From NCBI GenBank assembly GCA_022782265.1, contig JALFOM010000148.1, positions 1 through 64,000 of the forward strand: a stretch of DNA of 64,000 nt. The letters run 5' to 3'. Under the pieces are notes generated by a model. It saw only the letters and a list, made by a program, of their open reading frames with translations. It was not told the DNA's origin and made no database searches. A program made the position numbers and the translations under genes. Origin of the DNA: Clostridiales bacterium (GTDB lineage: Bacteria; Bacillota; Clostridia; Oscillospirales; Oscillospiraceae). Each line of letters opens with the position of its first letter. Position 1 is the first letter of the stretch. This document shows, piece after piece, positions 1 through 64,000 of the stretch.

Positions 1-5
1 AATGA

Positions 6-107
6 CAGCCCCCGAGTAGGGGGCTGCCAGAGATAATACTGTGGTTGTCAGACTATTCGGTGCCCCCTTAAGGGGGCGACCACAAGAGTTAGGCCCTTAT
101 AGGGCCT
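6..107. repeat. Cluster of three hairpins downstream of ABC exporter
   Basis: Three separate palindromes are visible: CAGCCCCC/GGGGGCTG (6-26), GCCCCCTTAAGGGGGC (62-77) and AGGCCCT/AGGGCCT (91-107). They lie just past the stop codon of the minus-strand exporter gene. Any of them may help terminate or protect that transcript, but none has a clean U-run on the minus strand. A fourth palindrome (113-135) sits inside the last codons of the gene itself. Confidence 0.6.
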
Positions 108-109
108 GT

Positions 110-2044
110 TCAAACCACCGGTTCAACCGGTGGTTTTGATTCAAGCTCAAAGGCGCCGGTGTAGAGCTGGTAGTAGGTGCCTTTTTCGGCGATCAGCTTT
201 TCATGGCTGCCGCGCTCGATGATGCGGCCGTGGTCCAGCACCATGATCACATCGGAGTTCATGACCGTGGAGAGCCGGTGGGCGATGACGAACACCGTTC
301 TGCCCTCCATCAGCTTGTCCATACCCTGCTGCACAATGGCCTCGGTGCGGGTGTCGATGGAGGAGGTGGCCTCGTCCAGAATCATCACCGGCGGATCGGC
401 CACGGCGGCTCTGGCAATGGCGATGAGCTGCCGCTGCCCCTGGGACAGGTTGGCACCGTTATTGGTCAGCATGGTGTCGTAGCCTCCGGGCAGGCGGCTG
501 ATAAAGTCGTCCGCTCCGGCGAGCCTTGCCGCCTCCCGGCAGTCTTCGTCGCTGGCGTCCAGCCGGCCGTAACGGATATTTTCCATTACGGTGCCGGTAA
601 ACAGGTTGGTGTCCTGCAGAACGATGCCCAGAGAGCGGCGCAGGTCGGATTTTTTGATCTTGTTGATGTTGATGCCGTCATAGCGGATCTTGCCGTCGGC
701 AATGTCGTAAAAACGGTTAATCAGGTTGGTGATGGTGGTCTTGCCCGCGCCGGTGGCGCCCACAAAGGCCACCTTCTGCCCCGGTTCCGCGTAGACAGAC
801 ACATCGTGCAGCACTTCCTTGCCCTCCACATAGGAGAAGTCCACATTGAAGAGCCGTACATCACCGCGAAGGGGCGTATAGGTCAGGCTTCCGTCGCTGT
901 GGGGATGCCGCCAGGCCCAGTGGCCGGTGTGCTTTTCGGTCTCCGTCAGGCTGCCGTCAGGGCCTTCCTCCACGTTGACCAGGGTGACGTAGCCCTCGTC
1001 GGCCTCCGGTTTTTCATCCATCAGGCTGAATACACGGGCAGCGCCGGCACCGGCCATGACGATGGAGTTGATCTGCTGGGAAAGCTGGTTCACGTTGCCG
1101 GTGAACTGCTTTGCCATGTTCAGGAAGGGCACAAGGATGCTGATGCTGAAGGCTTTGCCGGAAAGACTCAGATTGGGCAGGCCGGACAGAAGGAAAATGC
1201 CGCCGGCCAGCGCCAGGGTCACATACAGAATGTTGCCGATGTTGCCGATGATGGGGCCCAGTACGTTGGCATAGGCATTGGCCCGGAAACTGTTTTCAAA
1301 CAGCTCGCCGTTTATCCGGTCAAAGTCCTCGATGCTCTGCTCCTCGTGGCAGAACACCTTGACGACCTTCTGGCCGTTCATCATCTCCTGAATATAGCCC
1401 TCGGTGGAGGCAACGGACTTCTGCTGCCGCATAAAGTATTTTGCGGAGCCGCCGCCCACCTTTCTGGTGGCAAAGATCATCGCAGCGACGCCCAGAAGCA
1501 GAACCAGCGTCATCCATATGCTGAAGTAGAGCATGATGCTGAACACGCACAGAACAATGGCTCCGGCCTGAATGATGGAGGGCAGGGACTGGGATACCAT
1601 CTGGCGCAGGGTGTCGATATCGTTGGTATAATAGCTCATGATGTCGCCGTGCTTGTGGGTGTCAAAGTAGCGGACAGGCAGGTCCTGCATTCCGCCAAAC
1701 ATCTCCTGACGGAGCTTGTTCAGAAAGCCCTGGGTCATGTAGGCCATCAACTGGGAGTATGTCACCATGGAGAGGATGGACAGGACATACAGAACAATCA
1801 GCAGCGTGATATAAGGAAGAATCTCTGCCCTGGCCGCCGCCCAGTTGCCGTCCCGATACCACTTTTCCACAACGGCAAGAATGTTCTGAATGAACAGCGA
1901 GGGGATGGCTGAAACGATGGAGGAGAAGAGGATGCAGGCCATGGTTAGCGGCGCCAGAACGGGATAATAGCCAAACAGCTTTTTGATTACCCGCACAAGC
2001 GGATTTTTCCCTTTTTCGTAAGTCACGGGGGGCCGTTTATTCAT
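110..2044 (-). CDS. Heterodimeric ABC exporter subunit, permease plus ATPase
   Basis: Type IV ABC exporter half-transporter of 644 aa: six membrane segments in the first ~320 residues, then an ATPase domain. Walker A (GATGAGKTT) and Walker B with catalytic Glu (ILDEATS) are intact, but the signature motif reads LSQGQ instead of LSGGQ. It would pair with the 580-aa subunit encoded just upstream, whose Walker motifs are degenerate, giving one active and one degenerate site as in BmrCD/TM287-288. I use the inner ATG preceded by GGAGGTG rather than the ORF-track start; it overlaps the upstream stop by 8 bases. The substrate, perhaps a drug or lipid, is unknown. Confidence 0.93.
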   Translation of the reverse strand: MNKRPPVTYEKGKNPLVRVIKKLFGYYPVLAPLTMACILFSSIVSAIPSLFIQNILAVVEKWYRDGNWAAARAEILPYITLLIVLYVLSILSMVTYSQLMAYMTQGFLNKLRQEMFGGMQDLPVRYFDTHKHGDIMSYYTNDIDTLRQMVSQSLPSIIQAGAIVLCVFSIMLYFSIWMTLVLLLGVAAMIFATRKVGGGSAKYFMRQQKSVASTEGYIQEMMNGQKVVKVFCHEEQSIEDFDRINGELFENSFRANAYANVLGPIIGNIGNILYVTLALAGGIFLLSGLPNLSLSGKAFSISILVPFLNMAKQFTGNVNQLSQQINSIVMAGAGAARVFSLMDEKPEADEGYVTLVNVEEGPDGSLTETEKHTGHWAWRHPHSDGSLTYTPLRGDVRLFNVDFSYVEGKEVLHDVSVYAEPGQKVAFVGATGAGKTTITNLINRFYDIADGKIRYDGININKIKKSDLRRSLGIVLQDTNLFTGTVMENIRYGRLDASDEDCREAARLAGADDFISRLPGGYDTMLTNNGANLSQGQRQLIAIARAAVADPPVMILDEATSSIDTRTEAIVQQGMDKLMEGRTVFVIAHRLSTVMNSDVIMVLDHGRIIERGSHEKLIAEKGTYYQLYTGAFELESKPPVEPVV

Positions 2045-3779
2045 GCTCCTCACCTCCTCTGGTCTGCTGCTCATATACCTCCCTGTAAATGCTGCTGGAG
2101 GAGAGCAGCTGCTCGTGCTTGCCCACGGCGGAAATGCGGCCGTTATCCAGCACCACGATCATATCCGCGTCCTGCACGGAGGCGATGCGCTGGGCGATGA
2201 TGATCTTGGTGGTTTCCGGGATATAGGCGCGGAAGCCTTCACGGATCAGGGCGTCGGTCTTGGTGTCCACGGCGCTGGTGGAGTCGTCAAGAATGAGGAT
2301 CTTCGGTTTTTTCAGCAGGGCCCGGGCGATGCACAGCCGCTGCTTCTGGCCGCCGGAGACATTGGTGCCGCCCTGCTCGATCCGGGAGTCGTAGCCGTCG
2401 GGGAAGGAGCGGACAAACTCATCCGCCTGGGCCAGCTTACAGGCCTGAACGATCTCTTCGTCGCTGGCATTTTCGTTGCCCCAGCGCAGGTTCTCCTTGA
2501 TGGTGCCGGAGAACAGCAGGTTTTTCTGGAGCACTACGGATACTGCGCTTCGCAGGACTTCCAGATCATAGTCCCGTACGTCCACGCCGCCCACCTTCAC
2601 TTGGCCCTCGGTCACATCGTAGAGCCGGGGGATGAGCTGAATCAGGGTGGATTTGCTGGAGCCGGTGCCGCCAAGAATACCTACGGTCATGCCGGAATCA
2701 ATATGCAGGTCAATGCCCGCAAGAGCAAATTTTTTTGCCTCTTTGGAATATTTGAAGGAGACGCCGCTGAAATCCACGGAGCCGTCCTTTACCTGGGTCA
2801 CAGGCTCCGCCGGGTTGGCCAGGGCCGGTTCTTCGCAGAGCACTTCGTAGATTCTCTTCATGGACTCGGCGGACATGGTGAGCATCACATAGATCATGGA
2901 GATCATCATCAGCGACATGAGGATCATAAAGCCGTAAGTCAGCATGGCAGAGATCTGTCCCACATCGATAATCTGCCCGCTGCTGCTGACGATGAGCCTG
3001 GACCCTACGAACAGCACAAAGACCATGTTGAAGTATACGCAAAGCTGCATCAGCGGGGAGTTCAGAGCGACGATCCGCTCTGCTTTGGTAAAGTCCCTGC
3101 AGATGTCGTCCGACGCCTTGCCGAATTTGACTTTCTCATACTCCTCCCGGGAGAAGCCCTTGACCACCCGCATGGCCCGGACGTTTTCCTCAATGGATTC
3201 GTTCATTTTATCGTACTTTCTGAATACGGCCCGGAAAGCGGGCAGTGCCTTGCGCCCGATCAGGATAAGGCCGAAGAGAAGCACGGGCACGATGAAAAGG
3301 AAGGTGGATGCCAGCGGGCCGCCCATCACAAAGCCCATGACGATGGCAAACAGAAACATCAGCGGCGCCCTGACGGCGATACGGATCACCATCATGAAGG
3401 CCATCTGGGTGTTCACCACATCGGTGGTCATCCGTGTTACCAGCGAAGCGGAGGAGAAGCGGTCGATATTCTCAAAGGAGAAGGCCTGCACCCGGCTGAA
3501 AATATCATGCCGCAGGTTTTTGGCGAAACCGGCGGAGGCCTTCGCGGCAAAATAGCCCGCCGCCCCGCCGCAGCAGAGAGACAGCATGGCCATCAGCACC
3601 AGCAATCCCCCGGTCTTTACCACCGCGGACATGGATACGCCGGCCTTGATCGCGTTGACCAGATCGGCTGTATTGAAAGGGATCAATACCTCCAGAAAAA
3701 CTTCCCCCACAATAAAAATCAGGGTCAATATGGTGGGGAGCTTGTATTCCCTTACACAGGAAGCCAGTTTTTTAATCAT
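2037..3779 (-). CDS. Heterodimeric ABC exporter subunit with degenerate ATP site
   Basis: Second half-transporter (580 aa): an N-terminal six-helix membrane domain and a C-terminal ATPase. Its Walker A reads GGTGSSKST (Ser where Gly is normal) and Walker B ends LDDSTS, with Asp in place of the catalytic Glu, while its signature motif is intact (VSGGQ). This is the pattern of the degenerate partner in a heterodimeric exporter. It is translationally coupled to the MarR gene upstream (8-base overlap) and to the partner subunit downstream, so the three genes form an autoregulated operon. Confidence 0.93.
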   Translation of the reverse strand: MIKKLASCVREYKLPTILTLIFIVGEVFLEVLIPFNTADLVNAIKAGVSMSAVVKTGGLLVLMAMLSLCCGGAAGYFAAKASAGFAKNLRHDIFSRVQAFSFENIDRFSSASLVTRMTTDVVNTQMAFMMVIRIAVRAPLMFLFAIVMGFVMGGPLASTFLFIVPVLLFGLILIGRKALPAFRAVFRKYDKMNESIEENVRAMRVVKGFSREEYEKVKFGKASDDICRDFTKAERIVALNSPLMQLCVYFNMVFVLFVGSRLIVSSSGQIIDVGQISAMLTYGFMILMSLMMISMIYVMLTMSAESMKRIYEVLCEEPALANPAEPVTQVKDGSVDFSGVSFKYSKEAKKFALAGIDLHIDSGMTVGILGGTGSSKSTLIQLIPRLYDVTEGQVKVGGVDVRDYDLEVLRSAVSVVLQKNLLFSGTIKENLRWGNENASDEEIVQACKLAQADEFVRSFPDGYDSRIEQGGTNVSGGQKQRLCIARALLKKPKILILDDSTSAVDTKTDALIREGFRAYIPETTKIIIAQRIASVQDADMIVVLDNGRISAVGKHEQLLSSSSIYREVYEQQTRGGEEHE

Positions 3780-4236
3780 CGTTTAGTTTTCCTTTCCCAC
3801 AGCAGCCCGCGTTATCCAGCATGGTATCGGTCATGGCGATCAGCGAGGCCTTTTGCTCCGCGCTCAGACCGCTGCACAGCCTGTCAAACACCTGCCGGTC
3901 CACCTCGGCCATCTCCCGGCCCAGCTGCTTTGATTTTTCGGTGGAACAGATGCATTTATACCGCCGGTCTTTTTTGCCGGGCCTGCAGACCACAAAGCCC
4001 TGCTTTTCCAGCCGCTTGATGATTTCTGTCATCGTCGGGTGCGTCACATGGGTAGCAAGCTCCAGATCCTTCTGGTAGACCTCTCCCTGCCCGCAGCGCT
4101 CCAGCCGGCCAAGCTGTCCCAACACACCAAACTGTACGCCTGTCAGCTCTTTTTCCTTCAGCTGTTCGTCAAGCTGTTTTTTGAACGAACGGTGCAAAAG
4201 GGAAAAGCGCAGGCCGATGGGCATTTCTTTTTCCAT
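3772..4236 (-). CDS. MarR-family transcriptional repressor
   Basis: Winged-helix MarR regulator of 154 aa, with the DNA-recognition region around HVTHPTMTEIIKRLEKQGF and the wing at RPGKKDRRYK. I chose the ATG preceded by AGAGGTG; the ORF-track start lies upstream within the promoter. It is first in the operon with the two ABC exporter subunits. A palindrome directly downstream of its -10 box suggests repression of its own operon, released by a ligand that the exporter may also transport. The ligand cannot be inferred. Confidence 0.92.
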   Translation of the reverse strand: MEKEMPIGLRFSLLHRSFKKQLDEQLKEKELTGVQFGVLGQLGRLERCGQGEVYQKDLELATHVTHPTMTEIIKRLEKQGFVVCRPGKKDRRYKCICSTEKSKQLGREMAEVDRQVFDRLCSGLSAEQKASLIAMTDTMLDNAGCCGKGKLNDD

Positions 4237-4250
4237 GGTAACACCTCTAT

Positions 4251-4268
4251 TAAGTCGTGTACGACATA
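4251..4268. promoter_or_regulatory. Likely MarR operator palindrome
   Basis: TAAGTCGTGTACGACATA is an inverted repeat (GTCGT-GT-ACGAC with matching outer TA) lying between the -10 box and the ribosome-binding site of the MarR gene. A repressor bound here would block transcription of the exporter operon. The binding is inferred from position and symmetry. Confidence 0.7.
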
Positions 4269-4296
4269 TTTTAGCGGTATTCCCTATGAATGTCAA
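4268..4296 (-). promoter_or_regulatory. SigA-type promoter of the MarR/ABC exporter operon
   Basis: On the minus strand TTGACA (4291-4296) is followed after 17 bases by TAAAAT (4268-4273). The palindromic operator begins at the start site. Confidence 0.8.
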
Positions 4297-4331
4297 TATA
4301 CAAACGGTAAAAAATCTCCGGGCCGCTCAAG

Positions 4332-4360
4332 TTGACAAGAGGCGAATCATCTGCTAACAT
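4332..4360 (+). promoter_or_regulatory. SigA-type promoter of the sugar isomerase gene
   Basis: TTGACA (4332-4337), 17-base spacer, TAACAT (4355-4360), with a GGGAGGCGG ribosome-binding site before the ATG at 4399. Confidence 0.7.
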
Positions 4361-4398
4361 GTCCTCTTAACGAAGTTTCTTTACCGGGAGGCGGAATA

Positions 4399-5187
4399 AT
4401 GATCTCTTTTGGAATGCCCACGCTGATCGAACTGAACAGCCTTGAGGAGAGCGCGGCGCTGTGCCGGGAGCTGGGACTGAAGTTTATTGAACTGAACATG
4501 AGCTTCCCCCAGAACCAGCTGGAGAAGCTGGATGCGGATGAGCTGCTGCGGATAAAGGAGCGGTACGGCATTTTCTATACCGTGCATCTGGATGAGGAGC
4601 TGAACCCCTGCAGTCTGAACTCCGGGGTCAGACAGGCCTATGTGGAAAATGTGCTGGGCGTGGTGGAGCTGGCAAAAAAGCTGGGCATTCCCACCCTGAA
4701 TATGCACATGCTCCGGGGCATCTACTGCACCCTGCCTACAAAGCGGGTGTTTATCTATGAGGAAAACGAGCCGGTCTACCTGGAATACCTCCGGCAATTC
4801 CGCGACCGGGTGACGGAGGCCATCGGGGACAGCGGCGTGAAGATCTGCGTGGAAAACACCGACGGCTTTGACCTGCCCTTCCTGCTCCACGGGCTGGACC
4901 TGCTTCTGGAGAGCCCCGCCTTTGCCATGACCTATGATATCGGCCATGACTATGCCATAAACTGCGCCGACAAACCCATCATCATGGAGCGGGAAGAGCA
5001 TCTGATGCATATGCACATGCATGACGCTCTGGGGACCAAGGTACACTTGGCCCTGGGCGATGGGGAGATGGACCTGGAGAGCTACCTCCGCCTTGCGGCG
5101 GAGCATGACTGCCGGGTGGTGCTGGAGACCAAGACCGTGGCGGCTCTGCGGCAGTCCGCCCGCTGGCTGTATGGAAGAATCGTATGA
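4399..5187 (+). CDS. Sugar phosphate isomerase/epimerase, TIM barrel
   Basis: A 262-aa protein of the xylose-isomerase-like/AP endonuclease 2 TIM-barrel family. Metal-binding positions of that fold are visible as acidic and His residues in CVENTDG, YDIGHD, MHMHDALG and VLETKT, in the expected order along the second half of the barrel. Such proteins isomerise or epimerise sugars or inositols, or act as endonuclease IV; the short MHMHD motif and lack of endonuclease IV signatures favour a sugar substrate. It is a single gene with its own promoter and a strong terminator. The specific substrate is unknown. Confidence 0.8.
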   Translation: MISFGMPTLIELNSLEESAALCRELGLKFIELNMSFPQNQLEKLDADELLRIKERYGIFYTVHLDEELNPCSLNSGVRQAYVENVLGVVELAKKLGIPTLNMHMLRGIYCTLPTKRVFIYEENEPVYLEYLRQFRDRVTEAIGDSGVKICVENTDGFDLPFLLHGLDLLLESPAFAMTYDIGHDYAINCADKPIIMEREEHLMHMHMHDALGTKVHLALGDGEMDLESYLRLAAEHDCRVVLETKTVAALRQSARWLYGRIV

Positions 5188-5205
5188 GCGCTTGATGCAG
5201 ACCGA

Positions 5206-5250
5206 TAAAAAACACCCTCTCACGAAATGCTCGTGAGAGGGTGTTTTTTA
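5206..5250. terminator. Strong bidirectional terminator
   Basis: A 19-bp perfect stem, AAAAAACACCCTCTCACGA with its complement, with a 5-base loop and T-runs on both strands. It ends the isomerase gene on the plus strand and acpP on the minus strand. Confidence 0.92.
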
Positions 5251-5256
5251 CTTTGA

Positions 5257-5484
5257 TTACTGAAGCTTTTCCACGTAATCCACGATACGCTGGACAGTGA
5301 CAAGGTTTGCGGCTTCCTCATCGGAAATGGAGACGCCGAATTCGTCTTCAATGGACATGATGAGCTCGACAACGTCAAGAGAGTCTGCGCCCAGATCGTC
5401 AATCAGGTTGGTGTCCAGGGTGATAGTGTCGGGGCTGACTTCAAACTGCTCGGCCAGAGCTTTTTGTACTTTTTCAAAAATCAT
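5257..5484 (-). CDS. acpP: Acyl carrier protein
   Basis: A 75-aa acidic acyl carrier protein. The phosphopantetheine attachment Ser is in GADSLDVVEL near residue 36, and the length is normal. It carries growing acyl chains during fatty acid synthesis in the cytoplasm. It lies 52 bases downstream of jag in the same direction and ends at a shared terminator, so it is probably cotranscribed with the ribosome/insertase cluster. No fatty-acid synthesis genes are nearby, so it may be a second ACP or a relocated acpP. Confidence 0.93.
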   Translation of the reverse strand: MIFEKVQKALAEQFEVSPDTITLDTNLIDDLGADSLDVVELIMSIEDEFGVSISDEEAANLVTVQRIVDYVEKLQ

Positions 5485-5536
5485 TGTTCATTCCTCCGAT
5501 GTGCACAGCACATAAAGTATTTTTTCGGCTGCCTTA

Positions 5537-6283
5537 TTATGCCCATTCCCGGCTCTGGGGCTTGTTGTTAGGCTGTTCAGGCTTGACGTAGGACACGACC
5601 ACCCGGCGGTTGGGCTCAACTCCGGTGGAGCTGGTGGTCACGCCTTCATAATTCTGAAGCGCGGTGTGGATAACATGGCGCTCATAGGAGTTCATCGGCT
5701 CCAGAGCCATGCTGCGTTTGTATTTGATGGCCTTTTCCGCCATTTTTTCCGCAAGGCGGGTGAGAGATTCCTCTCTCTTGCTGCGGTAATTCTCTGCGTC
5801 CACACTGATGTGCAGATGCTTCTCACTGCCCCGGTTCACAGCGTAATTGGTCAGGTGCTGGATGGCGTCCAGGGTCTCGCCCCGGCGGCCGATGATGGCG
5901 CCCATACCGTTTCCGCTGAGGTTCACGTTGATGCCGCCGTTTTCACGGGTGCTGATCTCGATCTGGGCCTTTACGCCCATGCGCTCCAGCAGGCCGGAAA
6001 GGAACTGACGGATGGCGGCGTAATCGGGATCTTCATCCTCCGCTGCGGCTGCGGCCTTGACAGGCTCTGCAACGGGAGCGGCGGGAGCTTTCTCCTCCAC
6101 CGGGTCCGGCGCCTCGTAGCTTACGCGGATCACTGCGGGGGATGCGCCAATGCCCAGAAAACCGGACTTTGCGCGCTCAACAATTTCAACAGACACATCG
6201 TCACGATCCATGCCAAGCTCCGCCAGAGCGGCGGCGATGGCTTCATCCTCCGTGCGAGCGGTCTTTTCCAAAGTTTTGATCAT
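5537..6283 (-). CDS. jag: Jag/KhpB RNA-binding protein (SpoIIIJ-associated)
   Basis: A 248-aa protein with the three Jag domains: an N-terminal Jag_N segment (KTARTEDEAIAAALAELG), a central KH domain (GAIIGRRGETLDAIQHL) and a C-terminal R3H domain ending RRVVVSYVK. An Ala/Glu/Pro-rich linker separates Jag_N from KH. It binds RNA and in Firmicutes affects cell division and envelope synthesis; in spore-formers it is paired with SpoIIIJ. It sits 15 bases after yidC. An AGGAG box precedes the ATG. Confidence 0.95.
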   Translation of the reverse strand: MIKTLEKTARTEDEAIAAALAELGMDRDDVSVEIVERAKSGFLGIGASPAVIRVSYEAPDPVEEKAPAAPVAEPVKAAAAAEDEDPDYAAIRQFLSGLLERMGVKAQIEISTRENGGINVNLSGNGMGAIIGRRGETLDAIQHLTNYAVNRGSEKHLHISVDAENYRSKREESLTRLAEKMAEKAIKYKRSMALEPMNSYERHVIHTALQNYEGVTTSSTGVEPNRRVVVSYVKPEQPNNKPQSREWA

Positions 6284-6298
6284 ATCGAATACTCCTGT

Positions 6299-7636
6299 TT
6301 AATTTTCCTCATCGGACTGAGCGGTCTCATCGGCCGGAGTGATAACCGTCTCTTCGACCGGAGTGGCGACAGCCTCTTCCACGCTCTCGTCGATGGGGTC
6401 CGCGCCCTCAGACGCGGCAGCGGCGGCAAGGGTCGCTTCCTCCGCGTTTTCGGGATTGGTGAAGCGGTCTGCCACATAGGCGCGGCCGCGGGCATAGCGG
6501 CGGTTGCCCACCTGGGAGGCAGGCTTCTCCTCCTCCTTGATGCCCAGGCGCTCACGGCGTGCGGCGCGCTCCGCCTTGTCCAGGGCGGCCTTGCGCTCGT
6601 CCTGCTTCTGCTTTTCGTTGGCCTGGATCTTCTTCTTGCTGGTGTTGGTGTTCTTCTCGGTCTTGCCCTCGGCACGGAGACGCTCGGTCTCCAGACGCTT
6701 CTCCTCAAGCTCCTTCTCCCGGGCGCTGCGCATAGCCTGGCGCTCCGCATCCTCCTTGTCCAGCTTGCGCTTATACACCTTGGTCAGGACAAAATCGCGG
6801 ATCATGCCAAAAACGCTGTTGGCGATCCAGTAGATACCCATGGCGGCAGGCATGACAAAGCAGATCCAGATGGACATCAGGGGCATCATCAGGTTCATGG
6901 TCTTCATGGAAGCCTGGGTCTGCGCGTCCTGCTGGGGGTTGGCGGCGTTGCTCACCTTCATGGACAGCCAGGAGAGAGCGGCGGAGATGAAGGGGATCAG
7001 GAACAGGCCCAGAGCGGGCAGCCAGACGGAGACGTCGCTCCAGTCGGTCTTGACAAAGAAATTCCACTGGGGCTGAGAGCCCAGGTTCAGGCCCAGGAAG
7101 CCGAAGTCGACATCCAGCAGCCCGTCGATCTTACCGGCCAGGTCGGTGGCGACTGCGTCCCAGTGCTCATGGGCCAGATTGGCCAGCTTGATCTCCACAT
7201 AGGCGTCCGCCTTCGTGGGGATCGTATAGAGGCCGTTTGCCACAAAGTAGTCCTGAAGGGTGGCCACAACGTCCTGCGCGGCGAACATCATGCGGGTGAT
7301 GGGCTGGCGGATGACGCTGTACAGCGCAATCAGGATGGGGAAGGGGATAAGAGACCACAGGCAGCCGGACATGGGGTTGACGCCTTCCTCGCGGTAGAGG
7401 TTCTGCATCTCCTGATTCAGCTTCTGGGGGTTGCCCTCGTGCCGCCTCTGCAGCTCCTGAATACGGGGCTGGAGACGGGTTGAGCGCATCATGCTCTTTT
7501 TGCTCTTGGCCATGAAGGGAGTCAGGACCAGGTTCACCGCGAGAGCGAAGAGGATCACGGCAAGACCGTAGTTCCCGGTCAGCTCATAGAGCTTGACCAT
7601 CAGCCAGGCAAAGGGTTTAGTGATTGTTGCCCACAT
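6299..7636 (-). CDS. yidC: Membrane protein insertase YidC/SpoIIIJ
   Basis: YidC/Oxa1 insertase (445 aa) that inserts and folds proteins in the cytoplasmic membrane. The core follows the Gram-positive form: a first helix (YGLAVILFALAVNLVLTPF), a cytoplasmic coiled hairpin (RLQPRIQELQRRHEGNP), then helices around PMSGCLWSLIPFPILIALYSVI. Unusual features are a long extracytoplasmic segment between helices and a cytoplasmic C-terminal tail of about 150 residues, first Lys/Arg/Glu-rich and then acidic. No lipobox is seen. The basic part may contact ribosomes, which is inference. Confidence 0.95.
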   Translation of the reverse strand: MWATITKPFAWLMVKLYELTGNYGLAVILFALAVNLVLTPFMAKSKKSMMRSTRLQPRIQELQRRHEGNPQKLNQEMQNLYREEGVNPMSGCLWSLIPFPILIALYSVIRQPITRMMFAAQDVVATLQDYFVANGLYTIPTKADAYVEIKLANLAHEHWDAVATDLAGKIDGLLDVDFGFLGLNLGSQPQWNFFVKTDWSDVSVWLPALGLFLIPFISAALSWLSMKVSNAANPQQDAQTQASMKTMNLMMPLMSIWICFVMPAAMGIYWIANSVFGMIRDFVLTKVYKRKLDKEDAERQAMRSAREKELEEKRLETERLRAEGKTEKNTNTSKKKIQANEKQKQDERKAALDKAERAARRERLGIKEEEKPASQVGNRRYARGRAYVADRFTNPENAEEATLAAAAASEGADPIDESVEEAVATPVEETVITPADETAQSDEEN

Positions 7637-7680
7637 AGGTTACTCCTCAATATTCTTTTTTGTTGGGGCGACCGCCGGCT

Positions 7681-7899
7681 TCAGGGCACGGGGTCATAGA
7701 TGTCATAGTCCTTCCTGTGGAAGGGATGACAGCGGGAAATGCGCTTTAAGGCAAGCCAGCCGCCCTTCAGGGCGCCGTATTTTTCAATAGCCTCCAGCGC
7801 ATATTGGGAGCAGGTCGGGATAAAGCGGCAGCAGGCGGGACGGGAAGGGGAGATGTTCCGCTGGTAAAAGCGGATGGCGGCGAGCATAAGCTTTTTCAT
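7681..7899 (-). CDS. yidD: Membrane protein insertion efficiency factor YidD
   Basis: A 72-aa YidD homologue with the family pattern [31 protein letters not shown]. It is a membrane-associated helper of YidC-dependent insertion. The start ATG overlaps the rnpA stop (ATGA), the usual arrangement in the rpmH-rnpA-yidD-yidC cluster. Confidence 0.95.
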
Positions 7900-8243
7900 G
7901 CCCGGTCCTCCCGCAGAAGCCCCAGCGTGCCGCAGGCTTCCAGAAAGGCAGCGTTCATTTTGGCGTACCGGGCGCCCACACAGCGGGACCTGGCCACCAC
8001 GACGATATCAAAGCCCTTCTTCATGGCCGGGGAATTGAGGCGGCAGATCTCCCTTAAACGGCGGCGTACCCGGTTTCGCACCACGGCATGTCCCAGCTTT
8101 GTGGACACCGTGTAGCCCAGACGGTTCACGCCCAGGCTGTTGCGCCTGCAGTACAGCACCATATAAGGGGTCACAACGCTTTTGCCTTTGGCATACAGGC
8201 GTCTGAAATCACTGTTTTTTTTCAATGTGCACCTGGTATCCAA
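7896..8243 (-). CDS. rnpA: Ribonuclease P protein component
   Basis: The 115-aa protein subunit of RNase P, which assists the catalytic RNA in 5' processing of tRNA precursors. The basic motif [13 protein letters not shown] is the family signature, and FxRLYxKGKS near the N-terminus is also typical. The start is a TTG codon, supported by GGAGGTGA seven bases upstream. An internal TTG 18 bases downstream is possible but has no such site. It follows rpmH after a 109-base spacer with a hairpin. Confidence 0.94.
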
Positions 8244-8292
8244 GACAAAATCACCTCCGGCCGGATGAAACCCGGAATATCCGCAAACACCT

Positions 8293-8315
8293 AAAGGGCG
8301 GATCGCTCCGCCCTA
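8293..8315 (-). terminator. Hairpin between rpmH and rnpA
   Basis: AGGGCGGA/TCCGCCCT stem with a 4-base loop between rpmH and rnpA, followed on the minus strand only by TTTAGG. It is probably a leaky attenuator or processing site that lets rpmH be made in excess over rnpA. Confidence 0.5.
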
Positions 8316-8352
8316 AAAATATTTACGATTTGACCTGCTTCACGAGTGGGGA

Positions 8353-8487
8353 TCAGGCGCTGAGCTGGGCTCTGCCTTTTGCTCTGCGGCGGGCAAGGAC
8401 TTTGCGGCCGTTGGCGGTCTTCATTCTCTTGCGGAAGCCGTGCTCCTTTTTGCGCTGGCGCTTTTTGGGCTGGTAGGTACGGAACAT
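8353..8487 (-). CDS. rpmH: 50S ribosomal protein L34
   Basis: A 44-aa ORF, too short for the track: it begins [18 protein letters not shown] and ends [12 protein letters not shown]. This is the highly basic, invariant L34 sequence, a structural protein of the large ribosomal subunit. AAAGGAG precedes the ATG. It heads the rpmH-rnpA-yidD-yidC-jag series under a consensus promoter. Unlike many bacteria, no dnaA lies next to it. Confidence 0.97.
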
Positions 8488-8520
8488 TTTCTGCACTCCT
8501 TTCAGGTGTAATACTCAACA

Positions 8521-8579
8521 TCGGGCAAGCCCGAAGTAGTTGACAAAACAAACACTCGGCGACGAGGGGTCGCCGAGTG
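8521..8579 (-). promoter_or_regulatory. Structured 5' leader of the rpmH operon
   Basis: The predicted transcript begins with a perfect 11-bp stem (CACTCGGCGAC and complement, 5-base loop, 8553-8579), followed by a second hairpin TCGGGC-aa-GCCCGA (8521-8534). A stem at the very 5' end could shield the mRNA from 5'-dependent decay. Both stems are seen directly; the function is inferred. Confidence 0.55.
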
Positions 8580-8582
8580 GAC

Positions 8583-8612
8583 ATTATAAACTATTTCATG
8601 TCAGTCTGTCAA
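8583..8612 (-). promoter_or_regulatory. rpmH: Consensus promoter of the rpmH operon
   Basis: Minus strand: TTGACA (8607-8612), 18-base spacer, TATAAT (8583-8588). Both hexamers are perfect, fitting strong constitutive expression of ribosomal genes. Confidence 0.85.
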
Positions 8613-8795
8613 CAAAAAAATGCGAAAGCCCTATTTCCGGGTCAGATTTTCGTCAGAACCATCTCAACCGCGGCATGAGCACCCGGCGTTTCAGCAGCAC
8701 AGCCCGCCGGATCATGCGTGAAAGACCGGCTTTGCCCGAAAATTCTCCGACTCAGAGGATGCCCGTCTGCCACGGGCCAGACTTTGCCGAAAAAA
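8613..8795. other. Intergenic stretch between rpmH promoter and galU
   Basis: No gene is seen. It holds a hairpin GCCCG-tctgcca-CGGGC (8761-8777) and, overlapping the galU stop, a short AT stem (AAAAAATC/GATTTTTT) that may end galU transcription. No DnaA-box cluster was recognised by eye. Confidence 0.4.
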
Positions 8796-9668
8796 TCACA
8801 GATTTTTTGCCTTTTCCTTGATGAAATCACGGAGCCAGTCTCCGGCCTCCTCGTTTTTCAGGGCAAAGTCGATGATGGCCTCCAGATAGCCCTTCAGGTT
8901 GCCGGTGTCATAGCGGCGGCCCTCAAAGTCCACGGCGCACATGGGTTCAATGCGGCACAGCTCCTTCATGCCGTCGGTGAGCTGAATCTCATTGTTCCGG
9001 CCGGGGGCGGTGTGGGCAAGAATATCAAAGATGGCGGGGGTCAGGACATAGCGGCCCAAAATGGCGTAGTTGGAGAATTTTTCCTCCAGCGTGGGCTTTT
9101 CGTTCATGTCGCCGATGCGGAACACCCGGTCGCTCAGCTTCTCCTCCAGCTTGACGGAGGAGTATTTCACAATCAGCTCGTCCGGCACCTCCCGCACGGC
9201 GATGGCGCTGCAGCTGTTTTCCTCGGCAGCTTCCACTAACTGCTTGAGAACAGGCTTTTCGCTGAGCATGATGTCGTCCCCCAGGAGGATGGCAAAGGGC
9301 TCGTCGCCCACAAAGCTCTTTGCCCGCCATATGGCATGGCCCAGGCCCTTGGTCTCCTTCTGGCGCAGGAAAAACACATCGGCCATATCCGCCACGGCGC
9401 GGACCGTGTTGGCCTCGTCCTGCTTGCCGTCACGGATCAGACGCTCCTCCAGATCAGGGGAGTAGTCGAAATAATCCTCAATCGGGGATTTGCCCCGATT
9501 GGTGATGATAAGGATCTCCTCAATACCGGCAGAGACAGCTTCTTCCACAATGTACTGGATCACCGGCTTGTCCACCAGAGGCAGCATCTCCTTGGGGATG
9601 CTCTTGGTGTTGGGCAGAAGCCTTGTACCAAGACCGGCGGCGGGGATGATGGCTTTCCTGACTTTCAT
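8796..9668 (-). CDS. galU: UTP-glucose-1-phosphate uridylyltransferase
   Basis: A 290-aa GalU that makes UDP-glucose from UTP and glucose-1-phosphate, feeding cell-wall, glycolipid and polysaccharide synthesis. The nucleotide-binding signature GLGTRLLPNTKSIPKEMLPLVDKP is near residue 11, and a later motif, LGDDIML, holds the metal-binding Asp. The length is normal and AAAGGAG precedes the ATG. It lies 18 bases after queT, so the two may share a transcript, although their functions are unrelated. Confidence 0.95.
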   Translation of the reverse strand: MKVRKAIIPAAGLGTRLLPNTKSIPKEMLPLVDKPVIQYIVEEAVSAGIEEILIITNRGKSPIEDYFDYSPDLEERLIRDGKQDEANTVRAVADMADVFFLRQKETKGLGHAIWRAKSFVGDEPFAILLGDDIMLSEKPVLKQLVEAAEENSCSAIAVREVPDELIVKYSSVKLEEKLSDRVFRIGDMNEKPTLEEKFSNYAILGRYVLTPAIFDILAHTAPGRNNEIQLTDGMKELCRIEPMCAVDFEGRRYDTGNLKGYLEAIIDFALKNEEAGDWLRDFIKEKAKNL

Positions 9669-9686
9669 CTGAAGCTCCTTTCTGGT

Positions 9687-10223
9687 CTACGAATTGACTT
9701 TTTCCATAAACTCCTTGAAAAATTTCTTTCCGGGGAGATAGCGCATGAGGGGAAGGCCCAGCACATAGAGGACGATGGCCTCGCCCAGGCCCACATAGGC
9801 GGCGTTCATCGCGAAAACGCCGAAATGCTGAAACAGGTTCATGCCCTCGTATGCGGCGGTGATCACCGCGCCCACAATCAGGGCGTTGAACACCACGGGC
9901 ATCAGGCAGGCCAGCGCGCTGTTTGCCAGCGTATGCTTCCGCCTGCCGAGAGCGGCGGTAAGCAGGGCGGCGGCCAGAGTGGCCAGCGACCCGAAAACAA
10001 TGTCGAAAATGTTTCCCGTCAGCAGGTTAGCCACAGCGCAGCCGATAAACAATCCCCACGCCGTACACGGCATAAAATAGGGCAGGATGCAAAGGACTTC
10101 GGAAACACGGAGCTGGATCGCTCCGTAGCTGATGGGGGCCAGGGCCATGGTCAGCACCGCATAGGCGGCGCCTACAATGGCGGCGGCGGCAAGGGCGTGT
10201 GTGCGCAGGGGTTTGTTATTCAT
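9687..10223 (-). CDS. queT: QueT-family queuosine precursor transporter
   Basis: A 178-aa, very hydrophobic protein of the QueT (DUF988) family, an ECF-type S component with about five or six membrane helices. The conserved ISYGAIQLRVSEVLCILPYF segment is present. It takes up a queuosine precursor (queuine or preQ1/preQ0) using shared ECF machinery. queH lies upstream and a preQ1-like riboswitch covers its ribosome-binding site, both supporting queuosine salvage. Confidence 0.88.
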   Translation of the reverse strand: MNNKPLRTHALAAAAIVGAAYAVLTMALAPISYGAIQLRVSEVLCILPYFMPCTAWGLFIGCAVANLLTGNIFDIVFGSLATLAAALLTAALGRRKHTLANSALACLMPVVFNALIVGAVITAAYEGMNLFQHFGVFAMNAAYVGLGEAIVLYVLGLPLMRYLPGKKFFKEFMEKVNS

Positions 10224-10233
10224 TTTTTGGAAA

Positions 10234-10272
10234 CCTCCATTTTTTATTTATCGCAGGGTGTGGAAACCTGCA
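10234..10272 (-). promoter_or_regulatory. PreQ1-I-type riboswitch before queT
   Basis: Minus strand: GCAGG-(9-base loop)-CCTGC, then an A-rich tail ATAAATAAAAAA and TGGAGG, the ribosome-binding site of queT. This matches the small class I preQ1 fold, an H-type pseudoknot: a TCCA segment in the loop can pair with TGGA of the Shine-Dalgarno region and shut off translation when ligand binds. The identification rests on pattern and context; the loop is slightly shorter than in known examples. Confidence 0.65.
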
Positions 10273-10312
10273 AACCGGTACAAAAGGCTAAAGCCTTTCG
10301 CACCGGTTTTTT
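10273..10312. terminator. Long hairpin with T-run (plus strand) ahead of the riboswitch
   Basis: AACCGGT-ac-AAAGGCT / AGCCTTT-cgc-ACCGGTT forms a two-part stem followed by six T on the plus strand. On the minus strand it lies directly before the riboswitch and may end queH transcripts weakly. Confidence 0.5.
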
Positions 10313-10506
10313 ACCGTCGCTTTTTTCACAGCGGAAAACGCTGTGAAAAAACTCGCTGCGCTCGGCAAACACCTGAAAATCAGGCTTTTTGCCGACGGTC
10401 ATTGAAACGCGAGGCGGGCCTTGCCCCCTCGCGCTCCCCTGCGGTTCAGGGGATTTTGGCGCGAAGTGCCATGTTATAGTTGCTGCTTTTCTGGTTTATC
10501 GCGGTT
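10313..10506. other. Hairpin-dense intergenic stretch
   Basis: No gene is seen. A 13-bp stem TTTTTTCACAGCG-gaaaa-CGCTGTGAAAAAA (10321-10351) is followed by CGGCAAA/TTTGCCG, CCTGA/TCAGG and CCCCT/AGGGG stems. The first resembles stem-loops near 50758 and 59541. Confidence 0.5.
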
Positions 10507-11151
10507 TTATTCTGCCTGCTGCTTTTCCGGCGCTTTTGCCGTCTCCTCCCGCTTGCGCAGGGAAAATTCACAGCCGCAGTACAGCTGGCGGTAGAGCCCG
10601 TATTGCTCGCTGAGCTCAATGGAACGGTTTTCACCGTTTCTCTTCTTGAAATCCGAGGGCAGCCAGCTTACGCCCACGGCCCCGGCGATTTCCTCGCCGA
10701 TGGTGTTGATCAGCACCGCGTCCTTGTGGCGGGACAGGGTGAGGGTGGTGCAGAAATAGTCGTAACCGTAGTGCTTGGCCAGCCGTGCCGTCTCCAAAAG
10801 GCGCAGACGGAAGCACTCGGCACAGCGTTTTCCGCCCTCCGGCTCGTTCTCCAGCCCTTTGACGCGGCGGTAGTAGTCCTCGCTTTTCCAGGGCTCGGCC
10901 AGAATGTTCACCTTGTCGGCCAGGCCCATCTTTTCGATCAGCTCCACCTGGGTTTTGAAGCGCCGGTCAAATTCCTCCTTCGGGTAGAGGTTCGGGTTAT
11001 ACCAGAGCAGGGTCACATCGAAATATTGGGTGATATATTCCAGCACGGCGCTGGAGCAGGGGCCGCAGCAGCTGTGCAGCAGCACGCGGGGCGTTTTTTG
11101 GCCACGTTTCTGGATAATGCGGTCCAGTTCTTTTTGGTAATTTCTGTTCAT
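10507..11151 (-). CDS. queH: Epoxyqueuosine reductase QueH
   Basis: A 214-aa QueH (DUF208), which reduces epoxyqueuosine to queuosine in tRNA with metal and Fe-S cofactors, as the last step of queuosine synthesis. Cysteine clusters typical of the family are visible: SCCGPCS near residue 28, RCAECF near 118 and YCGCEF near the C-terminus, with FCTTLTLSRHKD between. It stands upstream of the QueT transporter in the same direction. The ATG at the ORF start is the first plausible start. Confidence 0.92.
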   Translation of the reverse strand: MNRNYQKELDRIIQKRGQKTPRVLLHSCCGPCSSAVLEYITQYFDVTLLWYNPNLYPKEEFDRRFKTQVELIEKMGLADKVNILAEPWKSEDYYRRVKGLENEPEGGKRCAECFRLRLLETARLAKHYGYDYFCTTLTLSRHKDAVLINTIGEEIAGAVGVSWLPSDFKKRNGENRSIELSEQYGLYRQLYCGCEFSLRKREETAKAPEKQQAE

Positions 11152-11194
11152 GTTGCTATTGTATCATAAAAGAAGGAAAAATGCTACCCCGTTA

Positions 11195-11223
11195 TTGACT
11201 TGCCGGCCAATCTTAAGGTATAT
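11195..11223 (+). promoter_or_regulatory. Promoter of the dCMP deaminase gene
   Basis: TTGACT (11195-11200), 17-base spacer, GTATAT (11218-11223), about 35 bases before the ATG, with ACGGAGG as ribosome-binding site. Confidence 0.6.
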
Positions 11224-11257
11224 TTAATTTATCCAAGGAAAAAACGGAGGCAGAGCT

Positions 11258-11740
11258 ATGGACAGCCGTACAAGCAAACAGAACTATTATCTTGACATCG
11301 CGGACTCGGTGCTGGAGCGCTCCACCTGTCTGCGCCGGAAATACGGCGCGATTATTGTCAGAAACGATGAGATCATCTCCACCGGCTATAACGGCGCGCC
11401 CCGGGGCCGCCGCAACTGCTCAGACCTGGGCGTGTGTGCCAGGGAGAGCCTGAAGATCCCCTCAGGAGAGCGTTACGAGCTCTGCCGCAGCGTCCACGCG
11501 GAGGCAAACGCCATCATCTCCGCCTCCCGCCGGGATATGATCGGGGCCACCATCTACCTGGTGGGCCGGGACGCCCGCACCAACGCCCTGTTGCCGGACG
11601 CCATGTCCTGCTCCATGTGCAAGCGGCAGATCATCAACGCCGGCATCGACCGGGTGGTCATCCGCATGACCGAAACCGAGTACCGCACCATCCCCGTCAG
11701 CGACTGGATCGAGAACGACGACTCCATATTCCTGCTTTAA
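11258..11740 (+). CDS. dCMP/cytidine deaminase (ComEB-like)
   Basis: A 160-aa zinc deaminase that likely converts dCMP to dUMP for dTTP synthesis. The zinc-binding HAE motif (SVHAEANAI) and a CSMC pair (SCSMCKRQIINAGI) are present, as is the substrate motif GYNGAPRG. In most relatives the second motif starts Pro-Cys; here it is Ser-Cys, a mild deviation. It is followed 31 bases later by the flavodoxin-ferredoxin gene, probably in one transcript. Confidence 0.9.
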   Translation: MDSRTSKQNYYLDIADSVLERSTCLRRKYGAIIVRNDEIISTGYNGAPRGRRNCSDLGVCARESLKIPSGERYELCRSVHAEANAIISASRRDMIGATIYLVGRDARTNALLPDAMSCSMCKRQIINAGIDRVVIRMTETEYRTIPVSDWIENDDSIFLL

Positions 11741-11771
11741 ATTTTAAAATTTTAAATAGGGAGATGTCTGC

Positions 11772-12554
11772 ATGAGCAAGAACCTGATCTACTGCTATTC
11801 AGGCAGCGGCAACTGCCTGGACATCGCAAGGAACATCGCGAAAAAACTGGGCGATACGGATATCGTGATGATGCGCACCGCCCCGGCCATTACCGACGCC
11901 CGGGAGGCGGAGCGGGTGGGCTTCGTCTTTCCCTGCTACGCCGGGGGCCTGCCCGGAAAGGTGGAGGAGTATGTGCGCAATGTGGCCGTGGGCCGCTCGG
12001 CGTATAAGTTTGCTGTGTGCAGCTACGCGGGCTACCCCGGCGTTGGCCTGAGCGTCATCGACAGCATTGTGGGTCTGGACTACTGGGCGGGGATAAGCCA
12101 CCAGTGCGCCTGCATCTGGCTCCTCCCCCACAAGCTGATGCTGCCGCCTATGGGGCCGGATAAGGCCCAGGCCCGGGCCGAAAAGCTGGCCGGGAAGATC
12201 GCGGTGGATGTGCTGGCGGGCAAAAAGCTGCCCGGGCGCCCCAGTGCGCTGCTGCTGAACAAGCTGGAGAGCGCGGCCTGGCCCACCCTGACCAAACTCA
12301 AGGCCCAGAAGCTCAGCGTGACCGATGACTGCGTCGGCTGCGGACAGTGCGCAAAGCTCTGCCCCAGAGGGAATATCCGTCTGGAGGGCGGAAAGCCCGG
12401 CTTCGGCACAGACTGCATCCAGTGTCTGAGCTGCCTGCAATACTGCCCCAGGCAAGCCATTAATATGGGCGGCCTCACCGTGAACCGGGAGCGCTACCAT
12501 AACCCCCATGTGAGCGCCGGGGAACTGACAGAAAAAGTAATACATATCAATTAA
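11772..12554 (+). CDS. EFR1-type flavodoxin/ferredoxin fusion protein
   Basis: A 260-aa protein with an N-terminal flavodoxin-like half (YCYSGSGNCLDIARNIA) and a C-terminal pair of [4Fe-4S] sites: CVGCGQCAKLCP near residue 193 and CIQCLSCLQYCP near 220. This is the EFR1 family architecture of anaerobic Firmicutes. It probably carries electrons between FMN and Fe-S partners in the cytoplasm; its physiological partner is unknown. No operon partner gives a stronger hint. Confidence 0.85.
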   Translation: MSKNLIYCYSGSGNCLDIARNIAKKLGDTDIVMMRTAPAITDAREAERVGFVFPCYAGGLPGKVEEYVRNVAVGRSAYKFAVCSYAGYPGVGLSVIDSIVGLDYWAGISHQCACIWLLPHKLMLPPMGPDKAQARAEKLAGKIAVDVLAGKKLPGRPSALLLNKLESAAWPTLTKLKAQKLSVTDDCVGCGQCAKLCPRGNIRLEGGKPGFGTDCIQCLSCLQYCPRQAINMGGLTVNRERYHNPHVSAGELTEKVIHIN

Positions 12555-12562
12555 TCGAAAAA

Positions 12563-12591
12563 AACGGGCTGTCCCCACGGGGCGGCCCGTT
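12563..12591 (-). terminator. Hairpin with minus-strand T-run
   Basis: AACGGGCTGTCCCC/GGGGCGGCCCGTT stem. On the minus strand it is followed by seven T, but on the plus strand it has no T-run, although the genes on both sides are on the plus strand. It may act as an attenuator or a processing stem. Confidence 0.5.
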
Positions 12592-12616
12592 GAAAACGCA
12601 GGAGAAAAGACAGAAA

Positions 12617-13561
12617 ATGAAGCTCAACGAAAAAACCATGCAGAAGACAATCGTGGTGGTGGCCCTGGCGCTGCTTGCCAATCTGCTCTGGGGCAGCGCC
12701 GCGCCGGTGATCAAGATTGGCTACCGCCTGCTCCAGATCCGGACGGACCATATCCCCTCCCTGATCCTCTTTGCCGGGACCCGCTTTACTCTGGCCGGGG
12801 TACTGGCCGTGCTGCTGGGCAGCCTCCTGGGCGGAAAGCTGCTGCTGCCGAATAAAAGCTCCCTTTCCAAAATCGGCGTGCTGGCCATGCTCCAGACCGT
12901 CATTCAGTACACCTTCTTTTATATCGGCTGCGCCCACGCCTCGGGGGTCAAGGTCTCCATTGTGGTGGCCACCAATGTTTTCGTCGGCATCATTATCTCC
13001 AGCCTGCTCTACCGGCAGGAAAAGCTCAGCGGCCGGAAGCTCATCGGCTGCCTGATCGGCTTTGCCGGGGTGGTGCTGGTGAATCTCTCCTCCGCCGGCG
13101 GGCTGGACCTTCAGATGAGCTTTGCCGGGGAGGGCTGCATTCTGCTGTCCACCGTGGCCTATGCCTTTTCCTATGTCACCATGAAGTCCTATTCCAGAAC
13201 CGAGGACCCGGTGATGCTCAGCGGCTATCAGTTCATTCTGGGCGGAGTGATGATGATTGCCATCGGCCTGGCCTTCGGCGGACAGCTGGGGACGGTGAAC
13301 GGGCCGGGGCTGCTGTTGCTTGTGTATCTGGCGCTGGTCTCCGCCGTGGCCTACAGCGTGTGGAGCCTGCTGATGAAATATAACCCGGTGTCCCGGGTCA
13401 GCGTGTTCGGCTTTATGAACCCGGTGTTCGGCGTGCTGCTGTCCGCCCTGCTGTTGGGCGAGAGCGGCCAGGCCTTCGGCGCCCAGGGGCTTATCGCCCT
13501 GGCGCTGGTGTGTACCGGCATTTTGGTGGTGAACCGGGGGAAAAAAGAAGAGAATCAGTAA
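12617..13561 (+). CDS. DMT-superfamily (EamA) transporter
   Basis: A 314-aa membrane protein with ten predicted helices in two EamA repeats (ALLANLLWGSAAPVIKIGY at the start of the first, YAFSYVTMKSYSR at the start of the second). These drug/metabolite transporters export amino acids, nucleobases or metabolites. I chose the ATG after AGGAGAAAAGACAGAAA; the ORF-track start is an upstream TTG inside a hairpin. The substrate cannot be read from sequence. It ends at a bidirectional terminator. Confidence 0.88.
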   Translation: MKLNEKTMQKTIVVVALALLANLLWGSAAPVIKIGYRLLQIRTDHIPSLILFAGTRFTLAGVLAVLLGSLLGGKLLLPNKSSLSKIGVLAMLQTVIQYTFFYIGCAHASGVKVSIVVATNVFVGIIISSLLYRQEKLSGRKLIGCLIGFAGVVLVNLSSAGGLDLQMSFAGEGCILLSTVAYAFSYVTMKSYSRTEDPVMLSGYQFILGGVMMIAIGLAFGGQLGTVNGPGLLLLVYLALVSAVAYSVWSLLMKYNPVSRVSVFGFMNPVFGVLLSALLLGESGQAFGAQGLIALALVCTGILVVNRGKKEENQ

Positions 13562-13598
13562 AAAATGCGGACTGCTTTCAGAAGCAGCCCGCATTTTT
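13561..13598. terminator. Bidirectional terminator between convergent genes
   Basis: AAAAAATGCGG-a-CTGCTT / AAGCAG-c-CCGCATTTTTT hairpin, overlapping the stop codons of the DMT transporter (+) and the methyltransferase (-). Confidence 0.9.
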
Positions 13599-14311
13599 TA
13601 CCGGTGATAGATCCGTTTTACCTCGTCGGTCTCACTGCCGTCGGCGTTGCGGAGGACCAGCAGGGGGTCAATTTTCATCCCGGGCTTTCCGCCCCGGCGG
13701 CCCTCGATGAGCACCAGGTTGGGCGCAAGCTCCGCCCGGTGGCACACCAGGCGCAGGCGCTTGGGTTCAAGCCCGTGGCGGCTCATGCAGCATAAAACTT
13801 CGCTCAGCCGCTCCGGCTTGTGCACCAGGGCAAAGCTGCCCCCGGTGCGGCAGAGAAAGGCGGCGGCGGTGCAGACGTCCTCCAGGGTACAGCTGACTTC
13901 TCCTCTGGCCGCGGCCCTGCCCTCATCCGGGGAGACCGCGCCGCTGCCCAGGGGGAAATAGGGCGGGTTTGCCACTACCAGGTCAAAGCTGCCGGAGGGG
14001 AAAAGCTGCCTGTGCTGCCTTATGTCCCCGGTGACGATGCGGCTTCTGGCGGAAAGCCCATTGACCGCCATATTCTCTTCGGCCAGGGCCGCCGCCTGGG
14101 GCAGAAGCTCCAGCCCGGTCATGTGCAGTCTGGGACTGCGGCTGAGCAGCAGCAGGCCGATGGCCCCCGAGGCGCAGCCCAGGTCGATGCCCCGGGCCGC
14201 GGAGGAAGTATTCACAAAATCCGCCAGCAGCACGCAGTCGGTGCTCAGCCGGAAATGCTCCGCCTGACAAAACAGCGGTCCGCCGGGCCAGAGCGGTTCA
14301 AAGTCGCGCAT
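13598..14311 (-). CDS. tRNA1(Val) (adenine37-N6)-methyltransferase-like protein
   Basis: A 237-aa class I SAM methyltransferase of the TrmN6/YfiC family. The SAM-binding glycine motif is IDLGCASGAIGLLL, and the N6-adenine or amino-group catalytic motif is NPPYF. It likely methylates A37 of a tRNA; relatives in Firmicutes carry the same N-terminal FCQAEHFRLSTDCVLLADF segment. It is a single gene between a terminator and the ferredoxin gene. Confidence 0.87.
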   Translation of the reverse strand: MRDFEPLWPGGPLFCQAEHFRLSTDCVLLADFVNTSSAARGIDLGCASGAIGLLLLSRSPRLHMTGLELLPQAAALAEENMAVNGLSARSRIVTGDIRQHRQLFPSGSFDLVVANPPYFPLGSGAVSPDEGRAAARGEVSCTLEDVCTAAAFLCRTGGSFALVHKPERLSEVLCCMSRHGLEPKRLRLVCHRAELAPNLVLIEGRRGGKPGMKIDPLLVLRNADGSETDEVKRIYHR

Positions 14312-14334
14312 GGTTTACCCCCGAAAAACGGAAT

Positions 14335-14373
14335 AAAATAGATCAAGGGGCGACTTCATCGCCCCTTGATCTA
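14335..14373 (-). terminator. Terminator of the small ferredoxin gene
   Basis: GATCAAGGGGCGA/TCGCCCCTTGATC stem (14341-14371) followed on the minus strand by TATTTTATT. Confidence 0.75.
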
Positions 14374-14382
14374 TGTAGTGGA

Positions 14383-14553
14383 TTACTCCTGTACGATTGC
14401 TTCGGCAGGGCACTGGGCTGCGCAAGCGCCGCACTCAAGGCACTTCTCCGCATCGATCACATAGTGCAGATCGCCCATGTCGATTGCTTCTGCGGGGCAC
14501 TGGGCTGCGCAGGAACCGCAGGACAGGCACTCGTCGGTAATAACAAAAGCCAT
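14383..14553 (-). CDS. Small 2[4Fe-4S] ferredoxin
   Basis: A 56-aa ORF, too short for the track. Two clusters of the clostridial ferredoxin type are complete: CLSCGSCAAQCP near residue 9 and CLECGACAAQCP near 38, so eight Cys ligate two [4Fe-4S] clusters. It is the general low-potential electron carrier of fermentative anaerobes. GGAGG precedes the ATG, and it has its own terminator. Confidence 0.96.
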   Translation of the reverse strand: MAFVITDECLSCGSCAAQCPAEAIDMGDLHYVIDAEKCLECGACAAQCPAEAIVQE

Positions 14554-14759
14554 AATGTTACCTCCGTATGTTATTTGACCTTCGGGTCATCGTACGCTAA
14601 TTGTAACACATATCCGGCAAAAATCAATTGAAATTTTTTTGAACACCTATAAATCTCTGGAAATCTGGTGATAATTTTCAAAACCGCTCCGGGCTTTCGC
14701 CCTAATCGGCGGCAAAGATGGGCGATAATCGGTAAAAGAGCCTTACAAGGGGGTAAACC

Positions 14760-17036
<2,277 letters not shown>

Positions 17037-17081
17037 ACAGGTATACCGGGGCGGCTTGCGCAGCCTGGGAGCCTGTAGACA

Positions 17082-17120
17082 AACCCGCTGTTGGTTCAAG
17101 CCGACAGCGGGTTGGGTTGT
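17082..17120 (+). terminator. Terminator after clpC-like gene
   Basis: AACCCGCTGT-(12-base loop)-ACAGCGGGTT stem followed by GGGTTGTTAT. The stem is strong and the T-run weak. The 140 bases beyond it hold no recognised feature. Confidence 0.6.
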
Positions 17121-17261
17121 TATACTGTTTTTGCGAGTGGGCGTTGTCTGCACATTGAAGCGAACGGCACACAGAACGATTGCGGCAGACAGGCACAAAA
17201 GGTAACTGAACAACCGGGAGACGCGGTGGGACGAGGTTTTTGGCGCCTGCTGCCTCCAGGC

Positions 17262-17825
17262 TTATTCCAGATTTGCGTGCCGGGCAAATGGCGCATTTTT
17301 GTCAAGCCCCAGTTCATCCACGATGGCAGCAATGACGCTGTCAAGCAGGATCAGGAGGCTTTGTTCAAAACGGCCTCCACCGGGTTGGATGGACTTGCCG
17401 ATTCCGCCAGCAGCCGCCGTTCGGCCGGGAATCTTTATGATGATATCAGCCTGGCACCCGATAAGTGAGTCGGGGACTATGGTGAGGAAGGCAATCTCCG
17501 CGCCGCAGTTCTTTGCGAGCTGTGCAACGGCGGAAATGGTAGTGAGCCCGCCTGCGCCATCTGCAAGGATCAAAAGATCCCCAGGGTTTATGCAGGGGGA
17601 GGTCGTGTCGCCTACAACGTGGGCCTTGAAATCCAGATGCATGAGCCGCATGCAGAATGCCCGCAGCATGTACTGGCAACGCCCGGCACCGCATACAAAG
17701 ATCTGACGGTCTTTTCTGCGCATGATTCCATCAAACAGCGAGCGCACCTGATCTTCCTTTACGCCCGCGAGCGTAGAGCGCAGTTCGTCACACACCGCGA
17801 GAGAAAAATCCTTGATGTTATTCAT
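17262..17825 (-). CDS. SIS-domain isomerase, 6-phospho-3-hexuloisomerase-like
   Basis: A 187-aa SIS-domain protein related to HxlB, which interconverts 3-hexulose-6-phosphate and fructose-6-phosphate. The sugar-phosphate loop is near IFVCGAGRCQYMLRAF; HxlB proteins usually have GxGRS there, so Cys replaces Ser, a notable change in the phosphate-binding site. The C-terminal GRFEQSLLILLD helix fits the family. It is the last gene of the TRAP/aldolase/kinase operon, 26 bases after dctM, suggesting that it handles the sugar phosphate the pathway produces. Confidence 0.75.
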   Translation of the reverse strand: MNNIKDFSLAVCDELRSTLAGVKEDQVRSLFDGIMRRKDRQIFVCGAGRCQYMLRAFCMRLMHLDFKAHVVGDTTSPCINPGDLLILADGAGGLTTISAVAQLAKNCGAEIAFLTIVPDSLIGCQADIIIKIPGRTAAAGGIGKSIQPGGGRFEQSLLILLDSVIAAIVDELGLDKNAPFARHANLE

Positions 17826-17851
17826 TCATACCACCTTCGCCCCCGAGCGCC

Positions 17852-19138
17852 TTACCCCATGATCATATTGGGGATTACCGTAATAAGCGACGGGATATAT
17901 GTTATCATCAAAAGAACCCCAATCATCAGCAACGACATGGGAAGAACCTCGCGGAACACCGACTGCAGGTTTTCTTTTGCAATTCCCGCGGAAATGAAGC
18001 ACATCATGCCAAACGGAGGTGTTACCGCGCCGATCATCATGTTGACTGTAAGAACGACACCGAGATGTATCATATCTATCCCGAGAGAGCGTGCTATCGG
18101 GATAATCAGCGGCAGAAAAACGAATTCCAGCACATTTGTGTCAAACAGCATCCCGAGCAGCAGAAACATTATGTTGAGAATCAGCAGGAAAATGTACTTA
18201 TTGCTTGTAAAGTTCAGGAACCAGTTGGTGATGACTTTTCCCATGCCGGAGGAAGTCGCCACATAGGAAAGCAGATACGCGCCAATAACGATGGAAAATA
18301 CCTTTCCCGTCTGTATGACGGTGTCTTTTATTACTCGACCCAGTCCCTTGAGCGTCAGCACACGGTAAGCGAAAAAGGAGATCAGAATAGTGTACAGCGC
18401 GGCAAGCGCACCGGCCTCGGTGGCTGTGACGATTCCGGTGTATATTCCGCCCAGAAGGATTACCGGTGTCAGTAGTGCGGGGATAGCCCGCAGCGTGTAA
18501 ATACAAAACTCTCTCACTGAAAATTTTACGCCGGCAGGGTAGTCCCTTTTGCGTGATACGAATCCCACATATATGCCCAGAAGCACGCAGATCAGAACGG
18601 CGGGAATCATGCCGCCCAGAAACAGCTTGCCGACGGAAACCTGCGCCATCATTGCAAAGATTACCATCGGTATACTCGGCGGAAAGATCGGACCGACCGT
18701 TGCCGTGGCGGCGGTTATTGCTGCACTGAACGGCATGTCATAGCCGTCCTTGCGCATCTCTTCAATTTCTATTACGCCGAGACCTGCCGCGTCAGCGGCG
18801 GCAGACCCTGTCATGCCGGAAAAGATCAGGGAGATGATGATATTCAAGTGCGCCAGAGCGCCCTTTTTCTTGCCCAGAATGGCCTTGACAAAAGTGAACA
18901 GGTATTCTGTCACTTTCCCTGAACACATAATATTTGCCGTGAAAATAAACAGGGGAATGGCAATCATCACGCTGCTGGCGTAAAGCTGGCTCATGACGAT
19001 GTCGGACACAACGCCGAGATCTACGCCTGCAACCAAAAAGTACGCCGCGCAGGAAATGATCATTCCAAGCCCTATGGGCATTCTTATTATAAAGCAGAAA
19101 AGCAGAATAATCAATGGAAGGAATATTGCTCCGTTCAT
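17852..19138 (-). CDS. dctM: TRAP transporter large permease (DctM)
   Basis: A 428-aa integral membrane protein with about twelve helices and TRAP large-subunit motifs such as FSGMTGSAAADAAGLGVIEI and TPPFGMMCF. It is the sodium-coupled transport subunit that pairs with DctQ and receives ligand from the DctP binding protein. It overlaps dctQ by four bases. Base composition is visibly less GC-rich than in flanking genes. Confidence 0.94.
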   Translation of the reverse strand: MNGAIFLPLIILLFCFIIRMPIGLGMIISCAAYFLVAGVDLGVVSDIVMSQLYASSVMIAIPLFIFTANIMCSGKVTEYLFTFVKAILGKKKGALAHLNIIISLIFSGMTGSAAADAAGLGVIEIEEMRKDGYDMPFSAAITAATATVGPIFPPSIPMVIFAMMAQVSVGKLFLGGMIPAVLICVLLGIYVGFVSRKRDYPAGVKFSVREFCIYTLRAIPALLTPVILLGGIYTGIVTATEAGALAALYTILISFFAYRVLTLKGLGRVIKDTVIQTGKVFSIVIGAYLLSYVATSSGMGKVITNWFLNFTSNKYIFLLILNIMFLLLGMLFDTNVLEFVFLPLIIPIARSLGIDMIHLGVVLTVNMMIGAVTPPFGMMCFISAGIAKENLQSVFREVLPMSLLMIGVLLMITYIPSLITVIPNMIMG

Positions 19139-19638
19139 TTTTTCCCCACCTTCCCAACAGAAAACAGCGCCGCCGTGTCTTTAAGCAGCAGGAAAAAGTG
19201 GTGAGCTGCCGTCAGAATGAGGTAGACGATAAATGGCGCATATATTACATTGAACGGTATCTTCATCAGCGATGATTTCTTTATCGCGAGAAAACTGACG
19301 GATTTTACCGCATGCGGAAGGATGATGACCATGAATAAAACGATAATGCCGTTTCCAACCATTCTCAGGACGCGTCTGCCCCTCTCCGGAAGCTTGTCAT
19401 ACAGTATTGTAAACATAATGTGATCGTCTAACCTGCTATGATAGGAAGCGGCAAGAACTACGGTCCATACGAAAGCAATCATGCTCAGTTCGTATATTTC
19501 GTTTACCTGTGCGTTGAAAATATAGCGGTACAGAATCATGATTACATAGGATATAAACAGCACAACAAATGCACAGCAAGGCAGATATATTTCAAAAAAA
19601 TCAGACATTTTCTGATACACGCTGTCGATTTTTTTCAT
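19135..19638 (-). CDS. dctQ: TRAP transporter small permease (DctQ)
   Basis: A 167-aa protein with four membrane helices and the DctQ pattern WTVVLAASYHSRLDDHIMF. It stabilises the large permease and mediates contact with the binding protein. The gene stands between dctP and dctM, in the usual P-Q-M order. Confidence 0.92.
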   Translation of the reverse strand: MKKIDSVYQKMSDFFEIYLPCCAFVVLFISYVIMILYRYIFNAQVNEIYELSMIAFVWTVVLAASYHSRLDDHIMFTILYDKLPERGRRVLRMVGNGIIVLFMVIILPHAVKSVSFLAIKKSSLMKIPFNVIYAPFIVYLILTAAHHFFLLLKDTAALFSVGKVGKK

Positions 19639-19727
19639 TTTTAACCATCCTTTTCAGCCTGCAAGAGAGATAATGGAACGCGGCGCGATCAGTAGATAAC
19701 CGCGCCGACGTATTCCTCCTTTGCGTA

Positions 19728-20807
19728 TTAGTAATCGAGATTCGCTATAGCGTTGTACAGTTCCATATCCAACCCGGAAACCCAGTCTGTCTGCGCGAAG
19801 TAGTAGTCCGAAACCTCCTTGCGGTAAGCAGCGAGCTCTTCATCGCTCAAATAGTAGACAGTAATTCCGTTATCTTCCAGGAAAGCCACATCCGAAGCCT
19901 CCTGGTCGATTGTCGTCTGAGAGATATACTCACAGGCCTGCCTTACGCCCTCGGATAGAATCTCCTGAAGCTCTGGGCTCAAGCTCTGCCATACCTTCTC
20001 GCTTATTGTCACAACGCCGGCACTTATCATATGCCCGGTGACAGTAACACTCTTCGTAACCTCGTACCAGCTGAAGGAAATCGTTGTGGAAAAGCCGTTG
20101 TCCTGTCCGTCCACGGCGCCGGTCTGCAGCGCGGTGTAGAGCTCGGATGCGCCGAGCGGAACAGGGTTTGCACCCAAGGCCAAACCCATATTCTGCCAGG
20201 CTTCGCTGCTCGGCATACGGATGCTCACGCCATCCAAATCGCTTCTGCTGGTGACCTTTATGTCCTTGTTGAGGTTAACGCAGCGCACGCCTTTATAGTA
20301 AACGGAGTCGAATACTCTTATTCCGGTCGTCTCCGCCACTTCATCCATAAGAGATGTCGCTTCATCGGAGCTGAAATATGCGTTCATATGATCCCAGTTC
20401 GCAAAGAGATACGGGACATTGAGCACTTCTAATTTGGGCATATAGGGGCTTATCCAGTCAAACCAGCAGGCGTTCATGTCGAGCGTGCCTTTCATGATTG
20501 ACTCGATCTCCAGGTCCTGTGCCATCAGTGAGGAGGCGTAGTAGGTGTCAATTGTAACTGCTCCCCCTGTCGCCTGGGAGACGTATTCCTTCATGATGTC
20601 CATTCCCTGCGCAACAACGCCCCCGTCGGCCTCTGTCATTGAAAAGGTGAGCGTTATCGGCTCAAATTCCGGCTCAACAGCTTTTTCCGTTTCTGCTGTC
20701 TCGTGAGCGGCTGGGGCCTCGGTCTGTGCCGGTGCAGCCGCAGTTCCGCAGGCGGCCAGCATCAAAACGAGCGCGAGAACAAGTGCCAAACTAATCCATT
20801 TTTTCAT
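19728..20807 (-). CDS. dctP: TRAP substrate-binding lipoprotein (DctP)
   Basis: A 359-aa extracytoplasmic solute-binding protein. An N-terminal lipoprotein signal (LVLMLAACGT, lipid on Cys20) is followed by an Ala/Glu-rich linker and the DctP fold. The segment VSIRMPSSEAWQNMGLALGA holds the Arg that in this family pairs with a ligand carboxylate, and ELYTALQTGAVDGQDNG is the conserved downstream motif. The likely ligand is therefore an organic or sugar acid rather than a neutral sugar. Kinase and aldolase genes upstream support a sugar acid. Confidence 0.93.
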   Translation of the reverse strand: MKKWISLALVLALVLMLAACGTAAAPAQTEAPAAHETAETEKAVEPEFEPITLTFSMTEADGGVVAQGMDIMKEYVSQATGGAVTIDTYYASSLMAQDLEIESIMKGTLDMNACWFDWISPYMPKLEVLNVPYLFANWDHMNAYFSSDEATSLMDEVAETTGIRVFDSVYYKGVRCVNLNKDIKVTSRSDLDGVSIRMPSSEAWQNMGLALGANPVPLGASELYTALQTGAVDGQDNGFSTTISFSWYEVTKSVTVTGHMISAGVVTISEKVWQSLSPELQEILSEGVRQACEYISQTTIDQEASDVAFLEDNGITVYYLSDEELAAYRKEVSDYYFAQTDWVSGLDMELYNAIANLDY

Positions 20808-20867
20808 TTTTTTCTCCTTTTCTTTTTCTTTTTTGTTTTTCAGCCTGCCGTAAGCCGGCTGTTGTGC

Positions 20868-21878
20868 CTAATTTTTTCCGGGCTCTGCCGTTATTCTCGC
20901 CCGGCTCCTCATGATCTCTTTTGCGTCTGCCGCTGTGCCCATGCTCAACAGCGAGCCGTGCTTCGTGGTGGAGAATGAAGCGCAGGCGTTGCAGAAATCT
21001 CCGAGTTTCTCAAGCTCCTGATTGCTGAGCGTTTCGATCCTGGCTTCGCTCCTGGCCAGTCCAAATAAGAGCGCCCCCATAAACGAATCCCCGGCGCCGG
21101 TGGTGTCCGCTACCGGCACCTCGTATGCAGGGCTGTAGGCATGGCTGTGACGCGTATAGAGAAAGCTCCCATTTCTTCCCATTGTGACTGCCACGAGCTG
21201 AGCACAGTCGCTCTCAGCAAACACGGCCTCAACGCCGGAGGGGATATCACTCATGCCAAAATAATAGGCCAACTCCTCATCGGTAAACTTCAGCACGCCG
21301 CAAAGCTTTGCACGCTCGATAATCTGTGCTTTTTCCTGCGCGGGAAGCGGGATTCCCCGCCACTGCATGTCGATGGCAAGGGTTATGTCGTTCTCTTTTG
21401 CAAGCCGCAACAACTCCCGCTCTGTCTCCGTTATACAGTCTTCCTGGTCAAACGCGATTGCCTTGATATCGAAAAACCGGCTGTGTTTAAATTTCTCCGT
21501 GTCAACATTCTCCAGCTTCGTCTGAGCCTCATTGCGCGGGCATCTGTAGTCGTCATAGTATCTGTCGTTGTTTCCGTCGCGGTATTCGAACATAAATCTT
21601 GTTGGGAGCGTCCCGAAGGTGACGCAGGAGGTATCCAGCCCCAGCTCCAATGCCGTATTATACAGATATCTGCTGTGCACATCGTTTCCGAGCGTAGTTA
21701 CCAACATGCCGGCTCCACCGAGTCTTGCTACCTGACACAGCACATTCGCCATAGAGCCTGCCGGATTGCGGGCGAAAAGCGCGCGCCCACATTCATCTTC
21801 ACCGGCATAGGAGAAGTCTATCATCAGATCTCCCAGTCCTGTTACATCGATATCTTTTGTCATGTTTATCTCACTCAC
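20868..21878 (-). CDS. PfkB-family carbohydrate kinase
   Basis: A sugar kinase of up to 336 aa in the ribokinase/PfkB family. The C-terminal signature with catalytic Asp reads VADTTGAGDSFMGALLFG; the N-terminal pair of Gly motifs is also visible (NPAGSMANVLCQVARLGG). It likely phosphorylates the sugar or sugar acid imported by the TRAP system before aldolase cleavage. The start is uncertain: the track begins at GTG, and an ATG lies five codons in. The upstream junction is a GTGA tetranucleotide repeat with no strong ribosome-binding site, so translation may be coupled to the aldolase. Confidence 0.87.
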   Translation of the reverse strand: MSEINMTKDIDVTGLGDLMIDFSYAGEDECGRALFARNPAGSMANVLCQVARLGGAGMLVTTLGNDVHSRYLYNTALELGLDTSCVTFGTLPTRFMFEYRDGNNDRYYDDYRCPRNEAQTKLENVDTEKFKHSRFFDIKAIAFDQEDCITETERELLRLAKENDITLAIDMQWRGIPLPAQEKAQIIERAKLCGVLKFTDEELAYYFGMSDIPSGVEAVFAESDCAQLVAVTMGRNGSFLYTRHSHAYSPAYEVPVADTTGAGDSFMGALLFGLARSEARIETLSNQELEKLGDFCNACASFSTTKHGSLLSMGTAADAKEIMRSRARITAEPGKN

Positions 21879-21885
21879 TCACTCA
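21870..21885. repeat. Tetranucleotide repeat at aldolase/kinase junction
   Basis: CTCACTCACTCACTCA is four copies of CTCA (TGAG on the coding strand), spanning the aldolase stop and the kinase start region. Slippage here would change spacing or start context of the kinase. Confidence 0.7.
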
Positions 21886-22863
21886 AACTCTGTTGTTGTC
21901 AAGAAATACGCTTATGTGCTTTCGTGCGATATAATCTTCCGCTGCCTTTCTTGCATAGCCCAGGTATTTTCTTGGATCGTAGTGGGAAGGGTGCCTGAGC
22001 ATATATTCTCTGACCGCTTTGGTAAAAACAATTTTGACGTCCAACGCGGAATTCACCTTGCACACGCCGTGCCTGAAGCTCTCCTGAAGCTCGTGCAGGG
22101 AAAAGTTGCAGCACGGTTCCAGCTCCATGCCGAAAGCATTCGCACTTTCAATGAAATCGTTGGAAAGAATCGATGTTGCGTGCAGCACCAAAGGCAGATC
22201 CGGCAGCTCCCCGTGTATCTGGGAAATTTTGCCGACATCCAGCTTCTTGGGGAAGTCGTTTGCCAGGTCGTGCGCATTGCCGCAGCAGATAGCCAGCGAG
22301 TCACAACCGGTGAGACGGGCGTATTCGACCGCTTCCTCAACTCCGGTTTCATATCGTTCAGGTCCCGATACCGGATGGAACACCTCTCCTTCCACAAACA
22401 CACCGTGCTTGTGGGCATATTCGCATACTTCCTTCGTTTTTTGTACGTTCGTCTCGAAATCATCATGCTCGTTGTCAAGCATAACAGAACTGAAGCCCGC
22501 GTCAATGCAGGCCATACACCTTTCGATGCTGTCTCCGTGGTCCAGATGTAAGACAACATCCCTGCCTGCTTCCCTGGCACAGGCCTCTGCCATCTTTCTG
22601 AGCATCTCTGCTCCGGCATAGTCCACGACTCTGCACGAGGCCTGAAGCATAATCGGCGCTCTGACTTTTGCTGCCGCCCTTGCCGAGGCCTGCATGATCT
22701 CCATGTTATAACCGATAAATCCGCCCACGGCCCAGTCTTCATTGATGCAGCTTTTGTAATACCGCTCCGGTGTAATGATCTGTCCCGTTTTTTCTCCCTC
22801 CCTCGTTTCCAGAATAGTTTTCAAGTGCTCTTCCCGGGTGATGTAATTCCTGATTCTGCCCAT
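21883..22863 (-). CDS. Divergent class II (zinc) ketose-bisphosphate aldolase-like protein
   Basis: A 326-aa protein of the fructose/tagatose-bisphosphate aldolase class II family. The first zinc His motif, LHLDHGDS (106-112), is kept, and VEGE (158-161) matches the second acidic site. However, the usual phosphate-binding HGGSG is HATSI (228-232), the usual GTxHG is GNAHD (195-199), and NxxTD near the C-terminus is NSALD. It probably cleaves an unusual sugar or sugar-acid substrate. First gene of the operon, divergent from the LysR gene, four bases before the kinase. Confidence 0.82.
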   Translation of the reverse strand: MGRIRNYITREEHLKTILETREGEKTGQIITPERYYKSCINEDWAVGGFIGYNMEIMQASARAAAKVRAPIMLQASCRVVDYAGAEMLRKMAEACAREAGRDVVLHLDHGDSIERCMACIDAGFSSVMLDNEHDDFETNVQKTKEVCEYAHKHGVFVEGEVFHPVSGPERYETGVEEAVEYARLTGCDSLAICCGNAHDLANDFPKKLDVGKISQIHGELPDLPLVLHATSILSNDFIESANAFGMELEPCCNFSLHELQESFRHGVCKVNSALDVKIVFTKAVREYMLRHPSHYDPRKYLGYARKAAEDYIARKHISVFLDNNRV

Positions 22864-22893
22864 AGAATAGCAAACAAATATGATTTTGTAAAA

Positions 22894-22919
22894 TGCATAT
22901 ATTTTCCTTGATTTATGCA
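22894..22919. promoter_or_regulatory. Candidate LysR-binding inverted repeat
   Basis: TGCATA-(14 bases)-TATGCA lies between the divergent aldolase and LysR genes. Position and spacing suit a LysR-family recognition site controlling the operon and the regulator. Binding is inferred. Confidence 0.55.
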
Positions 22920-22956
22920 GTAAGTGTTATATAATTCAACTGAGGTGAACAAGAAT

Positions 22957-23847
22957 ATGACCCAGTTGGAAATATCCTCTTTTCTTTCAGTTGTCAAATA
23001 TGACAGCATTTCAACCGCGGCAGAGAAGCTGTTCGTCACACAGCCGGCGTTGAGCCGCCGGCTGAACGCGCTGGAAAGAGAACTTGGCTGCCGGCTTTTA
23101 GAGCGCCAGAGAGGCAAGAAAGCCGTACGCCTTACACCGCAGGGAAAGGCATTCATTCCTATCGCCGAACGATACCTTGCCCTTTGGAATGAGGCAAACG
23201 CGATTAAGACTTCCGAGCAAATGCCGGTGTTCACCGTTGTTCTGAACACCAGTATGGGTGCGCATGTGCCGCTTGCAATCAAGGATTTTATCTCCCGGAT
23301 AAGCAACGTGAGGTTTAAACTGCATGTATACCATTCTCTCGAGGCATATCAGTGGATGGAATACGGCATGGCAGACCTGGCTCTGGTGTCCAAGTCGCTG
23401 AGCAACGCAACAATAACTACCCTTCCGGCCTATAAAGAGCGCTTCTGCCTGCTTGCCCGTGGGATGTATCAGGATGTTGAGACGATGCATCCCAAGCAGC
23501 TCGACCTTTCAAAAGAGCTGTTTGTGCCATGGAGCCCCAATTTCTCCGATTGGCACGACTATTGGTTCGGCACGCAGACGACGCCGAAGGCCTTTTGCGA
23601 TAATCCCCCCATTATGAAATATTTCTGGGCGGATGAGCCCCAGTGGTGGTCCATCGTCCCCGCGTCCTTTGCACGCGAACTGCAGGAGGACCCGGCCGTG
23701 AAGACCATAGAGCTGCTTGAAGGCCCCGAGGATCTGATTCTGTACTATCTTGTCTCCACCAGCGGGAGTTCTTATTTGTCTTCGGTTTTCCTGGAAGCTT
23801 TGGTCAAGCGGGCCCAGGAGATTCCGGGAGTAACGCCCTATATTTGA
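22957..23847 (+). CDS. LysR-family transcriptional regulator
   Basis: A 296-aa LysR regulator with an N-terminal helix-turn-helix (YDSISTAAEKLFVTQPALSRRLNALERELG) and a C-terminal ligand-binding domain. The start at MTQLEI is preceded by GAGGTGA; the ORF-track start lies upstream. It is divergent from the aldolase/kinase/TRAP/SIS operon and most likely senses the imported compound or an intermediate. Its cognate inverted repeat lies in the shared intergenic region. Confidence 0.92.
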   Translation: MTQLEISSFLSVVKYDSISTAAEKLFVTQPALSRRLNALERELGCRLLERQRGKKAVRLTPQGKAFIPIAERYLALWNEANAIKTSEQMPVFTVVLNTSMGAHVPLAIKDFISRISNVRFKLHVYHSLEAYQWMEYGMADLALVSKSLSNATITTLPAYKERFCLLARGMYQDVETMHPKQLDLSKELFVPWSPNFSDWHDYWFGTQTTPKAFCDNPPIMKYFWADEPQWWSIVPASFARELQEDPAVKTIELLEGPEDLILYYLVSTSGSSYLSSVFLEALVKRAQEIPGVTPYI

Positions 23848-23867
23848 GCACCGCTCAGCGGCCTAAG

Positions 23868-23921
23868 CAGAGAAAGGGAAGTTTCGCACAGATCATTTCG
23901 TACTGTTTTTCTCTGCGAAAG
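23868..23921 (+). terminator. Large hairpin after LysR gene
   Basis: GCAGAGAAA and TTTCTCTGC arms enclose a 36-base loop. This is a possible terminator region for the LysR gene; the signal is weak. Confidence 0.35.
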
Positions 23922-23989
23922 CCTTTTCCGCGAGGGAGTTGGAACGTTTACGCAGGCAGGTTTTTCTTAAACTTATTTTAGCAATTCAC

Positions 23990-24018
23990 TTGACATAACA
24001 CCAAAGGCACGGTAAAAT
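23990..24018 (+). promoter_or_regulatory. Strong promoter of rny
   Basis: TTGACA (23990-23995), 17-base spacer, TAAAAT (24013-24018), giving a leader of roughly 155 bases. Confidence 0.8.
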
Positions 24019-24027
24019 AGCGTGAAT

Positions 24028-24066
24028 AATATTTTAAGGAGCCTGGGGAAGCTCCTGCTGAATATT
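24028..24066 (+). promoter_or_regulatory. Structured 5' leader of rny
   Basis: A nested stem at the start of the transcript: AATATT…AATATT outside and AGGAGC-(8)-GCTCCT inside. The rest of the leader to the ATG has no recognised motif. RNase Y genes could be autoregulated through leader cleavage, but that is speculation here. Confidence 0.45.
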
Positions 24067-24181
24067 ACTTTTCAATTTCGATGGGCGCGCTTGATGGCCC
24101 GTCTTGCTTTTAGATCACAATTTAACAGCATGAATTGAACCACCGCAAAATTCTGAAAGAATGGAGGTGTGTTTGCTTACT

Positions 24182-25732
24182 ATGCCCTGGTATTTTTGGA
24201 TCATTATCGTGGCTGTGATCATCGCAGTTGCTGCCGCGTGCTTCGCCCTTGGCATCTACTACCGCAAAAAGATCGCGGAAAGAGAGATAATCAGCGCCGA
24301 GGAAGAGGCAAAGCGTATTATCAATGAGTCAATAAAAAGCGCAGAGAGCAAGAAGAGAGAAGCTCTCGTCGAGGCAAAGGAAGAAATACACAAAAGCCGC
24401 TCCGAGTATGAGCGGGAAGTAAAGGAACGCCGTGCGGACCTGCAGAAGCAGGAACGCCGCCTTCAGCAGAAGGAAGAAAACCTTGACCGGAAGATCGATT
24501 CCGTCGAGAAGAAGAGCGACACACTGAACAACAAGATCGCCGCTGTGGAAGCGCAGCAGCAGGAAGTTGCTCTGGTGAAGAAAAGCCAGCTGGAAATGCT
24601 GGAGAAGATCTCCGGCTTCTCCGTGGAGGAGGCCAAGACCTACCTGATCAACAACATCCGTGACGATGTGACCCACGAGATGGCCATGAAGATCAAGGAG
24701 ATCGAGACCCAGTACAAGGAAGAAGCGGAGGAGAAGGCGAGAGAGATCATCGCCACCGCCATCCAGCGCTGTGCCGCCGACCACGCAAGCGAAATCACCG
24801 TCTCCGTCGTACCCCTCCCCAACGACGAGATGAAGGGCCGCATCATCGGCCGCGAAGGCCGCAACATCCGCAGCATCGAGACTCTGACCGGCTGCGACCT
24901 GATTATTGACGACACCCCCGAGACCATCACCGTCTCCAGCTTTGACCCTGTCCGCCGCGAGGTGGCCCGCATCGCTCTGGAGAAGCTGATCCAGGACGGC
25001 CGCATCCACCCCGCCCGCATCGAGGAAATGGTAGCCAAGGCCCAGAAAGAGGTCAACGCCACCATCAAGGCCGAGGGCGAGCGCGCCGTGTTCGAGACCA
25101 ATATCCACGGCCTGAACCCGGAGCTGATCAAGCTCCTGGGCCGCATGAGATACCGCACCAGCTACGGCCAGAACGTGCTGAACCACTCCATCGAGGTCTC
25201 CCATATCGCGGGCCTGCTGGCCTCCGAGCTGGGCGTGGATGTGAACACCGCCAAACGCGCAGGTCTCCTCCACGATATCGGCAAGGCCATCGACCACGAG
25301 GTGGAGGGCAGCCATGTCACCATCGGCGTGGACCTGGCCCGCAAGTACAGGGAGTCTGAGGCCGTTATCCACGCCATCGAGGCCCACCACGGCGACGTGG
25401 AGCCCCACACCGTGGTTGCCTGCCTGGTCCAGGCGGCGGACGCCATCTCCGCCTCCCGCCCCGGCGCAAGACGCGAGAACATCGAAAACTATGTCAAGCG
25501 TCTGGAAAAGCTGGAGGAGGTCTCCAAGAGCTTCCCCGGCATCGCCAGCTCCTACGCCATCCAGGCCGGCCGCGAGATCCGCATCATGGTCAAGCCCGAG
25601 GAGGTCAACGAGGATCAGATGGTCCTGCTGGCCAGGGATATCGCCAAGAAGATCGAAGAAGAGCTGACTTACCCCGGTCAGATCAAGGTCCATCTTCTCC
25701 GCGAGACCAAGGCTGTGGACTACGCAAAGTAA
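24182..25732 (+). CDS. rny: Ribonuclease Y
   Basis: A 516-aa membrane-anchored endoribonuclease that starts mRNA decay. Order of parts: an N-terminal helix ([19 protein letters not shown]), a long charged coiled coil to ~residue 190, a KH domain ([19 protein letters not shown]) and an HD domain with the metal pair HDIG ([13 protein letters not shown]) near residue 360. I take the ATG at MPWYFW as start; the track's ATG overlaps the Shine-Dalgarno GGAGGTG. Length is typical. It is a single gene with its own promoter and terminator. Confidence 0.95.
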
Positions 25733-25743
25733 GTTAAAAATGC

Positions 25744-25783
25744 AAATACGCAGTATGGGTTTTGCTCATACTGCGTATTTTTA
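25744..25783 (+). terminator. Terminator of rny
   Basis: AAATACGCAGTATG-(9)-CATACTGCGTATTT stem followed by TTA. Confidence 0.88.
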
Positions 25784-25798
25784 TCCGGCGGGTTTTCT

Positions 25799-25892
25799 CT
25801 GTCATTCTGAACCGCGACGGCGGAGAAGAATCCCGCGGATAGAAGGCCCCAGCGTCACCGGACGGGATCCTTCGCTGCGCTCAGGATGACAG
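25799..25892. repeat. Dispersed palindromic repeat, copy 1
   Basis: Begins CTGTCATTCTGA and ends TCAGGATGACAG, so its ends are near-perfect inverted repeats. It contains AAGAATCC near the left and GGATCCTTCG near the right, which also pair. It is 94 bp long with no coding capacity. It resembles the family of GTCATTCTGAG...GAAGGATC elements scattered in intergenic DNA of many Firmicutes (from memory). A related copy follows 31 bp later. Confidence 0.75.
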
Positions 25893-25923
25893 TGGACGTT
25901 TAGGGCAGAACCAAAAATATACG

Positions 25924-26008
25924 GTCATTCTGAGGAGTGAAACGACGAAGAATCCCGTGAACAGAAGTGCGTAGTAAAACCATTGGGGACCTTCGTTCAG
26001 GATGACAG
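25924..26008. repeat. Dispersed palindromic repeat, copy 2
   Basis: Begins GTCATTCTGA, contains AAGAATCCCG, and ends TTCAGGATGACAG; 85 bp. It shares its termini and inner words with copy 1 in the same orientation but differs in the loop. The interval to the sigma factor (to 26147) holds no other recognised feature. Confidence 0.75.
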
Positions 26009-26147
26009 AAGGCTTGGGAGAACAGGGGCCGCCTGGGTTCTGCGTAAAATCATCTGGGAATTTCCGTTTTCCTGCAACTTTTTTGGAAAAACCGTGTTAT
26101 TAAAGTGACGGCCGTTAAGAAAGAGATCAGTATCGGAGGTGGCAGCC

Positions 26148-26702
26148 TTGACCGAAGGGAAGGCCCTGAAGGAACTGCAGCGGGGCTCGCAACAGGCGCT
26201 GGCCTGGTTCATCGACAAATACGCGCCCTATGTCAGCACCATCATCTATAACATTATCGGCGGCGATATGAGCACCGCCGACATAGAAGAAGTGGCGTCG
26301 GACGTGTTTTTTGCCCTGTGGAACAACGCGGGAAAAGTCAGGTCTTCATCGGTGAAAGCCTATCTGGGCAGCATTGCCCGGAACATGGCGAAAAACAAAA
26401 CCCGGGAGCGGGGGAACGCCCTGCCTCTGGACGAGGATATCCTCATTGTGGACAACATGACGCCGGAGACTCGGCTTGAGCAGAAAGAGCTGAACATGCG
26501 GGTAAGGCACGCGGTGCTGCTGATGGAATACCCGGACCGGGAGATTTTCCTGCGGTTTTACTATTACGGGCAGCCCGTCAAAGATATCGCGGCGCAGATG
26601 GAAATGAACGCGTCCACGGTGCGCTCCAGGCTGGCCCGGGGCCGGGAAAAGCTCAGGGCTGAGCTGACGGCTGATCTGAACACGGAAGGAGGCAGCTTAT
26701 AA
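26148..26702 (+). CDS. ECF-type sigma-70 factor
   Basis: A 184-aa extracytoplasmic-function sigma factor. Region 2 is around WFIDKYAPYVSTIIYNIIGG...EVASDVFFALW and region 4 around RFYYYGQPVKDIAAQMEMNASTVRSRLARGREKL. The start is a TTG seven bases after GGAGGT; the track's GTG overlaps that site. It is translationally adjacent to the DUF4179 membrane protein that follows and probably acts as its anti-sigma partner. The inducing signal and regulon are unknown. Confidence 0.9.
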   Translation: MTEGKALKELQRGSQQALAWFIDKYAPYVSTIIYNIIGGDMSTADIEEVASDVFFALWNNAGKVRSSSVKAYLGSIARNMAKNKTRERGNALPLDEDILIVDNMTPETRLEQKELNMRVRHAVLLMEYPDREIFLRFYYYGQPVKDIAAQMEMNASTVRSRLARGREKLRAELTADLNTEGGSL

Positions 26703-27766
26703 TGGAATACAGAATTGTTGACCTGCTGGACTGCATACAGGACAGCGACGTCCCTATCCGGACGGAAAACCATGCCTCCGCGACGAAGATCAAGGAGCTG
26801 ACAATGGAAAAAATAAACACAGAAAACAGGAAGAATAAACGCCCTGTCCGCAAAGCGGCGCGGGTGGCGCTGATTGCCGCCGTCATCGTTCTGCTCTTGT
26901 CGGTAACGGCCTTTGCCGCCAATGAGCTGCGGCTGGCGGACCTGTTCCGGGAGGTGTTCGGACAGGTATCAGAGAGTCAGGAGGAAGTGATGGAGGAGAT
27001 CAGTGTTCCGGAGCTGCCGGAAGCCGTCACCTCCCAGGGGACTACCATCACCCCCGTGGCCGCCATTGTGGATGAGTATATGTACTATATCCGGTTTCAG
27101 ATCGAGGCCCCGGAGGGGACAGTGCTGAATCTGCCCGCCCCGGAGGAAGGGGCCCTCCAAATCTGCGGACAGCCCGGGAATTTGCTGCGTTCCGACGCCT
27201 ACCTTATTCCCTACAGTACGGAACTGAGCTGGATAGACAACTCCCCGGGAGACAACCGTTTTGACCTGATTATCCAGATTATCGGACAGTATGGCGGGGA
27301 GGCCAAATTCAACGACGGCGTCTCCAAAACACTGAAGATCGATGGCATATGGGTGCAAAGTCTGTCCCAGAACTTCAACAAAATCCTGGACGGCGTATGG
27401 AAGTTTGAAATCGGGACCGTATATCCCCAGGTAATAAAAAAGGAGCTGGATACCGCGGGCATAACTACGGTATGCCCCGACACAGGTTACACCGTAAAGC
27501 TTGACAGAATGAGCATTTCACCCCTGTGCCTGTCGAGAGAATATTCCTATGAAGAATACCAGGCGGCGTCGGGAATGCCGGACGCGCCCGGGCCGGGTTA
27601 TACTGCTGTGGTGATGAAGGACGGGAGCGAGGCGGAAATCGTTGGTATTGGCATGGGTACCAGCGGAAAAACCGCTACCAAGGGCTACTATTATTTCGCC
27701 GCGCCCATCGACATTGACCAGGTGGCCTATATCCAGTGGGGAGACTTACAGATCCCCGTAAATTAA
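26702..27766 (+). CDS. DUF4179-type membrane protein, putative anti-sigma factor
   Basis: A 354-aa protein with a short cytoplasmic N-terminal part (~55 aa), one membrane helix (VALIAAVIVLLLSVTAFA) and a large extracytoplasmic DUF4179-like region. The gene overlaps the sigma factor stop region. Such pairs in Clostridia behave as ECF sigma/anti-sigma modules in which the outer domain senses envelope conditions. The assignment comes from topology and gene pairing; no catalytic motif is seen. Confidence 0.78.
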   Translation: MEYRIVDLLDCIQDSDVPIRTENHASATKIKELTMEKINTENRKNKRPVRKAARVALIAAVIVLLLSVTAFAANELRLADLFREVFGQVSESQEEVMEEISVPELPEAVTSQGTTITPVAAIVDEYMYYIRFQIEAPEGTVLNLPAPEEGALQICGQPGNLLRSDAYLIPYSTELSWIDNSPGDNRFDLIIQIIGQYGGEAKFNDGVSKTLKIDGIWVQSLSQNFNKILDGVWKFEIGTVYPQVIKKELDTAGITTVCPDTGYTVKLDRMSISPLCLSREYSYEEYQAASGMPDAPGPGYTAVVMKDGSEAEIVGIGMGTSGKTATKGYYYFAAPIDIDQVAYIQWGDLQIPVN

Positions 27767-27773
27767 AAAATTT

Positions 27774-27806
27774 GACCCTGCATCAAACGATGCAGGGTCA
27801 TTTTTG
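27774..27806. terminator. Bidirectional terminator
   Basis: GACCCTGCATC-aaac-GATGCAGGGTC stem with T-rich flanks on both strands, between the convergent DUF4179 and ECF S-component genes. Confidence 0.88.
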
Positions 27807-27810
27807 CGTT

Positions 27811-28332
27811 TTATGCCGGTTTGCCGAGGATTTTTTCCATGACCTTGTACAGCGGCTTATACAGCGTCAGGGTGAACACGAAGTTCCCGGCGCAGTGGAC
27901 CAGGTCAAAGGTGATGCCGCTGACCCAGTAGGACAGGGCCATTGCCCAGCCGCCGATGAAAAGGTAGGGAATGGAGCACAAGGCCCCGAAGCAGAGGCCG
28001 AAGACCCCGGCCAGCACCGCCCAGATCAGGGCGGAGTCGTTTTTGCGCAGCAGCACGGCCGCGATGGCCAGGATGGGCCAGAGATACCAATAGCAAAACC
28101 ACCACATCCCAAAGCCGAACACCAGTCCCTCCAGCATAATGTACACCGCCACGGAGTACAGCACCCGCCAGCCGAAAAAGACGGCGGTGAGGATGATGAT
28201 CAGGGCGTTCATGTTCACGTTGGGCAGGGCCACCAGCGCCATTTTCAGGGCGAACATCAGCGCGCCCATCAGGGCCAGAGCGCAGATGTCCTTTGCATTC
28301 AGCCTACCAGCCGACAGTGAGGGTGATCTCAT
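27811..28332 (-). CDS. ECF transporter S component, probably for a corrinoid
   Basis: A 173-aa membrane protein with five or six helices and the S-component feature ALALMGALMFALKMALVALPNVNMN near the N-terminus. S components bind a vitamin and work with shared ECF ATPases and a T subunit. It lies downstream of a cobalamin riboswitch and a DUF4430 protein, so the substrate is likely cobalamin or a precursor. The start ATG overlaps the upstream gene by 29 bases, suggesting translational coupling. Confidence 0.82.
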   Translation of the reverse strand: MRSPSLSAGRLNAKDICALALMGALMFALKMALVALPNVNMNALIIILTAVFFGWRVLYSVAVYIMLEGLVFGFGMWWFCYWYLWPILAIAAVLLRKNDSALIWAVLAGVFGLCFGALCSIPYLFIGGWAMALSYWVSGITFDLVHCAGNFVFTLTLYKPLYKVMEKILGKPA

Positions 28333-28699
28333 ACTGCTCGCCGTCGGCGATAGGCGTGTCGTCCACGCCGGTCATCAGCATTTCGCCGCCCTTGGTGAAG
28401 CACCACCACTGCTGCTGTTCGCTGTCGGCAGTCTCGCCGTCAACAGCGGTGACAAACAGGCCGTATTCGCTCTCATCGCCCTGGACCAGGCCCTCCTGCT
28501 CCAACGCGCCCCGGAGAAATTCGGCGTCTGTACTGATGGTAAAATCCTTCTGGGTTCCGTCGCCGTGGATGACCTCAACGGTGATGGTCTTGTCTCCCGC
28601 CGCCCCGCCGGGCTTCAGGCAGACAGTGGCGACGATGGCCGCCGCGACCAATACAAGCAGGACGGCCACGGCAATGATTTTTTTCGTTTTTGCGGACAT
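28304..28699 (-). CDS. DUF4430 membrane-anchored protein under B12 control
   Basis: A 131-aa protein: an N-terminal membrane anchor (KKIIAVAVLLVLVAAAIVATV) and an extracytoplasmic DUF4430 domain, the fold seen at the C-terminus of transcobalamin/intrinsic factor. It ends with the characteristic WWCFTKGGEML...YEITLTVGW. The start is the ATG after AAAGGAG, not the track start. Together with the riboswitch and the S component it looks like a surface corrinoid-binding partner for uptake. Direct binding is inferred. Confidence 0.82.
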   Translation of the reverse strand: MSAKTKKIIAVAVLLVLVAAAIVATVCLKPGGAAGDKTITVEVIHGDGTQKDFTISTDAEFLRGALEQEGLVQGDESEYGLFVTAVDGETADSEQQQWWCFTKGGEMLMTGVDDTPIADGEQYEITLTVGW

Positions 28700-28732
28700 A
28701 AAAAATCCTCTCCTTTCTTTTTTCACCGGAAA

Positions 28733-28815
28733 TCGTACAAAGAAAAAGAGAGAACGGGCGCAATGATTCAGGCGCACGCTTACAATTTGACCGGGTGACG
28801 CGGTTCTTTGTACGA
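28733..28815 (-). promoter_or_regulatory. Probable riboswitch expression platform
   Basis: A perfect 12-bp inverted repeat, TCGTACAAAGAA (28733-28744) and TTCTTTGTACGA (28804-28815), spans the RNA between the aptamer and the DUF4430 ribosome-binding site. Formation of this stem probably depends on cobalamin binding. Confidence 0.5.
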
Positions 28816-28930
28816 CACAGCGGACTGTTCCCGCTGCACGGGCAGGTTTTCTGACTTCGGGGGCTTTCGTAAACGCCCCGCTTCACAGTGACGGCCTCGC
28901 GTGGGATTCACACCCACATTCCCCTGTTAA
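28815..28930 (-). ncRNA. Cobalamin (B12) riboswitch aptamer
   Basis: Minus strand carries the conserved elements in order: GGTGTGAATCCCACGCGAGG, GCCGTCACTGTGA, then GAAGTCAGAAAACCTGCC (the B12 box), followed by a CAGCGG-(7)-CCGCTG hairpin that can make the kissing-loop arm. It precedes the DUF4430 and ECF S-component genes and would switch them off when cobalamin is plentiful. Confidence 0.93.
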
Positions 28931-28932
28931 CT

Positions 28933-28961
28933 ATTATAAAAAATAGATCCCGATCCGTTAA
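28933..28961 (-). promoter_or_regulatory. Promoter of the B12 riboswitch transcript
   Basis: Minus strand TATAAT (28933-28938), with TTAACG 17 bases upstream. Transcription would start a few bases before the aptamer. The remaining ~200 bases up to the next gene terminator hold no recognised feature. Confidence 0.6.
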
Positions 28962-29171
28962 TTTAGTAAACACTGAATAAATCGTCTGCGGCGTCTCACG
29001 GTAAATTTGCGCCCTGATTTCGTCACTTTTTCTTGAAATACACAAAGTATTCCTGCGAAAAAGTGCCATCATCAGAACACAAATTTTCTCGCGATCCGCT
29101 CTTGCCGATTGATTCATCGTTTACTTTGCTTGCGAAGAGAGAGTATACCATATTATTTACTTCTTTTCAAG

Positions 29172-29200
29172 AAAAAACACGGCGGCCAGAGGGCCGCCGC
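29172..29200 (-). terminator. Terminator of the envelope operon
   Basis: GCGGCGGCC-ctct-GGCCGCCGTG stem followed by TTTTTTC on the minus strand, just past the Lgt-like gene. Confidence 0.88.
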
Positions 29201-29209
29201 GAAAATATT

Positions 29210-30214
29210 TTATGCTCTTTCGTATAGATCCGCGCAGACGGTGCGGTACATGCGGTTGACGATGAAGGCCATCAAAAACAGGATCACCGACATGGCGCTG
29301 TAGCAGATCAGATACATATTGCCGAAACGCTGCACCAGATACTCGAAAACGCCGGTGCCGGCCACGGTCAGGAAGAAGCCTACCCACATGACCCAGTGGT
29401 AGCCGTGACGGCCGTTGGCTTTCACGGAGCGGACGCTGTAAACGATGAAAACCACCAGAATGATCACGGCGCAGAGGATCTGGGTCAGGCTGATGAAGCC
29501 GTTGAAGGGCAGGTAGCTGGAGTCGTAGCGGGTGCTGTCCAGCACCACCTCCACGGCGTCGTAGTACACAAGGAACATCAGGGCCACATGGCCGTCTCTG
29601 GGGTAATCGTTTTTCATGGGATAGCGGCGGCGGCGGAAGAAAAAGCGCATCAGGATCCAGAACAGCACCAGCATCACCAGAAACTGGATGAAGAAGGTGG
29701 CAAAGCGGTATTCGGTGCCGCCGTTTGCGGTGGGGATGCCGGAGGCCAGGGGCAGGTGCTGCAGCAGCGGCGTGTTGACCACGATCTTGCTGCGGCAGGA
29801 GGTGTTGAACAGGGCGCTGAGCCGGATAAAGGCGATGCACAGCGCGGCGCCGGGGGCCAGACAGTCAAACAGGCGGCCAAGATTCTGGGTAAAGCCCAAC
29901 TTCTTTACCAGCAGCCCCGCCAGCATGGTGCCGAAAATGGCGCCGTGGAGGAAATAGTCCCCCTGGGAGTAGTCCAGCATGGCGCTCATAAAGCCGGCGT
30001 ACTGCTCGTCATGGCAGTACCAGTGGATCAGACGGGCAAGGACCACGGAGAAAAACAGCGCCAGGGGCAGCAGCAGCCAGAGGGCGGAGCCCCGCCCGCC
30101 GTGGGAGGTATACAGGGCGTAGGTCAGGGCAAAGCAGGCGGCGATACCCAGAAAGATGATCACGGAGCTCCAATAGATAAAGGTGTCTCCGATGCAGACA
30201 GCGATCTGATTCAT
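29210..30214 (-). CDS. Lgt-family (prolipoprotein diacylglyceryl transferase-like) membrane protein
   Basis: A 334-aa protein with about eight helices that resembles Lgt in layout: DYFLHGAIFGTMLAG and LAPGAALCIAFIRLSALFN lie where Lgt has its substrate-binding His and Gly-Arg motifs. The canonical GRxGNFxNxE signature is altered, so it may transfer a different lipid or lack Lgt activity. Its start overlaps the stop of the phosphodiester glycosidase gene (ATGA), and with the serine hydrolase it forms a three-gene envelope operon. Confidence 0.7.
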   Translation of the reverse strand: MNQIAVCIGDTFIYWSSVIIFLGIAACFALTYALYTSHGGRGSALWLLLPLALFFSVVLARLIHWYCHDEQYAGFMSAMLDYSQGDYFLHGAIFGTMLAGLLVKKLGFTQNLGRLFDCLAPGAALCIAFIRLSALFNTSCRSKIVVNTPLLQHLPLASGIPTANGGTEYRFATFFIQFLVMLVLFWILMRFFFRRRRYPMKNDYPRDGHVALMFLVYYDAVEVVLDSTRYDSSYLPFNGFISLTQILCAVIILVVFIVYSVRSVKANGRHGYHWVMWVGFFLTVAGTGVFEYLVQRFGNMYLICYSAMSVILFLMAFIVNRMYRTVCADLYERA

Positions 30215-31632
30215 GAGGACGCCTCCTCTCCCGGAATGGCCGTGGCAAAGTAGATGATATCGGTCATAATGCGCTCGTTGCCCCAGTCAGGGCGGTTGAA
30301 GGTCTCCCCGTTCATCACGATGGTGGCGGTCTGGCCTCCGTCCAGGGCATAGGCGTTGGGCACACCCTTGGCGTAGATCAGATCGGCCGCCTGATTGATG
30401 GTGACCCGGTTTTTGTACACGCCCTCCTCGTTGATGGACATCAGCAGGTAATGCAGCTTGTCCACCTGGCCGATGGCGGCGCGGGAATAATGGATATCCA
30501 CCTCGCCCACCAGATAGGTGTTGGTGGTCTTTTTCTCCCCGTTTTCCACTAAAATGGGGCCGAAGGAGACGGAGAAAACAATGTCGTTATCCTGAACGAA
30601 CTTTTTCACTTCGTCCTCGGTGTTCAGCTCTCCCACATGGGTGAAGATCATGTCGCCGGAGGCGGTGAAGAAGCAGCTCTCCAGACTTCTGGGGTTGAAG
30701 CGGTAAAGCTGCCGCTGATAGATGGTGATGCCGCAGGAGCGGTGGCCGTAGAAGTCGCCGTTAATGGCCACCACAGCGTTGGCGTTCTGGGCCATCTGGG
30801 TGGGGTACATGTAGACGCTGGAGCCGTAGGTGTTATCCGACAGCGCCCGGCGCAGCTGGGAGCCGTGGGCGATCTTCACCTCCACAAAGGAGCAAGCGGA
30901 GTTGTTGATGGCCTCCTTCCAGGCGATCACCAGGATGGTCTCGTCGCAGTAGTACTCGATCTCCGAGCCCTCCATCAGCACGATATCCGGGTTCCAGATC
31001 AGCTCCTGCCCCTCCAGCAGCTCAGCAGCGGAGTCCACCACGGCCTGTACCACCGCGGGGTCGGTGGTGGAGCCGAATTTGCTCTGGTCGGGCTTGGGGG
31101 CCACAAGGTCGCTCTCGGGGATGGTGTAGATCTTTTTGATATAGGCCACGTTTTCCAGCGCGTCGCTGGCGGAGTTGTTCATAAACACGTCCAGCTTGCC
31201 CACCAGGTCCAGCCGGTTCTCCGTGGTGCTGCCGGTGTTGGTGCCGGTGCCCGGGTGGACGTTCACCAGCGCCCAGACCAGGGCAAGAATGGAGAGGACG
31301 ATCAAAATCAGATAGCCAAAGGAAAAAGCGGGGCGGACAGGGGTGGCCTCCCGGGGCGGCTGGGGCCTGGACCGGGCGTCCCGCTCTTTCGGCCGCTCCG
31401 GCGCCTGCCGGGCTTCCCGGCGGGGCGCAGGCTGGGGCGCACGCTCCTTAGACCGCTCTGTACGCGGCTCCGGCCGGCTCTCCCGCCGGGGGCTGCGCTC
31501 CTGTGCGGCGGGGGCGGCGCTCTCCCTGCGCCGGGACGGGGCGCTTTCCGCGGCCCGGGTCTCCTGCTCCTGCTGCTCCGAAAATTCCCGAAGGATGGCG
31601 TCAATATCCGCGTCGCTGATTCTGTTGCTCAT
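30211..31632 (-). CDS. Membrane-anchored phosphodiester glycosidase (NAGPA domain)
   Basis: A 473-aa protein: an Arg/Pro/Glu-rich disordered N-terminus (~100 aa), one membrane helix (FGYLILIVLSILALVWALVNV) and an outside NAGPA/phosphodiester glycosidase domain with VAINGDFYG and NAYALDGGQTATIV. Such enzymes remove sugar from phosphodiester-linked glycans, for example in cell-wall or teichoic-acid-like polymers. Operon neighbours (serine hydrolase, Lgt-like protein) place it in envelope maintenance. Confidence 0.85.
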   Translation of the reverse strand: MSNRISDADIDAILREFSEQQEQETRAAESAPSRRRESAAPAAQERSPRRESRPEPRTERSKERAPQPAPRREARQAPERPKERDARSRPQPPREATPVRPAFSFGYLILIVLSILALVWALVNVHPGTGTNTGSTTENRLDLVGKLDVFMNNSASDALENVAYIKKIYTIPESDLVAPKPDQSKFGSTTDPAVVQAVVDSAAELLEGQELIWNPDIVLMEGSEIEYYCDETILVIAWKEAINNSACSFVEVKIAHGSQLRRALSDNTYGSSVYMYPTQMAQNANAVVAINGDFYGHRSCGITIYQRQLYRFNPRSLESCFFTASGDMIFTHVGELNTEDEVKKFVQDNDIVFSVSFGPILVENGEKKTTNTYLVGEVDIHYSRAAIGQVDKLHYLLMSINEEGVYKNRVTINQAADLIYAKGVPNAYALDGGQTATIVMNGETFNRPDWGNERIMTDIIYFATAIPGEEASS

Positions 31633-31646
31633 TGAGACGCCTCCTT

Positions 31647-33326
31647 TCAGTAGGCCGCTCCGCCGCAGAGGGCGTTGAGCATGGGCGTGTTGGTGACGAT
31701 GCGCCAGCCGCCGGCGCTGTAGCTCAGCTCCAGCTCAAGGCCGGTGGTGGTATAGTAGTCCTCCACATGGGAGAGCAGGGAAGCCACCGCGCTGGAATAG
31801 GCCGAATCCGTCACGCTGGGCAGATAGTTGTTGTTTTCATCATAGAGCTGATCTCTGGGCAGGGACTGGACCAGCTGGTTCAGGGCGGCTTCGGTGGCGT
31901 CCTTCAGATCGGCCTCCAGGGCGGTGACGTCCAGATGGGTCAGCAGAACCTGCTGACTGGCGTTGAGGCCGTTTTTGACGCAGTCGCCGTAGAGCTTATA
32001 GGAATAGCTCTGGCGCAGAGCCTGATAAATCTGCTGCCCGGCCTCGCTGCCCGGCTTGTTTTCCAGACCCAGGCTGGTGTAGTCGCTGAGACAGGCATAG
32101 GCGCTCTGGTAATCGCCGGCGATGACCGAGTCAAAAAATTCCGTCACCGTCTCCTGCGGGTTGCCGGCAGGCGCCGTCACCACGGTGCCCAGACTGGGGG
32201 CCACGACCGCAAGGATCAGCGCCATACCGCTGAAAATCAGGGCGAGAACAGCCCAGGAGAGCCTGAGCTTCCCCTTCTTTGCCCAGCGCAGAGCAGCAGC
32301 CAGCACCACCGCCATCAGGGCGATGATCAAAGCGATCAGGACGATCATTCCGGCGCTGCCTCCTTTGTCGGAAAGAATGATGGATGTGGGCCCGTCGGCG
32401 CCGCCGATGACGCCCACAGAGAAATCGGAGCCGTCAGCCTGCGTCTCCTGCACGGAAGTATTGTTCTCCAGAGACTGGATCGCCTCCTCCTCCGCCTGCC
32501 GGGCCTCCTCCTCACGCCGCAGGGCTGTGTGGTACTGGGTGTAGTCGCACATGAGGGAGCAGAAATCCGTCATGGTCACATAGGGGTCCTTGATGGTATC
32601 GGTAAAGAGGACGATGAGAATGGGGTCGTCGGTGTAGCAGATGGCACAGTCGTTCATGTACAGGTGCCAGCCCTCCACCAGATAGCCGTACTTATGGGCG
32701 ATCTCATAGTCCTGCTGGTGGAATTTGAAATAGTTCTCCGGCTCGGCCCGGAGCATGGTGTCGATCAGCCGGGGAAAATTCTCCTGGTTTTCGTAAAGGG
32801 TTTTCAGACAGTGGATCATCTGCTCGCTGGTGAAGTAGTTGTTCACCCAGTACATGTCGTCCACGGTCTCCGGATCCACGCCCATGTAAGGGCAGATCAG
32901 CTCCCGGTAGGTGCGGTAGCTGCCGGTGGCCTTCCACAGAATCTCCGCCATCTGGTTGTCGGAGTTGATGATGCTCCACTCCAGAAGCTTGGAATAGGCG
33001 ATGCCGCCGAACTTGGTGTCCCAGTCGATTTCACCCCTGGCCACCTTCTCGGTGTACAGCATGTTCAGGGGGACCTTGAACATACTGCCGGTGATCATAT
33101 ATTCGTCACCCCGGTGGTAATGCTCCTCACCGGTGACGGTGTTGTAGTAACCGAAGGCCACAAGATCCGGGTCCGTGCCGTGTTCGGCCATGAAGGCCTC
33201 CACCACCTCTTCCCAGGTCTTGTCCCGGAAGCGTTCGTCGCCCTCCTCCGCAAAGGCGGTGGGGAGCAGACTCAGCAGAATACAGAGCGCCGCCGCAAGG
33301 CAGAGCAGTTTTTTCATCAGCTTCAT
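31647..33326 (-). CDS. Serine hydrolase (class A beta-lactamase-like) with membrane and C-terminal domains
   Basis: A 559-aa exported protein. A signal peptide (LLCLAAALCILLSLLPTAFA) precedes a penicillin-recognising domain with SMFK (active Ser81), SDN (122) and KYG (212, in place of KTG). After it come a short GGADGPTSI motif (308-316) identical to one of sodium-pumping decarboxylase beta subunits, two membrane helices, and an outside NTF2-like tail. The altered third motif makes true beta-lactamase activity uncertain; a D,D-peptidase or sensor role is possible. First gene of the envelope operon; the start is chosen at MKLMKK. Confidence 0.82.
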   Translation of the reverse strand: MKLMKKLLCLAAALCILLSLLPTAFAEEGDERFRDKTWEEVVEAFMAEHGTDPDLVAFGYYNTVTGEEHYHRGDEYMITGSMFKVPLNMLYTEKVARGEIDWDTKFGGIAYSKLLEWSIINSDNQMAEILWKATGSYRTYRELICPYMGVDPETVDDMYWVNNYFTSEQMIHCLKTLYENQENFPRLIDTMLRAEPENYFKFHQQDYEIAHKYGYLVEGWHLYMNDCAICYTDDPILIVLFTDTIKDPYVTMTDFCSLMCDYTQYHTALRREEEARQAEEEAIQSLENNTSVQETQADGSDFSVGVIGGADGPTSIILSDKGGSAGMIVLIALIIALMAVVLAAALRWAKKGKLRLSWAVLALIFSGMALILAVVAPSLGTVVTAPAGNPQETVTEFFDSVIAGDYQSAYACLSDYTSLGLENKPGSEAGQQIYQALRQSYSYKLYGDCVKNGLNASQQVLLTHLDVTALEADLKDATEAALNQLVQSLPRDQLYDENNNYLPSVTDSAYSSAVASLLSHVEDYYTTTGLELELSYSAGGWRIVTNTPMLNALCGGAAY

Positions 33327-33486
33327 ATCATTTCCGTCCTGCTTATCGTTAAACAAAACTATTTTATCATCATACGGCATATTTTCAAGAGAAATTTCAT
33401 CTCTCAAGAAAATTTAAGTCCGGCGGTTTTCCTGAAAATTTTCCCCCGGATTGGGTATAACATAATAAGAAAGGGAGGAACAGACG

Positions 33487-34026
33487 ATGAATATACCCAA
33501 CCTGATCAGCGCCGCAAGGATCCTCCTTGTGCCGCTGTTTGTGAGCTACTACCTGGACGGGAAGGTGACCGCCGCCATGGGCGTGGTGCTGCTGGCGGCG
33601 GCCTCGGACGTGCTGGACGGGGCCATTGCCCGCCGCTTCAACATGGTCACCAAGCTGGGCAAGATCCTGGACCCGGTGGCGGACAAGCTGATGCAGGCGG
33701 CCATGATGCTCTGCGCCGCCCTGGAGACCCCGGCGGTCTGGCTGCTGCTGGGCCTGCATGTACTGCGGGAGGCGGTACTGTCCATGACCGGACTGCATGT
33801 CATCCTGGTCACAGGGCAGGTACACAGCGCCAAATGGTACGGCAAGCTGTGTACGGCCCTGATCTACGCCTGCATGGGGGCGCTGCTGCTCTTCCCGCGG
33901 ATGCCGGAGCACACCGCCTCGGTGCTGGTGCTGTGCTGCATCGTGCCCGTCTCCGCCTGCCTGGTGATGTATCTGGGCAACTTCCTGCGCATCCTGCGGG
34001 AGTACGACGAGGGGCGCAGCGCTTAG
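33487..34026 (+). CDS. CDP-alcohol phosphatidyltransferase (PgsA-like)
   Basis: A 179-aa membrane enzyme with the family signature DVLDGAIARRFNMVTKLGKILDPVADK near residue 37, matching DGxxAR(x)8GxxxDxxxD. It likely transfers a phosphatidyl group from CDP-diacylglycerol to glycerol-3-phosphate or another alcohol for phospholipid synthesis. AGGGAGGA precedes the ATG. It is a single gene. Confidence 0.88.
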   Translation: MNIPNLISAARILLVPLFVSYYLDGKVTAAMGVVLLAAASDVLDGAIARRFNMVTKLGKILDPVADKLMQAAMMLCAALETPAVWLLLGLHVLREAVLSMTGLHVILVTGQVHSAKWYGKLCTALIYACMGALLLFPRMPEHTASVLVLCCIVPVSACLVMYLGNFLRILREYDEGRSA

Positions 34027-34029
34027 CGG

Positions 34030-34272
34030 TCAGCCCAGGCCCAGAAGCCAGAGCACGTCGGTGTCAAGGGCCCGGGCATAGTATTCCAGCTCGAAATCCG
34101 GCACTACCCGCAGCCCGGTCTCGACCCGGCTGATGACCTTCTGGTTCAGCTCCAGACCCAGAAGCTGGAGCCTGGCGGACAGCTGCTCCTGCGACAGCTT
34201 CAGCGCCTCTCTCCGCTGCCTGATCCGCTCGCCGGAGACATTGCACAGACCATTATGCTTGTATAGTTTCAT
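34030..34272 (-). CDS. XRE-family helix-turn-helix regulator
   Basis: An 80-aa DNA-binding protein with a XRE helix-turn-helix (RIRQRREALKLSQEQLSARLQLLGLELNQKVISRVE). It has no effector domain. It is divergent from a 58-aa zinc-ribbon protein; a pair of AAAGATGAsTAA direct repeats in the shared region may be its operators. Confidence 0.8.
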   Translation of the reverse strand: MKLYKHNGLCNVSGERIRQRREALKLSQEQLSARLQLLGLELNQKVISRVETGLRVVPDFELEYYARALDTDVLWLLGLG

Positions 34273-34289
34273 CCTGGCAAACCTACCTT

Positions 34290-34356
34290 AAAGATGAGTA
34301 ATTATGGTTTGACAGTATCATTAGAATTATGCTAATATTATCCCAAAGATGACTAA
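34290..34356. promoter_or_regulatory. Promoter of the small zinc-ribbon gene flanked by direct repeats
   Basis: Plus strand TTGACA (34309-34314), 18-base spacer, TAATAT (34333-34338). The same 12-mer AAAGATGAsTAA occurs before it (34290-34301, G form) and after it (34345-34356, C form), 55 bp apart. These are likely regulator sites. Confidence 0.6.
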
Positions 34357-34370
34357 AAGGAGAAACCAAG

Positions 34371-34547
34371 ATGGCTGAATTTTGCCTGACGTGCCTGAAC
34401 AAAATCAGCGGCACAAGCTATACGGAGGCAGACTTTCTCCTGTCCCGGGAAGTGGATCTCTGCGAAAACTGCGGGAAGATGGTCCCGGTTGTGGTCCGCA
34501 GGCGGACACGTTTACCGAAAATTCCTTTTGGAAGAAAAAAGGCATGA
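34371..34547 (+). CDS. Small two-CxxC zinc-ribbon protein
   Basis: A 58-aa ORF missing from the track: an N-terminal CLTC, then CENC about 23 residues later, and a basic tail ending RLPKIPFGRKKA. The two CxxC pairs look like a zinc ribbon, as in small nucleic-acid-binding or adaptor proteins. AAAAGGAG precedes the ATG, a promoter lies upstream and a strong terminator follows directly, so expression is likely. Function unknown. Confidence 0.7.
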   Translation: MAEFCLTCLNKISGTSYTEADFLLSREVDLCENCGKMVPVVVRRRTRLPKIPFGRKKA

Positions 34548-34550
34548 AAA

Positions 34551-34590
34551 AGCTGTTGTCCTGCCGGAAGGAGGACAACAGCTTATTTTC
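34551..34590. terminator. Terminator after zinc-ribbon gene
   Basis: AGCTGTTGTCCT-(9)-AGGACAACAGCT stem followed by TATTTTCGTTTT on the plus strand. Confidence 0.88.
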
Positions 34591-34615
34591 GTTTTGCAGG
34601 GGACAGCATGGAGCC

Positions 34616-35068
34616 TTAAAGCTTGCGGGAGAAATAGAACTTGGCGCCGCCCATCAGCAGGGACAGGGCCAGCACACAGCTGATGCAGGAGATAAACACC
34701 GTCACATTGAAATAGCCCAGAATAATGGCGGCGGGCACCATAAGCAGAAGAAACAGTGTCGCGCCGGTGCTCTTGCCCATGACGGCGATCTGCCGGCTGC
34801 GCTCATCCGTCTCCTTGATGTACTGCTTTTTCATGGCTTTTTCGTTTCGCAGGGCGCGCAGATTCAGGATCAGCCCCACAATGAACAGGGCCATGACGCC
34901 GAAGGCTGCCCCGGCGATAAAGCCGTTATAAAAACTGTGCCATCTCTCGTCTGCGCCCACCGGGCTGACAATGCCGGTAAAGGCCAGAACCTGTATGGCC
35001 AGCAGCGCCAGTGCGCCGATGCCGTAAAGAATGTTGTGTATTTTCAGCTTTTCACGATAGTTTTCCAT
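34616..35068 (-). CDS. Membrane protein of unknown function, paired with XRE regulator
   Basis: A 150-aa protein with four membrane helices and a charged cytoplasmic loop in the middle (LRNEKAMKKQYIKETDERSRQIAV). The ETDER stretch is common in small Firmicute membrane proteins encoded beside XRE regulators. The start is the ATG after GAAGGAG. It lies 15 bases after the regulator in one operon. Function unknown. Confidence 0.72.
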   Translation of the reverse strand: MENYREKLKIHNILYGIGALALLAIQVLAFTGIVSPVGADERWHSFYNGFIAGAAFGVMALFIVGLILNLRALRNEKAMKKQYIKETDERSRQIAVMGKSTGATLFLLLMVPAAIILGYFNVTVFISCISCVLALSLLMGGAKFYFSRKL

Positions 35069-35083
35069 AGTAAACTCCTTCAA

Positions 35084-35287
35084 TCATTCATCCAAGTCGG
35101 AAAAATCAAATACCTCTTCAATACTCAGCCCGAAATAATGGGCAATCTTGTAGGCCAGGGGCAGGGAAGCGGTATACTTTCCCACCTCAATGGAGGTGAT
35201 GGTCTGCCGGGTGGTACCTACCGCATCGGCCAGCTCCTCCTGGGATAATTTCCGCTGCTTTCTCAGCTCGCGTATTCTGGTTTTCAT
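35084..35287 (-). CDS. Small XRE-type regulator
   Basis: A 67-aa DNA-binding protein, mostly helix-turn-helix (RELRKQRKLSQEELADAVGTTRQTITSIEVGKY). It heads a two-gene operon with the membrane protein. Three CTTTGC repeats at exact 23-bp spacing cover its promoter, indicating autorepression by side-by-side binding. Confidence 0.88.
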   Translation of the reverse strand: MKTRIRELRKQRKLSQEELADAVGTTRQTITSIEVGKYTASLPLAYKIAHYFGLSIEEVFDFSDLDE

Positions 35288-35320
35288 CTTTGTACTCCAT
35301 TTCCAAAAATGCTAAGTTAA

Positions 35321-35372
35321 CTTTGCGAATTTAGTATAGCAAGCTTTGCATAAAATGTCAAGCAAACTTTGC
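35321..35372 (-). promoter_or_regulatory. XRE promoter with three 23-bp-spaced operator repeats
   Basis: Minus strand promoter TTGACA (35356-35361), 17-base spacer, TATACT (35333-35338). The word CTTTGC (GCAAAG on the coding strand) occurs at 35321, 35344 and 35367, exactly 23 bp apart: upstream of -35, inside the spacer, and at the start site. Confidence 0.75.
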
Positions 35373-35419
35373 AAAATAAATGAAAAAATTTCGGCAGCTT
35401 TATGTGCTGCCGCAGAGCC

Positions 35420-36010
35420 TTACCAGTAGAGCTCAGGATTGCTGCTGGAGCAAAAATATGTATATCCGTACAGGCTGTCGTAATATCTGGCGTAGACGCC
35501 GCCGCCCTGGGGGAAATTTGCCTGAAAGACCACCCAGGGATCCATCAGCCGCTCTCCCTGCAAAAGCCGGAGCGCCGCGTTCACACTGGCCTCTGTAGGG
35601 TTCAGGTAATAGGTGAACTCGTCTGTGTCCACCCCGGCGTACTGGCCCTCCTGCAGGATGACCTCCTCCACGGTGTCGGGAAACTCCGGCGAGGCCACCC
35701 GGTTGAGCACCACCTCTCCCACACACATGCGCCACTCGTCGCTGAGCCTTTCGCTGCCGGCCTCACTGGTGATGATCTTTGCCAGCAGAAACAGATCCTC
35801 AAAGGCAATTTTTATCTCGTCCGAGCCGGTCTTGTCGATTTTTTCGTTGCGGCAGATCTCCGCGGCCCGGCCCGCCTCGATATCTCCGCAGGCGGCGGCC
35901 CGGACCATGATGGACAGGTAGTCCACCTCCGGGTCGTAATCTGCCCCGGCTCTGCCGGGAAAAGTTAGAAACAGCAGCAGCGCGGCAAGCAGGAGAGCTG
36001 TTTTTTTCAC
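35420..36010 (-). CDS. Exported SleB-like cell wall hydrolase
   Basis: A 196-aa protein with a signal peptide (MKKTALLLAALLLFLTFPGRAGA) and a hydrolase_2/SleB domain: catalytic Glu in IITSEAGSERLSDEW, then VGEVVLNRVASPEFPDTVEEVI and EGQYAG. SleB-type enzymes are lytic transglycosylases that open spore cortex peptidoglycan during germination; relatives remodel vegetative wall. It is a single gene with its own region upstream. Confidence 0.87.
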   Translation of the reverse strand: MKKTALLLAALLLFLTFPGRAGADYDPEVDYLSIMVRAAACGDIEAGRAAEICRNEKIDKTGSDEIKIAFEDLFLLAKIITSEAGSERLSDEWRMCVGEVVLNRVASPEFPDTVEEVILQEGQYAGVDTDEFTYYLNPTEASVNAALRLLQGERLMDPWVVFQANFPQGGGVYARYYDSLYGYTYFCSSSNPELYW

Positions 36011-36317
36011 CTTCTCACCTCCATGACCTGTGCTCCCCAGTATAGCCGTCGGGGCCCGGGAAATTTGTCAGAAGGGGAAGGGAAATCAAGGGCAATAAAA
36101 AAATAGGATAAAAATATAAAATCAGACGATGTATCGGCAAGAAAATAATGTATAATAATGTATGCTGAATAAACGGCAAAGCAGTTTCTTTGCGCGGCGC
36201 GGCACGCAAAAGAGCGGAACAAGGCTTGCAGATTTGTTTATTGCGCAGTATAATAAAAGAAGACAAAACGGCACGGAAAAATGCCATAAATTTATACAAC
36301 AAAGGAGAGAAAAAGCG
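36011..36317. other. AT-rich intergenic stretch with promoter before G1P dehydrogenase
   Basis: No gene is seen in about 300 bases. TATAAT at 36249-36254 with TTGCAG 17 bases upstream is a plausible promoter for the plus-strand gene; AAAGGAGAG at 36301 is its ribosome-binding site. Confidence 0.45.
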
Positions 36318-37559
36318 ATGATAATGGATTGCTCAAAATACGTGGGCAAGTGCGTCTGCGGCAGGGAACATACCCTGCAGACCAAAAAGGTGGTTGTGGA
36401 GTACGACGCGCTGAAGAACTTTGAACAGTATATGGCCGACGTGGGCCTGGCGGGCAAGCGCCGCACCGTGGTGTACGACAGCAACATCTATAAGCTTACC
36501 GAGGGCAAGCATGTCCAGGCCGACCAGGAGATCGTCCTCCCCGCCGAGGGCCTGCGCTCTGAGGATGTGCTGATTGAGGATATGATGACCAGGCTGGACG
36601 CCCCCGAGGTCATCGTCGCCTTCGGCGCCGGCACCATCATGGACTTCGGCAGATACCCCGCCTATAAGCTGGGCATCCCCTTCGTGGCCATCCCCACCCT
36701 GGCCAGCTCCGACGGCTTTACCGCCGATATCTGCTCCGTCATTCTGAACGGGCAGAAGAAGTCCATCCCCATGCTGGCCCCCATTCTGGTGGTGGCTGAC
36801 CTGGACATCATCAAGGGCGCTCCTGCCCGCCTGGTGGCCAGCGGCATAAACGACATTCTCTCCAAGTACATCTCTCTGGTGGACTGGAAGATCGCCAGAC
36901 TGGTGGATGGCGAGTATTACTGCCCCATGGTGGCGGACCTGGCCCAGGAGGCCCTGGATATCATGCGCAAGGCGGCCGACGAGTATGCCGCCACCGGCAA
37001 GGCGGATATTGAGGCCATGACCATGGCCCAGATGAAAAGCGGCCTGACCATGCAGCTGCTGCACCACTCCAGAGCGGCCTCCGGCGCGGAGCACCTGATG
37101 GCCCACCTGGTGGAGATGCACCCGCCCCGCTTTGAGGGCGCCGAGGGCATCCACGGCGAGTGCGTGGGCGTGGGCACCTTCCAGTGCGCCAAGGAGTATC
37201 ACCGTCTGGCGGCGCTGACGCCCAAGGCCAAGCCCTTCCAGCCTCTGACCTCCGACTGGGTCATGGAGAAATTCGGCCCCAGGCTCTACGAGGGCATCAT
37301 GAAGGAGAACGAGAACGACGTTCTGGGCACCTTTGATCCGCAGAATATTGTGGACCACTGGGACGAGATCAAAGAGCTGATCGCCACCATCCCCCCGGTG
37401 GAGGAGCTGGAGGCCCTGTACAAGGGCGTGGGCGCCAAGTACCTGCCCGAGCATATCGGCATCGACCCCGCCCTGTCCGACGAGATGCTCACCGTCTCCG
37501 CCGCCATCCGCAACCGGCTGACCCTGGTGCGTATGCGCCGGGTGCTGGACTTCGAATAA
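36318..37559 (+). CDS. sn-glycerol-1-phosphate dehydrogenase family protein
   Basis: A 413-aa iron/zinc-alcohol-dehydrogenase-like enzyme of the G1P dehydrogenase (AraM/EgsA) family. The NAD-binding loop is VIVAFGAGTIMDFGRYPAY and the metal site is around PTLASSDGFT and HHSRAASGAEHLMAH. It reduces dihydroxyacetone phosphate to glycerol-1-phosphate. The N-terminus has a KCVCGREH segment before the catalytic fold. The start at MIMDCSK follows AAAGGAGAG. It is a single gene; no G1P lipid genes are nearby, so the product's fate is open. Confidence 0.85.
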   Translation: MIMDCSKYVGKCVCGREHTLQTKKVVVEYDALKNFEQYMADVGLAGKRRTVVYDSNIYKLTEGKHVQADQEIVLPAEGLRSEDVLIEDMMTRLDAPEVIVAFGAGTIMDFGRYPAYKLGIPFVAIPTLASSDGFTADICSVILNGQKKSIPMLAPILVVADLDIIKGAPARLVASGINDILSKYISLVDWKIARLVDGEYYCPMVADLAQEALDIMRKAADEYAATGKADIEAMTMAQMKSGLTMQLLHHSRAASGAEHLMAHLVEMHPPRFEGAEGIHGECVGVGTFQCAKEYHRLAALTPKAKPFQPLTSDWVMEKFGPRLYEGIMKENENDVLGTFDPQNIVDHWDEIKELIATIPPVEELEALYKGVGAKYLPEHIGIDPALSDEMLTVSAAIRNRLTLVRMRRVLDFE

Positions 37560-37582
37560 TTTTATACAGGCAATAAAAACCG

Positions 37583-37619
37583 CCCCCGGCGCATCGTTCT
37601 GATGCGCCGGGGGTGTTTG
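37583..37619 (+). terminator. Terminator of G1P dehydrogenase gene
   Basis: CCCCCGGCGCATC-gttct-GATGCGCCGGGGG stem followed by TGTTTGC. Confidence 0.8.
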
Positions 37620-37685
37620 CTGCTCCGTTCGTGAGGGCCGGTCGGCCTTTTTTCTTTTGTCCCTTACGCCCTGCGGCGGCTCAGC

Positions 37686-38486
37686 TCACTGGGCGGCCTG
37701 TTTTCTCCGCAGAGAAAGACAGTCGGCGATCATGGCGATAAATTCGCTGTTGGTGGGCTTGCCCTTGATGTTGGAGACGGTGTAGCCGAAGAACTTCTGC
37801 AGCACTTCAATATCGCCCCGGTCCCAGGCCACCTCAATGGCGTGGCGGATGGCCCGCTCCACCCGGGAGGGCGTGGTGCCGAATTTTTTGGCCACCTCGG
37901 GATAGAGCACCTTGGTGACGGCGTTGATCATGTCCATGTCGTTTATGGTGAGGATAATGGCCTCCCGGAGATACTGATAGCCCTTGATGTGGGCGGGCAC
38001 GCCGATCTCGTGGATAATGTCCGTGACCACAGCCTCAAGGTTCATGTTCTCCTGGTTCTTCTTCTGGGCAACTGCTGCGCACTCAAAGCCGGCGGACGGG
38101 ACAAGGCTGTCCTCTGCGGAGACCGACTGGCGGATGCGGCTGAGCAGCACCGGCGTGTCGCAGGGCTTGGGCATAAAGTAGTCCACGCCCATGTTGGAGC
38201 AGTCCGCCACCACCTTGTTGTTCACAAAGCCCGAAAGAATAATCACATGGGGCCTGACCCCGGTTTCGGGCAGCCGGCGCAGCACTTCCAGCCCGTCCAG
38301 CTTGGTGAGGACCAGATCCAGCAGCACCAGATCCGGCTTCAGTTCCGTAATAAGCGCCAGAGCGTCCAGACCGTTGTCAGCCGCCGCGACCACTTCCATA
38401 TCTTTCTCTGCTGAAATCAGGTCGGTGAGGAGACTGCAAAAATCCTGGTTTGAATCGGCGATGAGTATGCGCGCTTTGGTTTCCAT
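37686..38486 (-). CDS. spo0A: Sporulation master regulator Spo0A
   Basis: A 266-aa response regulator. The receiver domain has phospho-acceptor Asp57 ([13 protein letters not shown]), and the C-terminal DNA-binding domain shows the Spo0A signature [19 protein letters not shown] followed by [14 protein letters not shown]. Phosphorylated Spo0A binds TGNCGAA boxes and commits the cell to sporulation. AAGGGAGG precedes the ATG. It stands alone: spoIVB, its usual upstream neighbour, is absent here. Two candidate 0A boxes lie upstream. Confidence 0.97.
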
Positions 38487-38597
38487 AATTTGTCCTCCCT
38501 TATATGATGTTTACAGGTGCGTCTGCACATTTCAAAACAGATTAACCGCTGTGTCGCAGCAAATTTACCATAATTGACACTGCTAAACAACAGAAAA

Positions 38598-38605
38598 TTG
38601 TCGAA
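38598..38605 (+). promoter_or_regulatory. Candidate Spo0A box upstream of spo0A
   Basis: TTGTCGAA matches the 0A-box core TGNCGAA, 112 bases upstream of the spo0A start. It suggests autoregulation. Confidence 0.6.
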
Positions 38606-38704
38606 CAACGCAGACTTCTTGTTGACATAATATGATAACCTTCGCGCGCCGGCAAGAGACTTCGACCGGCTTTGCTAAAAAATTTCCAATTGAAAAGTCG
38701 TAAA

Positions 38705-38712
38705 ATGTCGAA
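38705..38712 (+). promoter_or_regulatory. Candidate second Spo0A box
   Basis: ATGTCGAA (in AAAATGTCGAATTT) matches the 0A-box core, near the 3' end of the barnase-like gene and about 220 bases from spo0A. Confidence 0.45.
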
Positions 38713-38729
38713 TTTCCATAAAATGGGGC

Positions 38730-39224
38730 CTATGGTTGGCCGTAAAGCAGGGTAAAGCTCTCGTAATGGTCGCCGGTATAATAGATCAGGCCGTCATTGG
38801 AAAAGACAATGCGCTCCGCGCCCCGGGAATCCGCGCCCAGGGTATTGACGTCGCACTCGGTCCAGCTGCGGCCCTGGGCCTTGGGCAGCAGACCCTCCCG
38901 GTTGCCGAAGCTGTCCCCGCCGATGCACATGCCGGGGCAGTATGGCTCCAGAGAGCCGCCGCTCCAGCCGGCCTGACGGGCCTGGTCTTTGGTGATGAAG
39001 TTTGACGGCAGGCAGCCATAGGTGTGGATATACAGGGCTACGTCCTCCTTTGTGGTGTAGCTGCCGTATTCATCCAGGGCAGGCTCCGCCCCGTTCTCTT
39101 CCACGGAGATAGGGGGGACGTCCCCCGGGGACTGCTCAGCCGGAGCGGAGAGACAGCCGGACAGCAGGGCCGCCAGCATCAGCAGGGCCAGCAGATAAGC
39201 TGAGAATTTTGTAAACTTTTTCAT
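38730..39224 (-). CDS. Barnase-family ribonuclease lipoprotein
   Basis: A 164-aa lipoprotein: signal with LLSGC lipobox (Cys24), an acidic linker, then a guanyl-specific ribonuclease domain close to barnase (LPSNFITKDQARQAGW, IGGDSFGNREGLLP, GDHYESFTLL). The catalytic set is complete: Glu123, Arg138 and His153 align with barnase E73, R87 and H102. It should be an active surface-anchored RNase. No barstar-like inhibitor gene is visible in the window, which is unusual for this family. Confidence 0.88.
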   Translation of the reverse strand: MKKFTKFSAYLLALLMLAALLSGCLSAPAEQSPGDVPPISVEENGAEPALDEYGSYTTKEDVALYIHTYGCLPSNFITKDQARQAGWSGGSLEPYCPGMCIGGDSFGNREGLLPKAQGRSWTECDVNTLGADSRGAERIVFSNDGLIYYTGDHYESFTLLYGQP

Positions 39225-39342
39225 AACTCTTCATTCCTTTGCCTGTTTTCCCCCCGATAATACCATGTGCGGGCGGGCGGCGCAATTGCTTTATGGGCAT
39301 AATTATGCTAAAATAACAGGGCATTTATAAGGAGAATGGACA

Positions 39343-40416
39343 ATGCTTAAAACTTTTGAAGCAATTTCGCTGAGCATCATGACGCTGCTGCTTTTCGCCC
39401 TCTGCGGCTGCAGCGACAGCGCGGCAGCTCCGGAGAATACGTCAGGACCCCGGGAGACAGTCATTGAGAGCGCGCCCGGGCTTTCGACAGATTTCGACAC
39501 TGCGGCTTCCCTGCGTATGGCCTCCTTTATGGGCGGCAACCGGGCGCTGGTTTCCGGAGACCGGCTCTGGTGCTTTGATTTTGACGAGAACGCCTCTCCG
39601 GTGCTGGCCTGCTACACGCTGGCCGATGGGGCGCCGGGGAATTTTACCCTGCTGCAGACCGACTGTGTGCCGGAATATCTCTGCATGGAGGGCGACAGGC
39701 TTTACTACATCAACGACAACGGCAGCGCCTCTGTTGAAAGTATCGGCACGGACGGGAAGGATCATCAGGTGCTGGTGGACGAGCCCTGCGGCTATTTGCA
39801 GATCTGTGCGGGCGAGCTGTACTTCTGCGACGCCGCCGGCCGCTTCTGCAAGGCGGCGCTGGACGGCAGCGGCAGGCAGGTGCTGATCGACGATGTGTGC
39901 TGCTACCCCTTTGTTTTTGACGGCCGGGTGCTGTACCAGAGCGGCAAAGACGGCGAGAGCCTGCACCTGCTGGAGCTGGAGGACGGAACGGACCGGAAGC
40001 TGACAAGCACCGTGTCCTACGCGCCGGTAATTATTGAAAACACCCTTTACTATACACAAAAGACCGGCGAGGGAAACCGGATATGCTCTCTTGAACTGGA
40101 AAGCGGCGTAACGCAGGTGTTTGATTCGCCGCTGATCCAGGGCGCGGCGGAGTTTATCCCTGTGCCCGGTCAGGGCTGGACCGTCAGAGCGGTCCCGGCG
40201 GACGAGCGGGTTTCGCAGAGCAGCATCCCCCTTTCGGAGCTGGGCAGCGGCGCCTGGCATCAGGGCGGATACAGCGGTTACCGCCTGTGCGACTGGGCGG
40301 GGGAGCAGCGGGTAGACGCCTTCTATGAAAACGGCGGCCGGCTGAGAAGCTTTGTGCTGGTCAATGCCGACGGCAGTGAAACGGAATATATGGCCGGCGT
40401 GGTACGGCAGAAATAA
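39343..40416 (+). CDS. Lipoprotein with DUF5050-like beta-propeller
   Basis: A 357-aa lipoprotein (lipobox FALCGC, Cys22) whose body is made of repeated DRLYYIND/GELYFCD/NTLYYTQ units typical of DUF5050 beta-propellers. It probably displays a binding surface outside the membrane. It lies 21 bases before the ABC ATPase and giant permease, so it is likely the outer subunit of that system. Confidence 0.75.
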   Translation: MLKTFEAISLSIMTLLLFALCGCSDSAAAPENTSGPRETVIESAPGLSTDFDTAASLRMASFMGGNRALVSGDRLWCFDFDENASPVLACYTLADGAPGNFTLLQTDCVPEYLCMEGDRLYYINDNGSASVESIGTDGKDHQVLVDEPCGYLQICAGELYFCDAAGRFCKAALDGSGRQVLIDDVCCYPFVFDGRVLYQSGKDGESLHLLELEDGTDRKLTSTVSYAPVIIENTLYYTQKTGEGNRICSLELESGVTQVFDSPLIQGAAEFIPVPGQGWTVRAVPADERVSQSSIPLSELGSGAWHQGGYSGYRLCDWAGEQRVDAFYENGGRLRSFVLVNADGSETEYMAGVVRQK

Positions 40417-40437
40417 ATTCGCATTCGGGGGACAGAC

Positions 40438-41145
40438 ATGGCAGACGGATTCATCAGTTTTGAAAAGGTAAAAAAGGACTATCAGGCCGGCGAGGTGACG
40501 GTGACGGCCCTGCACGACGTGAGCTTTGCCATCGAAAAGGGCGAAATCTGCGTCATCGTGGGCGAGTCCGGCGCGGGCAAGACCACGCTGCTGAACATCC
40601 TGGGCGGTATGGACAGCCTGACCGAGGGCCGTGTGACGGTGGACGGGGCGGAGCTCAGTTCCTTCGGCAAAAAGGAGCTGACGGCCTACCGGCGCAACGA
40701 TGTGGGCTTTGTGTTCCAGTTTTATAATCTGATCCCCAACCTGACCGCGCTGGAAAACGTGGAGATCGCGGCCCAGCTGAAAAAGGACTCTCTGGACCCG
40801 GCCCTGGTGCTGGAGCAGGTGGGCCTGAAGGACCGGATGGGCAATTTCCCGGCCCAGCTCTCCGGCGGCGAGCAGCAGCGGGTGGCCATTGCTCGGGCGC
40901 TGGCCAAAAACCCCAAGCTCCTGCTCTGCGACGAGCCCACCGGCGCCCTGGACTACAACACCGGCAAGGCCATATTGAAGCTTTTGCAGGACACCAGCCG
41001 CAGCACCGGCATGACGGTGATCATCATCACCCACAACAAGGCCCTCTGCGCCATGGCGGACCGGGTGATCAGAGTGAAGAGCGGTACGATCCGCTCCGTA
41101 CAGAAAAACGAGGAGATTATCCCCGTGGAAGAGATCGAGTGGTGA
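40438..41145 (+). CDS. ABC transporter ATPase (MacB/LolD type)
   Basis: A 235-aa ATPase of the group that works with FtsX-like permeases. Walker A is GESGAGKTT, the signature [15 protein letters not shown] and Walker [12 protein letters not shown]. Such ATPases drive mechanical transmission rather than classical transport. Four bases separate it from the permease gene. Confidence 0.94.
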
Positions 41146-41149
41146 ACGG

Positions 41150-44100
41150 ATGGACCGGTTCAGTGTGAAAATGCTTCTGAGAAGCATCAAAGGCTCTTTG
41201 GGGCGCTATCTGGCCATCGTGGCCATCATCGCCCTGGGCGTGGGCTTTTACGCGGGCCTGCAGAGCTCCCAGCCTGCCATGCTGGAGACGGCGGACAGCT
41301 ATATGCACGACCAGCGGATGTACGATTTCCAGCTCATGTCCACCCTGGGGCTGACGAAGGGGGACGTGGCCGCGTTCAGGCAGCTGGAGGGCGTGGAATA
41401 CGCGGAGGGCGCTTTCTTTGCGGACGCCCTGGCGGTTCTGGGCAGCCATGAGGAGCCCTACCGCTTCATGTCCATTACGGAAACGGTCTGTACCCCCTAT
41501 CTGACCGAGGGGCGGATGCCGGAAAACGCCAACGAGTGTCTGGGCGACGCCGGGGCCTTCAGCAGCGACGATATCGGCAGAAGAATAAGCATAAGCGACG
41601 CAAATGACGGGGACACCCTGGGCCTTTTTGAACAGCGGGAATTTATCATCGTGGGCCTGGCCAAAAGCCCCCGGTACATCAGCCGTGACCGGGGTAGCAC
41701 CTCTCTGGGCTCCGGTAGCCTCAGCGGCTTTGTGCTGCTGACGGAGGAGGCCTTCGACCAGGAGGTCTATCAGGAGATCCTGCTGTACTGCGGCCTGCCC
41801 GGAGAGATGTATTCCGCCGAATATATTTCCGCCCGGGACAAGCTGGAGCCGGAGGTCAAGGCCCTGCTGAACAGCCGGGGCGCCATGCGCTATAAGCAGC
41901 TGCGCAGCGAGGCGGACAAGGAGCTGGCGGAGGCCAGAGCGGAGCTGGACGAGGGCTGGGAGGAATACCGTGAGGGCGAAAAAGAGGCCCAAAAGGAGCT
42001 GAGCAGCGCCAGAGCCGCCCTGTATCAGGCCCAGAAAGAGATCGACGACGGACTTAAGGAGATCGGGGAAAAGCAGAAAGAGATCGACGAGGGCTGGGCA
42101 CAGCTCCCCGCGGCCCAGCAGGAGATCGCGGACAACCGGGCCATGCTGGACGAGAAGGAAAAGGAGCTTCAGCAGGGCAAGGCAGAGCTGGAGCCGGCCA
42201 TTGCGGAGATTCAGGCGGGCGAACAGCAGCTGGCCCAGGGCAAGGCCCAGCTGGAGGCGGCGAAAAACGCCGTGCTCTGGCCTCTGGAGCAGGCCATTGC
42301 CCTCATCGACGGCCAGATCAGCCAGACCCAGCAGGAGATCGACGCCCTTGACCCGGAGAATTTGGGCTATGAGACCCGGCTTGCCATCCTCAATGCCCGG
42401 ATGGAGCAGCTGCAGGGCCGCCGGGAGAACGCGGTGGCCGCCCGGGACAGCGCTGCGGAGAAATTCGCGCCTCAGGAGGCGGAGATCGCCGCGGCGGAAG
42501 TGGAGCTGAACGAGGCGAAGGCCCAGGTGGCGGCGGCCCAGGCGGAGATTGCCGCCGGGGAACAGGCCATCGCCCAGGGCAGAGCCCAGCTGGACGCCGC
42601 CGAGGCGGAGATTGAAAATTCCAAAGTGACCATGACCGAGGGCCAGAAGCAGCTGGACGAGGGACGGGTGCAGCTGGAACAGGCCCAGCGCCAGGTGAAC
42701 CAGGGCTGGACAGAGTACCAGGAGGGCAAGGCTGAGGCCGAGCGGGAGCTGGCCGACGGCAAAAAAGAGCTGGAGGACGGGGAAGCGGAGCTGGCCCAGG
42801 CCATCATCGACACCGATGAGAAGCTGAAGCTGGAGGTATTCACCCTGAACCGGGAGACCAATTCCGGCTACGTGACCTTTGAAAACGACACCAGCATCGT
42901 CACCGCCGTGGCGGGGGCCTTCCCGGTGTTCTTCGTGCTCATCGCGGCGCTGGTCTGTGTGACCACCATGACCCGCATGATCAACGACGAGCGCACCCAG
43001 ATCGGCACCCTGAAGGCCATGGGCTTTTCCGGCCGGGTGATTATGCGAAAATACCTGTGGTATTCCGGCAGTGCGGCCTTGGTGGGCTGCGTTCTGGGCT
43101 TTGTGCTGGGCGTGACGGTGATCCCCTTTATCGTCTGGTATGCCTACAATATTATTTACAGCTACACCACCCTGAAGCCCTATTTCAGCCTGGGCATGTG
43201 CGCCGCCTGTATGGCGGTGGCGCTGCTCAGCACCATACTGGTGACGGTGCTGACCTGCCGCAAGGAGCTGAGCGAGCGGCCGGCGGAGCTGATCCGGCCC
43301 AAAGCGCCCAGGGCCGGCAAGCGCATCCTGCTGGAGCGGATAAAGCCTCTGTGGAAGCGGCTCTCCTTCCTGAGCAAGGTGACGCTGCGAAACGCCTTCC
43401 GCCATCCCGCCCGCGTCATGCTGATGATGCTGGGCGTGGGTGGCTGTACCGCCCTGCTGGTGGCGGGCTTCGGCGTGAAGGATTCCATCGCCGATGTGCC
43501 GGACTATCAGTACGGCGAGATCAGCCGCTATGAAATGCTGGTCAATTACGATCCGGATGTGCTGGACACCGACGGGAAGGCGGAGGCCCTGTGGAAGGAC
43601 CGGGCGGACGCCTGGGCCCTGAGCTATCAGGTGAACGCGGAGCTGAAGACCGACACGGAAAGCCACTCCGTCAAGCTGGTGGCCGCCCAGGGGATGGCCC
43701 TGAAAAACGTGATCAGCCTGCAGGACGGCAGCGGCGAGCTGGAATATCCGGGCAAGGGGGAAGCCGTTGTTACGGAGCATCTTGCCGATCTTCTGGAGAT
43801 CAGCGTGGGGGATCAGGTAACGTTGGAGACCGACGACGGCGACAGTCTGCGCCTTACCGTGACGGGCATAGCGAAAAACTATCTGGGCCACTACATCTAT
43901 GTGTCGCCGGAGACGGTGCCGGGGGCGAAAAATAACGCCGCCTATCTCTGCGACAGCAGCGAGGACGGCGGGGAAGGGCTTGCGGCCTGGCTGCGCTCCC
44001 AGGACGGCGTCAGCTATGTTTCCCTGACGCTCAGGGAAAAGGAGACCGTCAGACAGTCCATGCAGAGCCTGAACATGATCGTGCTGCTGGTGGTGGTCTG

Positions 44101-44470
44101 TGCCGCCGCCCTGGCCTTTATCGTCCTCTGCAATCTGACCAACATCAACATTATGGAGCGGGTCCGGGAGGTGGCCACCGTCAAGGTGCTGGGCTTCAAC
44201 CCGGGGGAGACCGCCTCCTATATCCTGCGGGAAAACCTGCTGCTGTCCATTCTGGGCGGCGCTGTGGGACTGCTGCTGGGCAAGCTGCTGCACCGCTTCA
44301 TCATGGAGCTGATCCAGGTGGACTACATGTGCTATGAGGTGCGGATTTCCGCTTTGAGCTATCTGCTGGCCTTCGGCGTCACGGTGCTTTTCGCCCTGGC
44401 CGCCAACTTCGCCATGAGCTTCAAGCTGGAAAAGATCAACATGACCGAGTCCCTGAAATCCGTGGAATAA
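41150..44470 (+). CDS. Giant FtsX-like ABC permease with long coiled coil
   Basis: A 1106-aa protein with an N-terminal helix and ectodomain, about 300 residues of Glu/Gln/Ala/Lys-rich coiled coil (~260-560), then two FtsX domains, each with three helices (FPVFFVLIAALVCVTTMTRM; MIVLLVVVCAAALAFIVLCNL). This is the YhgE/MacB-like design of large Firmicute permeases that reach across the wall. With the ATPase and lipoprotein upstream it forms a likely mechanotransmission or export complex; the substrate is unknown. Confidence 0.9.
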   Translation: MDRFSVKMLLRSIKGSLGRYLAIVAIIALGVGFYAGLQSSQPAMLETADSYMHDQRMYDFQLMSTLGLTKGDVAAFRQLEGVEYAEGAFFADALAVLGSHEEPYRFMSITETVCTPYLTEGRMPENANECLGDAGAFSSDDIGRRISISDANDGDTLGLFEQREFIIVGLAKSPRYISRDRGSTSLGSGSLSGFVLLTEEAFDQEVYQEILLYCGLPGEMYSAEYISARDKLEPEVKALLNSRGAMRYKQLRSEADKELAEARAELDEGWEEYREGEKEAQKELSSARAALYQAQKEIDDGLKEIGEKQKEIDEGWAQLPAAQQEIADNRAMLDEKEKELQQGKAELEPAIAEIQAGEQQLAQGKAQLEAAKNAVLWPLEQAIALIDGQISQTQQEIDALDPENLGYETRLAILNARMEQLQGRRENAVAARDSAAEKFAPQEAEIAAAEVELNEAKAQVAAAQAEIAAGEQAIAQGRAQLDAAEAEIENSKVTMTEGQKQLDEGRVQLEQAQRQVNQGWTEYQEGKAEAERELADGKKELEDGEAELAQAIIDTDEKLKLEVFTLNRETNSGYVTFENDTSIVTAVAGAFPVFFVLIAALVCVTTMTRMINDERTQIGTLKAMGFSGRVIMRKYLWYSGSAALVGCVLGFVLGVTVIPFIVWYAYNIIYSYTTLKPYFSLGMCAACMAVALLSTILVTVLTCRKELSERPAELIRPKAPRAGKRILLERIKPLWKRLSFLSKVTLRNAFRHPARVMLMMLGVGGCTALLVAGFGVKDSIADVPDYQYGEISRYEMLVNYDPDVLDTDGKAEALWKDRADAWALSYQVNAELKTDTESHSVKLVAAQGMALKNVISLQDGSGELEYPGKGEAVVTEHLADLLEISVGDQVTLETDDGDSLRLTVTGIAKNYLGHYIYVSPETVPGAKNNAAYLCDSSEDGGEGLAAWLRSQDGVSYVSLTLREKETVRQSMQSLNMIVLLVVVCAAALAFIVLCNLTNINIMERVREVATVKVLGFNPGETASYILRENLLLSILGGAVGLLLGKLLHRFIMELIQVDYMCYEVRISALSYLLAFGVTVLFALAANFAMSFKLEKINMTESLKSVE

Positions 44471-44473
44471 ATA

Positions 44474-44512
44474 AACAGCCGTGCAATGATGATTCACTGC
44501 ACGGCTGTTTTG
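44474..44512. terminator. Bidirectional terminator
   Basis: AACAGCCGTGCA-(12)-TGCACGGCTGTTTT stem between the convergent permease genes. Confidence 0.88.
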
Positions 44513-44517
44513 TGGGC

Positions 44518-45135
44518 TCAGAGGCTCCTGTTCTTATAGAACCTTATGGACAGCAGCCAGGAGGCGGCGAAAAGCAGGACGCTGATGAGGCAGATCAGCA
44601 GCGGCGCGGGAACGGAGACCGCCGGGGCTCCGTTGGCGCTTATGCCGTCATAGGGCAGGATAAAGGCCAGGGCGCAGACCGCGCCGATGACGATGTAATA
44701 GGCGATGCGGGCCCGCTCACTGCCCAGCTTGTAGATGATGGGCAGCAGGACGGCAGGCCCGGAAAGGCCCATGGCCAGCAGCATGGAGATAATGCTGAAA
44801 AACGCTTCTTTCTCCTCGGGCAGCAGCCGTATTCCCTGGGCCACGGCGGAGACCAGCAGGATGGCAAGCGCGGACAGCAGCACAAAAACATACTTTGCCG
44901 ACACCACCTGGCTGCGGGTAAAGGGCATGGCGGCGCAGTACCGGTCCCAGTGGAACTTTTCGTCATAGGACAGCAGGGACATGGGCAGCATGGAGGTGAT
45001 GATCATGGGGTACATGATCAGAAACATATTGCCGTTTGCCCAGACAGAGGCAAAAAGAAAAATGAGCACCATGGCGGCGAAAACCCGCATATAGCTTTTG
45101 GCCATGTAAAATTCCTTCAGTAACAGCGCTTTCAT
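44518..45135 (-). CDS. ABC-2 type permease
   Basis: A 205-aa membrane protein with six helices, starting MKALLLKEFYMAKSYMRVF, a pattern of the ABC2_membrane_5 family. It pairs with the ATPase encoded two bases upstream, in a GntR-controlled operon. Comparable YtrA-type systems respond to cell-envelope antibiotics. Confidence 0.85.
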   Translation of the reverse strand: MKALLLKEFYMAKSYMRVFAAMVLIFLFASVWANGNMFLIMYPMIITSMLPMSLLSYDEKFHWDRYCAAMPFTRSQVVSAKYVFVLLSALAILLVSAVAQGIRLLPEEKEAFFSIISMLLAMGLSGPAVLLPIIYKLGSERARIAYYIVIGAVCALAFILPYDGISANGAPAVSVPAPLLICLISVLLFAASWLLSIRFYKNRSL

Positions 45136-45137
45136 TT

Positions 45138-45977
45138 TCAGGCCTCCTTTACCATGAATACAAACAGCTCTTCAATGCTGATGGGGCTGATGTTTGCCCC
45201 CACCGGCGCCGCGTCCCGCCGGACGATGGCGGTAACGCCGTAGGGATTTTCTTTCCTGCCTTTTACCGCCGCTTTCGGCAGGGCGTTCAGCTCTGCCGCC
45301 GTGCAGCGGAGAATGCAGTACTCCGACAGCAGCAGGTCCTTCTCCTCGCACAGCAGCAGCCGCCCCTTGTGGAGAAAGGCGATGTAGTCGCAGAGCTTTT
45401 CCAGGTCGCTGACAATGTGGGAGGAGATGAGGATGGAATGGCTCTCGTCCCGGGTAAACTCGGAGAAAAGCTCCACCACCTCGTCCCGGACCACCGGGTC
45501 CAGGCCGCTGGTGGGCTCATCCAGAATCAGAAGCCTTGGCTTGTGGGACAGGGCCACCGCAATGCCCAGCTTCATCTTCATGCCCCGGGAAAAGTCCTTG
45601 AATTGCTTACCCTCCGGCAGGTCAAAGCGGCGGAGATACTCCCTGTAGGCCGCCTCATCCCAGTTTTTGTAGGTCAGGCGCATCACGTTGTTTACCTGCC
45701 GGGTGTTAAAGCACTCGGGAAAGCCCACCTCGTCCAGCACAACGCCGGTCTCCTCCCGGGTGAGCATCACGTCCTCCCCGTCGCCTCTCCCCAAAAGCCG
45801 GATGCTGCCGCCGTCCCGCTGCAGCATATCCAGAATCAGGCGGATGGTGGTGGTCTTTCCGGCCCCGTTTTCCCCGATCAGGCCCATGATGCAGCCCTGG
45901 GGCAGATTCAGGTCCAGCGGGCCCAGGTCAAAGCCCGGATAGCTCTTTCGAAGCTGTCTGATTTCAATGGCGTTCAT
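45138..45977 (-). CDS. ABC transporter ATPase of GntR-controlled operon
   Basis: A 279-aa ATPase with Walker A GENGAGKTT and Walker B LLILDEPTSGLD. The signature position reads FSRGMKMKLGIAVAL (degenerate, as is common in this subfamily). It overlaps the regulator by four bases and is followed directly by the permease. Probable role: defence or export linked to the envelope. Confidence 0.92.
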   Translation of the reverse strand: MNAIEIRQLRKSYPGFDLGPLDLNLPQGCIMGLIGENGAGKTTTIRLILDMLQRDGGSIRLLGRGDGEDVMLTREETGVVLDEVGFPECFNTRQVNNVMRLTYKNWDEAAYREYLRRFDLPEGKQFKDFSRGMKMKLGIAVALSHKPRLLILDEPTSGLDPVVRDEVVELFSEFTRDESHSILISSHIVSDLEKLCDYIAFLHKGRLLLCEEKDLLLSEYCILRCTAAELNALPKAAVKGRKENPYGVTAIVRRDAAPVGANISPISIEELFVFMVKEA

Positions 45978-46351
45978 GTTGTTTCCTCCTCAATAACGCT
46001 GAACATTTCGATAATATCCTCCCGGCTGAGCCCGCTGGCGGCGGCCAGATCGCGGATCTCCTGCAGGCGCTCCTCGATCTGCCGCAGATTCTCCTCCCGC
46101 AGCAGCTCCGTGTTTTTCGCCGCCACAAAGCAGCCCTTGCCGGCCACGGTGTAGATGAAGCCCTCCCGCTCCAGCTCGTCGTAGGCCCGGCGGGTGGTGA
46201 TCACGCTGATCCCCAGGTCCTTGGCCAGGTTCCGGATGGAGGGGAGAAGCTGATCCTCACGCAGCCCGCCGCTGATGATCTGACTTTTGATCTGGCTGTA
46301 GATCTGGTCATAAATGGGCAGCCCGCTTTTATTGTCAATAAAGATATTCAT
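45974..46351 (-). CDS. GntR-family regulator, YtrA subgroup
   Basis: A 125-aa regulator: an N-terminal winged helix (SGLPIYDQIYSQIKSQIISGGL, then SIRNLAKDLGISVITTRRAYDELEREGF) and the short C-terminal helical part of the YtrA subgroup. It heads the operon with the ABC ATPase and permease; GTGTAT/ATACAC arms overlap its promoter. Confidence 0.92.
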   Translation of the reverse strand: MNIFIDNKSGLPIYDQIYSQIKSQIISGGLREDQLLPSIRNLAKDLGISVITTRRAYDELEREGFIYTVAGKGCFVAAKNTELLREENLRQIEERLQEIRDLAAASGLSREDIIEMFSVIEEETT

Positions 46352-46370
46352 ATCTCACCTCGTGCAAAGT

Positions 46371-46409
46371 GTGTATGTACAGTATACACAGTATATACGG
46401 CCCTGTCAA
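46371..46409 (-). promoter_or_regulatory. GntR operon promoter with overlapping operator
   Basis: Minus strand TTGACA (46404-46409), 17-base spacer, TATACT (46381-46386). GTGTAT-(7)-ATACAC (46371-46389) is an inverted repeat covering the -10 box and start, in line with the GTGTA...TACAC sites of YtrA regulators. Confidence 0.8.
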
Positions 46410-46432
46410 GAGGAAAAGATCAATAATCCGGA

Positions 46433-46461
46433 TTGTCAACAGCGGGGAAATGCGGTATAAT
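46433..46461 (+). promoter_or_regulatory. Promoter of the SAM hydrolase/ECF operon
   Basis: TTGTCA (46433-46438), 17-base spacer, TATAAT (46456-46461), 25 bases before the TTG start. No SAM riboswitch was recognised in this short leader. Confidence 0.7.
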
Positions 46462-46486
46462 CAACGGACGGAAAGAGGTGTTTTCA

Positions 46487-47329
46487 TTGAACCCACTGAT
46501 TTTTCAAACCGATTTCGGCGTTCAGGACGGCGCGGTCAGCGCCATGTACGGCGTGGCCTATACCGTGTGCCCGGGGCTCCGGGTGTTTGACCTGACCCAT
46601 GAGATTGAGCCTTACGACATCTGGGACGCCAGCTACCGGCTGATCCAGGCGGTGGCCTACTGGCCGGAGGGCACGGTGTTTGTCTCCGTGGTGGACCCGG
46701 GCGTAGGCTCCACCCGGCGCAGCATTGTGGCAAAGACCCAAAGCGGGCAGTACATCGTCACGCCGGATAACGGCACGCTGACCCATATCAAGCGCCGGGT
46801 GGGCATCACCGCGGCGCGCATCATTGACGAGACGGTGAACCGCCGCTCCGGCTCGGAGGAGTCCTACACCTTCCACGGCCGGGATGTGTACGCCTATACC
46901 GGCGCAAGACTTGCCGCCGGCATCATTGATTTTTCGCAGGTGGGCCCGGAGGTGGAGCCGGACAGCATTGTGGAGCTTCCGGTAGTGGCCCCCACCCTCA
47001 GCGAAGACCGGGTCTGCGGCACGGTGGACGTGCTGGACGTGCGCTTTGGCAGCCTCTGGACCAATATCCCCAAGGAGATGTTCAAAAAACTGGGCTTTAA
47101 GGTGGGGGACAGGGTGGAGGTCACCATTGAAAACGACACCCGCGTGCTCTACCGCAATGTGATGACCTACGCCCATTCCTTCGCGGAGGTGCGGGTGGGC
47201 GAGCCGCTGGTCTATATCAATTCCCTGGACTGCATGGCTGTGGCCATCAATCAGGGCAGCTTTGCCAGAGCCTATAATATCGGCACCGGCAACAGCTGGA
47301 AGATCAGCATCAGCCCGGTCAGGTGGTAA
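46487..47329 (+). CDS. SAM hydrolase (adenosine-forming), DUF62
   Basis: A 280-aa protein of the DUF62/SAM hydroxide adenosyltransferase family, related to fluorinases; members split S-adenosylmethionine into adenosine and methionine. Family blocks visible: LIFQTDFGVQDGAVSAMYGV at the start, VFVSVVDPGVGSTRR, TPDNGTL and TFHGRDVYA, and near the end INQGSFA. The start is TTG after AGAGGTG. The next three genes are a complete ECF transporter, so the enzyme may work on an imported substrate. Confidence 0.9.
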   Translation: MNPLIFQTDFGVQDGAVSAMYGVAYTVCPGLRVFDLTHEIEPYDIWDASYRLIQAVAYWPEGTVFVSVVDPGVGSTRRSIVAKTQSGQYIVTPDNGTLTHIKRRVGITAARIIDETVNRRSGSEESYTFHGRDVYAYTGARLAAGIIDFSQVGPEVEPDSIVELPVVAPTLSEDRVCGTVDVLDVRFGSLWTNIPKEMFKKLGFKVGDRVEVTIENDTRVLYRNVMTYAHSFAEVRVGEPLVYINSLDCMAVAINQGSFARAYNIGTGNSWKISISPVRW

Positions 47330-47395
47330 TTCCCCGTGTTTTTCCGGCGCGCAGCGCCTGAAAATAGATTTTTTAAGAGAGAAGGAGTAGAAAGA

Positions 47396-47947
47396 ATGAA
47401 AAATTCTCCCGTAAAGACCATCGTCGCCATCGGCGTCGGCGCGGCTCTGTTCTTTGTTCTGGGCCGTTTCGTATCCATTCCCAGCCCTGTCCCCAACACC
47501 AACATCGCCACCCAGTACGGCCTGCTGGCCTTCATGGCCGTGATGTTCGGCCCTGTGGCCGGCGTGCTCATCGGCCTGATCGGCCACGCCCTTATCGACT
47601 TCAGCTACGGCTGGGGCATCTGGTGGAGCTGGGTCATTGCCTCCGGCGTTTTCGGCCTGCTGGTGGGCCTGGTGTCCAGCCGTGTAAAGGTTGCTGAGGG
47701 CGAGTTCGGCAAGAAGGACATTCTGGTGTTCAACCTGGCCCAGATTGTCGCCCATGTTGTGGCATGGATCGTGGTCGCCCCCGTGCTGGATATTCTGATG
47801 TACGCTGAGCCTGCCAACAAGGCGTTCCTGCAGGGCGTAGTTGGCGGCGCATCCAACATCGTCACCACCGCCATCATCGGCACGCTGCTCTGCGTGGCCT
47901 ATGCGGCCACCAAGCCCAAGAAGGGCAGCCTGAAGGAAGAGGAATAA
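47396..47947 (+). CDS. ECF transporter S component, UPF0397 family
   Basis: A 183-aa membrane protein with five or six helices and the UPF0397 pattern (VAIGVGAALFFVLGRF, IPSPVPNTNIATQYGLLAF, WGIWWSWVIASGVFGLLVG). It gives substrate specificity to the ECF system encoded by the two genes that follow. The start ATG is preceded by GAAGGAG. The substrate is uncertain; the adjacent SAM hydrolase suggests a nucleoside- or methionine-related compound. Confidence 0.88.
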   Translation: MKNSPVKTIVAIGVGAALFFVLGRFVSIPSPVPNTNIATQYGLLAFMAVMFGPVAGVLIGLIGHALIDFSYGWGIWWSWVIASGVFGLLVGLVSSRVKVAEGEFGKKDILVFNLAQIVAHVVAWIVVAPVLDILMYAEPANKAFLQGVVGGASNIVTTAIIGTLLCVAYAATKPKKGSLKEEE

Positions 47948-48071
47948 TTTCCGACAGCCTGTGCGGCAAATACGGCGGGATGATTGTCCCGCCGTATTTG
48001 GGTATAAGGGAAAGGCCGCTTCAAGGGCGGTTTTTCCCTTATGCCCGAACTGTATTATTGGAGGTGACGGG

Positions 48072-49781
48072 GTGAACGAGCCTGTCCTGGAATTTAAAAA
48101 CTTTGGTTTTCAATATAACGCCCAGTCCAAGCCCACACTGGTTGATATCAATCTGACGGTCCGCAAGGGGGAGAAGCTGCTGATTGCGGGGCCCTCCGGC
48201 TGCGGCAAGTCCACCATGGCCCACTGCATCAACGGGCTGATCCCTTTTTCCTATAAGGGGGAGATCAGCGGCAGCCTGAAGCTCTTCGGCAAGGAGACAA
48301 AGGAGCTGAGCATCTTCGATATCTCCCGCCATGTGGGCACGGTGCTTCAGGATTCCGACGGGCAGTTTATCGGTTTGACCGTGGCGGAGGACATCGCCTT
48401 CGCCCTGGAAAACGACTGCGTGGGCGAGCCGGAGCTGCACCGGCGGGTGCAGCAGGCGGCAGAGCTGGTGGATATCGAAAGCCATTTGCTCCATGCGCCC
48501 AACGAGCTGTCCGGCGGGCAGAAGCAGAGAGTGTCCCTCGCCGGCGTTATGGTGGACGATGTGGACATTCTGCTGTTCGACGAGCCGCTGGCAAACCTGG
48601 ACCCCGCCACCGGCAAGCAGGCCATCGAGCTGATCGACCAGATCCAGAAAAAGACCGGCGCCGCGGTGATCATCATCGAACACCGGCTGGAGGACGTGCT
48701 GCACCGGGATGTGGACCGGGTGGTCCTTATGCACGGGGGCAGAATCCTTGCCGACACCACTCCGGCAGAGCTTCTGAGCCGGGACTATCTCAGCGAAAAC
48801 GGGATAAGAGAGCCCCTGTACATCACCGCGCTGAAGTATGCCGGCGTAAAGATCAGGCCGGAAATGCACCCGGAGAGCATACGCACGGTGGAGCTTACGG
48901 AGCCGGCAAAGGAGAAGGTCAGAGCCTGGTTTCAGGCCGCGCCCCCCGCGCCGGCCGAGCCGGAGCGGGAGACCCTGCTGGAGGCCAGGGACCTGCGCTT
49001 TGCCTACGCAAACGGCCACACCGCGCTGCAGCAGGTGTCCGTGTCGGTAAAAAAAGGGGAGCTTATCGCCATTGTGGGCACAAACGGCGCGGGAAAATCC
49101 ACCTTTTCCAAGGTGGTCTGCGGCTTTGAACACCAGCAGGAGGGCACGCTCCGCTTCAATGGCAGGGACCTGATGGAGCTGTCCATCAAGGAGCGGGCCG
49201 ACCATATCGGCTATGTGATGCAAAACCCCAACCAGATGATCTCCAAGACATTGATCTTCGACGAGGTGGCCCTGGGCCTTCGCACCCGGGGCGTTCCGGA
49301 GGAGGAAGTCACCCGCCGGGTGGAGGAGACGCTGAAAATCTGCGGCCTGTGGCCCTTCCGCAAATGGCCGGTATCGGCCCTGAGCTTCGGACAGAAAAAG
49401 CGCGTGACCATCGCCTCCATTCTGGTGCTGGAGCCGGAGATGATTATCCTGGACGAGCCCACCGCCGGGCAGGATTACCGCCACTACACCGACATTATGG
49501 CGTTTCTGGAGGAGCTGAACGGCAGGGGCATAACCGTGGTGATGATCACCCACGACATGCACCTGATGCTGGAGTACGCCCGCCGGGCCGTGGTGTTTTC
49601 CCAGGGCCGGGTGATTGCCGACGACAGCTCGGCGTCCATCCTGACAAACCCGGACGTCATCAGCCGGGCCAACCTGAAGGAGACCTCTCTCTATGAGCTG
49701 GCGCTCCGCTGCGGGATCGGGGACGCCAGGGCCTTCGTTCAGCGCTTCATTGATTATGAGCGGGAGGTGTGCCGCAAGTGA
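48072..49781 (+). CDS. ECF transporter fused ATPases (A-A')
   Basis: A 569-aa protein with two ABC ATPase domains: Walker A GPSGCGKST and GTNGAGKST, Walker B LLFDEPLANLD and IILDEPTAGQD, signature LSGGQKQR in the first and LSFGQKKR in the second. This is the fused EcfA1-EcfA2 that powers an ECF transporter. The start is GTG after GGAGGTGA; the ORF-track start is upstream in noncoding DNA. It overlaps the T component by four bases. Confidence 0.93.
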   Translation: MNEPVLEFKNFGFQYNAQSKPTLVDINLTVRKGEKLLIAGPSGCGKSTMAHCINGLIPFSYKGEISGSLKLFGKETKELSIFDISRHVGTVLQDSDGQFIGLTVAEDIAFALENDCVGEPELHRRVQQAAELVDIESHLLHAPNELSGGQKQRVSLAGVMVDDVDILLFDEPLANLDPATGKQAIELIDQIQKKTGAAVIIIEHRLEDVLHRDVDRVVLMHGGRILADTTPAELLSRDYLSENGIREPLYITALKYAGVKIRPEMHPESIRTVELTEPAKEKVRAWFQAAPPAPAEPERETLLEARDLRFAYANGHTALQQVSVSVKKGELIAIVGTNGAGKSTFSKVVCGFEHQQEGTLRFNGRDLMELSIKERADHIGYVMQNPNQMISKTLIFDEVALGLRTRGVPEEEVTRRVEETLKICGLWPFRKWPVSALSFGQKKRVTIASILVLEPEMIILDEPTAGQDYRHYTDIMAFLEELNGRGITVVMITHDMHLMLEYARRAVVFSQGRVIADDSSASILTNPDVISRANLKETSLYELALRCGIGDARAFVQRFIDYEREVCRK

Positions 49782-50614
49782 CCAATATCTTCAACTACAT
49801 CGACCGCCCCTCTCCCATACACCGGCTCACCGGAGCCACAAAGTTAGTGTGCCTGCTGCTGTGGAGCCTGGCCGCCATGACCACCTATGACACCCGCTTT
49901 CTGGCGGTGCTGCCGGTGATCAGTATCGTGCTTTTCCGCATCTCGAAGATCAGGATCCGGGATGTGTCCTTCATGCTGGGCTTTACCGCCGTATTCATGG
50001 TGCTGAACAATGTGCTGATCTTTCTCTTCTCGCCCCAGCACGGCGTGGGCATTTACGGGACGAAGCATGTGCTGCTGAGTCTGGGCGGGAACTATGTGCT
50101 CACAAAGGAGCAGCTGTTTTATCATCTCAATCTGGTGCTGAAATACCTGTCCACCATCCCCATCGTGCTGCTCTTTGTCTGCACCACCAACCCCAGTGAG
50201 TTTGCCGCCTCCCTGAACCGGATCGGCGTGAAATACACCATCGCCTATTCCGTGGCGCTGGCGCTGCGCTATATCCCGGACATTCAGCGGGAGTACCATG
50301 AGATCTCCCAGGCCCAGCAGGCCAGGGGCGTGGAAATGAGCAAAAAGCAGTCCCTTTTCAAGCGGCTGAAAAGCGCCGGGGCCATTCTGATCCCGCTGGT
50401 ATTGTCCAGCATGGACAGGATCGAGGTAATTTCCAACGCCATGGAGCTGCGCGGCTTCGGAAAGAATAAAAAGCGCACCTGGTATATGGGCCGGAAATTC
50501 CGCAGGGCGGATATCCTGTGTATGGCCTTCTGCGCTTTGCTCTTTGCCCTGGCCCTCATCCTCAACGCCGCCAACGGCGGACGCTACTGGAACCCCTTTA
50601 TCTCAATTCGTTGA
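49778..50614 (+). CDS. ECF transporter T component
   Basis: A 278-aa membrane scaffold (EcfT) with five to six helices and the two coupling-helix motifs near the C-terminal half (QAQQARGVEM and MELRGFGKNKKRT, matching the Ala-Arg-Gly signature). It links the ATPases to the S component. The start is GTG, overlapping the ATPase stop (GTGA), preceded by GGGAGGTG. Confidence 0.92.
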   Translation: MTNIFNYIDRPSPIHRLTGATKLVCLLLWSLAAMTTYDTRFLAVLPVISIVLFRISKIRIRDVSFMLGFTAVFMVLNNVLIFLFSPQHGVGIYGTKHVLLSLGGNYVLTKEQLFYHLNLVLKYLSTIPIVLLFVCTTNPSEFAASLNRIGVKYTIAYSVALALRYIPDIQREYHEISQAQQARGVEMSKKQSLFKRLKSAGAILIPLVLSSMDRIEVISNAMELRGFGKNKKRTWYMGRKFRRADILCMAFCALLFALALILNAANGGRYWNPFISIR

Positions 50615-50640
50615 CAAAGTCATTTGACTTTGTCAACGAG
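50611..50640. terminator. Long inverted repeat after ECF operon
   Basis: CGTTGACAAAGTC-(4)-GACTTTGTCAACG stem immediately after the ecfT stop. There is no T-run, so it may stabilise the 3' end rather than terminate. Confidence 0.5.
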
Positions 50641-50830
50641 AGGGAATGCACTGCACTCGATGCCTCAATGTGTGCCTGCGACGCACATTTCGACATTCGT
50701 TTCGTGAGAAGTGTTTTCTGCGACGCACATGTCGCCGCAGAAAACTTATACTATTCCTTTTTTCGCTGCGGCGAAAAAACTCTGCGAGGCTTTGTGCAAA
50801 GTTTCATACTAGACTCCCATAAAAAGTATC
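50641..50830. other. Hairpin-dense intergenic stretch
   Basis: No gene is seen. GTTTTCTGCG/CGCAGAAAAC arms (50712-50745) and a TTTTTTCGC-tgcg-GCGAAAAAA stem (50758-50779) are present, with repeated GACGCACAT words. The latter stem resembles those near 10321 and 59541. Confidence 0.5.
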
Positions 50831-50863
50831 AGGTGCTCTTTCTTTGAGAGGGCACCTTTTTTT
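50831..50863 (+). terminator. Terminator with seven-T run
   Basis: GGTGCTCT-(7)-AGAGGGCACC stem followed by TTTTTTT. It likely ends the ECF operon after the hairpin-dense region. Confidence 0.75.
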
Positions 50864-50999
50864 GACGGGTATACCGGAAAAAGGGATTTTTGGGGAAATT
50901 TCTGCACAAAAATTGCCGGATTCTACTCTCCGTAGAGGAAAAAAACGGCCACTCTACACCCCATTCTCCGGCAGTATAGACGGGCAGGGGAGGAGTAGC

Positions 51000-51028
51000 T
51001 TGAACTTTTTGAAGCTTTTGGGTATGAT
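51000..51028 (+). promoter_or_regulatory. Promoter of the DegV gene
   Basis: TTGAAC (51000-51005), 17-base spacer, TATGAT (51023-51028), about 70 bases before the ATG. The 130 bases upstream hold an inverted GCCGG pair but no recognised element. Confidence 0.6.
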
Positions 51029-51099
51029 TTCACCAAGGGTTTGGAGATAATCTGCTTATGCCCGGATAAAAAGAAAAGCACACTCAGGAGGCATATGCC

Positions 51100-51984
51100 A
51101 TGTCATTTGTGATCGTAACCGATACGTCCGCGAATATCCCCAAAAGAATCGTGGAGGAGCGGGATCTGAAGATCATCCCCTTTTCCTACTATGTGGACGG
51201 CGTTGAACATACCTGCGATGATATAGAGGCCTTTGACGGCGAGGGCTTTTACGCCATGATGAAGGGGCACACCAACGTGACCACCTCTCAGATCCCGCCT
51301 CAGCGCTATCTGGATTTTTTTGAGCCTTTCGTCAAGGAAGGGCAGGACGTTTTGTTTGTCAGCATGTCCTCCGGCATCAGCGGCTCCTTCTCTTCTTCCA
51401 ACATTGCCGCCGTTCAGCTCATGGAGACCTACCCGGACAGGATCGTCCGCTCCGTGGACACCAAGGGCGCCTCTCTGGGCGAGGGACTGCTGGCCCTGCG
51501 GGCCGCGGAATGCCGGGACAGGGGCATGGGCATTGAAGAGACCGTGGAGCTGCTCTGCCGGATGAGAGAGCGCGTATGTCAGGTATTCACCGTGGACGAC
51601 CTGATGTTTCTGCGCAAGGGCGGCCGCATTTCCAACGTCACCGCCATTGTGGGCACGGTGCTGAACATCAAGCCCCTGCTCAAAGGCGATGAGGAGGGCC
51701 GGATCGTGGCCTTCGGCAAGGTGAGAGGCAGAAAGCACTCCGTTGAGGCCATTGCCGAGCGCTATGACCAGCTGGTGGAGCGCCCGGAGGAGCAGCTGGT
51801 GTGCATTGCCCACGCCGCCTGTGAGAAGGACGCGGATTACCTCATCAGTCTGCTCAATAAAAACCATCCTCCCAAAGAGATATTGAAGGTCTGCTATGAG
51901 CCTGTCACCGGCTCCCATGTAGGCCCCGGCGCCCTGGCCCTGTTCTTTGAAGGCAGAGACGGCGCAAGAGCGGAAATTAAGTGA
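51100..51984 (+). CDS. DegV-family fatty acid-binding protein
   Basis: A 294-aa DegV protein. The N-terminus VIVTDTSANIPKRIVEERDLKIIPF and the DVLFVSMSSGISGSFSSSNIA block form the lipid-binding domain. DegV/FakB proteins hold a fatty acid while the kinase FakA phosphorylates it for phospholipid synthesis. AGGAGG precedes the ATG. No fakA is nearby, which is common. Confidence 0.93.
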   Translation: MSFVIVTDTSANIPKRIVEERDLKIIPFSYYVDGVEHTCDDIEAFDGEGFYAMMKGHTNVTTSQIPPQRYLDFFEPFVKEGQDVLFVSMSSGISGSFSSSNIAAVQLMETYPDRIVRSVDTKGASLGEGLLALRAAECRDRGMGIEETVELLCRMRERVCQVFTVDDLMFLRKGGRISNVTAIVGTVLNIKPLLKGDEEGRIVAFGKVRGRKHSVEAIAERYDQLVERPEEQLVCIAHAACEKDADYLISLLNKNHPPKEILKVCYEPVTGSHVGPGALALFFEGRDGARAEIK

Positions 51985-51990
51985 AGTGAA

Positions 51991-52028
51991 AAGAAAGATG
52001 CAGGGCTTTTGTCCTGCATCTTCTTTTA
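51991..52028 (+). terminator. Terminator of the DegV gene
   Basis: AAGAAAGATGCAGG-(8)-CCTGCATCTTCTTTT stem. Confidence 0.85.
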
Positions 52029-52030
52029 TC

Positions 52031-52172
52031 AAATGATATCATTTATATCCAACTACAACTACAACCATGAACAACAACTGCAATAATCAATAATAACAAT
52101 AAATACAGCAATCAGCAATCAACCGTCAACCGCAGCAGTCAACGACAACCGTCAATCATCAACCGTCAACCG
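52031..52172. repeat. Low-complexity CAA/CAACCGT-rich stretch
   Basis: After a perfect 14-bp palindrome (AAATGATATCATTT) the plus strand is A/C-rich with very few G, built from CAAC, CAAT and CAACCGT words. TCAACCGTCAACCG occurs twice exactly, 40 bp apart. Stop codons interrupt the frames, so it is not coding. Confidence 0.6.
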
Positions 52173-52203
52173 GGGCCGTCCATTTTTCAACGACGACCCC
52201 GGT
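52171..52203 (-). terminator. Hairpin after the GH36 gene
   Basis: CCGGGGTCGTC/GACGGCCCCGG stem with an 11-base loop (one mismatch), downstream of the minus-strand operon. It is a probable 3' end of that transcript. Confidence 0.55.
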
Positions 52204-52218
52204 AAATTCATTTCCCAA

Positions 52219-53802
52219 TCAGTCGATTTCCAGTTTCTCGCGTATACCGCCGACGGTGTAGGAGACGGACAAACCGTCATCCGCGTCCACCTGCACATCG
52301 GCGGCCTCCCGGTTTTCCAGAAGACGGGCATACAGGGCTCTGGCCTCCGGGCTGTATTCTGACATGTCGTCCGAGCAGAGCAGCAGAGCGCCGAACAGAC
52401 TGTTCACCGTGGCCAGAATGAACTTTTCGTCCCGGCTCAGCTTCAGATTGTCCTCCCGCAGGAAAAACACGTCCGGGTCGTTGAGGAAGGCCCGGCCATT
52501 GAGCTGACGGCGGAAAATGCTGTTGAGTATGGCGTTGCGGGTGGACACATATTCCCGGTTGGTCCGGCGCATGACCCAGCTGTTTGCCCAGTCCAGGCCC
52601 ACGTCACAGCCGATGCGGCAGTAGTCCACCAGACCGAAGGCGGGCATCAGCGGCACGCCGCAGCCTAAAATCAGCTTGTCCCCGCAGAAGCGGCGCAGCA
52701 GCTCCATGGCCCGGATCATCCGCCCGGCCCGGCTCTCCTGCTCGCTGCCGAAGGGGGCGGCGGCGTAGAGGAAGTCCAGCTTCACCAGGTCAAAGCCCCA
52801 GTCGTCGAAAATCTGCCGGAAGCTGCGCTCCAGATAGGCCACCACCTGGGGATTGTCGATATCCAGTGCGTAAAAGCCGCCCCAGTTGCTGCCGCAGTAC
52901 CAGTTTTTGCCCTCCACCTGCAAAAGCCAGTCTGGGTGCTTTTCGTAAATTGCCGAGCCCTTCTGGCACACAAAGGGGGCCAGCCACAGCCCGGCCTTCA
53001 GCCCCCGGCGGTGGATATCCTCCGCGATGGGTTTCAGACCGTGGGGGAATTTGCTCCCGTTGGTGCAAAGCCAGTCGCCCACATAGGGCTGCCAGCCGTC
53101 GTCGATCTGAAACAGGTCGCCGCTTTTCAGCAGCCTGGCGCAGCCTTCCAGGTCGGAGAGGATGCTGCCCTCGTCAATGTTCTGGTAGCGGTTATACCAG
53201 CTGGAGTAACCGGCCAGCTTTTCCGTAGTCCGGGGCTTTATGCCCATGGCGGCAAACCAGCGGTCGAACACCTGATCCTCGCCGCCTTCCGCGTAAAACA
53301 GGTCAAAGGCGTGAAACTCCCCGCCGCAGCGCAGCCCTGCGCAGTCCCGGCTGATGCTGAGCAGCCCGGCCCTGGCGTCATACTGAAAAAGGGTGTAGCC
53401 CGGCCTCTCGTCCAAGGAGCCGAAGAGCCGGTAGCGCTGCCCGGCGCGGAAATAGCAATAGCTCTCCCCGTGGGTGACGCCCGCCTTTTCCGGGTAGTCC
53501 ACAAAGAAATAATCCCCGTAGCGGTCGATGCCGAATTTCTCGTTGATGAAGCGGGGCAGATGGCAGCGGCGTATCTTGTCCCGGCGGCTGTATTCCGGGC
53601 AGCCGGTCCAGGTCTGGTAGCCGTTCATGAAGATCTTTTCGTTCTCCCCCAGAATCAGGGGCATGGTGGCTTTGACAGAGCGGATATGCCCCTCCGGAAG
53701 AGAGCACACGATACGGTACTCGCCCTCCCGGATGTCCTGAAAGCCCCGGATGACGCTGGGGCCGTCCAGGCCTTCAATCTCAATGGTGTATTCCAGTCTC
53801 AT
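52219..53802 (-). CDS. Alpha-galactosidase-like glycoside hydrolase (GH36)
   Basis: A 527-aa enzyme with an N-terminal beta-sandwich and a TIM barrel of the GH36/melibiase type. The barrel entry motif is FQIDDGWQPYVGDW, the nucleophile Asp is in LVKLDFLYA, and the acid/base Asp is in CRIGCDVGLDW. No signal peptide, so it acts on imported oligosaccharides. The start is the ATG after AGGAGGG and overlaps the GH2 gene by 23 bases. It is the last gene of a five-gene operon. Confidence 0.88.
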   Translation of the reverse strand: MRLEYTIEIEGLDGPSVIRGFQDIREGEYRIVCSLPEGHIRSVKATMPLILGENEKIFMNGYQTWTGCPEYSRRDKIRRCHLPRFINEKFGIDRYGDYFFVDYPEKAGVTHGESYCYFRAGQRYRLFGSLDERPGYTLFQYDARAGLLSISRDCAGLRCGGEFHAFDLFYAEGGEDQVFDRWFAAMGIKPRTTEKLAGYSSWYNRYQNIDEGSILSDLEGCARLLKSGDLFQIDDGWQPYVGDWLCTNGSKFPHGLKPIAEDIHRRGLKAGLWLAPFVCQKGSAIYEKHPDWLLQVEGKNWYCGSNWGGFYALDIDNPQVVAYLERSFRQIFDDWGFDLVKLDFLYAAAPFGSEQESRAGRMIRAMELLRRFCGDKLILGCGVPLMPAFGLVDYCRIGCDVGLDWANSWVMRRTNREYVSTRNAILNSIFRRQLNGRAFLNDPDVFFLREDNLKLSRDEKFILATVNSLFGALLLCSDDMSEYSPEARALYARLLENREAADVQVDADDGLSVSYTVGGIREKLEID

Positions 53803-56134
53803 TTTGCCCTCCTATGCTGAAATGAATTTCCACATCCTCCGTCTGCGCCGTGCTGATGCGCAGGCTGCCCCGGCCGGTCAGGCCGGTGGTTTTCACATAG
53901 CAGCCGCACATGCCGCCCTCCGCCGTCACCGTGTCGGGGCCCACAAGGGCGATCTGACCCTCAGCCCGCAGATGTACCGGCAGCTGGGCGTAGACCGCCG
54001 GATTGTCATACTCATCCAGCAGCCGGATCCGCACCGCCGCCATGTCGTAGCGGTCGCCCTCAGTTAGGGCGGTCTGGCTGACTTTGACTTCCAGGCGCAG
54101 TGTCTTGCCCGGGCAGCAGATACGCTCCGCCACAGTGACGCCCTGTTTCTTCGCCGCAAAGCGCCAGCGGGTGGCCTCGCCGCCCCAGTTGCCCACATAT
54201 TTGCCGTAAAGGTCCACGCCGTCCTGCATGCTCATCCTGTAGCGGACCATCGCCAGGAGCATCCGCAGCTTGTCGGAAAGGGGCATGTTGGCCAGGCCGT
54301 GCTTTCCCGCCGAGACCAGACAGCGGCGCAGAAGCTCCGCCTTTTTCGGCCCAAAGCCCTCCTGGGTCTCCAGCAGACGGCCGATGGTGTCGTCCACCGG
54401 GATGGGGCCGTGGGGCAGGCCCTTCCAGCCCCGGGGCCTGAAGGTGGTTACAAGGCAGTCGTTTTTGTACAGCTCCACCTCGTCGGCGTTGGTGAAGAGC
54501 CAGGGGCTGCCGATCTGGCCCGCCGGGTAGTCGCCGATGTCCATGGAGGAGCCTATTTCCAGTACCGGCGCCTCCTCGCCCTGACTGGCGTAAAAGGCGG
54601 CGGCCAGCTTGGGATTGCGGAAAGCGTCCATCACCCCGTGGTAGCACACCCGGTCCCCGGAGCCGAAGTCCCGGTGGGTGGGGTAGTCAAACATGCACCA
54701 GCCGAAGCAGCCCGCGTGACCGCCGGAGGCCATGGCCGCATCCTGCACCCGGGCGTGGCGCAGGGCCTGTTCCTGCCGCCGCTCCCAGGGGTCAAAGGGC
54801 TTGGTGGGGTACATGTGGCCGTTGCACTCGGAGATCAGCAGGGCCTTGTCCATGTCCGGCGTGACCTTGTTTTTGGGCTTGGCCCCCGGATTATCGCCGG
54901 TGTGGGAGAAGTCGTTATAGGCGTACACATCCTCCAAAAGATGGCTCTTTTCCAGATAGCGCACGCCGGTGGTGGGGCGGCTGGGGTCCAGCTCATGGGC
55001 GATGGCGTTGGTGCGGCGGTAAAATTCGTCGTCGTCCAGGCTCTCGTTGATCCGCACGCCCCAGAGAATGATGCTGGGGTGGTTCCGGTACTGGAGCACC
55101 ATCTCCCGGGTGTTCTCACAGGCCTGCTCCTTCCACTTTTCGTCCCCGATGTGCTGCCAGCCGGGGATCTCGGTGAACACCAGCAGACCCTGACGGTCGC
55201 ACTCGTCGATAAAATACCGGCTCTGGGGGTAGTGGGAGGTGCGGACGGCGTTGCACTGAAGCTCGTGCCGCAGAATCCGGGCGTCCTCCCGCTGCAGATG
55301 CTCCGGGGCGGCGTAGCCGATGGTGGGATAGCACTGATGCCGGTTCAGGCCCCGGAGGAAGGTCTTTTTCCCGTTTAAATAAAAGCCGTCGGCCTTAAAT
55401 GCAATGCTGCGAAAACCGAAAGTCTCCCGCAGGGAGTCAATGACCGCGCCGTGTTCGTCCAGAAGCTCCACCACGCAGGTATAGAGCGTGGGGCTGTCAC
55501 AGTCCCAGAGCCGGGCCCCCGGTACGCAAAGCTCCAGTTCCCTGCCGCCTTCAGCCTCCGCGGCGGTGTTCCCGTCCGGGTCAAGGATCCGGACACGGGC
55601 GGCGCGGCCTTCCGTGGTCAGCGCCACATGCACCCGGTCCATGGCGGGGGTGGTGATGTAAATGTCTTCGATATACTGCTGCTCCCGGACATCCAGCCAG
55701 ACCTCCCGGTAAAGCCCGCCGTAGGTCAGGTAGTCGATCACATGGCCGAAGGGCGGAATCTCCCCGTTCTCCCGGCAGTCCAGACGCACCGAGACCAGAT
55801 TTTCGCCGCCGTAGCGGACCAGCTCCGTGATCTCCGCCCGGAAAGCGGTATAGCCGCAGCGGTGGACGGCGCACGCAACGCCGTTGAGGTACACCGTGGC
55901 GATGTGGGCCGCCCCGTCAAAGCGGAGAAAGAGCCGCTTGCCCCGGTACGCCTCCGGGATGGGCAGCCTGCGCCGGTAGCCGCAGATCATCTCGTAATCC
56001 TCAGGCCCGGCGTAGTGCAAAGGCACTTCCTTTACCGTGTGGGGCAGGCGGACGCGCTCCGCCTCACCCAACCCGGCCTGAAATTTTTCGGACCAGTGGG
56101 GCGTAAACTCCCAGTTGTTGCAGATGCAGATCAT
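53780..56134 (-). CDS. Glycoside hydrolase family 2 protein (beta-galactosidase/glucuronidase-like)
   Basis: A 784-aa cytoplasmic enzyme with GH2 layout: a sugar-binding domain (RLFLRFDGAAHIATVYLNG), an immunoglobulin-like middle and a TIM barrel. The acid/base Glu is in WGVRINESLDDD and the nucleophile Glu in LISECNGH. The C-terminal domain resembles that of glycan-degrading GH2 enzymes. The start is at MICICNN after GGGAGG. It is coupled to GH36, suggesting joint breakdown of a galactose- or uronate-containing glycan. Confidence 0.88.
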   Translation of the reverse strand: MICICNNWEFTPHWSEKFQAGLGEAERVRLPHTVKEVPLHYAGPEDYEMICGYRRRLPIPEAYRGKRLFLRFDGAAHIATVYLNGVACAVHRCGYTAFRAEITELVRYGGENLVSVRLDCRENGEIPPFGHVIDYLTYGGLYREVWLDVREQQYIEDIYITTPAMDRVHVALTTEGRAARVRILDPDGNTAAEAEGGRELELCVPGARLWDCDSPTLYTCVVELLDEHGAVIDSLRETFGFRSIAFKADGFYLNGKKTFLRGLNRHQCYPTIGYAAPEHLQREDARILRHELQCNAVRTSHYPQSRYFIDECDRQGLLVFTEIPGWQHIGDEKWKEQACENTREMVLQYRNHPSIILWGVRINESLDDDEFYRRTNAIAHELDPSRPTTGVRYLEKSHLLEDVYAYNDFSHTGDNPGAKPKNKVTPDMDKALLISECNGHMYPTKPFDPWERRQEQALRHARVQDAAMASGGHAGCFGWCMFDYPTHRDFGSGDRVCYHGVMDAFRNPKLAAAFYASQGEEAPVLEIGSSMDIGDYPAGQIGSPWLFTNADEVELYKNDCLVTTFRPRGWKGLPHGPIPVDDTIGRLLETQEGFGPKKAELLRRCLVSAGKHGLANMPLSDKLRMLLAMVRYRMSMQDGVDLYGKYVGNWGGEATRWRFAAKKQGVTVAERICCPGKTLRLEVKVSQTALTEGDRYDMAAVRIRLLDEYDNPAVYAQLPVHLRAEGQIALVGPDTVTAEGGMCGCYVKTTGLTGRGSLRISTAQTEDVEIHFSIGGQNETGIHH

Positions 56135-56135
56135 A

Positions 56136-57062
56136 TTATTTTCCTCCCTCAGCCGAGGATAGAAAATCAATGGTACTTTTGCAGAGATATTCAATGTTCC
56201 CCTCGTCGAAAACCCTGTCCCGCCCGGTGTGGATGCGGTCCAGATACAGCCCCAGCAGCGGCAGCTTTTTCATGGCCGCCACCGCCGCGCTCAGGGGGAA
56301 GCCCGCCTGGTCGGAGGGGTACATGGCCGAGGAGGATTTTTCCATGTGGACGGTCTTTTCTTCCGTGCAGGGAAAGGCGGCCTCCAGCCTGCCGCCGTAT
56401 TTCTTCCGGGCGGCCCTGTTGAGCACCAGGAGAATGTGGTCCCCGTCGGACACGCAGTCAAAGTTCAAAATCAGCTTGTCCTTCAGCTCTTTCTGGTGGA
56501 GCTTTCGGAAAAAAGCGGAGCCCAGAAGCCCGTTCTCCTCGTTGTCGAAGAAGACGAACAGTACCTTTTTCTGCAGCTCCTCCGGCATCCGCTCCATCAG
56601 CTCGCAGAGGGTGATCACGCCGGAGGTGTTGTCGTTGGCGGTGTGCTTGTTGGGCACGCCCAGGAAGAATACCGCAACGATCAGGCCGATGATCAGAATG
56701 AGCGACGCCCAGTAGTGGACGAAAAAGCTGTCCGTCACCAGGGCCAGCAGCAGATTGAGGCCGAAGGCGATGAGGAAAAAGGGGATGCAGATCAGTACGC
56801 TGTACAGCACCGTGATCAGAACGTTTTTCGGCATGATGAAGTTGGGAAAGGGCAGGGCGGCGCAGGTGTCGTAATGGGCGGAGAGGATGAACTCCGCCGT
56901 CTCCCAGTCTCCGGCCACCAGGTTGCGGTTGTGGATGATTTTGGACTCCTCCACCCGCAGCGCGGGAAAATGGGACTGCATGAGACGGATAAACGCAAGC
57001 TTCTGCTTTTTGGTTTTGCGCACCTGCCAGTCAGACAGGATCAGCTGAGAAAATGAGGTCAT
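56136..57062 (-). CDS. Membrane-bound M28-family metallopeptidase
   Basis: A 308-aa M28 zinc peptidase with its metal ligands in order: His in SAHYDTC, Asp in ANDNTSG, the Glu pair in FDNEENGLLGS and Asp in LNFDCVSDGDH. Two or three membrane helices (LITVLYSVLICIPFFLIAFGLNLLLALV) interrupt the fold between the first and second ligands, an insertion typical of membrane-bound members. The start is at MTSFSQL after AAGGAG. It lies within the acetyltransferase/glycosidase operon; its peptide substrate is unknown. Confidence 0.87.
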   Translation of the reverse strand: MTSFSQLILSDWQVRKTKKQKLAFIRLMQSHFPALRVEESKIIHNRNLVAGDWETAEFILSAHYDTCAALPFPNFIMPKNVLITVLYSVLICIPFFLIAFGLNLLLALVTDSFFVHYWASLILIIGLIVAVFFLGVPNKHTANDNTSGVITLCELMERMPEELQKKVLFVFFDNEENGLLGSAFFRKLHQKELKDKLILNFDCVSDGDHILLVLNRAARKKYGGRLEAAFPCTEEKTVHMEKSSSAMYPSDQAGFPLSAAVAAMKKLPLLGLYLDRIHTGRDRVFDEGNIEYLCKSTIDFLSSAEGGK

Positions 57063-57073
57063 GATAAGCTCCT

Positions 57074-57697
57074 TTACAGTGCTTCGATCAGACGGCACAG
57101 CTCCTCGTTGAAGCGGCCCAGATGGACCCCGTCGATAAAGCGGTGGTTGATCTCCAGGGAGATGTGCAGCTGCTTTCTGCCGTTTACGTCAATGTATTTG
57201 CCCCAGGCGATGCGGGGGATGGCGTCATCCGGGTCCAGATTCCGCTCGTTGGTCAGCCCGGTCACGTCCATCCAGGGCAGACAGGAGAAATAGATCAGGT
57301 CGTTGGTCTCCGCGGTCGGGTCGAAAAAGAAATGCTGGCTCGCGCTCCTGGCCTTTGCGGCGCGGCAGAAGTCGTCAAGGCTGCCCTCGCAGGGCACAAA
57401 CACCATGCGGAAAAGCTCGCTGCCCTTCTCCAGGTCGGTGAAGCTGGGCTGGCGCTTGTCGTACATGCGCACCTTCCCGTCCTCGATGGTGTAGAGAAAG
57501 GCCTCCACCCGGTTCACGGCCTGAGTGCAGAGGTACACCAGCGCGTAGTAAAAGGACAGCTCCCGCTCCTTGACGTAGCGGTAAAGGTTTGTCACATCCA
57601 GCGTAAAGGTGACGCTGTAAAAGGGGTTGGAGATGGGGGAGAAGAAGTCATAGATCTCCCTGCGCGGCCAGGTGTTCATGTCGATATCTCTGATCAT
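57074..57697 (-). CDS. Chloramphenicol acetyltransferase-like protein
   Basis: A 207-aa CAT-fold protein: typical CAT blocks NPFYSVTFTLDVTNLYRY, LSFYYALVYLCTQAVN and the active-site motif HRFIDGVHLG (HxxxDG, catalytic His retained; the first His of the usual HHxxxDG is Asn). The trimeric fold would acetylate a small hydroxylated molecule from acetyl-CoA. Resistance to chloramphenicol is possible but unproven. The start is at MIRDIDM after GGAG. Second gene of the operon behind promoter cassette copy 1. Confidence 0.82.
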   Translation of the reverse strand: MIRDIDMNTWPRREIYDFFSPISNPFYSVTFTLDVTNLYRYVKERELSFYYALVYLCTQAVNRVEAFLYTIEDGKVRMYDKRQPSFTDLEKGSELFRMVFVPCEGSLDDFCRAAKARSASQHFFFDPTAETNDLIYFSCLPWMDVTGLTNERNLDPDDAIPRIAWGKYIDVNGRKQLHISLEINHRFIDGVHLGRFNEELCRLIEAL

Positions 57698-57702
57698 ATG
57701 GT

Positions 57703-58212
57703 TCACTCCAATTTTTCTTCAAGAACTTCGTTCCAGTAATAATCAATTCGCGTATAATCGATCTCGATCCAACAGTCCATATGGGATCTCTTTGTATAGA
57801 TGATGCAGTGGTACATCGCCGACAGGGACTGCGTGTATTTGCAAAGAAACTCCAGCTTCCACTTTTTGCTGTGGATCTTTTTAATGAGGGTATTCACATT
57901 GATCTCTTTTGCTGTCGTGAAACCGAAGCCAGAGAAGAAACGGTGCCTCTTTAACAGGCAGATTGTCAGGTCATCTTCCGGCGAGTGGGAAAACAGCTCC
58001 ATGCTGACGCGGCTGGCGGAGGTGCCGCAGACCTGGTTATAGGGGTTCTTTTCGTCCTGAGGCAAAAGACGAAAGCCGCCGGGAAAATCAAAAATCAGTT
58101 TCCCGTCCTCAACGTGCAGATCCTCGGCTACACAGTCGTGAAGCGTGGGGACAAGCCCCTCCTCCGGGAATTTGGTATCCAGAACGCTGTGGAATTTCCA
58201 GGCCTGATCCAT
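57703..58212 (-). CDS. Hypothetical protein, first gene of mixed operon
   Basis: A 169-aa soluble protein with no recognised domain; it is rich in aromatic residues and charged pairs and has no signal peptide or membrane helix. CAGGAGGG precedes the ATG. It lies five bases before the CAT-like gene, directly downstream of promoter cassette copy 1 and divergent from the HTH/zinc-ribbon regulator. A small cytoplasmic immunity-type or scaffold protein is possible, but nothing in the sequence decides. Confidence 0.6.
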   Translation of the reverse strand: MDQAWKFHSVLDTKFPEEGLVPTLHDCVAEDLHVEDGKLIFDFPGGFRLLPQDEKNPYNQVCGTSASRVSMELFSHSPEDDLTICLLKRHRFFSGFGFTTAKEINVNTLIKKIHSKKWKLEFLCKYTQSLSAMYHCIIYTKRSHMDCWIEIDYTRIDYYWNEVLEEKLE

Positions 58213-58226
58213 GCCTTATCCCTCCT

Positions 58227-58284
58227 GAAAAACTTTGGCTGTATTTAGGGCCATTTTATCATAGACACCGCTTTTCCGCAATCT
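58227..58284 (-). promoter_or_regulatory. Duplicated promoter cassette, copy 1
   Basis: A 58-bp unit found again at 59414-59471 with 55 of 58 identical bases. Minus strand promoter: TTGCGG (58276-58281), 17-base spacer, TAAAAT (58253-58258). It drives the five-gene operon starting at 58212. Confidence 0.8.
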
Positions 58285-58395
58285 CCCCGCGCTGATGGAA
58301 GCGGCGTTTTTACAGGCTGGGGAGAAAACCGCAACAGCCTGTTGCTTGGCTTTCCGGGGCAGGGATGGTATAATCTCCGTGAGGTGGTGATCCAT

Positions 58396-58845
58396 ATGGA
58401 AACAAAGGATGTCATAAAGGAACTCAGGACCCGGAAAGGCTATTCTCAGGACGAGCTGGCGGAGAAGATCCATGTCACCCGGCAGGCGGTATCCCGCTGG
58501 GAAACCGGCGAGACCCTGCCGAATACGGAGACGCTGAAATTGCTGTCACGGCTGTTTGACGTGACCATCAATACCCTTTTGGGCTCTCCCCGGAAGCTGA
58601 TCTGCCAATGCTGCGGTATGCCCCTGGATGATTCCACGACCAGCAGGGAAACGGACGGCGCATTCAATGAGCAGTATTGTAAATGGTGCTATGCCGGCGG
58701 GAAGTTTGTGTACAGCGATCTGAAGGAGCTGACGGATTTTCTCGTTGGGCATATGGCCAATGAAAACTGGCCGACGGAGCAGGCGCGGGCTTATTTTGAA
58801 GTGCAGCTGCCAAAGCTTCATTATTGGCAGCAGAGGGAGAAATGA
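58396..58845 (+). CDS. XRE regulator with C-terminal zinc-ribbon domain
   Basis: A 149-aa two-domain protein: an N-terminal helix-turn-helix (KELRTRKGYSQDELAEKIHVTRQAVSRWETG) and a C-terminal putative zinc ribbon with CQCCGMPLDD and YCKWCYAGGKF. The start is the ATG after GAGGTGGTG; the track start lies upstream. It sits between the two copies of the promoter cassette and divergent from the CAT-like operon, so it is the natural candidate to regulate both. Binding sites are not obvious. Confidence 0.85.
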   Translation: METKDVIKELRTRKGYSQDELAEKIHVTRQAVSRWETGETLPNTETLKLLSRLFDVTINTLLGSPRKLICQCCGMPLDDSTTSRETDGAFNEQYCKWCYAGGKFVYSDLKELTDFLVGHMANENWPTEQARAYFEVQLPKLHYWQQREK

Positions 58846-58872
58846 GCTGCCGCTTCCGGGCTGCATTCATAG

Positions 58873-58911
58873 AAAAAGCAGTACCCTGTCTGATGCAGGG
58901 TACTGCTTTTT
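58873..58911. terminator. Bidirectional terminator
   Basis: AAAAAGCAGTACCCTG-(7)-CAGGGTACTGCTTTTT stem between the convergent regulator and acetyltransferase genes. Confidence 0.9.
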
Positions 58912-58944
58912 CAGGCAAAAGATATCGGGTTTTGTATGCCTGTG

Positions 58945-59397
58945 CTACAGCTTTTTGGTAAAGCAGATGATCCGATTTGCCTCTTCAAAGCCGGCGGCGA
59001 GATGAAAACGCAGGCTCTGCGCATTGTCCAGCTCGCAGTCGCTGGCAAACTCCCGGCAGCCCTGTTGCCGCGCCCACGTTTCACAGGCGGAGAGAAGCCC
59101 GGCGGCGATGCCCTCGCGCCGGTGTTCTTCCTGCACATAGATGCCCTCCAGATAGCCCACGGGGCTTGTGCTCGTCCCCTCCACATAGTCATGCCGGAGC
59201 GCGCACTGGGCAAAGCCCACAGGCAATTCGCCCGCCCGGGCCAGAAAGAACGCCACCTTGTTTTCCGTCATGAGCAGGGAAAACTCCTGCGCCAGTGCTT
59301 CCGCCTGATGCTCCGGCCAGAGCAGTACGGCCAAACTTGCGAGAATATGCAGATCGCCCGTCCCGGCCTTTTCAAAGCACAGCGGCTCATTATTCAT
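58945..59397 (-). CDS. GNAT acetyltransferase resembling AAC(6')
   Basis: A 150-aa GNAT protein. The segments YVEGTSTSPVGYLEGIYV, HRREGIAAGLL (acetyl-CoA loop), EFASDCELDNAQSLRFH and FEEANRIICFTKKL match the aminoglycoside 6'-N-acetyltransferase group, as remembered from family patterns. It could acetylate aminoglycosides or a related natural amine. It is transcribed from promoter cassette copy 2 and ends at a terminator. No other resistance genes or mobile elements surround it. Confidence 0.82.
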   Translation of the reverse strand: MNNEPLCFEKAGTGDLHILASLAVLLWPEHQAEALAQEFSLLMTENKVAFFLARAGELPVGFAQCALRHDYVEGTSTSPVGYLEGIYVQEEHRREGIAAGLLSACETWARQQGCREFASDCELDNAQSLRFHLAAGFEEANRIICFTKKL

Positions 59398-59413
59398 GTC
59401 TGTATACCCCTCC

Positions 59414-59471
59414 GAAAAACTTTGGCTATATTTAGAGCCATTTTATCATAGACACCACTTTTCCGCAATCT
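59414..59471 (-). promoter_or_regulatory. Duplicated promoter cassette, copy 2
   Basis: Same 58-bp unit as 58227-58284, differing at three positions, all G in copy 1 and A in copy 2 on the plus strand. Promoter: TTGCGG (59463-59468), 17-base spacer, TAAAAT (59440-59445), upstream of the AAC(6')-like gene. Confidence 0.8.
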
Positions 59472-59747
59472 TCCATAATAAAATAGCCTGCCAAAGGCAG
59501 ACTGAAGTGGATTTTTACAACCAAGAAGGGATTCGCTTGCATTCTCTTTTCGCGGTGGCGAAAAGAGAATAAATGAGTTCGCCAGTGTTTGCACTGGCTC
59601 ACGAAAGCCCCACCGGGGCTTTCGGACATGATTCGAATCCCCAAAAGGAAAAAACGTACTTTCCAAAACTGCATGGGGAGAGCGCGAGAGGGGAGGGTAT
59701 GACCCTCTCGCAAAAATTGAGCGAAGCGGATAATTTCGCCGCAGGCG
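59472..59747. other. Hairpin-dense stretch upstream of cassette copy 2
   Basis: No gene is seen. An ATTCTCTTTTCGC-ggtg-GCGAAAAGAGAAT perfect 13-bp stem (59541-59570) is followed by GCCAGTG/CACTGGC, CGAAAGCCCC/GGGGCTTTCG and GAGAGGG/CCCTCTC pairs. GATTCGAATC (59631-59640) resembles a tRNA T-loop. Confidence 0.55.
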
Positions 59748-59806
59748 CTTCTCCGCCACAAAAAAAGTCCCGCCTGTTGGCGGGACATTTTTTTGTGGCG
59801 GAGAAG
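59748..59806 (-). terminator. Giant terminator hairpin including tRNA-Ser 3' end
   Basis: GTCCCGCC-tgtt-GGCGGGAC with T-runs is the terminator core. The arms continue outward through A/T runs into CTTCTCCGCCAC and its complement; the right arm is the tRNA-Ser acceptor end itself. The total inverted repeat is 27-28 bases per arm. Confidence 0.85.
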
Positions 59807-59887
59807 AAGGGATTCGAACCCTTGATACCCTTATGGGGTATACACGATTTCCAATCGTGCGCGCTCGACCAACTACGCGACTTCTCC
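59796..59887 (-). tRNA. tRNA-Ser (anticodon GGA)
   Basis: A 92-base class II tRNA including encoded CCA. The acceptor stem GGAGAAG/CTTCTCC, anticodon loop TTGGAAA on stem CACGA/TCGTG, long variable arm TATACCC...GGGTATC and T-arm GGGTTCGAATCCC are all complete. It reads UCC/UCU codons. Confidence 0.97.
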
Positions 59888-60064
59888 ACGTTTGCTCAAG
59901 ATGAAAGCAGATATTCACTTGTCAGCTTAGCTATTATAATGCAGGAACGCCTCAAAGTCAAGGAATATTTTCTTTTTTTGCAGAAAAGTTCTCCGGCGCA
60001 TATTATTTCCGTCCCCTGCGCAAAATACAGGTAAAACTCCGGGATGAAAGGGAGACAGACGGAC

Positions 60065-60502
60065 ATGAAAATGACCAACGACGAATACAAAAAATACAGT
60101 GAGCGCCACGCGCCCCGCTCCTCCGTAGGGCCCCACATGCTCTGGGCCTTTGTGGTAGGCGGACTGATCTGCTGCTTCGGCCAGTTTTTGCTGAACCTTT
60201 ACAGCGCGGCAGGGCTGGACAAGGAGACGGCGGCCACCGCCACTTCCGTCAGCCTGGTGTTTCTGGGCGCACTGTTTACAGGCCTGGGGCTCTATGACAA
60301 GCTGGCGGCGAAGGCCGGGGCCGGCACGCTGGTGCCCATCACCGGTTTTTCCAACTCCGTGGCGGCCCCGGCGCTGGAATTCAAGACCGAGGGCCTTGTC
60401 ACCGGCACGGCGGCAAAGATGTTCATCATCGCCGGGCCTGTGATCGTCTACGGCATCAGCGCCAGCGTGATCTACGGACTGATTCTGTGTCTGATCGGAT
60501 AG
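60065..60502 (+). CDS. spoVAC: Stage V sporulation protein AC
   Basis: A 145-aa membrane protein, SpoVAC: conserved MLWAFVVGGLICCFGQFLLNLY, then TSVSLVFLGALFTGLGLYDKLAAKAGAGTLVPITGFSNSVAAPALEFKTEG. It helps move dipicolinic acid into the forespore and acts as a channel in germination. The start is the ATG after GGGAGACAGACGGAC. The usual next genes spoVAD and spoVAE do not follow; a 48-aa charged protein does. Confidence 0.94.
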   Translation: MKMTNDEYKKYSERHAPRSSVGPHMLWAFVVGGLICCFGQFLLNLYSAAGLDKETAATATSVSLVFLGALFTGLGLYDKLAAKAGAGTLVPITGFSNSVAAPALEFKTEGLVTGTAAKMFIIAGPVIVYGISASVIYGLILCLIG

Positions 60503-60511
60503 GAGAAGAAA

Positions 60512-60658
60512 ATGGCAAAGAAGAAGGAAAAGGACGAGAGAAAGCCCGCTCCGGTGGAGACCGGCTTTGACGAGCGCGGCAGAAAGCGCAGCAAAGGGGA
60601 CAGCCCCTGGGAGCGGGAATCCGACGCCCCCGACGGCGTTTCCGGCAACTGGAGCTGA
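60512..60658 (+). CDS. Small charged protein after spoVAC
   Basis: A 48-aa ORF missing from the track, starting MAKKKEKDERKPAPVETG and ending APDGVSGNWS. AGGAG lies six bases before the ATG and a terminator follows the stop, so it probably shares the spoVAC transcript. It has no Cys and no membrane helix; possibly a small spore protein. Function unknown. Confidence 0.6.
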   Translation: MAKKKEKDERKPAPVETGFDERGRKRSKGDSPWERESDAPDGVSGNWS

Positions 60659-60667
60659 TTACACGTT

Positions 60668-60696
60668 AGCCTCCCCTGCGCAAGGGGAGGCTTTTT
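60668..60696 (+). terminator. Terminator of the spoVAC transcript
   Basis: AGCCTCCCCT-gcgca-AGGGGAGGCT stem followed by TTTT. Confidence 0.88.
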
Positions 60697-60816
60697 CCGG
60701 ACGCCCCCGTTCCCACCGTGCTTATTTACAGAGACACATATCACATCCGCAGGGAAAATAAAAGTACCGGCGGACGCGGTCATATCCGTTAAGATTCCCT
60801 TATACTATGGTAATAA

Positions 60817-61707
60817 CTACACGCTGTACATCTGCAGCAGGGTATTCTGGGCGCAGCTGATAAAACGCCTGATGATCCTGTCGTTCCTCCGGCGCTCGCT
60901 GGTGATGATGCCGATCTCCCGGTAGCCCGGCGGGTCGATGGGCACCACCTGCACATCGTCGGCCATGCTGCGCATCACCAGCTCAGACAGCATGGTCAGC
61001 CCCAGCCCGTGCTCCACCATGGAGACCAGGGCGGCATCGTCCAGATTGGTGTAGCGGATGTGGGGAGACACCTTGTGCTCCTGGGCGTTGAATACGGGCA
61101 TGATGTCCAGGTCAAAGCCAAGAGAGGGCATGAGAAATTCCTCGTCGGAAAAGCCGCTGACAGGAAAAACCCCGTTTTCCACCGGGTAGTCCTTGGGCAG
61201 CACTGCCACCAGAGGGTCTTTTTTTACGGAGATCCAGTCCAATCCGTGCCGCAGGGAGGGATGACAGCTTGCAAAGGCACAGTCCAGCTCACCGTTTCTG
61301 ACCAGGTCATGTATGCCCTTGTTGCCGCCCATGCTGATGGAGACGTCCGTGTCCGGGCAGATTTTCCTGAACTCCGTCAGTATGGAAGGCAGCCAGTGCC
61401 GCGCCACGCTGGAATAGGCGCCCACGCGGATGGAGCTGGCCCCGGCCTCCCGCAGATGCTGGGTGCTGACCTCCAGCCGGTCCGCCGCCTCCACAAAGGC
61501 ACGGATATCCGGCAGCAGACGCCTCCCGGCGGAGGAGAGCCGCACACCGCTTTTGCTGCGGATCAGAAGCCCAATACCGATTTCGTTTTCCAACGAATTC
61601 ATCATGTTCGTAAGACCCGCCTGGGTATAGCCCAGCTCCGCGGCGGCGGAGGTAAGGCTGCCCTTGTCTATGGCGGTAAGGAGCGCCTTGAACTTTTTGC
61701 TGTCCAT
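60817..61707 (-). CDS. LysR-family regulator divergent from NSS transporter
   Basis: A 296-aa LysR regulator: N-terminal helix-turn-helix (GSLTSAAAELGYTQAGLTNMMNSLENEIG) and a ligand-binding domain (SIRVGAYSSVARHWLPSILTEF). It is divergent from the sodium symporter and likely controls it in response to an amino acid or amine. Two TTCCTTATGA direct repeats lie in the shared region. Confidence 0.92.
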   Translation of the reverse strand: MDSKKFKALLTAIDKGSLTSAAAELGYTQAGLTNMMNSLENEIGIGLLIRSKSGVRLSSAGRRLLPDIRAFVEAADRLEVSTQHLREAGASSIRVGAYSSVARHWLPSILTEFRKICPDTDVSISMGGNKGIHDLVRNGELDCAFASCHPSLRHGLDWISVKKDPLVAVLPKDYPVENGVFPVSGFSDEEFLMPSLGFDLDIMPVFNAQEHKVSPHIRYTNLDDAALVSMVEHGLGLTMLSELVMRSMADDVQVVPIDPPGYREIGIITSERRRNDRIIRRFISCAQNTLLQMYSV

Positions 61708-61721
61708 GTTAATTATTTCAC

Positions 61722-61760
61722 TTCCTTATGATTCGACAATCCATAACAATTCCTTATGAT
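61722..61760. promoter_or_regulatory. Direct repeats between LysR and NSS genes
   Basis: TTCCTTATGAT occurs at 61722 and 61750 (exact 10-11 bases, 28 bp apart, nearly three helical turns). These are candidate LysR sites. Confidence 0.5.
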
Positions 61761-61858
61761 AAGTATAATAATATAGTGTTTGGAGAAATGCAAGACAAAT
61801 GTTAAAATAACATTAGTCACAAACCGTTAATTATTTTCGGGGAAAGAGGTTATTATCA

Positions 61859-63454
61859 ATGGAAAACAATCGCAGTTCCTGGGCCAGTAATTTTGGCTTC
61901 CTGATGGCAGCCATTGGCTCTGCTGTCGGTCTGGGCAACATCTGGGGCTTCCCCTTCAAGATGGGCAAGAGCGGCGGCTTCACCTTCCTGATCATCTATC
62001 TCCTGCTGGCTGTGTTCGTGGGCATGATCATCATGACCAGCGAGTTGGCCCTGGGCCGCAAGACCGGCAAAGGCGTGGTAGGCGCATATCAGACGGCGTC
62101 AAAGAAGTTCGGATGGATCGGCTGGCTTGGCATTATTGCGCCTTTCCTGATCATGAGCTTCTACTCCGTTCTGGGCGGCTACTGCATCCAGTACATGTCC
62201 CTTAACCTGGCAGAGCTGAGCTTCGGTCTCAGCGGCATCTTCGGCAGCGCCATCACCGGCAGCGCAACCTTCGGCGCAATGCTCACCAACCCCTTTGGCT
62301 GCTTCGTGTTCACCCTGCTGTTCATGGTCATCTGCATGCTGATCGTCAGCGGCGGCGTTGACAGCGGCATCGAGAAGTTCAACAAGGTCGGTATGCCGGC
62401 CCTGGCTGTGATGCTGGTCGTCATCATCATCCGCGCCCTCACCCTGGACGGCGCAGTCGAGGGCCTGAAGTTCATGTTTGTCCCCGGCTACGCGGTAAAG
62501 GCCGGCTTCATTGATGAAGCTCCCGGCCTGGTCTCCGTTCTGGCTACCGCCGGCGGCCAGATGTTCTTCTCCCTGTCCCTGGCCATGGGCGCCATGGTCA
62601 CCTACGGCTCCTACCTGAGCAAGGAAGAGAATCTGGTCAAAAACTCCGTGGTCATTGTTGTGGCCGATACCATCGTGGCGCTGATGGCCGGTCTGGCCGT
62701 TATCCCCGCAGCCGTTGCCAACGGCCTGTCCAGCGGTCTTGCCCCCAACGAGATCGCTCTGAACGGCCCCAAGCTTCTTTTCGTCACTCTGCAGGACGTC
62801 TTTGCTAACATGGGCGCCGCAGGCCCCCTGTTCGGCGTGATCTTCTACCTGCTGGTTCTCCTGGCAGCCATCTCCTCCGCCATCTCCCTGATGGAGGTCG
62901 TCGCGGCCTACTTCCTGGACCGCGCTGCCGCCAAGGGCAAGCAGGGCAACCGCAAAAAGGTCGTTCTCTGGGTCTCTGTTGCCATCACCATTGAGGCGCT
63001 GGTTGTCGCTGTCTGCGGCTTGGGCGCCAACGGCATTGCTCCCTCCGATCTCTTCGGCTGGACTGGCGGCCCCCTGTATGCAACGTGGAACGACTGCTGG
63101 CTGGACTTTATGGACTGCTGGTCTGAAGGCATCGCCATGCCTCTGGGCGCCATGCTCATGGCCCTGATGGTCGGCTGGGAGATCAAGCCCGATTACATTC
63201 TGGATGAGGTCCACAACGGCGAGCACTCCAAGTTCTTCGACGTCTTCTTCCGCGTCTGCGTCACCTTCGTTGTTCCCGTCGTCATGGCCTTTGTCCTGGC
63301 CGGCCAGATGACCGGATTCTTCGCAGCTCTGGATGGACATAACTACGCACAGGTCGAGCTGATCTGCTACATCATCTCCGCAGCTCTGCTGGTGGTGTTC
63401 TGGGTCGTGGCCTTTGTGGGCGGACGGAAAAAGGAAACCGTTCAGTCAAAGTAA
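61859..63454 (+). CDS. Sodium-dependent transporter, NSS/SNF family
   Basis: A 531-aa NSS symporter with about twelve helices. The sodium-site signature in helix 1 reads GSAVGLGNIWGFPFKMGKSGG, and the unwound helix-6 region reads ATAGGQMFFSLSLAMGAMVTYGSYL. It imports an amino acid or biogenic amine with Na+. GGAAAGAGG precedes the ATG. Codon usage is strongly biased (C-ending), suggesting high expression. The substrate is unknown; the divergent LysR regulator may sense it. Confidence 0.93.
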   Translation: MENNRSSWASNFGFLMAAIGSAVGLGNIWGFPFKMGKSGGFTFLIIYLLLAVFVGMIIMTSELALGRKTGKGVVGAYQTASKKFGWIGWLGIIAPFLIMSFYSVLGGYCIQYMSLNLAELSFGLSGIFGSAITGSATFGAMLTNPFGCFVFTLLFMVICMLIVSGGVDSGIEKFNKVGMPALAVMLVVIIIRALTLDGAVEGLKFMFVPGYAVKAGFIDEAPGLVSVLATAGGQMFFSLSLAMGAMVTYGSYLSKEENLVKNSVVIVVADTIVALMAGLAVIPAAVANGLSSGLAPNEIALNGPKLLFVTLQDVFANMGAAGPLFGVIFYLLVLLAAISSAISLMEVVAAYFLDRAAAKGKQGNRKKVVLWVSVAITIEALVVAVCGLGANGIAPSDLFGWTGGPLYATWNDCWLDFMDCWSEGIAMPLGAMLMALMVGWEIKPDYILDEVHNGEHSKFFDVFFRVCVTFVVPVVMAFVLAGQMTGFFAALDGHNYAQVELICYIISAALLVVFWVVAFVGGRKKETVQSK

Positions 63455-63475
63455 ATCTGAATCGCTGATCCATAG

Positions 63476-63507
63476 AAAAGGCTGAGCCACCCGGCTCAGC
63501 CTTTTTT
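63476..63507 (+). terminator. Terminator of NSS transporter gene
   Basis: AAAAGGCTGAGCC-accc-GGCTCAGCCTTTTTT stem. Confidence 0.92.
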
Positions 63508-63740
63508 GCGCTTTTTGTTCTTTGAGGCCTATGTAAAATCAGAAATTTATGAGGCGGGCACGGACCGGATTGCACGGGACGTGCCCCAGATCCCGGAGCT
63601 GATCGGGGAGATCATGGGGGCGCACGGAGCGTCCTGTTCACGGGAGTCTTCACCGCTGCGTGGTTCAGAACAACCTGGGAAATGAAGAAAAGCGGCGAGG
63701 GCTTCGATTGCATTGGCCGATGAAAGCCCCGCCGGGGCAC
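63508..63740. other. Intergenic stretch with half repeat and possible gene remnant
   Basis: Holds no intact gene. One plus frame stays open for about 54 codons (KSEIYEAGTDRIARDVPQIP...), ending in TGA without a start or ribosome-binding site, perhaps a gene remnant. Bases 63631-63674 on the minus strand resemble the left half of the repeats at 25799 and 25924 (CCCGTGAACAG, TTCTGA). Confidence 0.4.
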
Positions 63741-63769
63741 AAAAAAAGCACGCATTCGCGTGCTTTTTT
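63741..63769 (-). terminator. Terminator after tRNA-Lys
   Basis: AAAAAGCACGC-(3)-GCGTGCTTTTTT-type stem with T-runs on both strands, immediately past the encoded CCA of tRNA-Lys. Confidence 0.88.
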
Positions 63770-63844
63770 GGTGCTCCAGCGGGGATTCGAACCCCGGACA
63801 CCCTGCTTAAAAGGCAGGTGCTCTGCCTACTGAGCTACTGGGGC
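63769..63844 (-). tRNA. tRNA-Lys (anticodon TTT)
   Basis: A 76-base tRNA with encoded CCA. The anticodon loop CTTTTAA is on stem CCTGC/GCAGG; T-arm CGGGGTTCGAATCCCCG. The acceptor stem GCCCCAG/CTGGAGC has a C-A mismatch at 3-70, where G would complete the stem. Confidence 0.95.
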
Positions 63845-63868
63845 GTTTATACGTTGGGAGAAAAGCCC

Positions 63869-63942
63869 TGGCTGGGATGGCGGGACTCGAACCCACTATA
63901 TCGGAGTCAAAGTCCGGTGTGTTACCATTACACTACATCCCA
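63869..63942 (-). tRNA. tRNA-Gln (anticodon TTG)
   Basis: A 74-base tRNA with encoded CCA. The acceptor stem TGGGATG/CATCCCA is complete; the anticodon loop CTTTGAC sits on stem CCGGA/TCCGA, which has a C-A mismatch at 27-43. The T-arm carries GTTCGAGTC. It lies 24 bases upstream of tRNA-Lys, probably in one transcript. Confidence 0.95.
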
Positions 63943-63957
63943 GTATAGACTTTGTGG

Positions 63958-63985
63958 AAAAAGGCCGGCGCTGCCGGCCTTTTCC
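63958..63985. terminator. Hairpin near the right window edge
   Basis: AAAAAGGCCGGC-gct-GCCGGCCTTTTCC. Probably ends a gene outside the window or lies between tRNA units. Confidence 0.7.
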
Positions 63986-64000
63986 TTCATATGGGGTGGG

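Follow-up and report, generated by a model that had tools for sequence, protein, structure and literature searches.

A rare inserted island between clpC and rny in a bacterium of the Clostridia carries an aldolase and a SIS isomerase altered at their phosphate-binding motifs, a candidate for sugar-acid catabolism

Results

The DNA between clpC and rny in the window, the whole stretch of 64,000 nucleotides that was analyzed, is an inserted island that was horizontally acquired; it is real, very rare and apparently catabolic. Two core enzymes of the island, an aldolase and a SIS isomerase, have both lost the phosphate-binding motifs of their families, and this paired loss is the stronger point, beyond what an earlier note on this DNA had recorded. 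We consider the chances nearly even that the two proteins form an undescribed couple without phosphate binding, which would define an undescribed catabolic pathway for sugar acids; such a pathway would pass from one clostridial genome to another, its transporter and kinase being interchangeable.

The interval at 17262-23847, between clpC (14760-17036) and rny (24161-25732), comprises seven genes: one for a LysR-family regulator and a divergent operon of six, all on the minus strand and separated by gaps of -4 to 89 bp. In the order of transcription, the operon encodes an FBA-family class II aldolase (326 aa, 21883-22863; Pfam F_bP_aldolase, 2.3e-64), a PfkB-family sugar kinase (336 aa, 20868-21878; PfkB, 7.4e-34) with its catalytic GAGD motif intact at 261, the TRAP binding protein DctP (359 aa, 19728-20807; DctP, 3.5e-59) with a lipoprotein-like start, the small permease DctQ (167 aa, 19135-19638; DctQ, 4.1e-19), the large permease DctM (428 aa, 17852-19138; DctM, 5.7e-94) and an HxlB-like SIS isomerase (187 aa, 17262-17825; SIS, 1.2e-6). 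The regulator gene lies on the plus strand (22924-23847; HTH_1, 1.1e-18), and on inspection its true start is probably the ATG at 22957. These genes and their positions are as the earlier note had given them, and their domain assignments are secure. The divergent promoter region of the aldolase and LysR genes was assigned to 22864-22956 by position only; promoter-like hexamers are present there on both strands, in numbers no higher than in shuffled sequences. Terminator-like sites in the region are as frequent as in shuffles. By far the longest stem, of 14 bp, belongs to a hairpin at 17082-17113 between the 3' ends of clpC and the SIS gene, a possible shared terminator.

The island status, which the earlier note had proposed, is supported by a sister genome in which the site is precisely empty, together with lower GC and absence from relatives. 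Positions 17055 and 23962, which bound the island (17056-23961), are only 33 bp apart in the sister genome G708, versus 6,906 bp in the window, in a spacer that is otherwise conserved. Both flanks match this same genome, with 88.7% identity over 5 kb on the clpC side and 95.2% over 1.8 kb on the rny side (rny itself is 99% identical), which argues against misassembly; the source genome is a MAG that is 82% complete and 4% contaminated. The left junction is inside the terminator hairpin of clpC, the left arm of which is readable in the window and the right arm of which is gone. The GC content, estimated by eye to be lower than that of the flanks, was computed at 51.1%, compared to a mean of 58.5% (standard deviation 1.5%) on the rest of the contig, and none of 239 equal-size segments elsewhere on the contig is as low. 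The dinucleotide deviation of the island is unremarkable. No integrase gene was found in the island, no tRNA near it and no convincing terminal repeat at its ends. In another relative (G724), the same clpC-rny spacer holds about 1.2 kb of different sequence (L026, about 4290-5516). The spacer has therefore perhaps been hit more than once, and insertion there may recur within the genus.

The rarity of the island was assessed through its aldolase, with the ortholog threshold set above the scores of ordinary FBA (236 bits at most). The search covered 60 genomes of the same genus, 300 of the family, 398 of the phylum and 244 others from the order of the single relative described here, and returned no ortholog. 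This relative, a rumen Clostridiales MAG (uncultured Clostridiales RUG291; L003), was the one match in a collection of 85,462 species scanned with six exact 8-residue patterns, which can miss diverged orthologs. Its contig, too short to cover the rest of the cluster, carries a divergent PfkB gene, followed by genes for the aldolase, the SIS protein, a xylose-isomerase-like TIM barrel and DctP. The aldolase and the SIS protein are 64% and 62% identical to those of the window, while the partial kinase and the partial DctP are 36% and about 26% identical. The clusters have in common the side-by-side orthologs of aldolase and SIS, a divergent PfkB and a TRAP DctP; they differ in the extra ketose-epimerase-like TIM barrel of L003, in its unrelated type of DctP and in the gene order. 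Thus the aldolase and the SIS isomerase, judged from two orthologs of each, are the conserved core, and the transporter and kinase are exchangeable. The TIM barrel (L003:2196-3035) has fructoselysine 3-epimerase as its best named relative (107 bits, far below the cut-off), and the island in the window has no equivalent of it.

No close relative of DctP was found in 378 other genomes of the phylum, and no match to the aldolase alignment in viral contigs. Plasmid matches to the aldolase and SIS orthologs were all ordinary FBA and HxlB. With the SIS protein as query, 340 further genomes of the class gave one HxlB (G1300), which has the normal phosphate motif and was set aside; its gene (L034) adjoins an ORF that resembles, by eye, a DUF89/ARMT1-type protein.

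Thirty-four class II aldolases served as controls in an alignment with the island enzyme; most of them were the closest to it that were found in 200 genomes of the phylum. Residues D108, H109, E158, E160, H198, H228, S231 and N271 are identical in the island aldolase and in the 34 controls; with D108, H109, H198, H228 and E158/E160, the metal ligands and catalytic Asp of class II FBA are present. The DHAP end is changed at four positions. Position 199 is Asp (Gly in 34 of the 34 controls), 229 is Ala (Gly in all 34), 273 is Ala (Asp in 33) and 274 is Leu (Ser or Thr in all 34), which alters the motifs GTSHG, HG and N-x-D-(S/T) to GNAHD, HA and NSAL, respectively. Positions 50, 78, 162 and 196, fixed or nearly fixed in the controls, are also changed. 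The DHAP-end positions are presumably those that hold the phosphate in the FBA structures of E. coli (1B57) and Giardia (2ISW). Several of the DHAP-phosphate contacts in FBA are made by backbone amides, and substitutions need not abolish these. The four DHAP-end changes are common to both orthologs, in the window and in L003, which suggests selection rather than decay. On the aldehyde side, S76 and R298 are kept, and position 277 remains basic (Lys for Arg). As the grip on the donor phosphate is lost and the basic residues on the other side are kept, the donor half-reaction probably uses no phosphate, and the products expected from the enzyme are a donor without phosphate and an anionic aldehyde. 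Position 273 matches Asp288 of the E. coli enzyme, a residue that has been linked to catalysis with FBP and with F6P (PMC5434028). Because this counterpart is Ala in the island aldolase, the bond that is cleaved could be a different one, and the reaction may depart from a simple retro-aldol.

The island aldolase shares with the class II FBA of Thermus, Giardia and Helicobacter the fold, the metal ligands, the catalytic Asp and about 30-38% identity, and differs from them at each of the changed positions given above. It scores 221 and 202.8 bits against the NCBIfam FBA equivalog cut-offs of 511 and 343, and a separate, ordinary FBA is encoded elsewhere in the same genome (L002). The AlphaFold model, built from a two-row alignment (pLDDT 73.5), confirms the fold with moderate confidence; the altered loop (196-206), with values below 50, is modeled too weakly to be read for geometry.

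The SIS isomerase passes the cut-off of NCBIfam RuMP_HxlB (174.7 versus 160 bits). The phosphate motif, GRS plus SGSG(E/R/K/T)T, is found in all HxlB controls and in every one of the solved relatives YckF, MJ1247, AF1796 and the bifunctional HxlAB. In the SIS proteins of both the window and L003 it is replaced by GRC and DGAG(G/Y)L (C50 and D89-G-A91-G-G93-L94 in the window). The corresponding Ser/Thr residues in GlmS and other SIS proteins bind the sugar phosphate. E154 and H183, which we take to be the catalytic pair, are retained in both orthologs. The island SIS thus resembles the RuMP HxlB proteins YckF and MJ1247 in its fold, in the catalytic Glu and His and in 39-41% identity, whereas all Ser/Thr of the phosphate motif are replaced and the HxlA partner is missing. 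The best HxlA match in the genome, as recovered in the 82% complete MAG, reaches 32 bits versus a cut-off of 200, and there is hence no RuMP context. An HxlB-type enzyme that has lost its phosphate grip would act on an unphosphorylated sugar, and the SIS step probably uses no phosphate. The AlphaFold model (pLDDT 71.7, two-row alignment) confirms the fold with moderate confidence.

The loss of family phosphate-holding residues in both enzymes goes against the earlier assignment of these proteins to sugar-phosphate chemistry. As the defining feature of FBP aldolase and that of 6-phospho-3-hexuloisomerase were looked for and not found, neither function is assignable, and both names are probably wrong. 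From the retained catalytic residues, aldolase-like and isomerase-like action of the two proteins is likely.

The transporter is of the DctP type, with P, Q and M subunits. R197 of DctP aligns with Arg-147 of SiaP, which holds the ligand carboxylate, and the carboxylate-contacting Arg noted previously is therefore present. This Arg is found in 98% of DctP proteins (PMC4646407), so R197 points to a carboxylate and not to which one. Among PDB entries, DctP is most closely related to 4pf6 (179 bits, about 35% identity), followed by sialate-binding SiaP proteins. Plasmid homologs of DctP were considered as pointers to the substrate; the closest are 30-37% identical, are located beside shikimate/quinate or DHDPS-family genes, and were rejected as too distant. 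Fructoselysine 6-kinase is among the weak matches of the PfkB kinase, far below the curated cut-offs.

Discussion

We tentatively propose, at somewhat less than even probability, that the island, acquired horizontally, is an operon under the control of its regulator that serves to break down a carboxylated keto-sugar; this sugar would be isomerized, phosphorylated at its far end and cleaved. DctPQM would import the sugar acid, with Arg197 on its carboxylate. The SIS isomerase would move the carbonyl of the unphosphorylated substrate, for example from a 3-keto to a 2-keto acid, and the PfkB kinase would then phosphorylate the far hydroxyl. Cleavage by the aldolase would give, instead of DHAP, a C3 acid without phosphate, along with a phosphorylated aldehyde; for a substrate of six carbons, this aldehyde would be a triose phosphate. 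The TRAP importer suggests a carboxylate, and if this is at the near end of the substrate, the C3 donor would be hydroxypyruvate or pyruvate. Placement of the kinase between the SIS isomerase and the aldolase makes the order of the three steps consistent; the kinase could also act at the other end of the substrate, or last. Hydroxypyruvate could be sent into glycolysis by a housekeeping hydroxyacid dehydrogenase and glycerate kinase. A glycerate kinase gene adjoins one for a D-2-hydroxyacid dehydrogenase in the same genome, and the two may be ordinary housekeeping. LysR would sense the substrate or an intermediate. The import, phosphorylation and cleavage or isomerization of a sugar acid envisaged in the earlier note fits the catabolic look of the island for an acidic sugar and needs revision at the isomerase step and the donor half of the aldolase step, which are probably free of phosphate.

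The lost phosphate binding in both enzymes is also compatible with a route, which we regard as unlikely, in which cleavage by the aldolase is the opening step and the substrate is a free 3-deoxy-ulosonate, such as Kdo. The products would be pyruvate and D-arabinose; the SIS protein would convert the latter to D-ribulose, and PfkB would form ribulose phosphate for the pentose phosphate pathway. SIS-fold arabinose-5-phosphate isomerase is indeed among the SIS fold matches, and 4pf6, the closest structure to DctP ahead of the sialate-binding proteins, is one that we take to be Kdo-bound. The DctP evidence is weak at this level of identity, at which relatives also stand beside shikimate/quinate genes, and the basic residues kept on the aldehyde side of the aldolase would be left unexplained.

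In layout, the island resembles sulfo-EMP2, in which the isomerase SqvD, the PfkB-type kinase SqiK and the FBA-family class II aldolase SqiA open an acid-bearing sugar (PMC12890257). The island differs from it in having a SIS-type isomerase rather than the SqvD type, a TRAP importer and a changed DHAP-phosphate site in the aldolase, and neither a sulfolactaldehyde dehydrogenase or reductase nor a sulfoquinovosidase was found in it. An analogous EMP-like route for a hexuronate would have the same order of isomerase, kinase and class II aldolase: SIS would form the keto-uronate, PfkB would phosphorylate C1, and the aldolase would give DHAP and tartronate semialdehyde. TRAP importers for hexuronates exist (PMC7660916). 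This route is rather improbable, as the DHAP-phosphate site that it needs is the very one that is changed, and the SIS site that would take the carboxylate has acquired an Asp rather than a basic residue.

The introduced Asp residues would have a role if the substrate were an Amadori compound (a fructosamino acid), the amine of which they could hold, with the kinase and aldolase opening the sugar part. The TIM barrel of L003, nearest to fructoselysine 3-epimerase, and the fructoselysine 6-kinase among the kinase matches are in line with this; all such matches are far below curated cut-offs, and the island has no FrlB/FraB-type deglycase, which makes the idea very unlikely. A chance grouping of ordinary copies of FBP aldolase, RuMP hexuloisomerase and fructokinase would explain the HxlB score of the SIS protein and is highly improbable, given the motif losses in both enzymes, the aldolase scores under the FBA cut-offs (such as 202.8 versus 343), the separate ordinary FBA and the lack of an HxlA above cut-off.

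No described pathway with this gene set was found in the open-access literature, which is not proof of absence and agrees with the earlier note, whose author recognized none. Automatic annotation as an FBP aldolase and a RuMP hexuloisomerase would predict the wrong chemistry. Should the proposed carboxylated keto-sugar route hold, it would give anaerobes a new means of opening a sugar acid, and would offer a natural example in which two enzymes for phosphorylated sugars were jointly adapted to substrates that lack phosphate. The aldolase and SIS proteins are small and presumably soluble, and their reaction is thus directly testable.

Additional features of the window

Elsewhere in the window, a cobalamin riboswitch aptamer is located at 28824-28968 on the minus strand (43.4 bits versus a gathering score of 31.5), and a protein with a phosphodiester glycosidase (NAGPA) domain is encoded at 30211-31632, also on the minus strand. 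Two ORFs on another contig of the same genome (C15; L051, 2381-3517 and 4663-5778) resemble this NAGPA-domain protein by eye.
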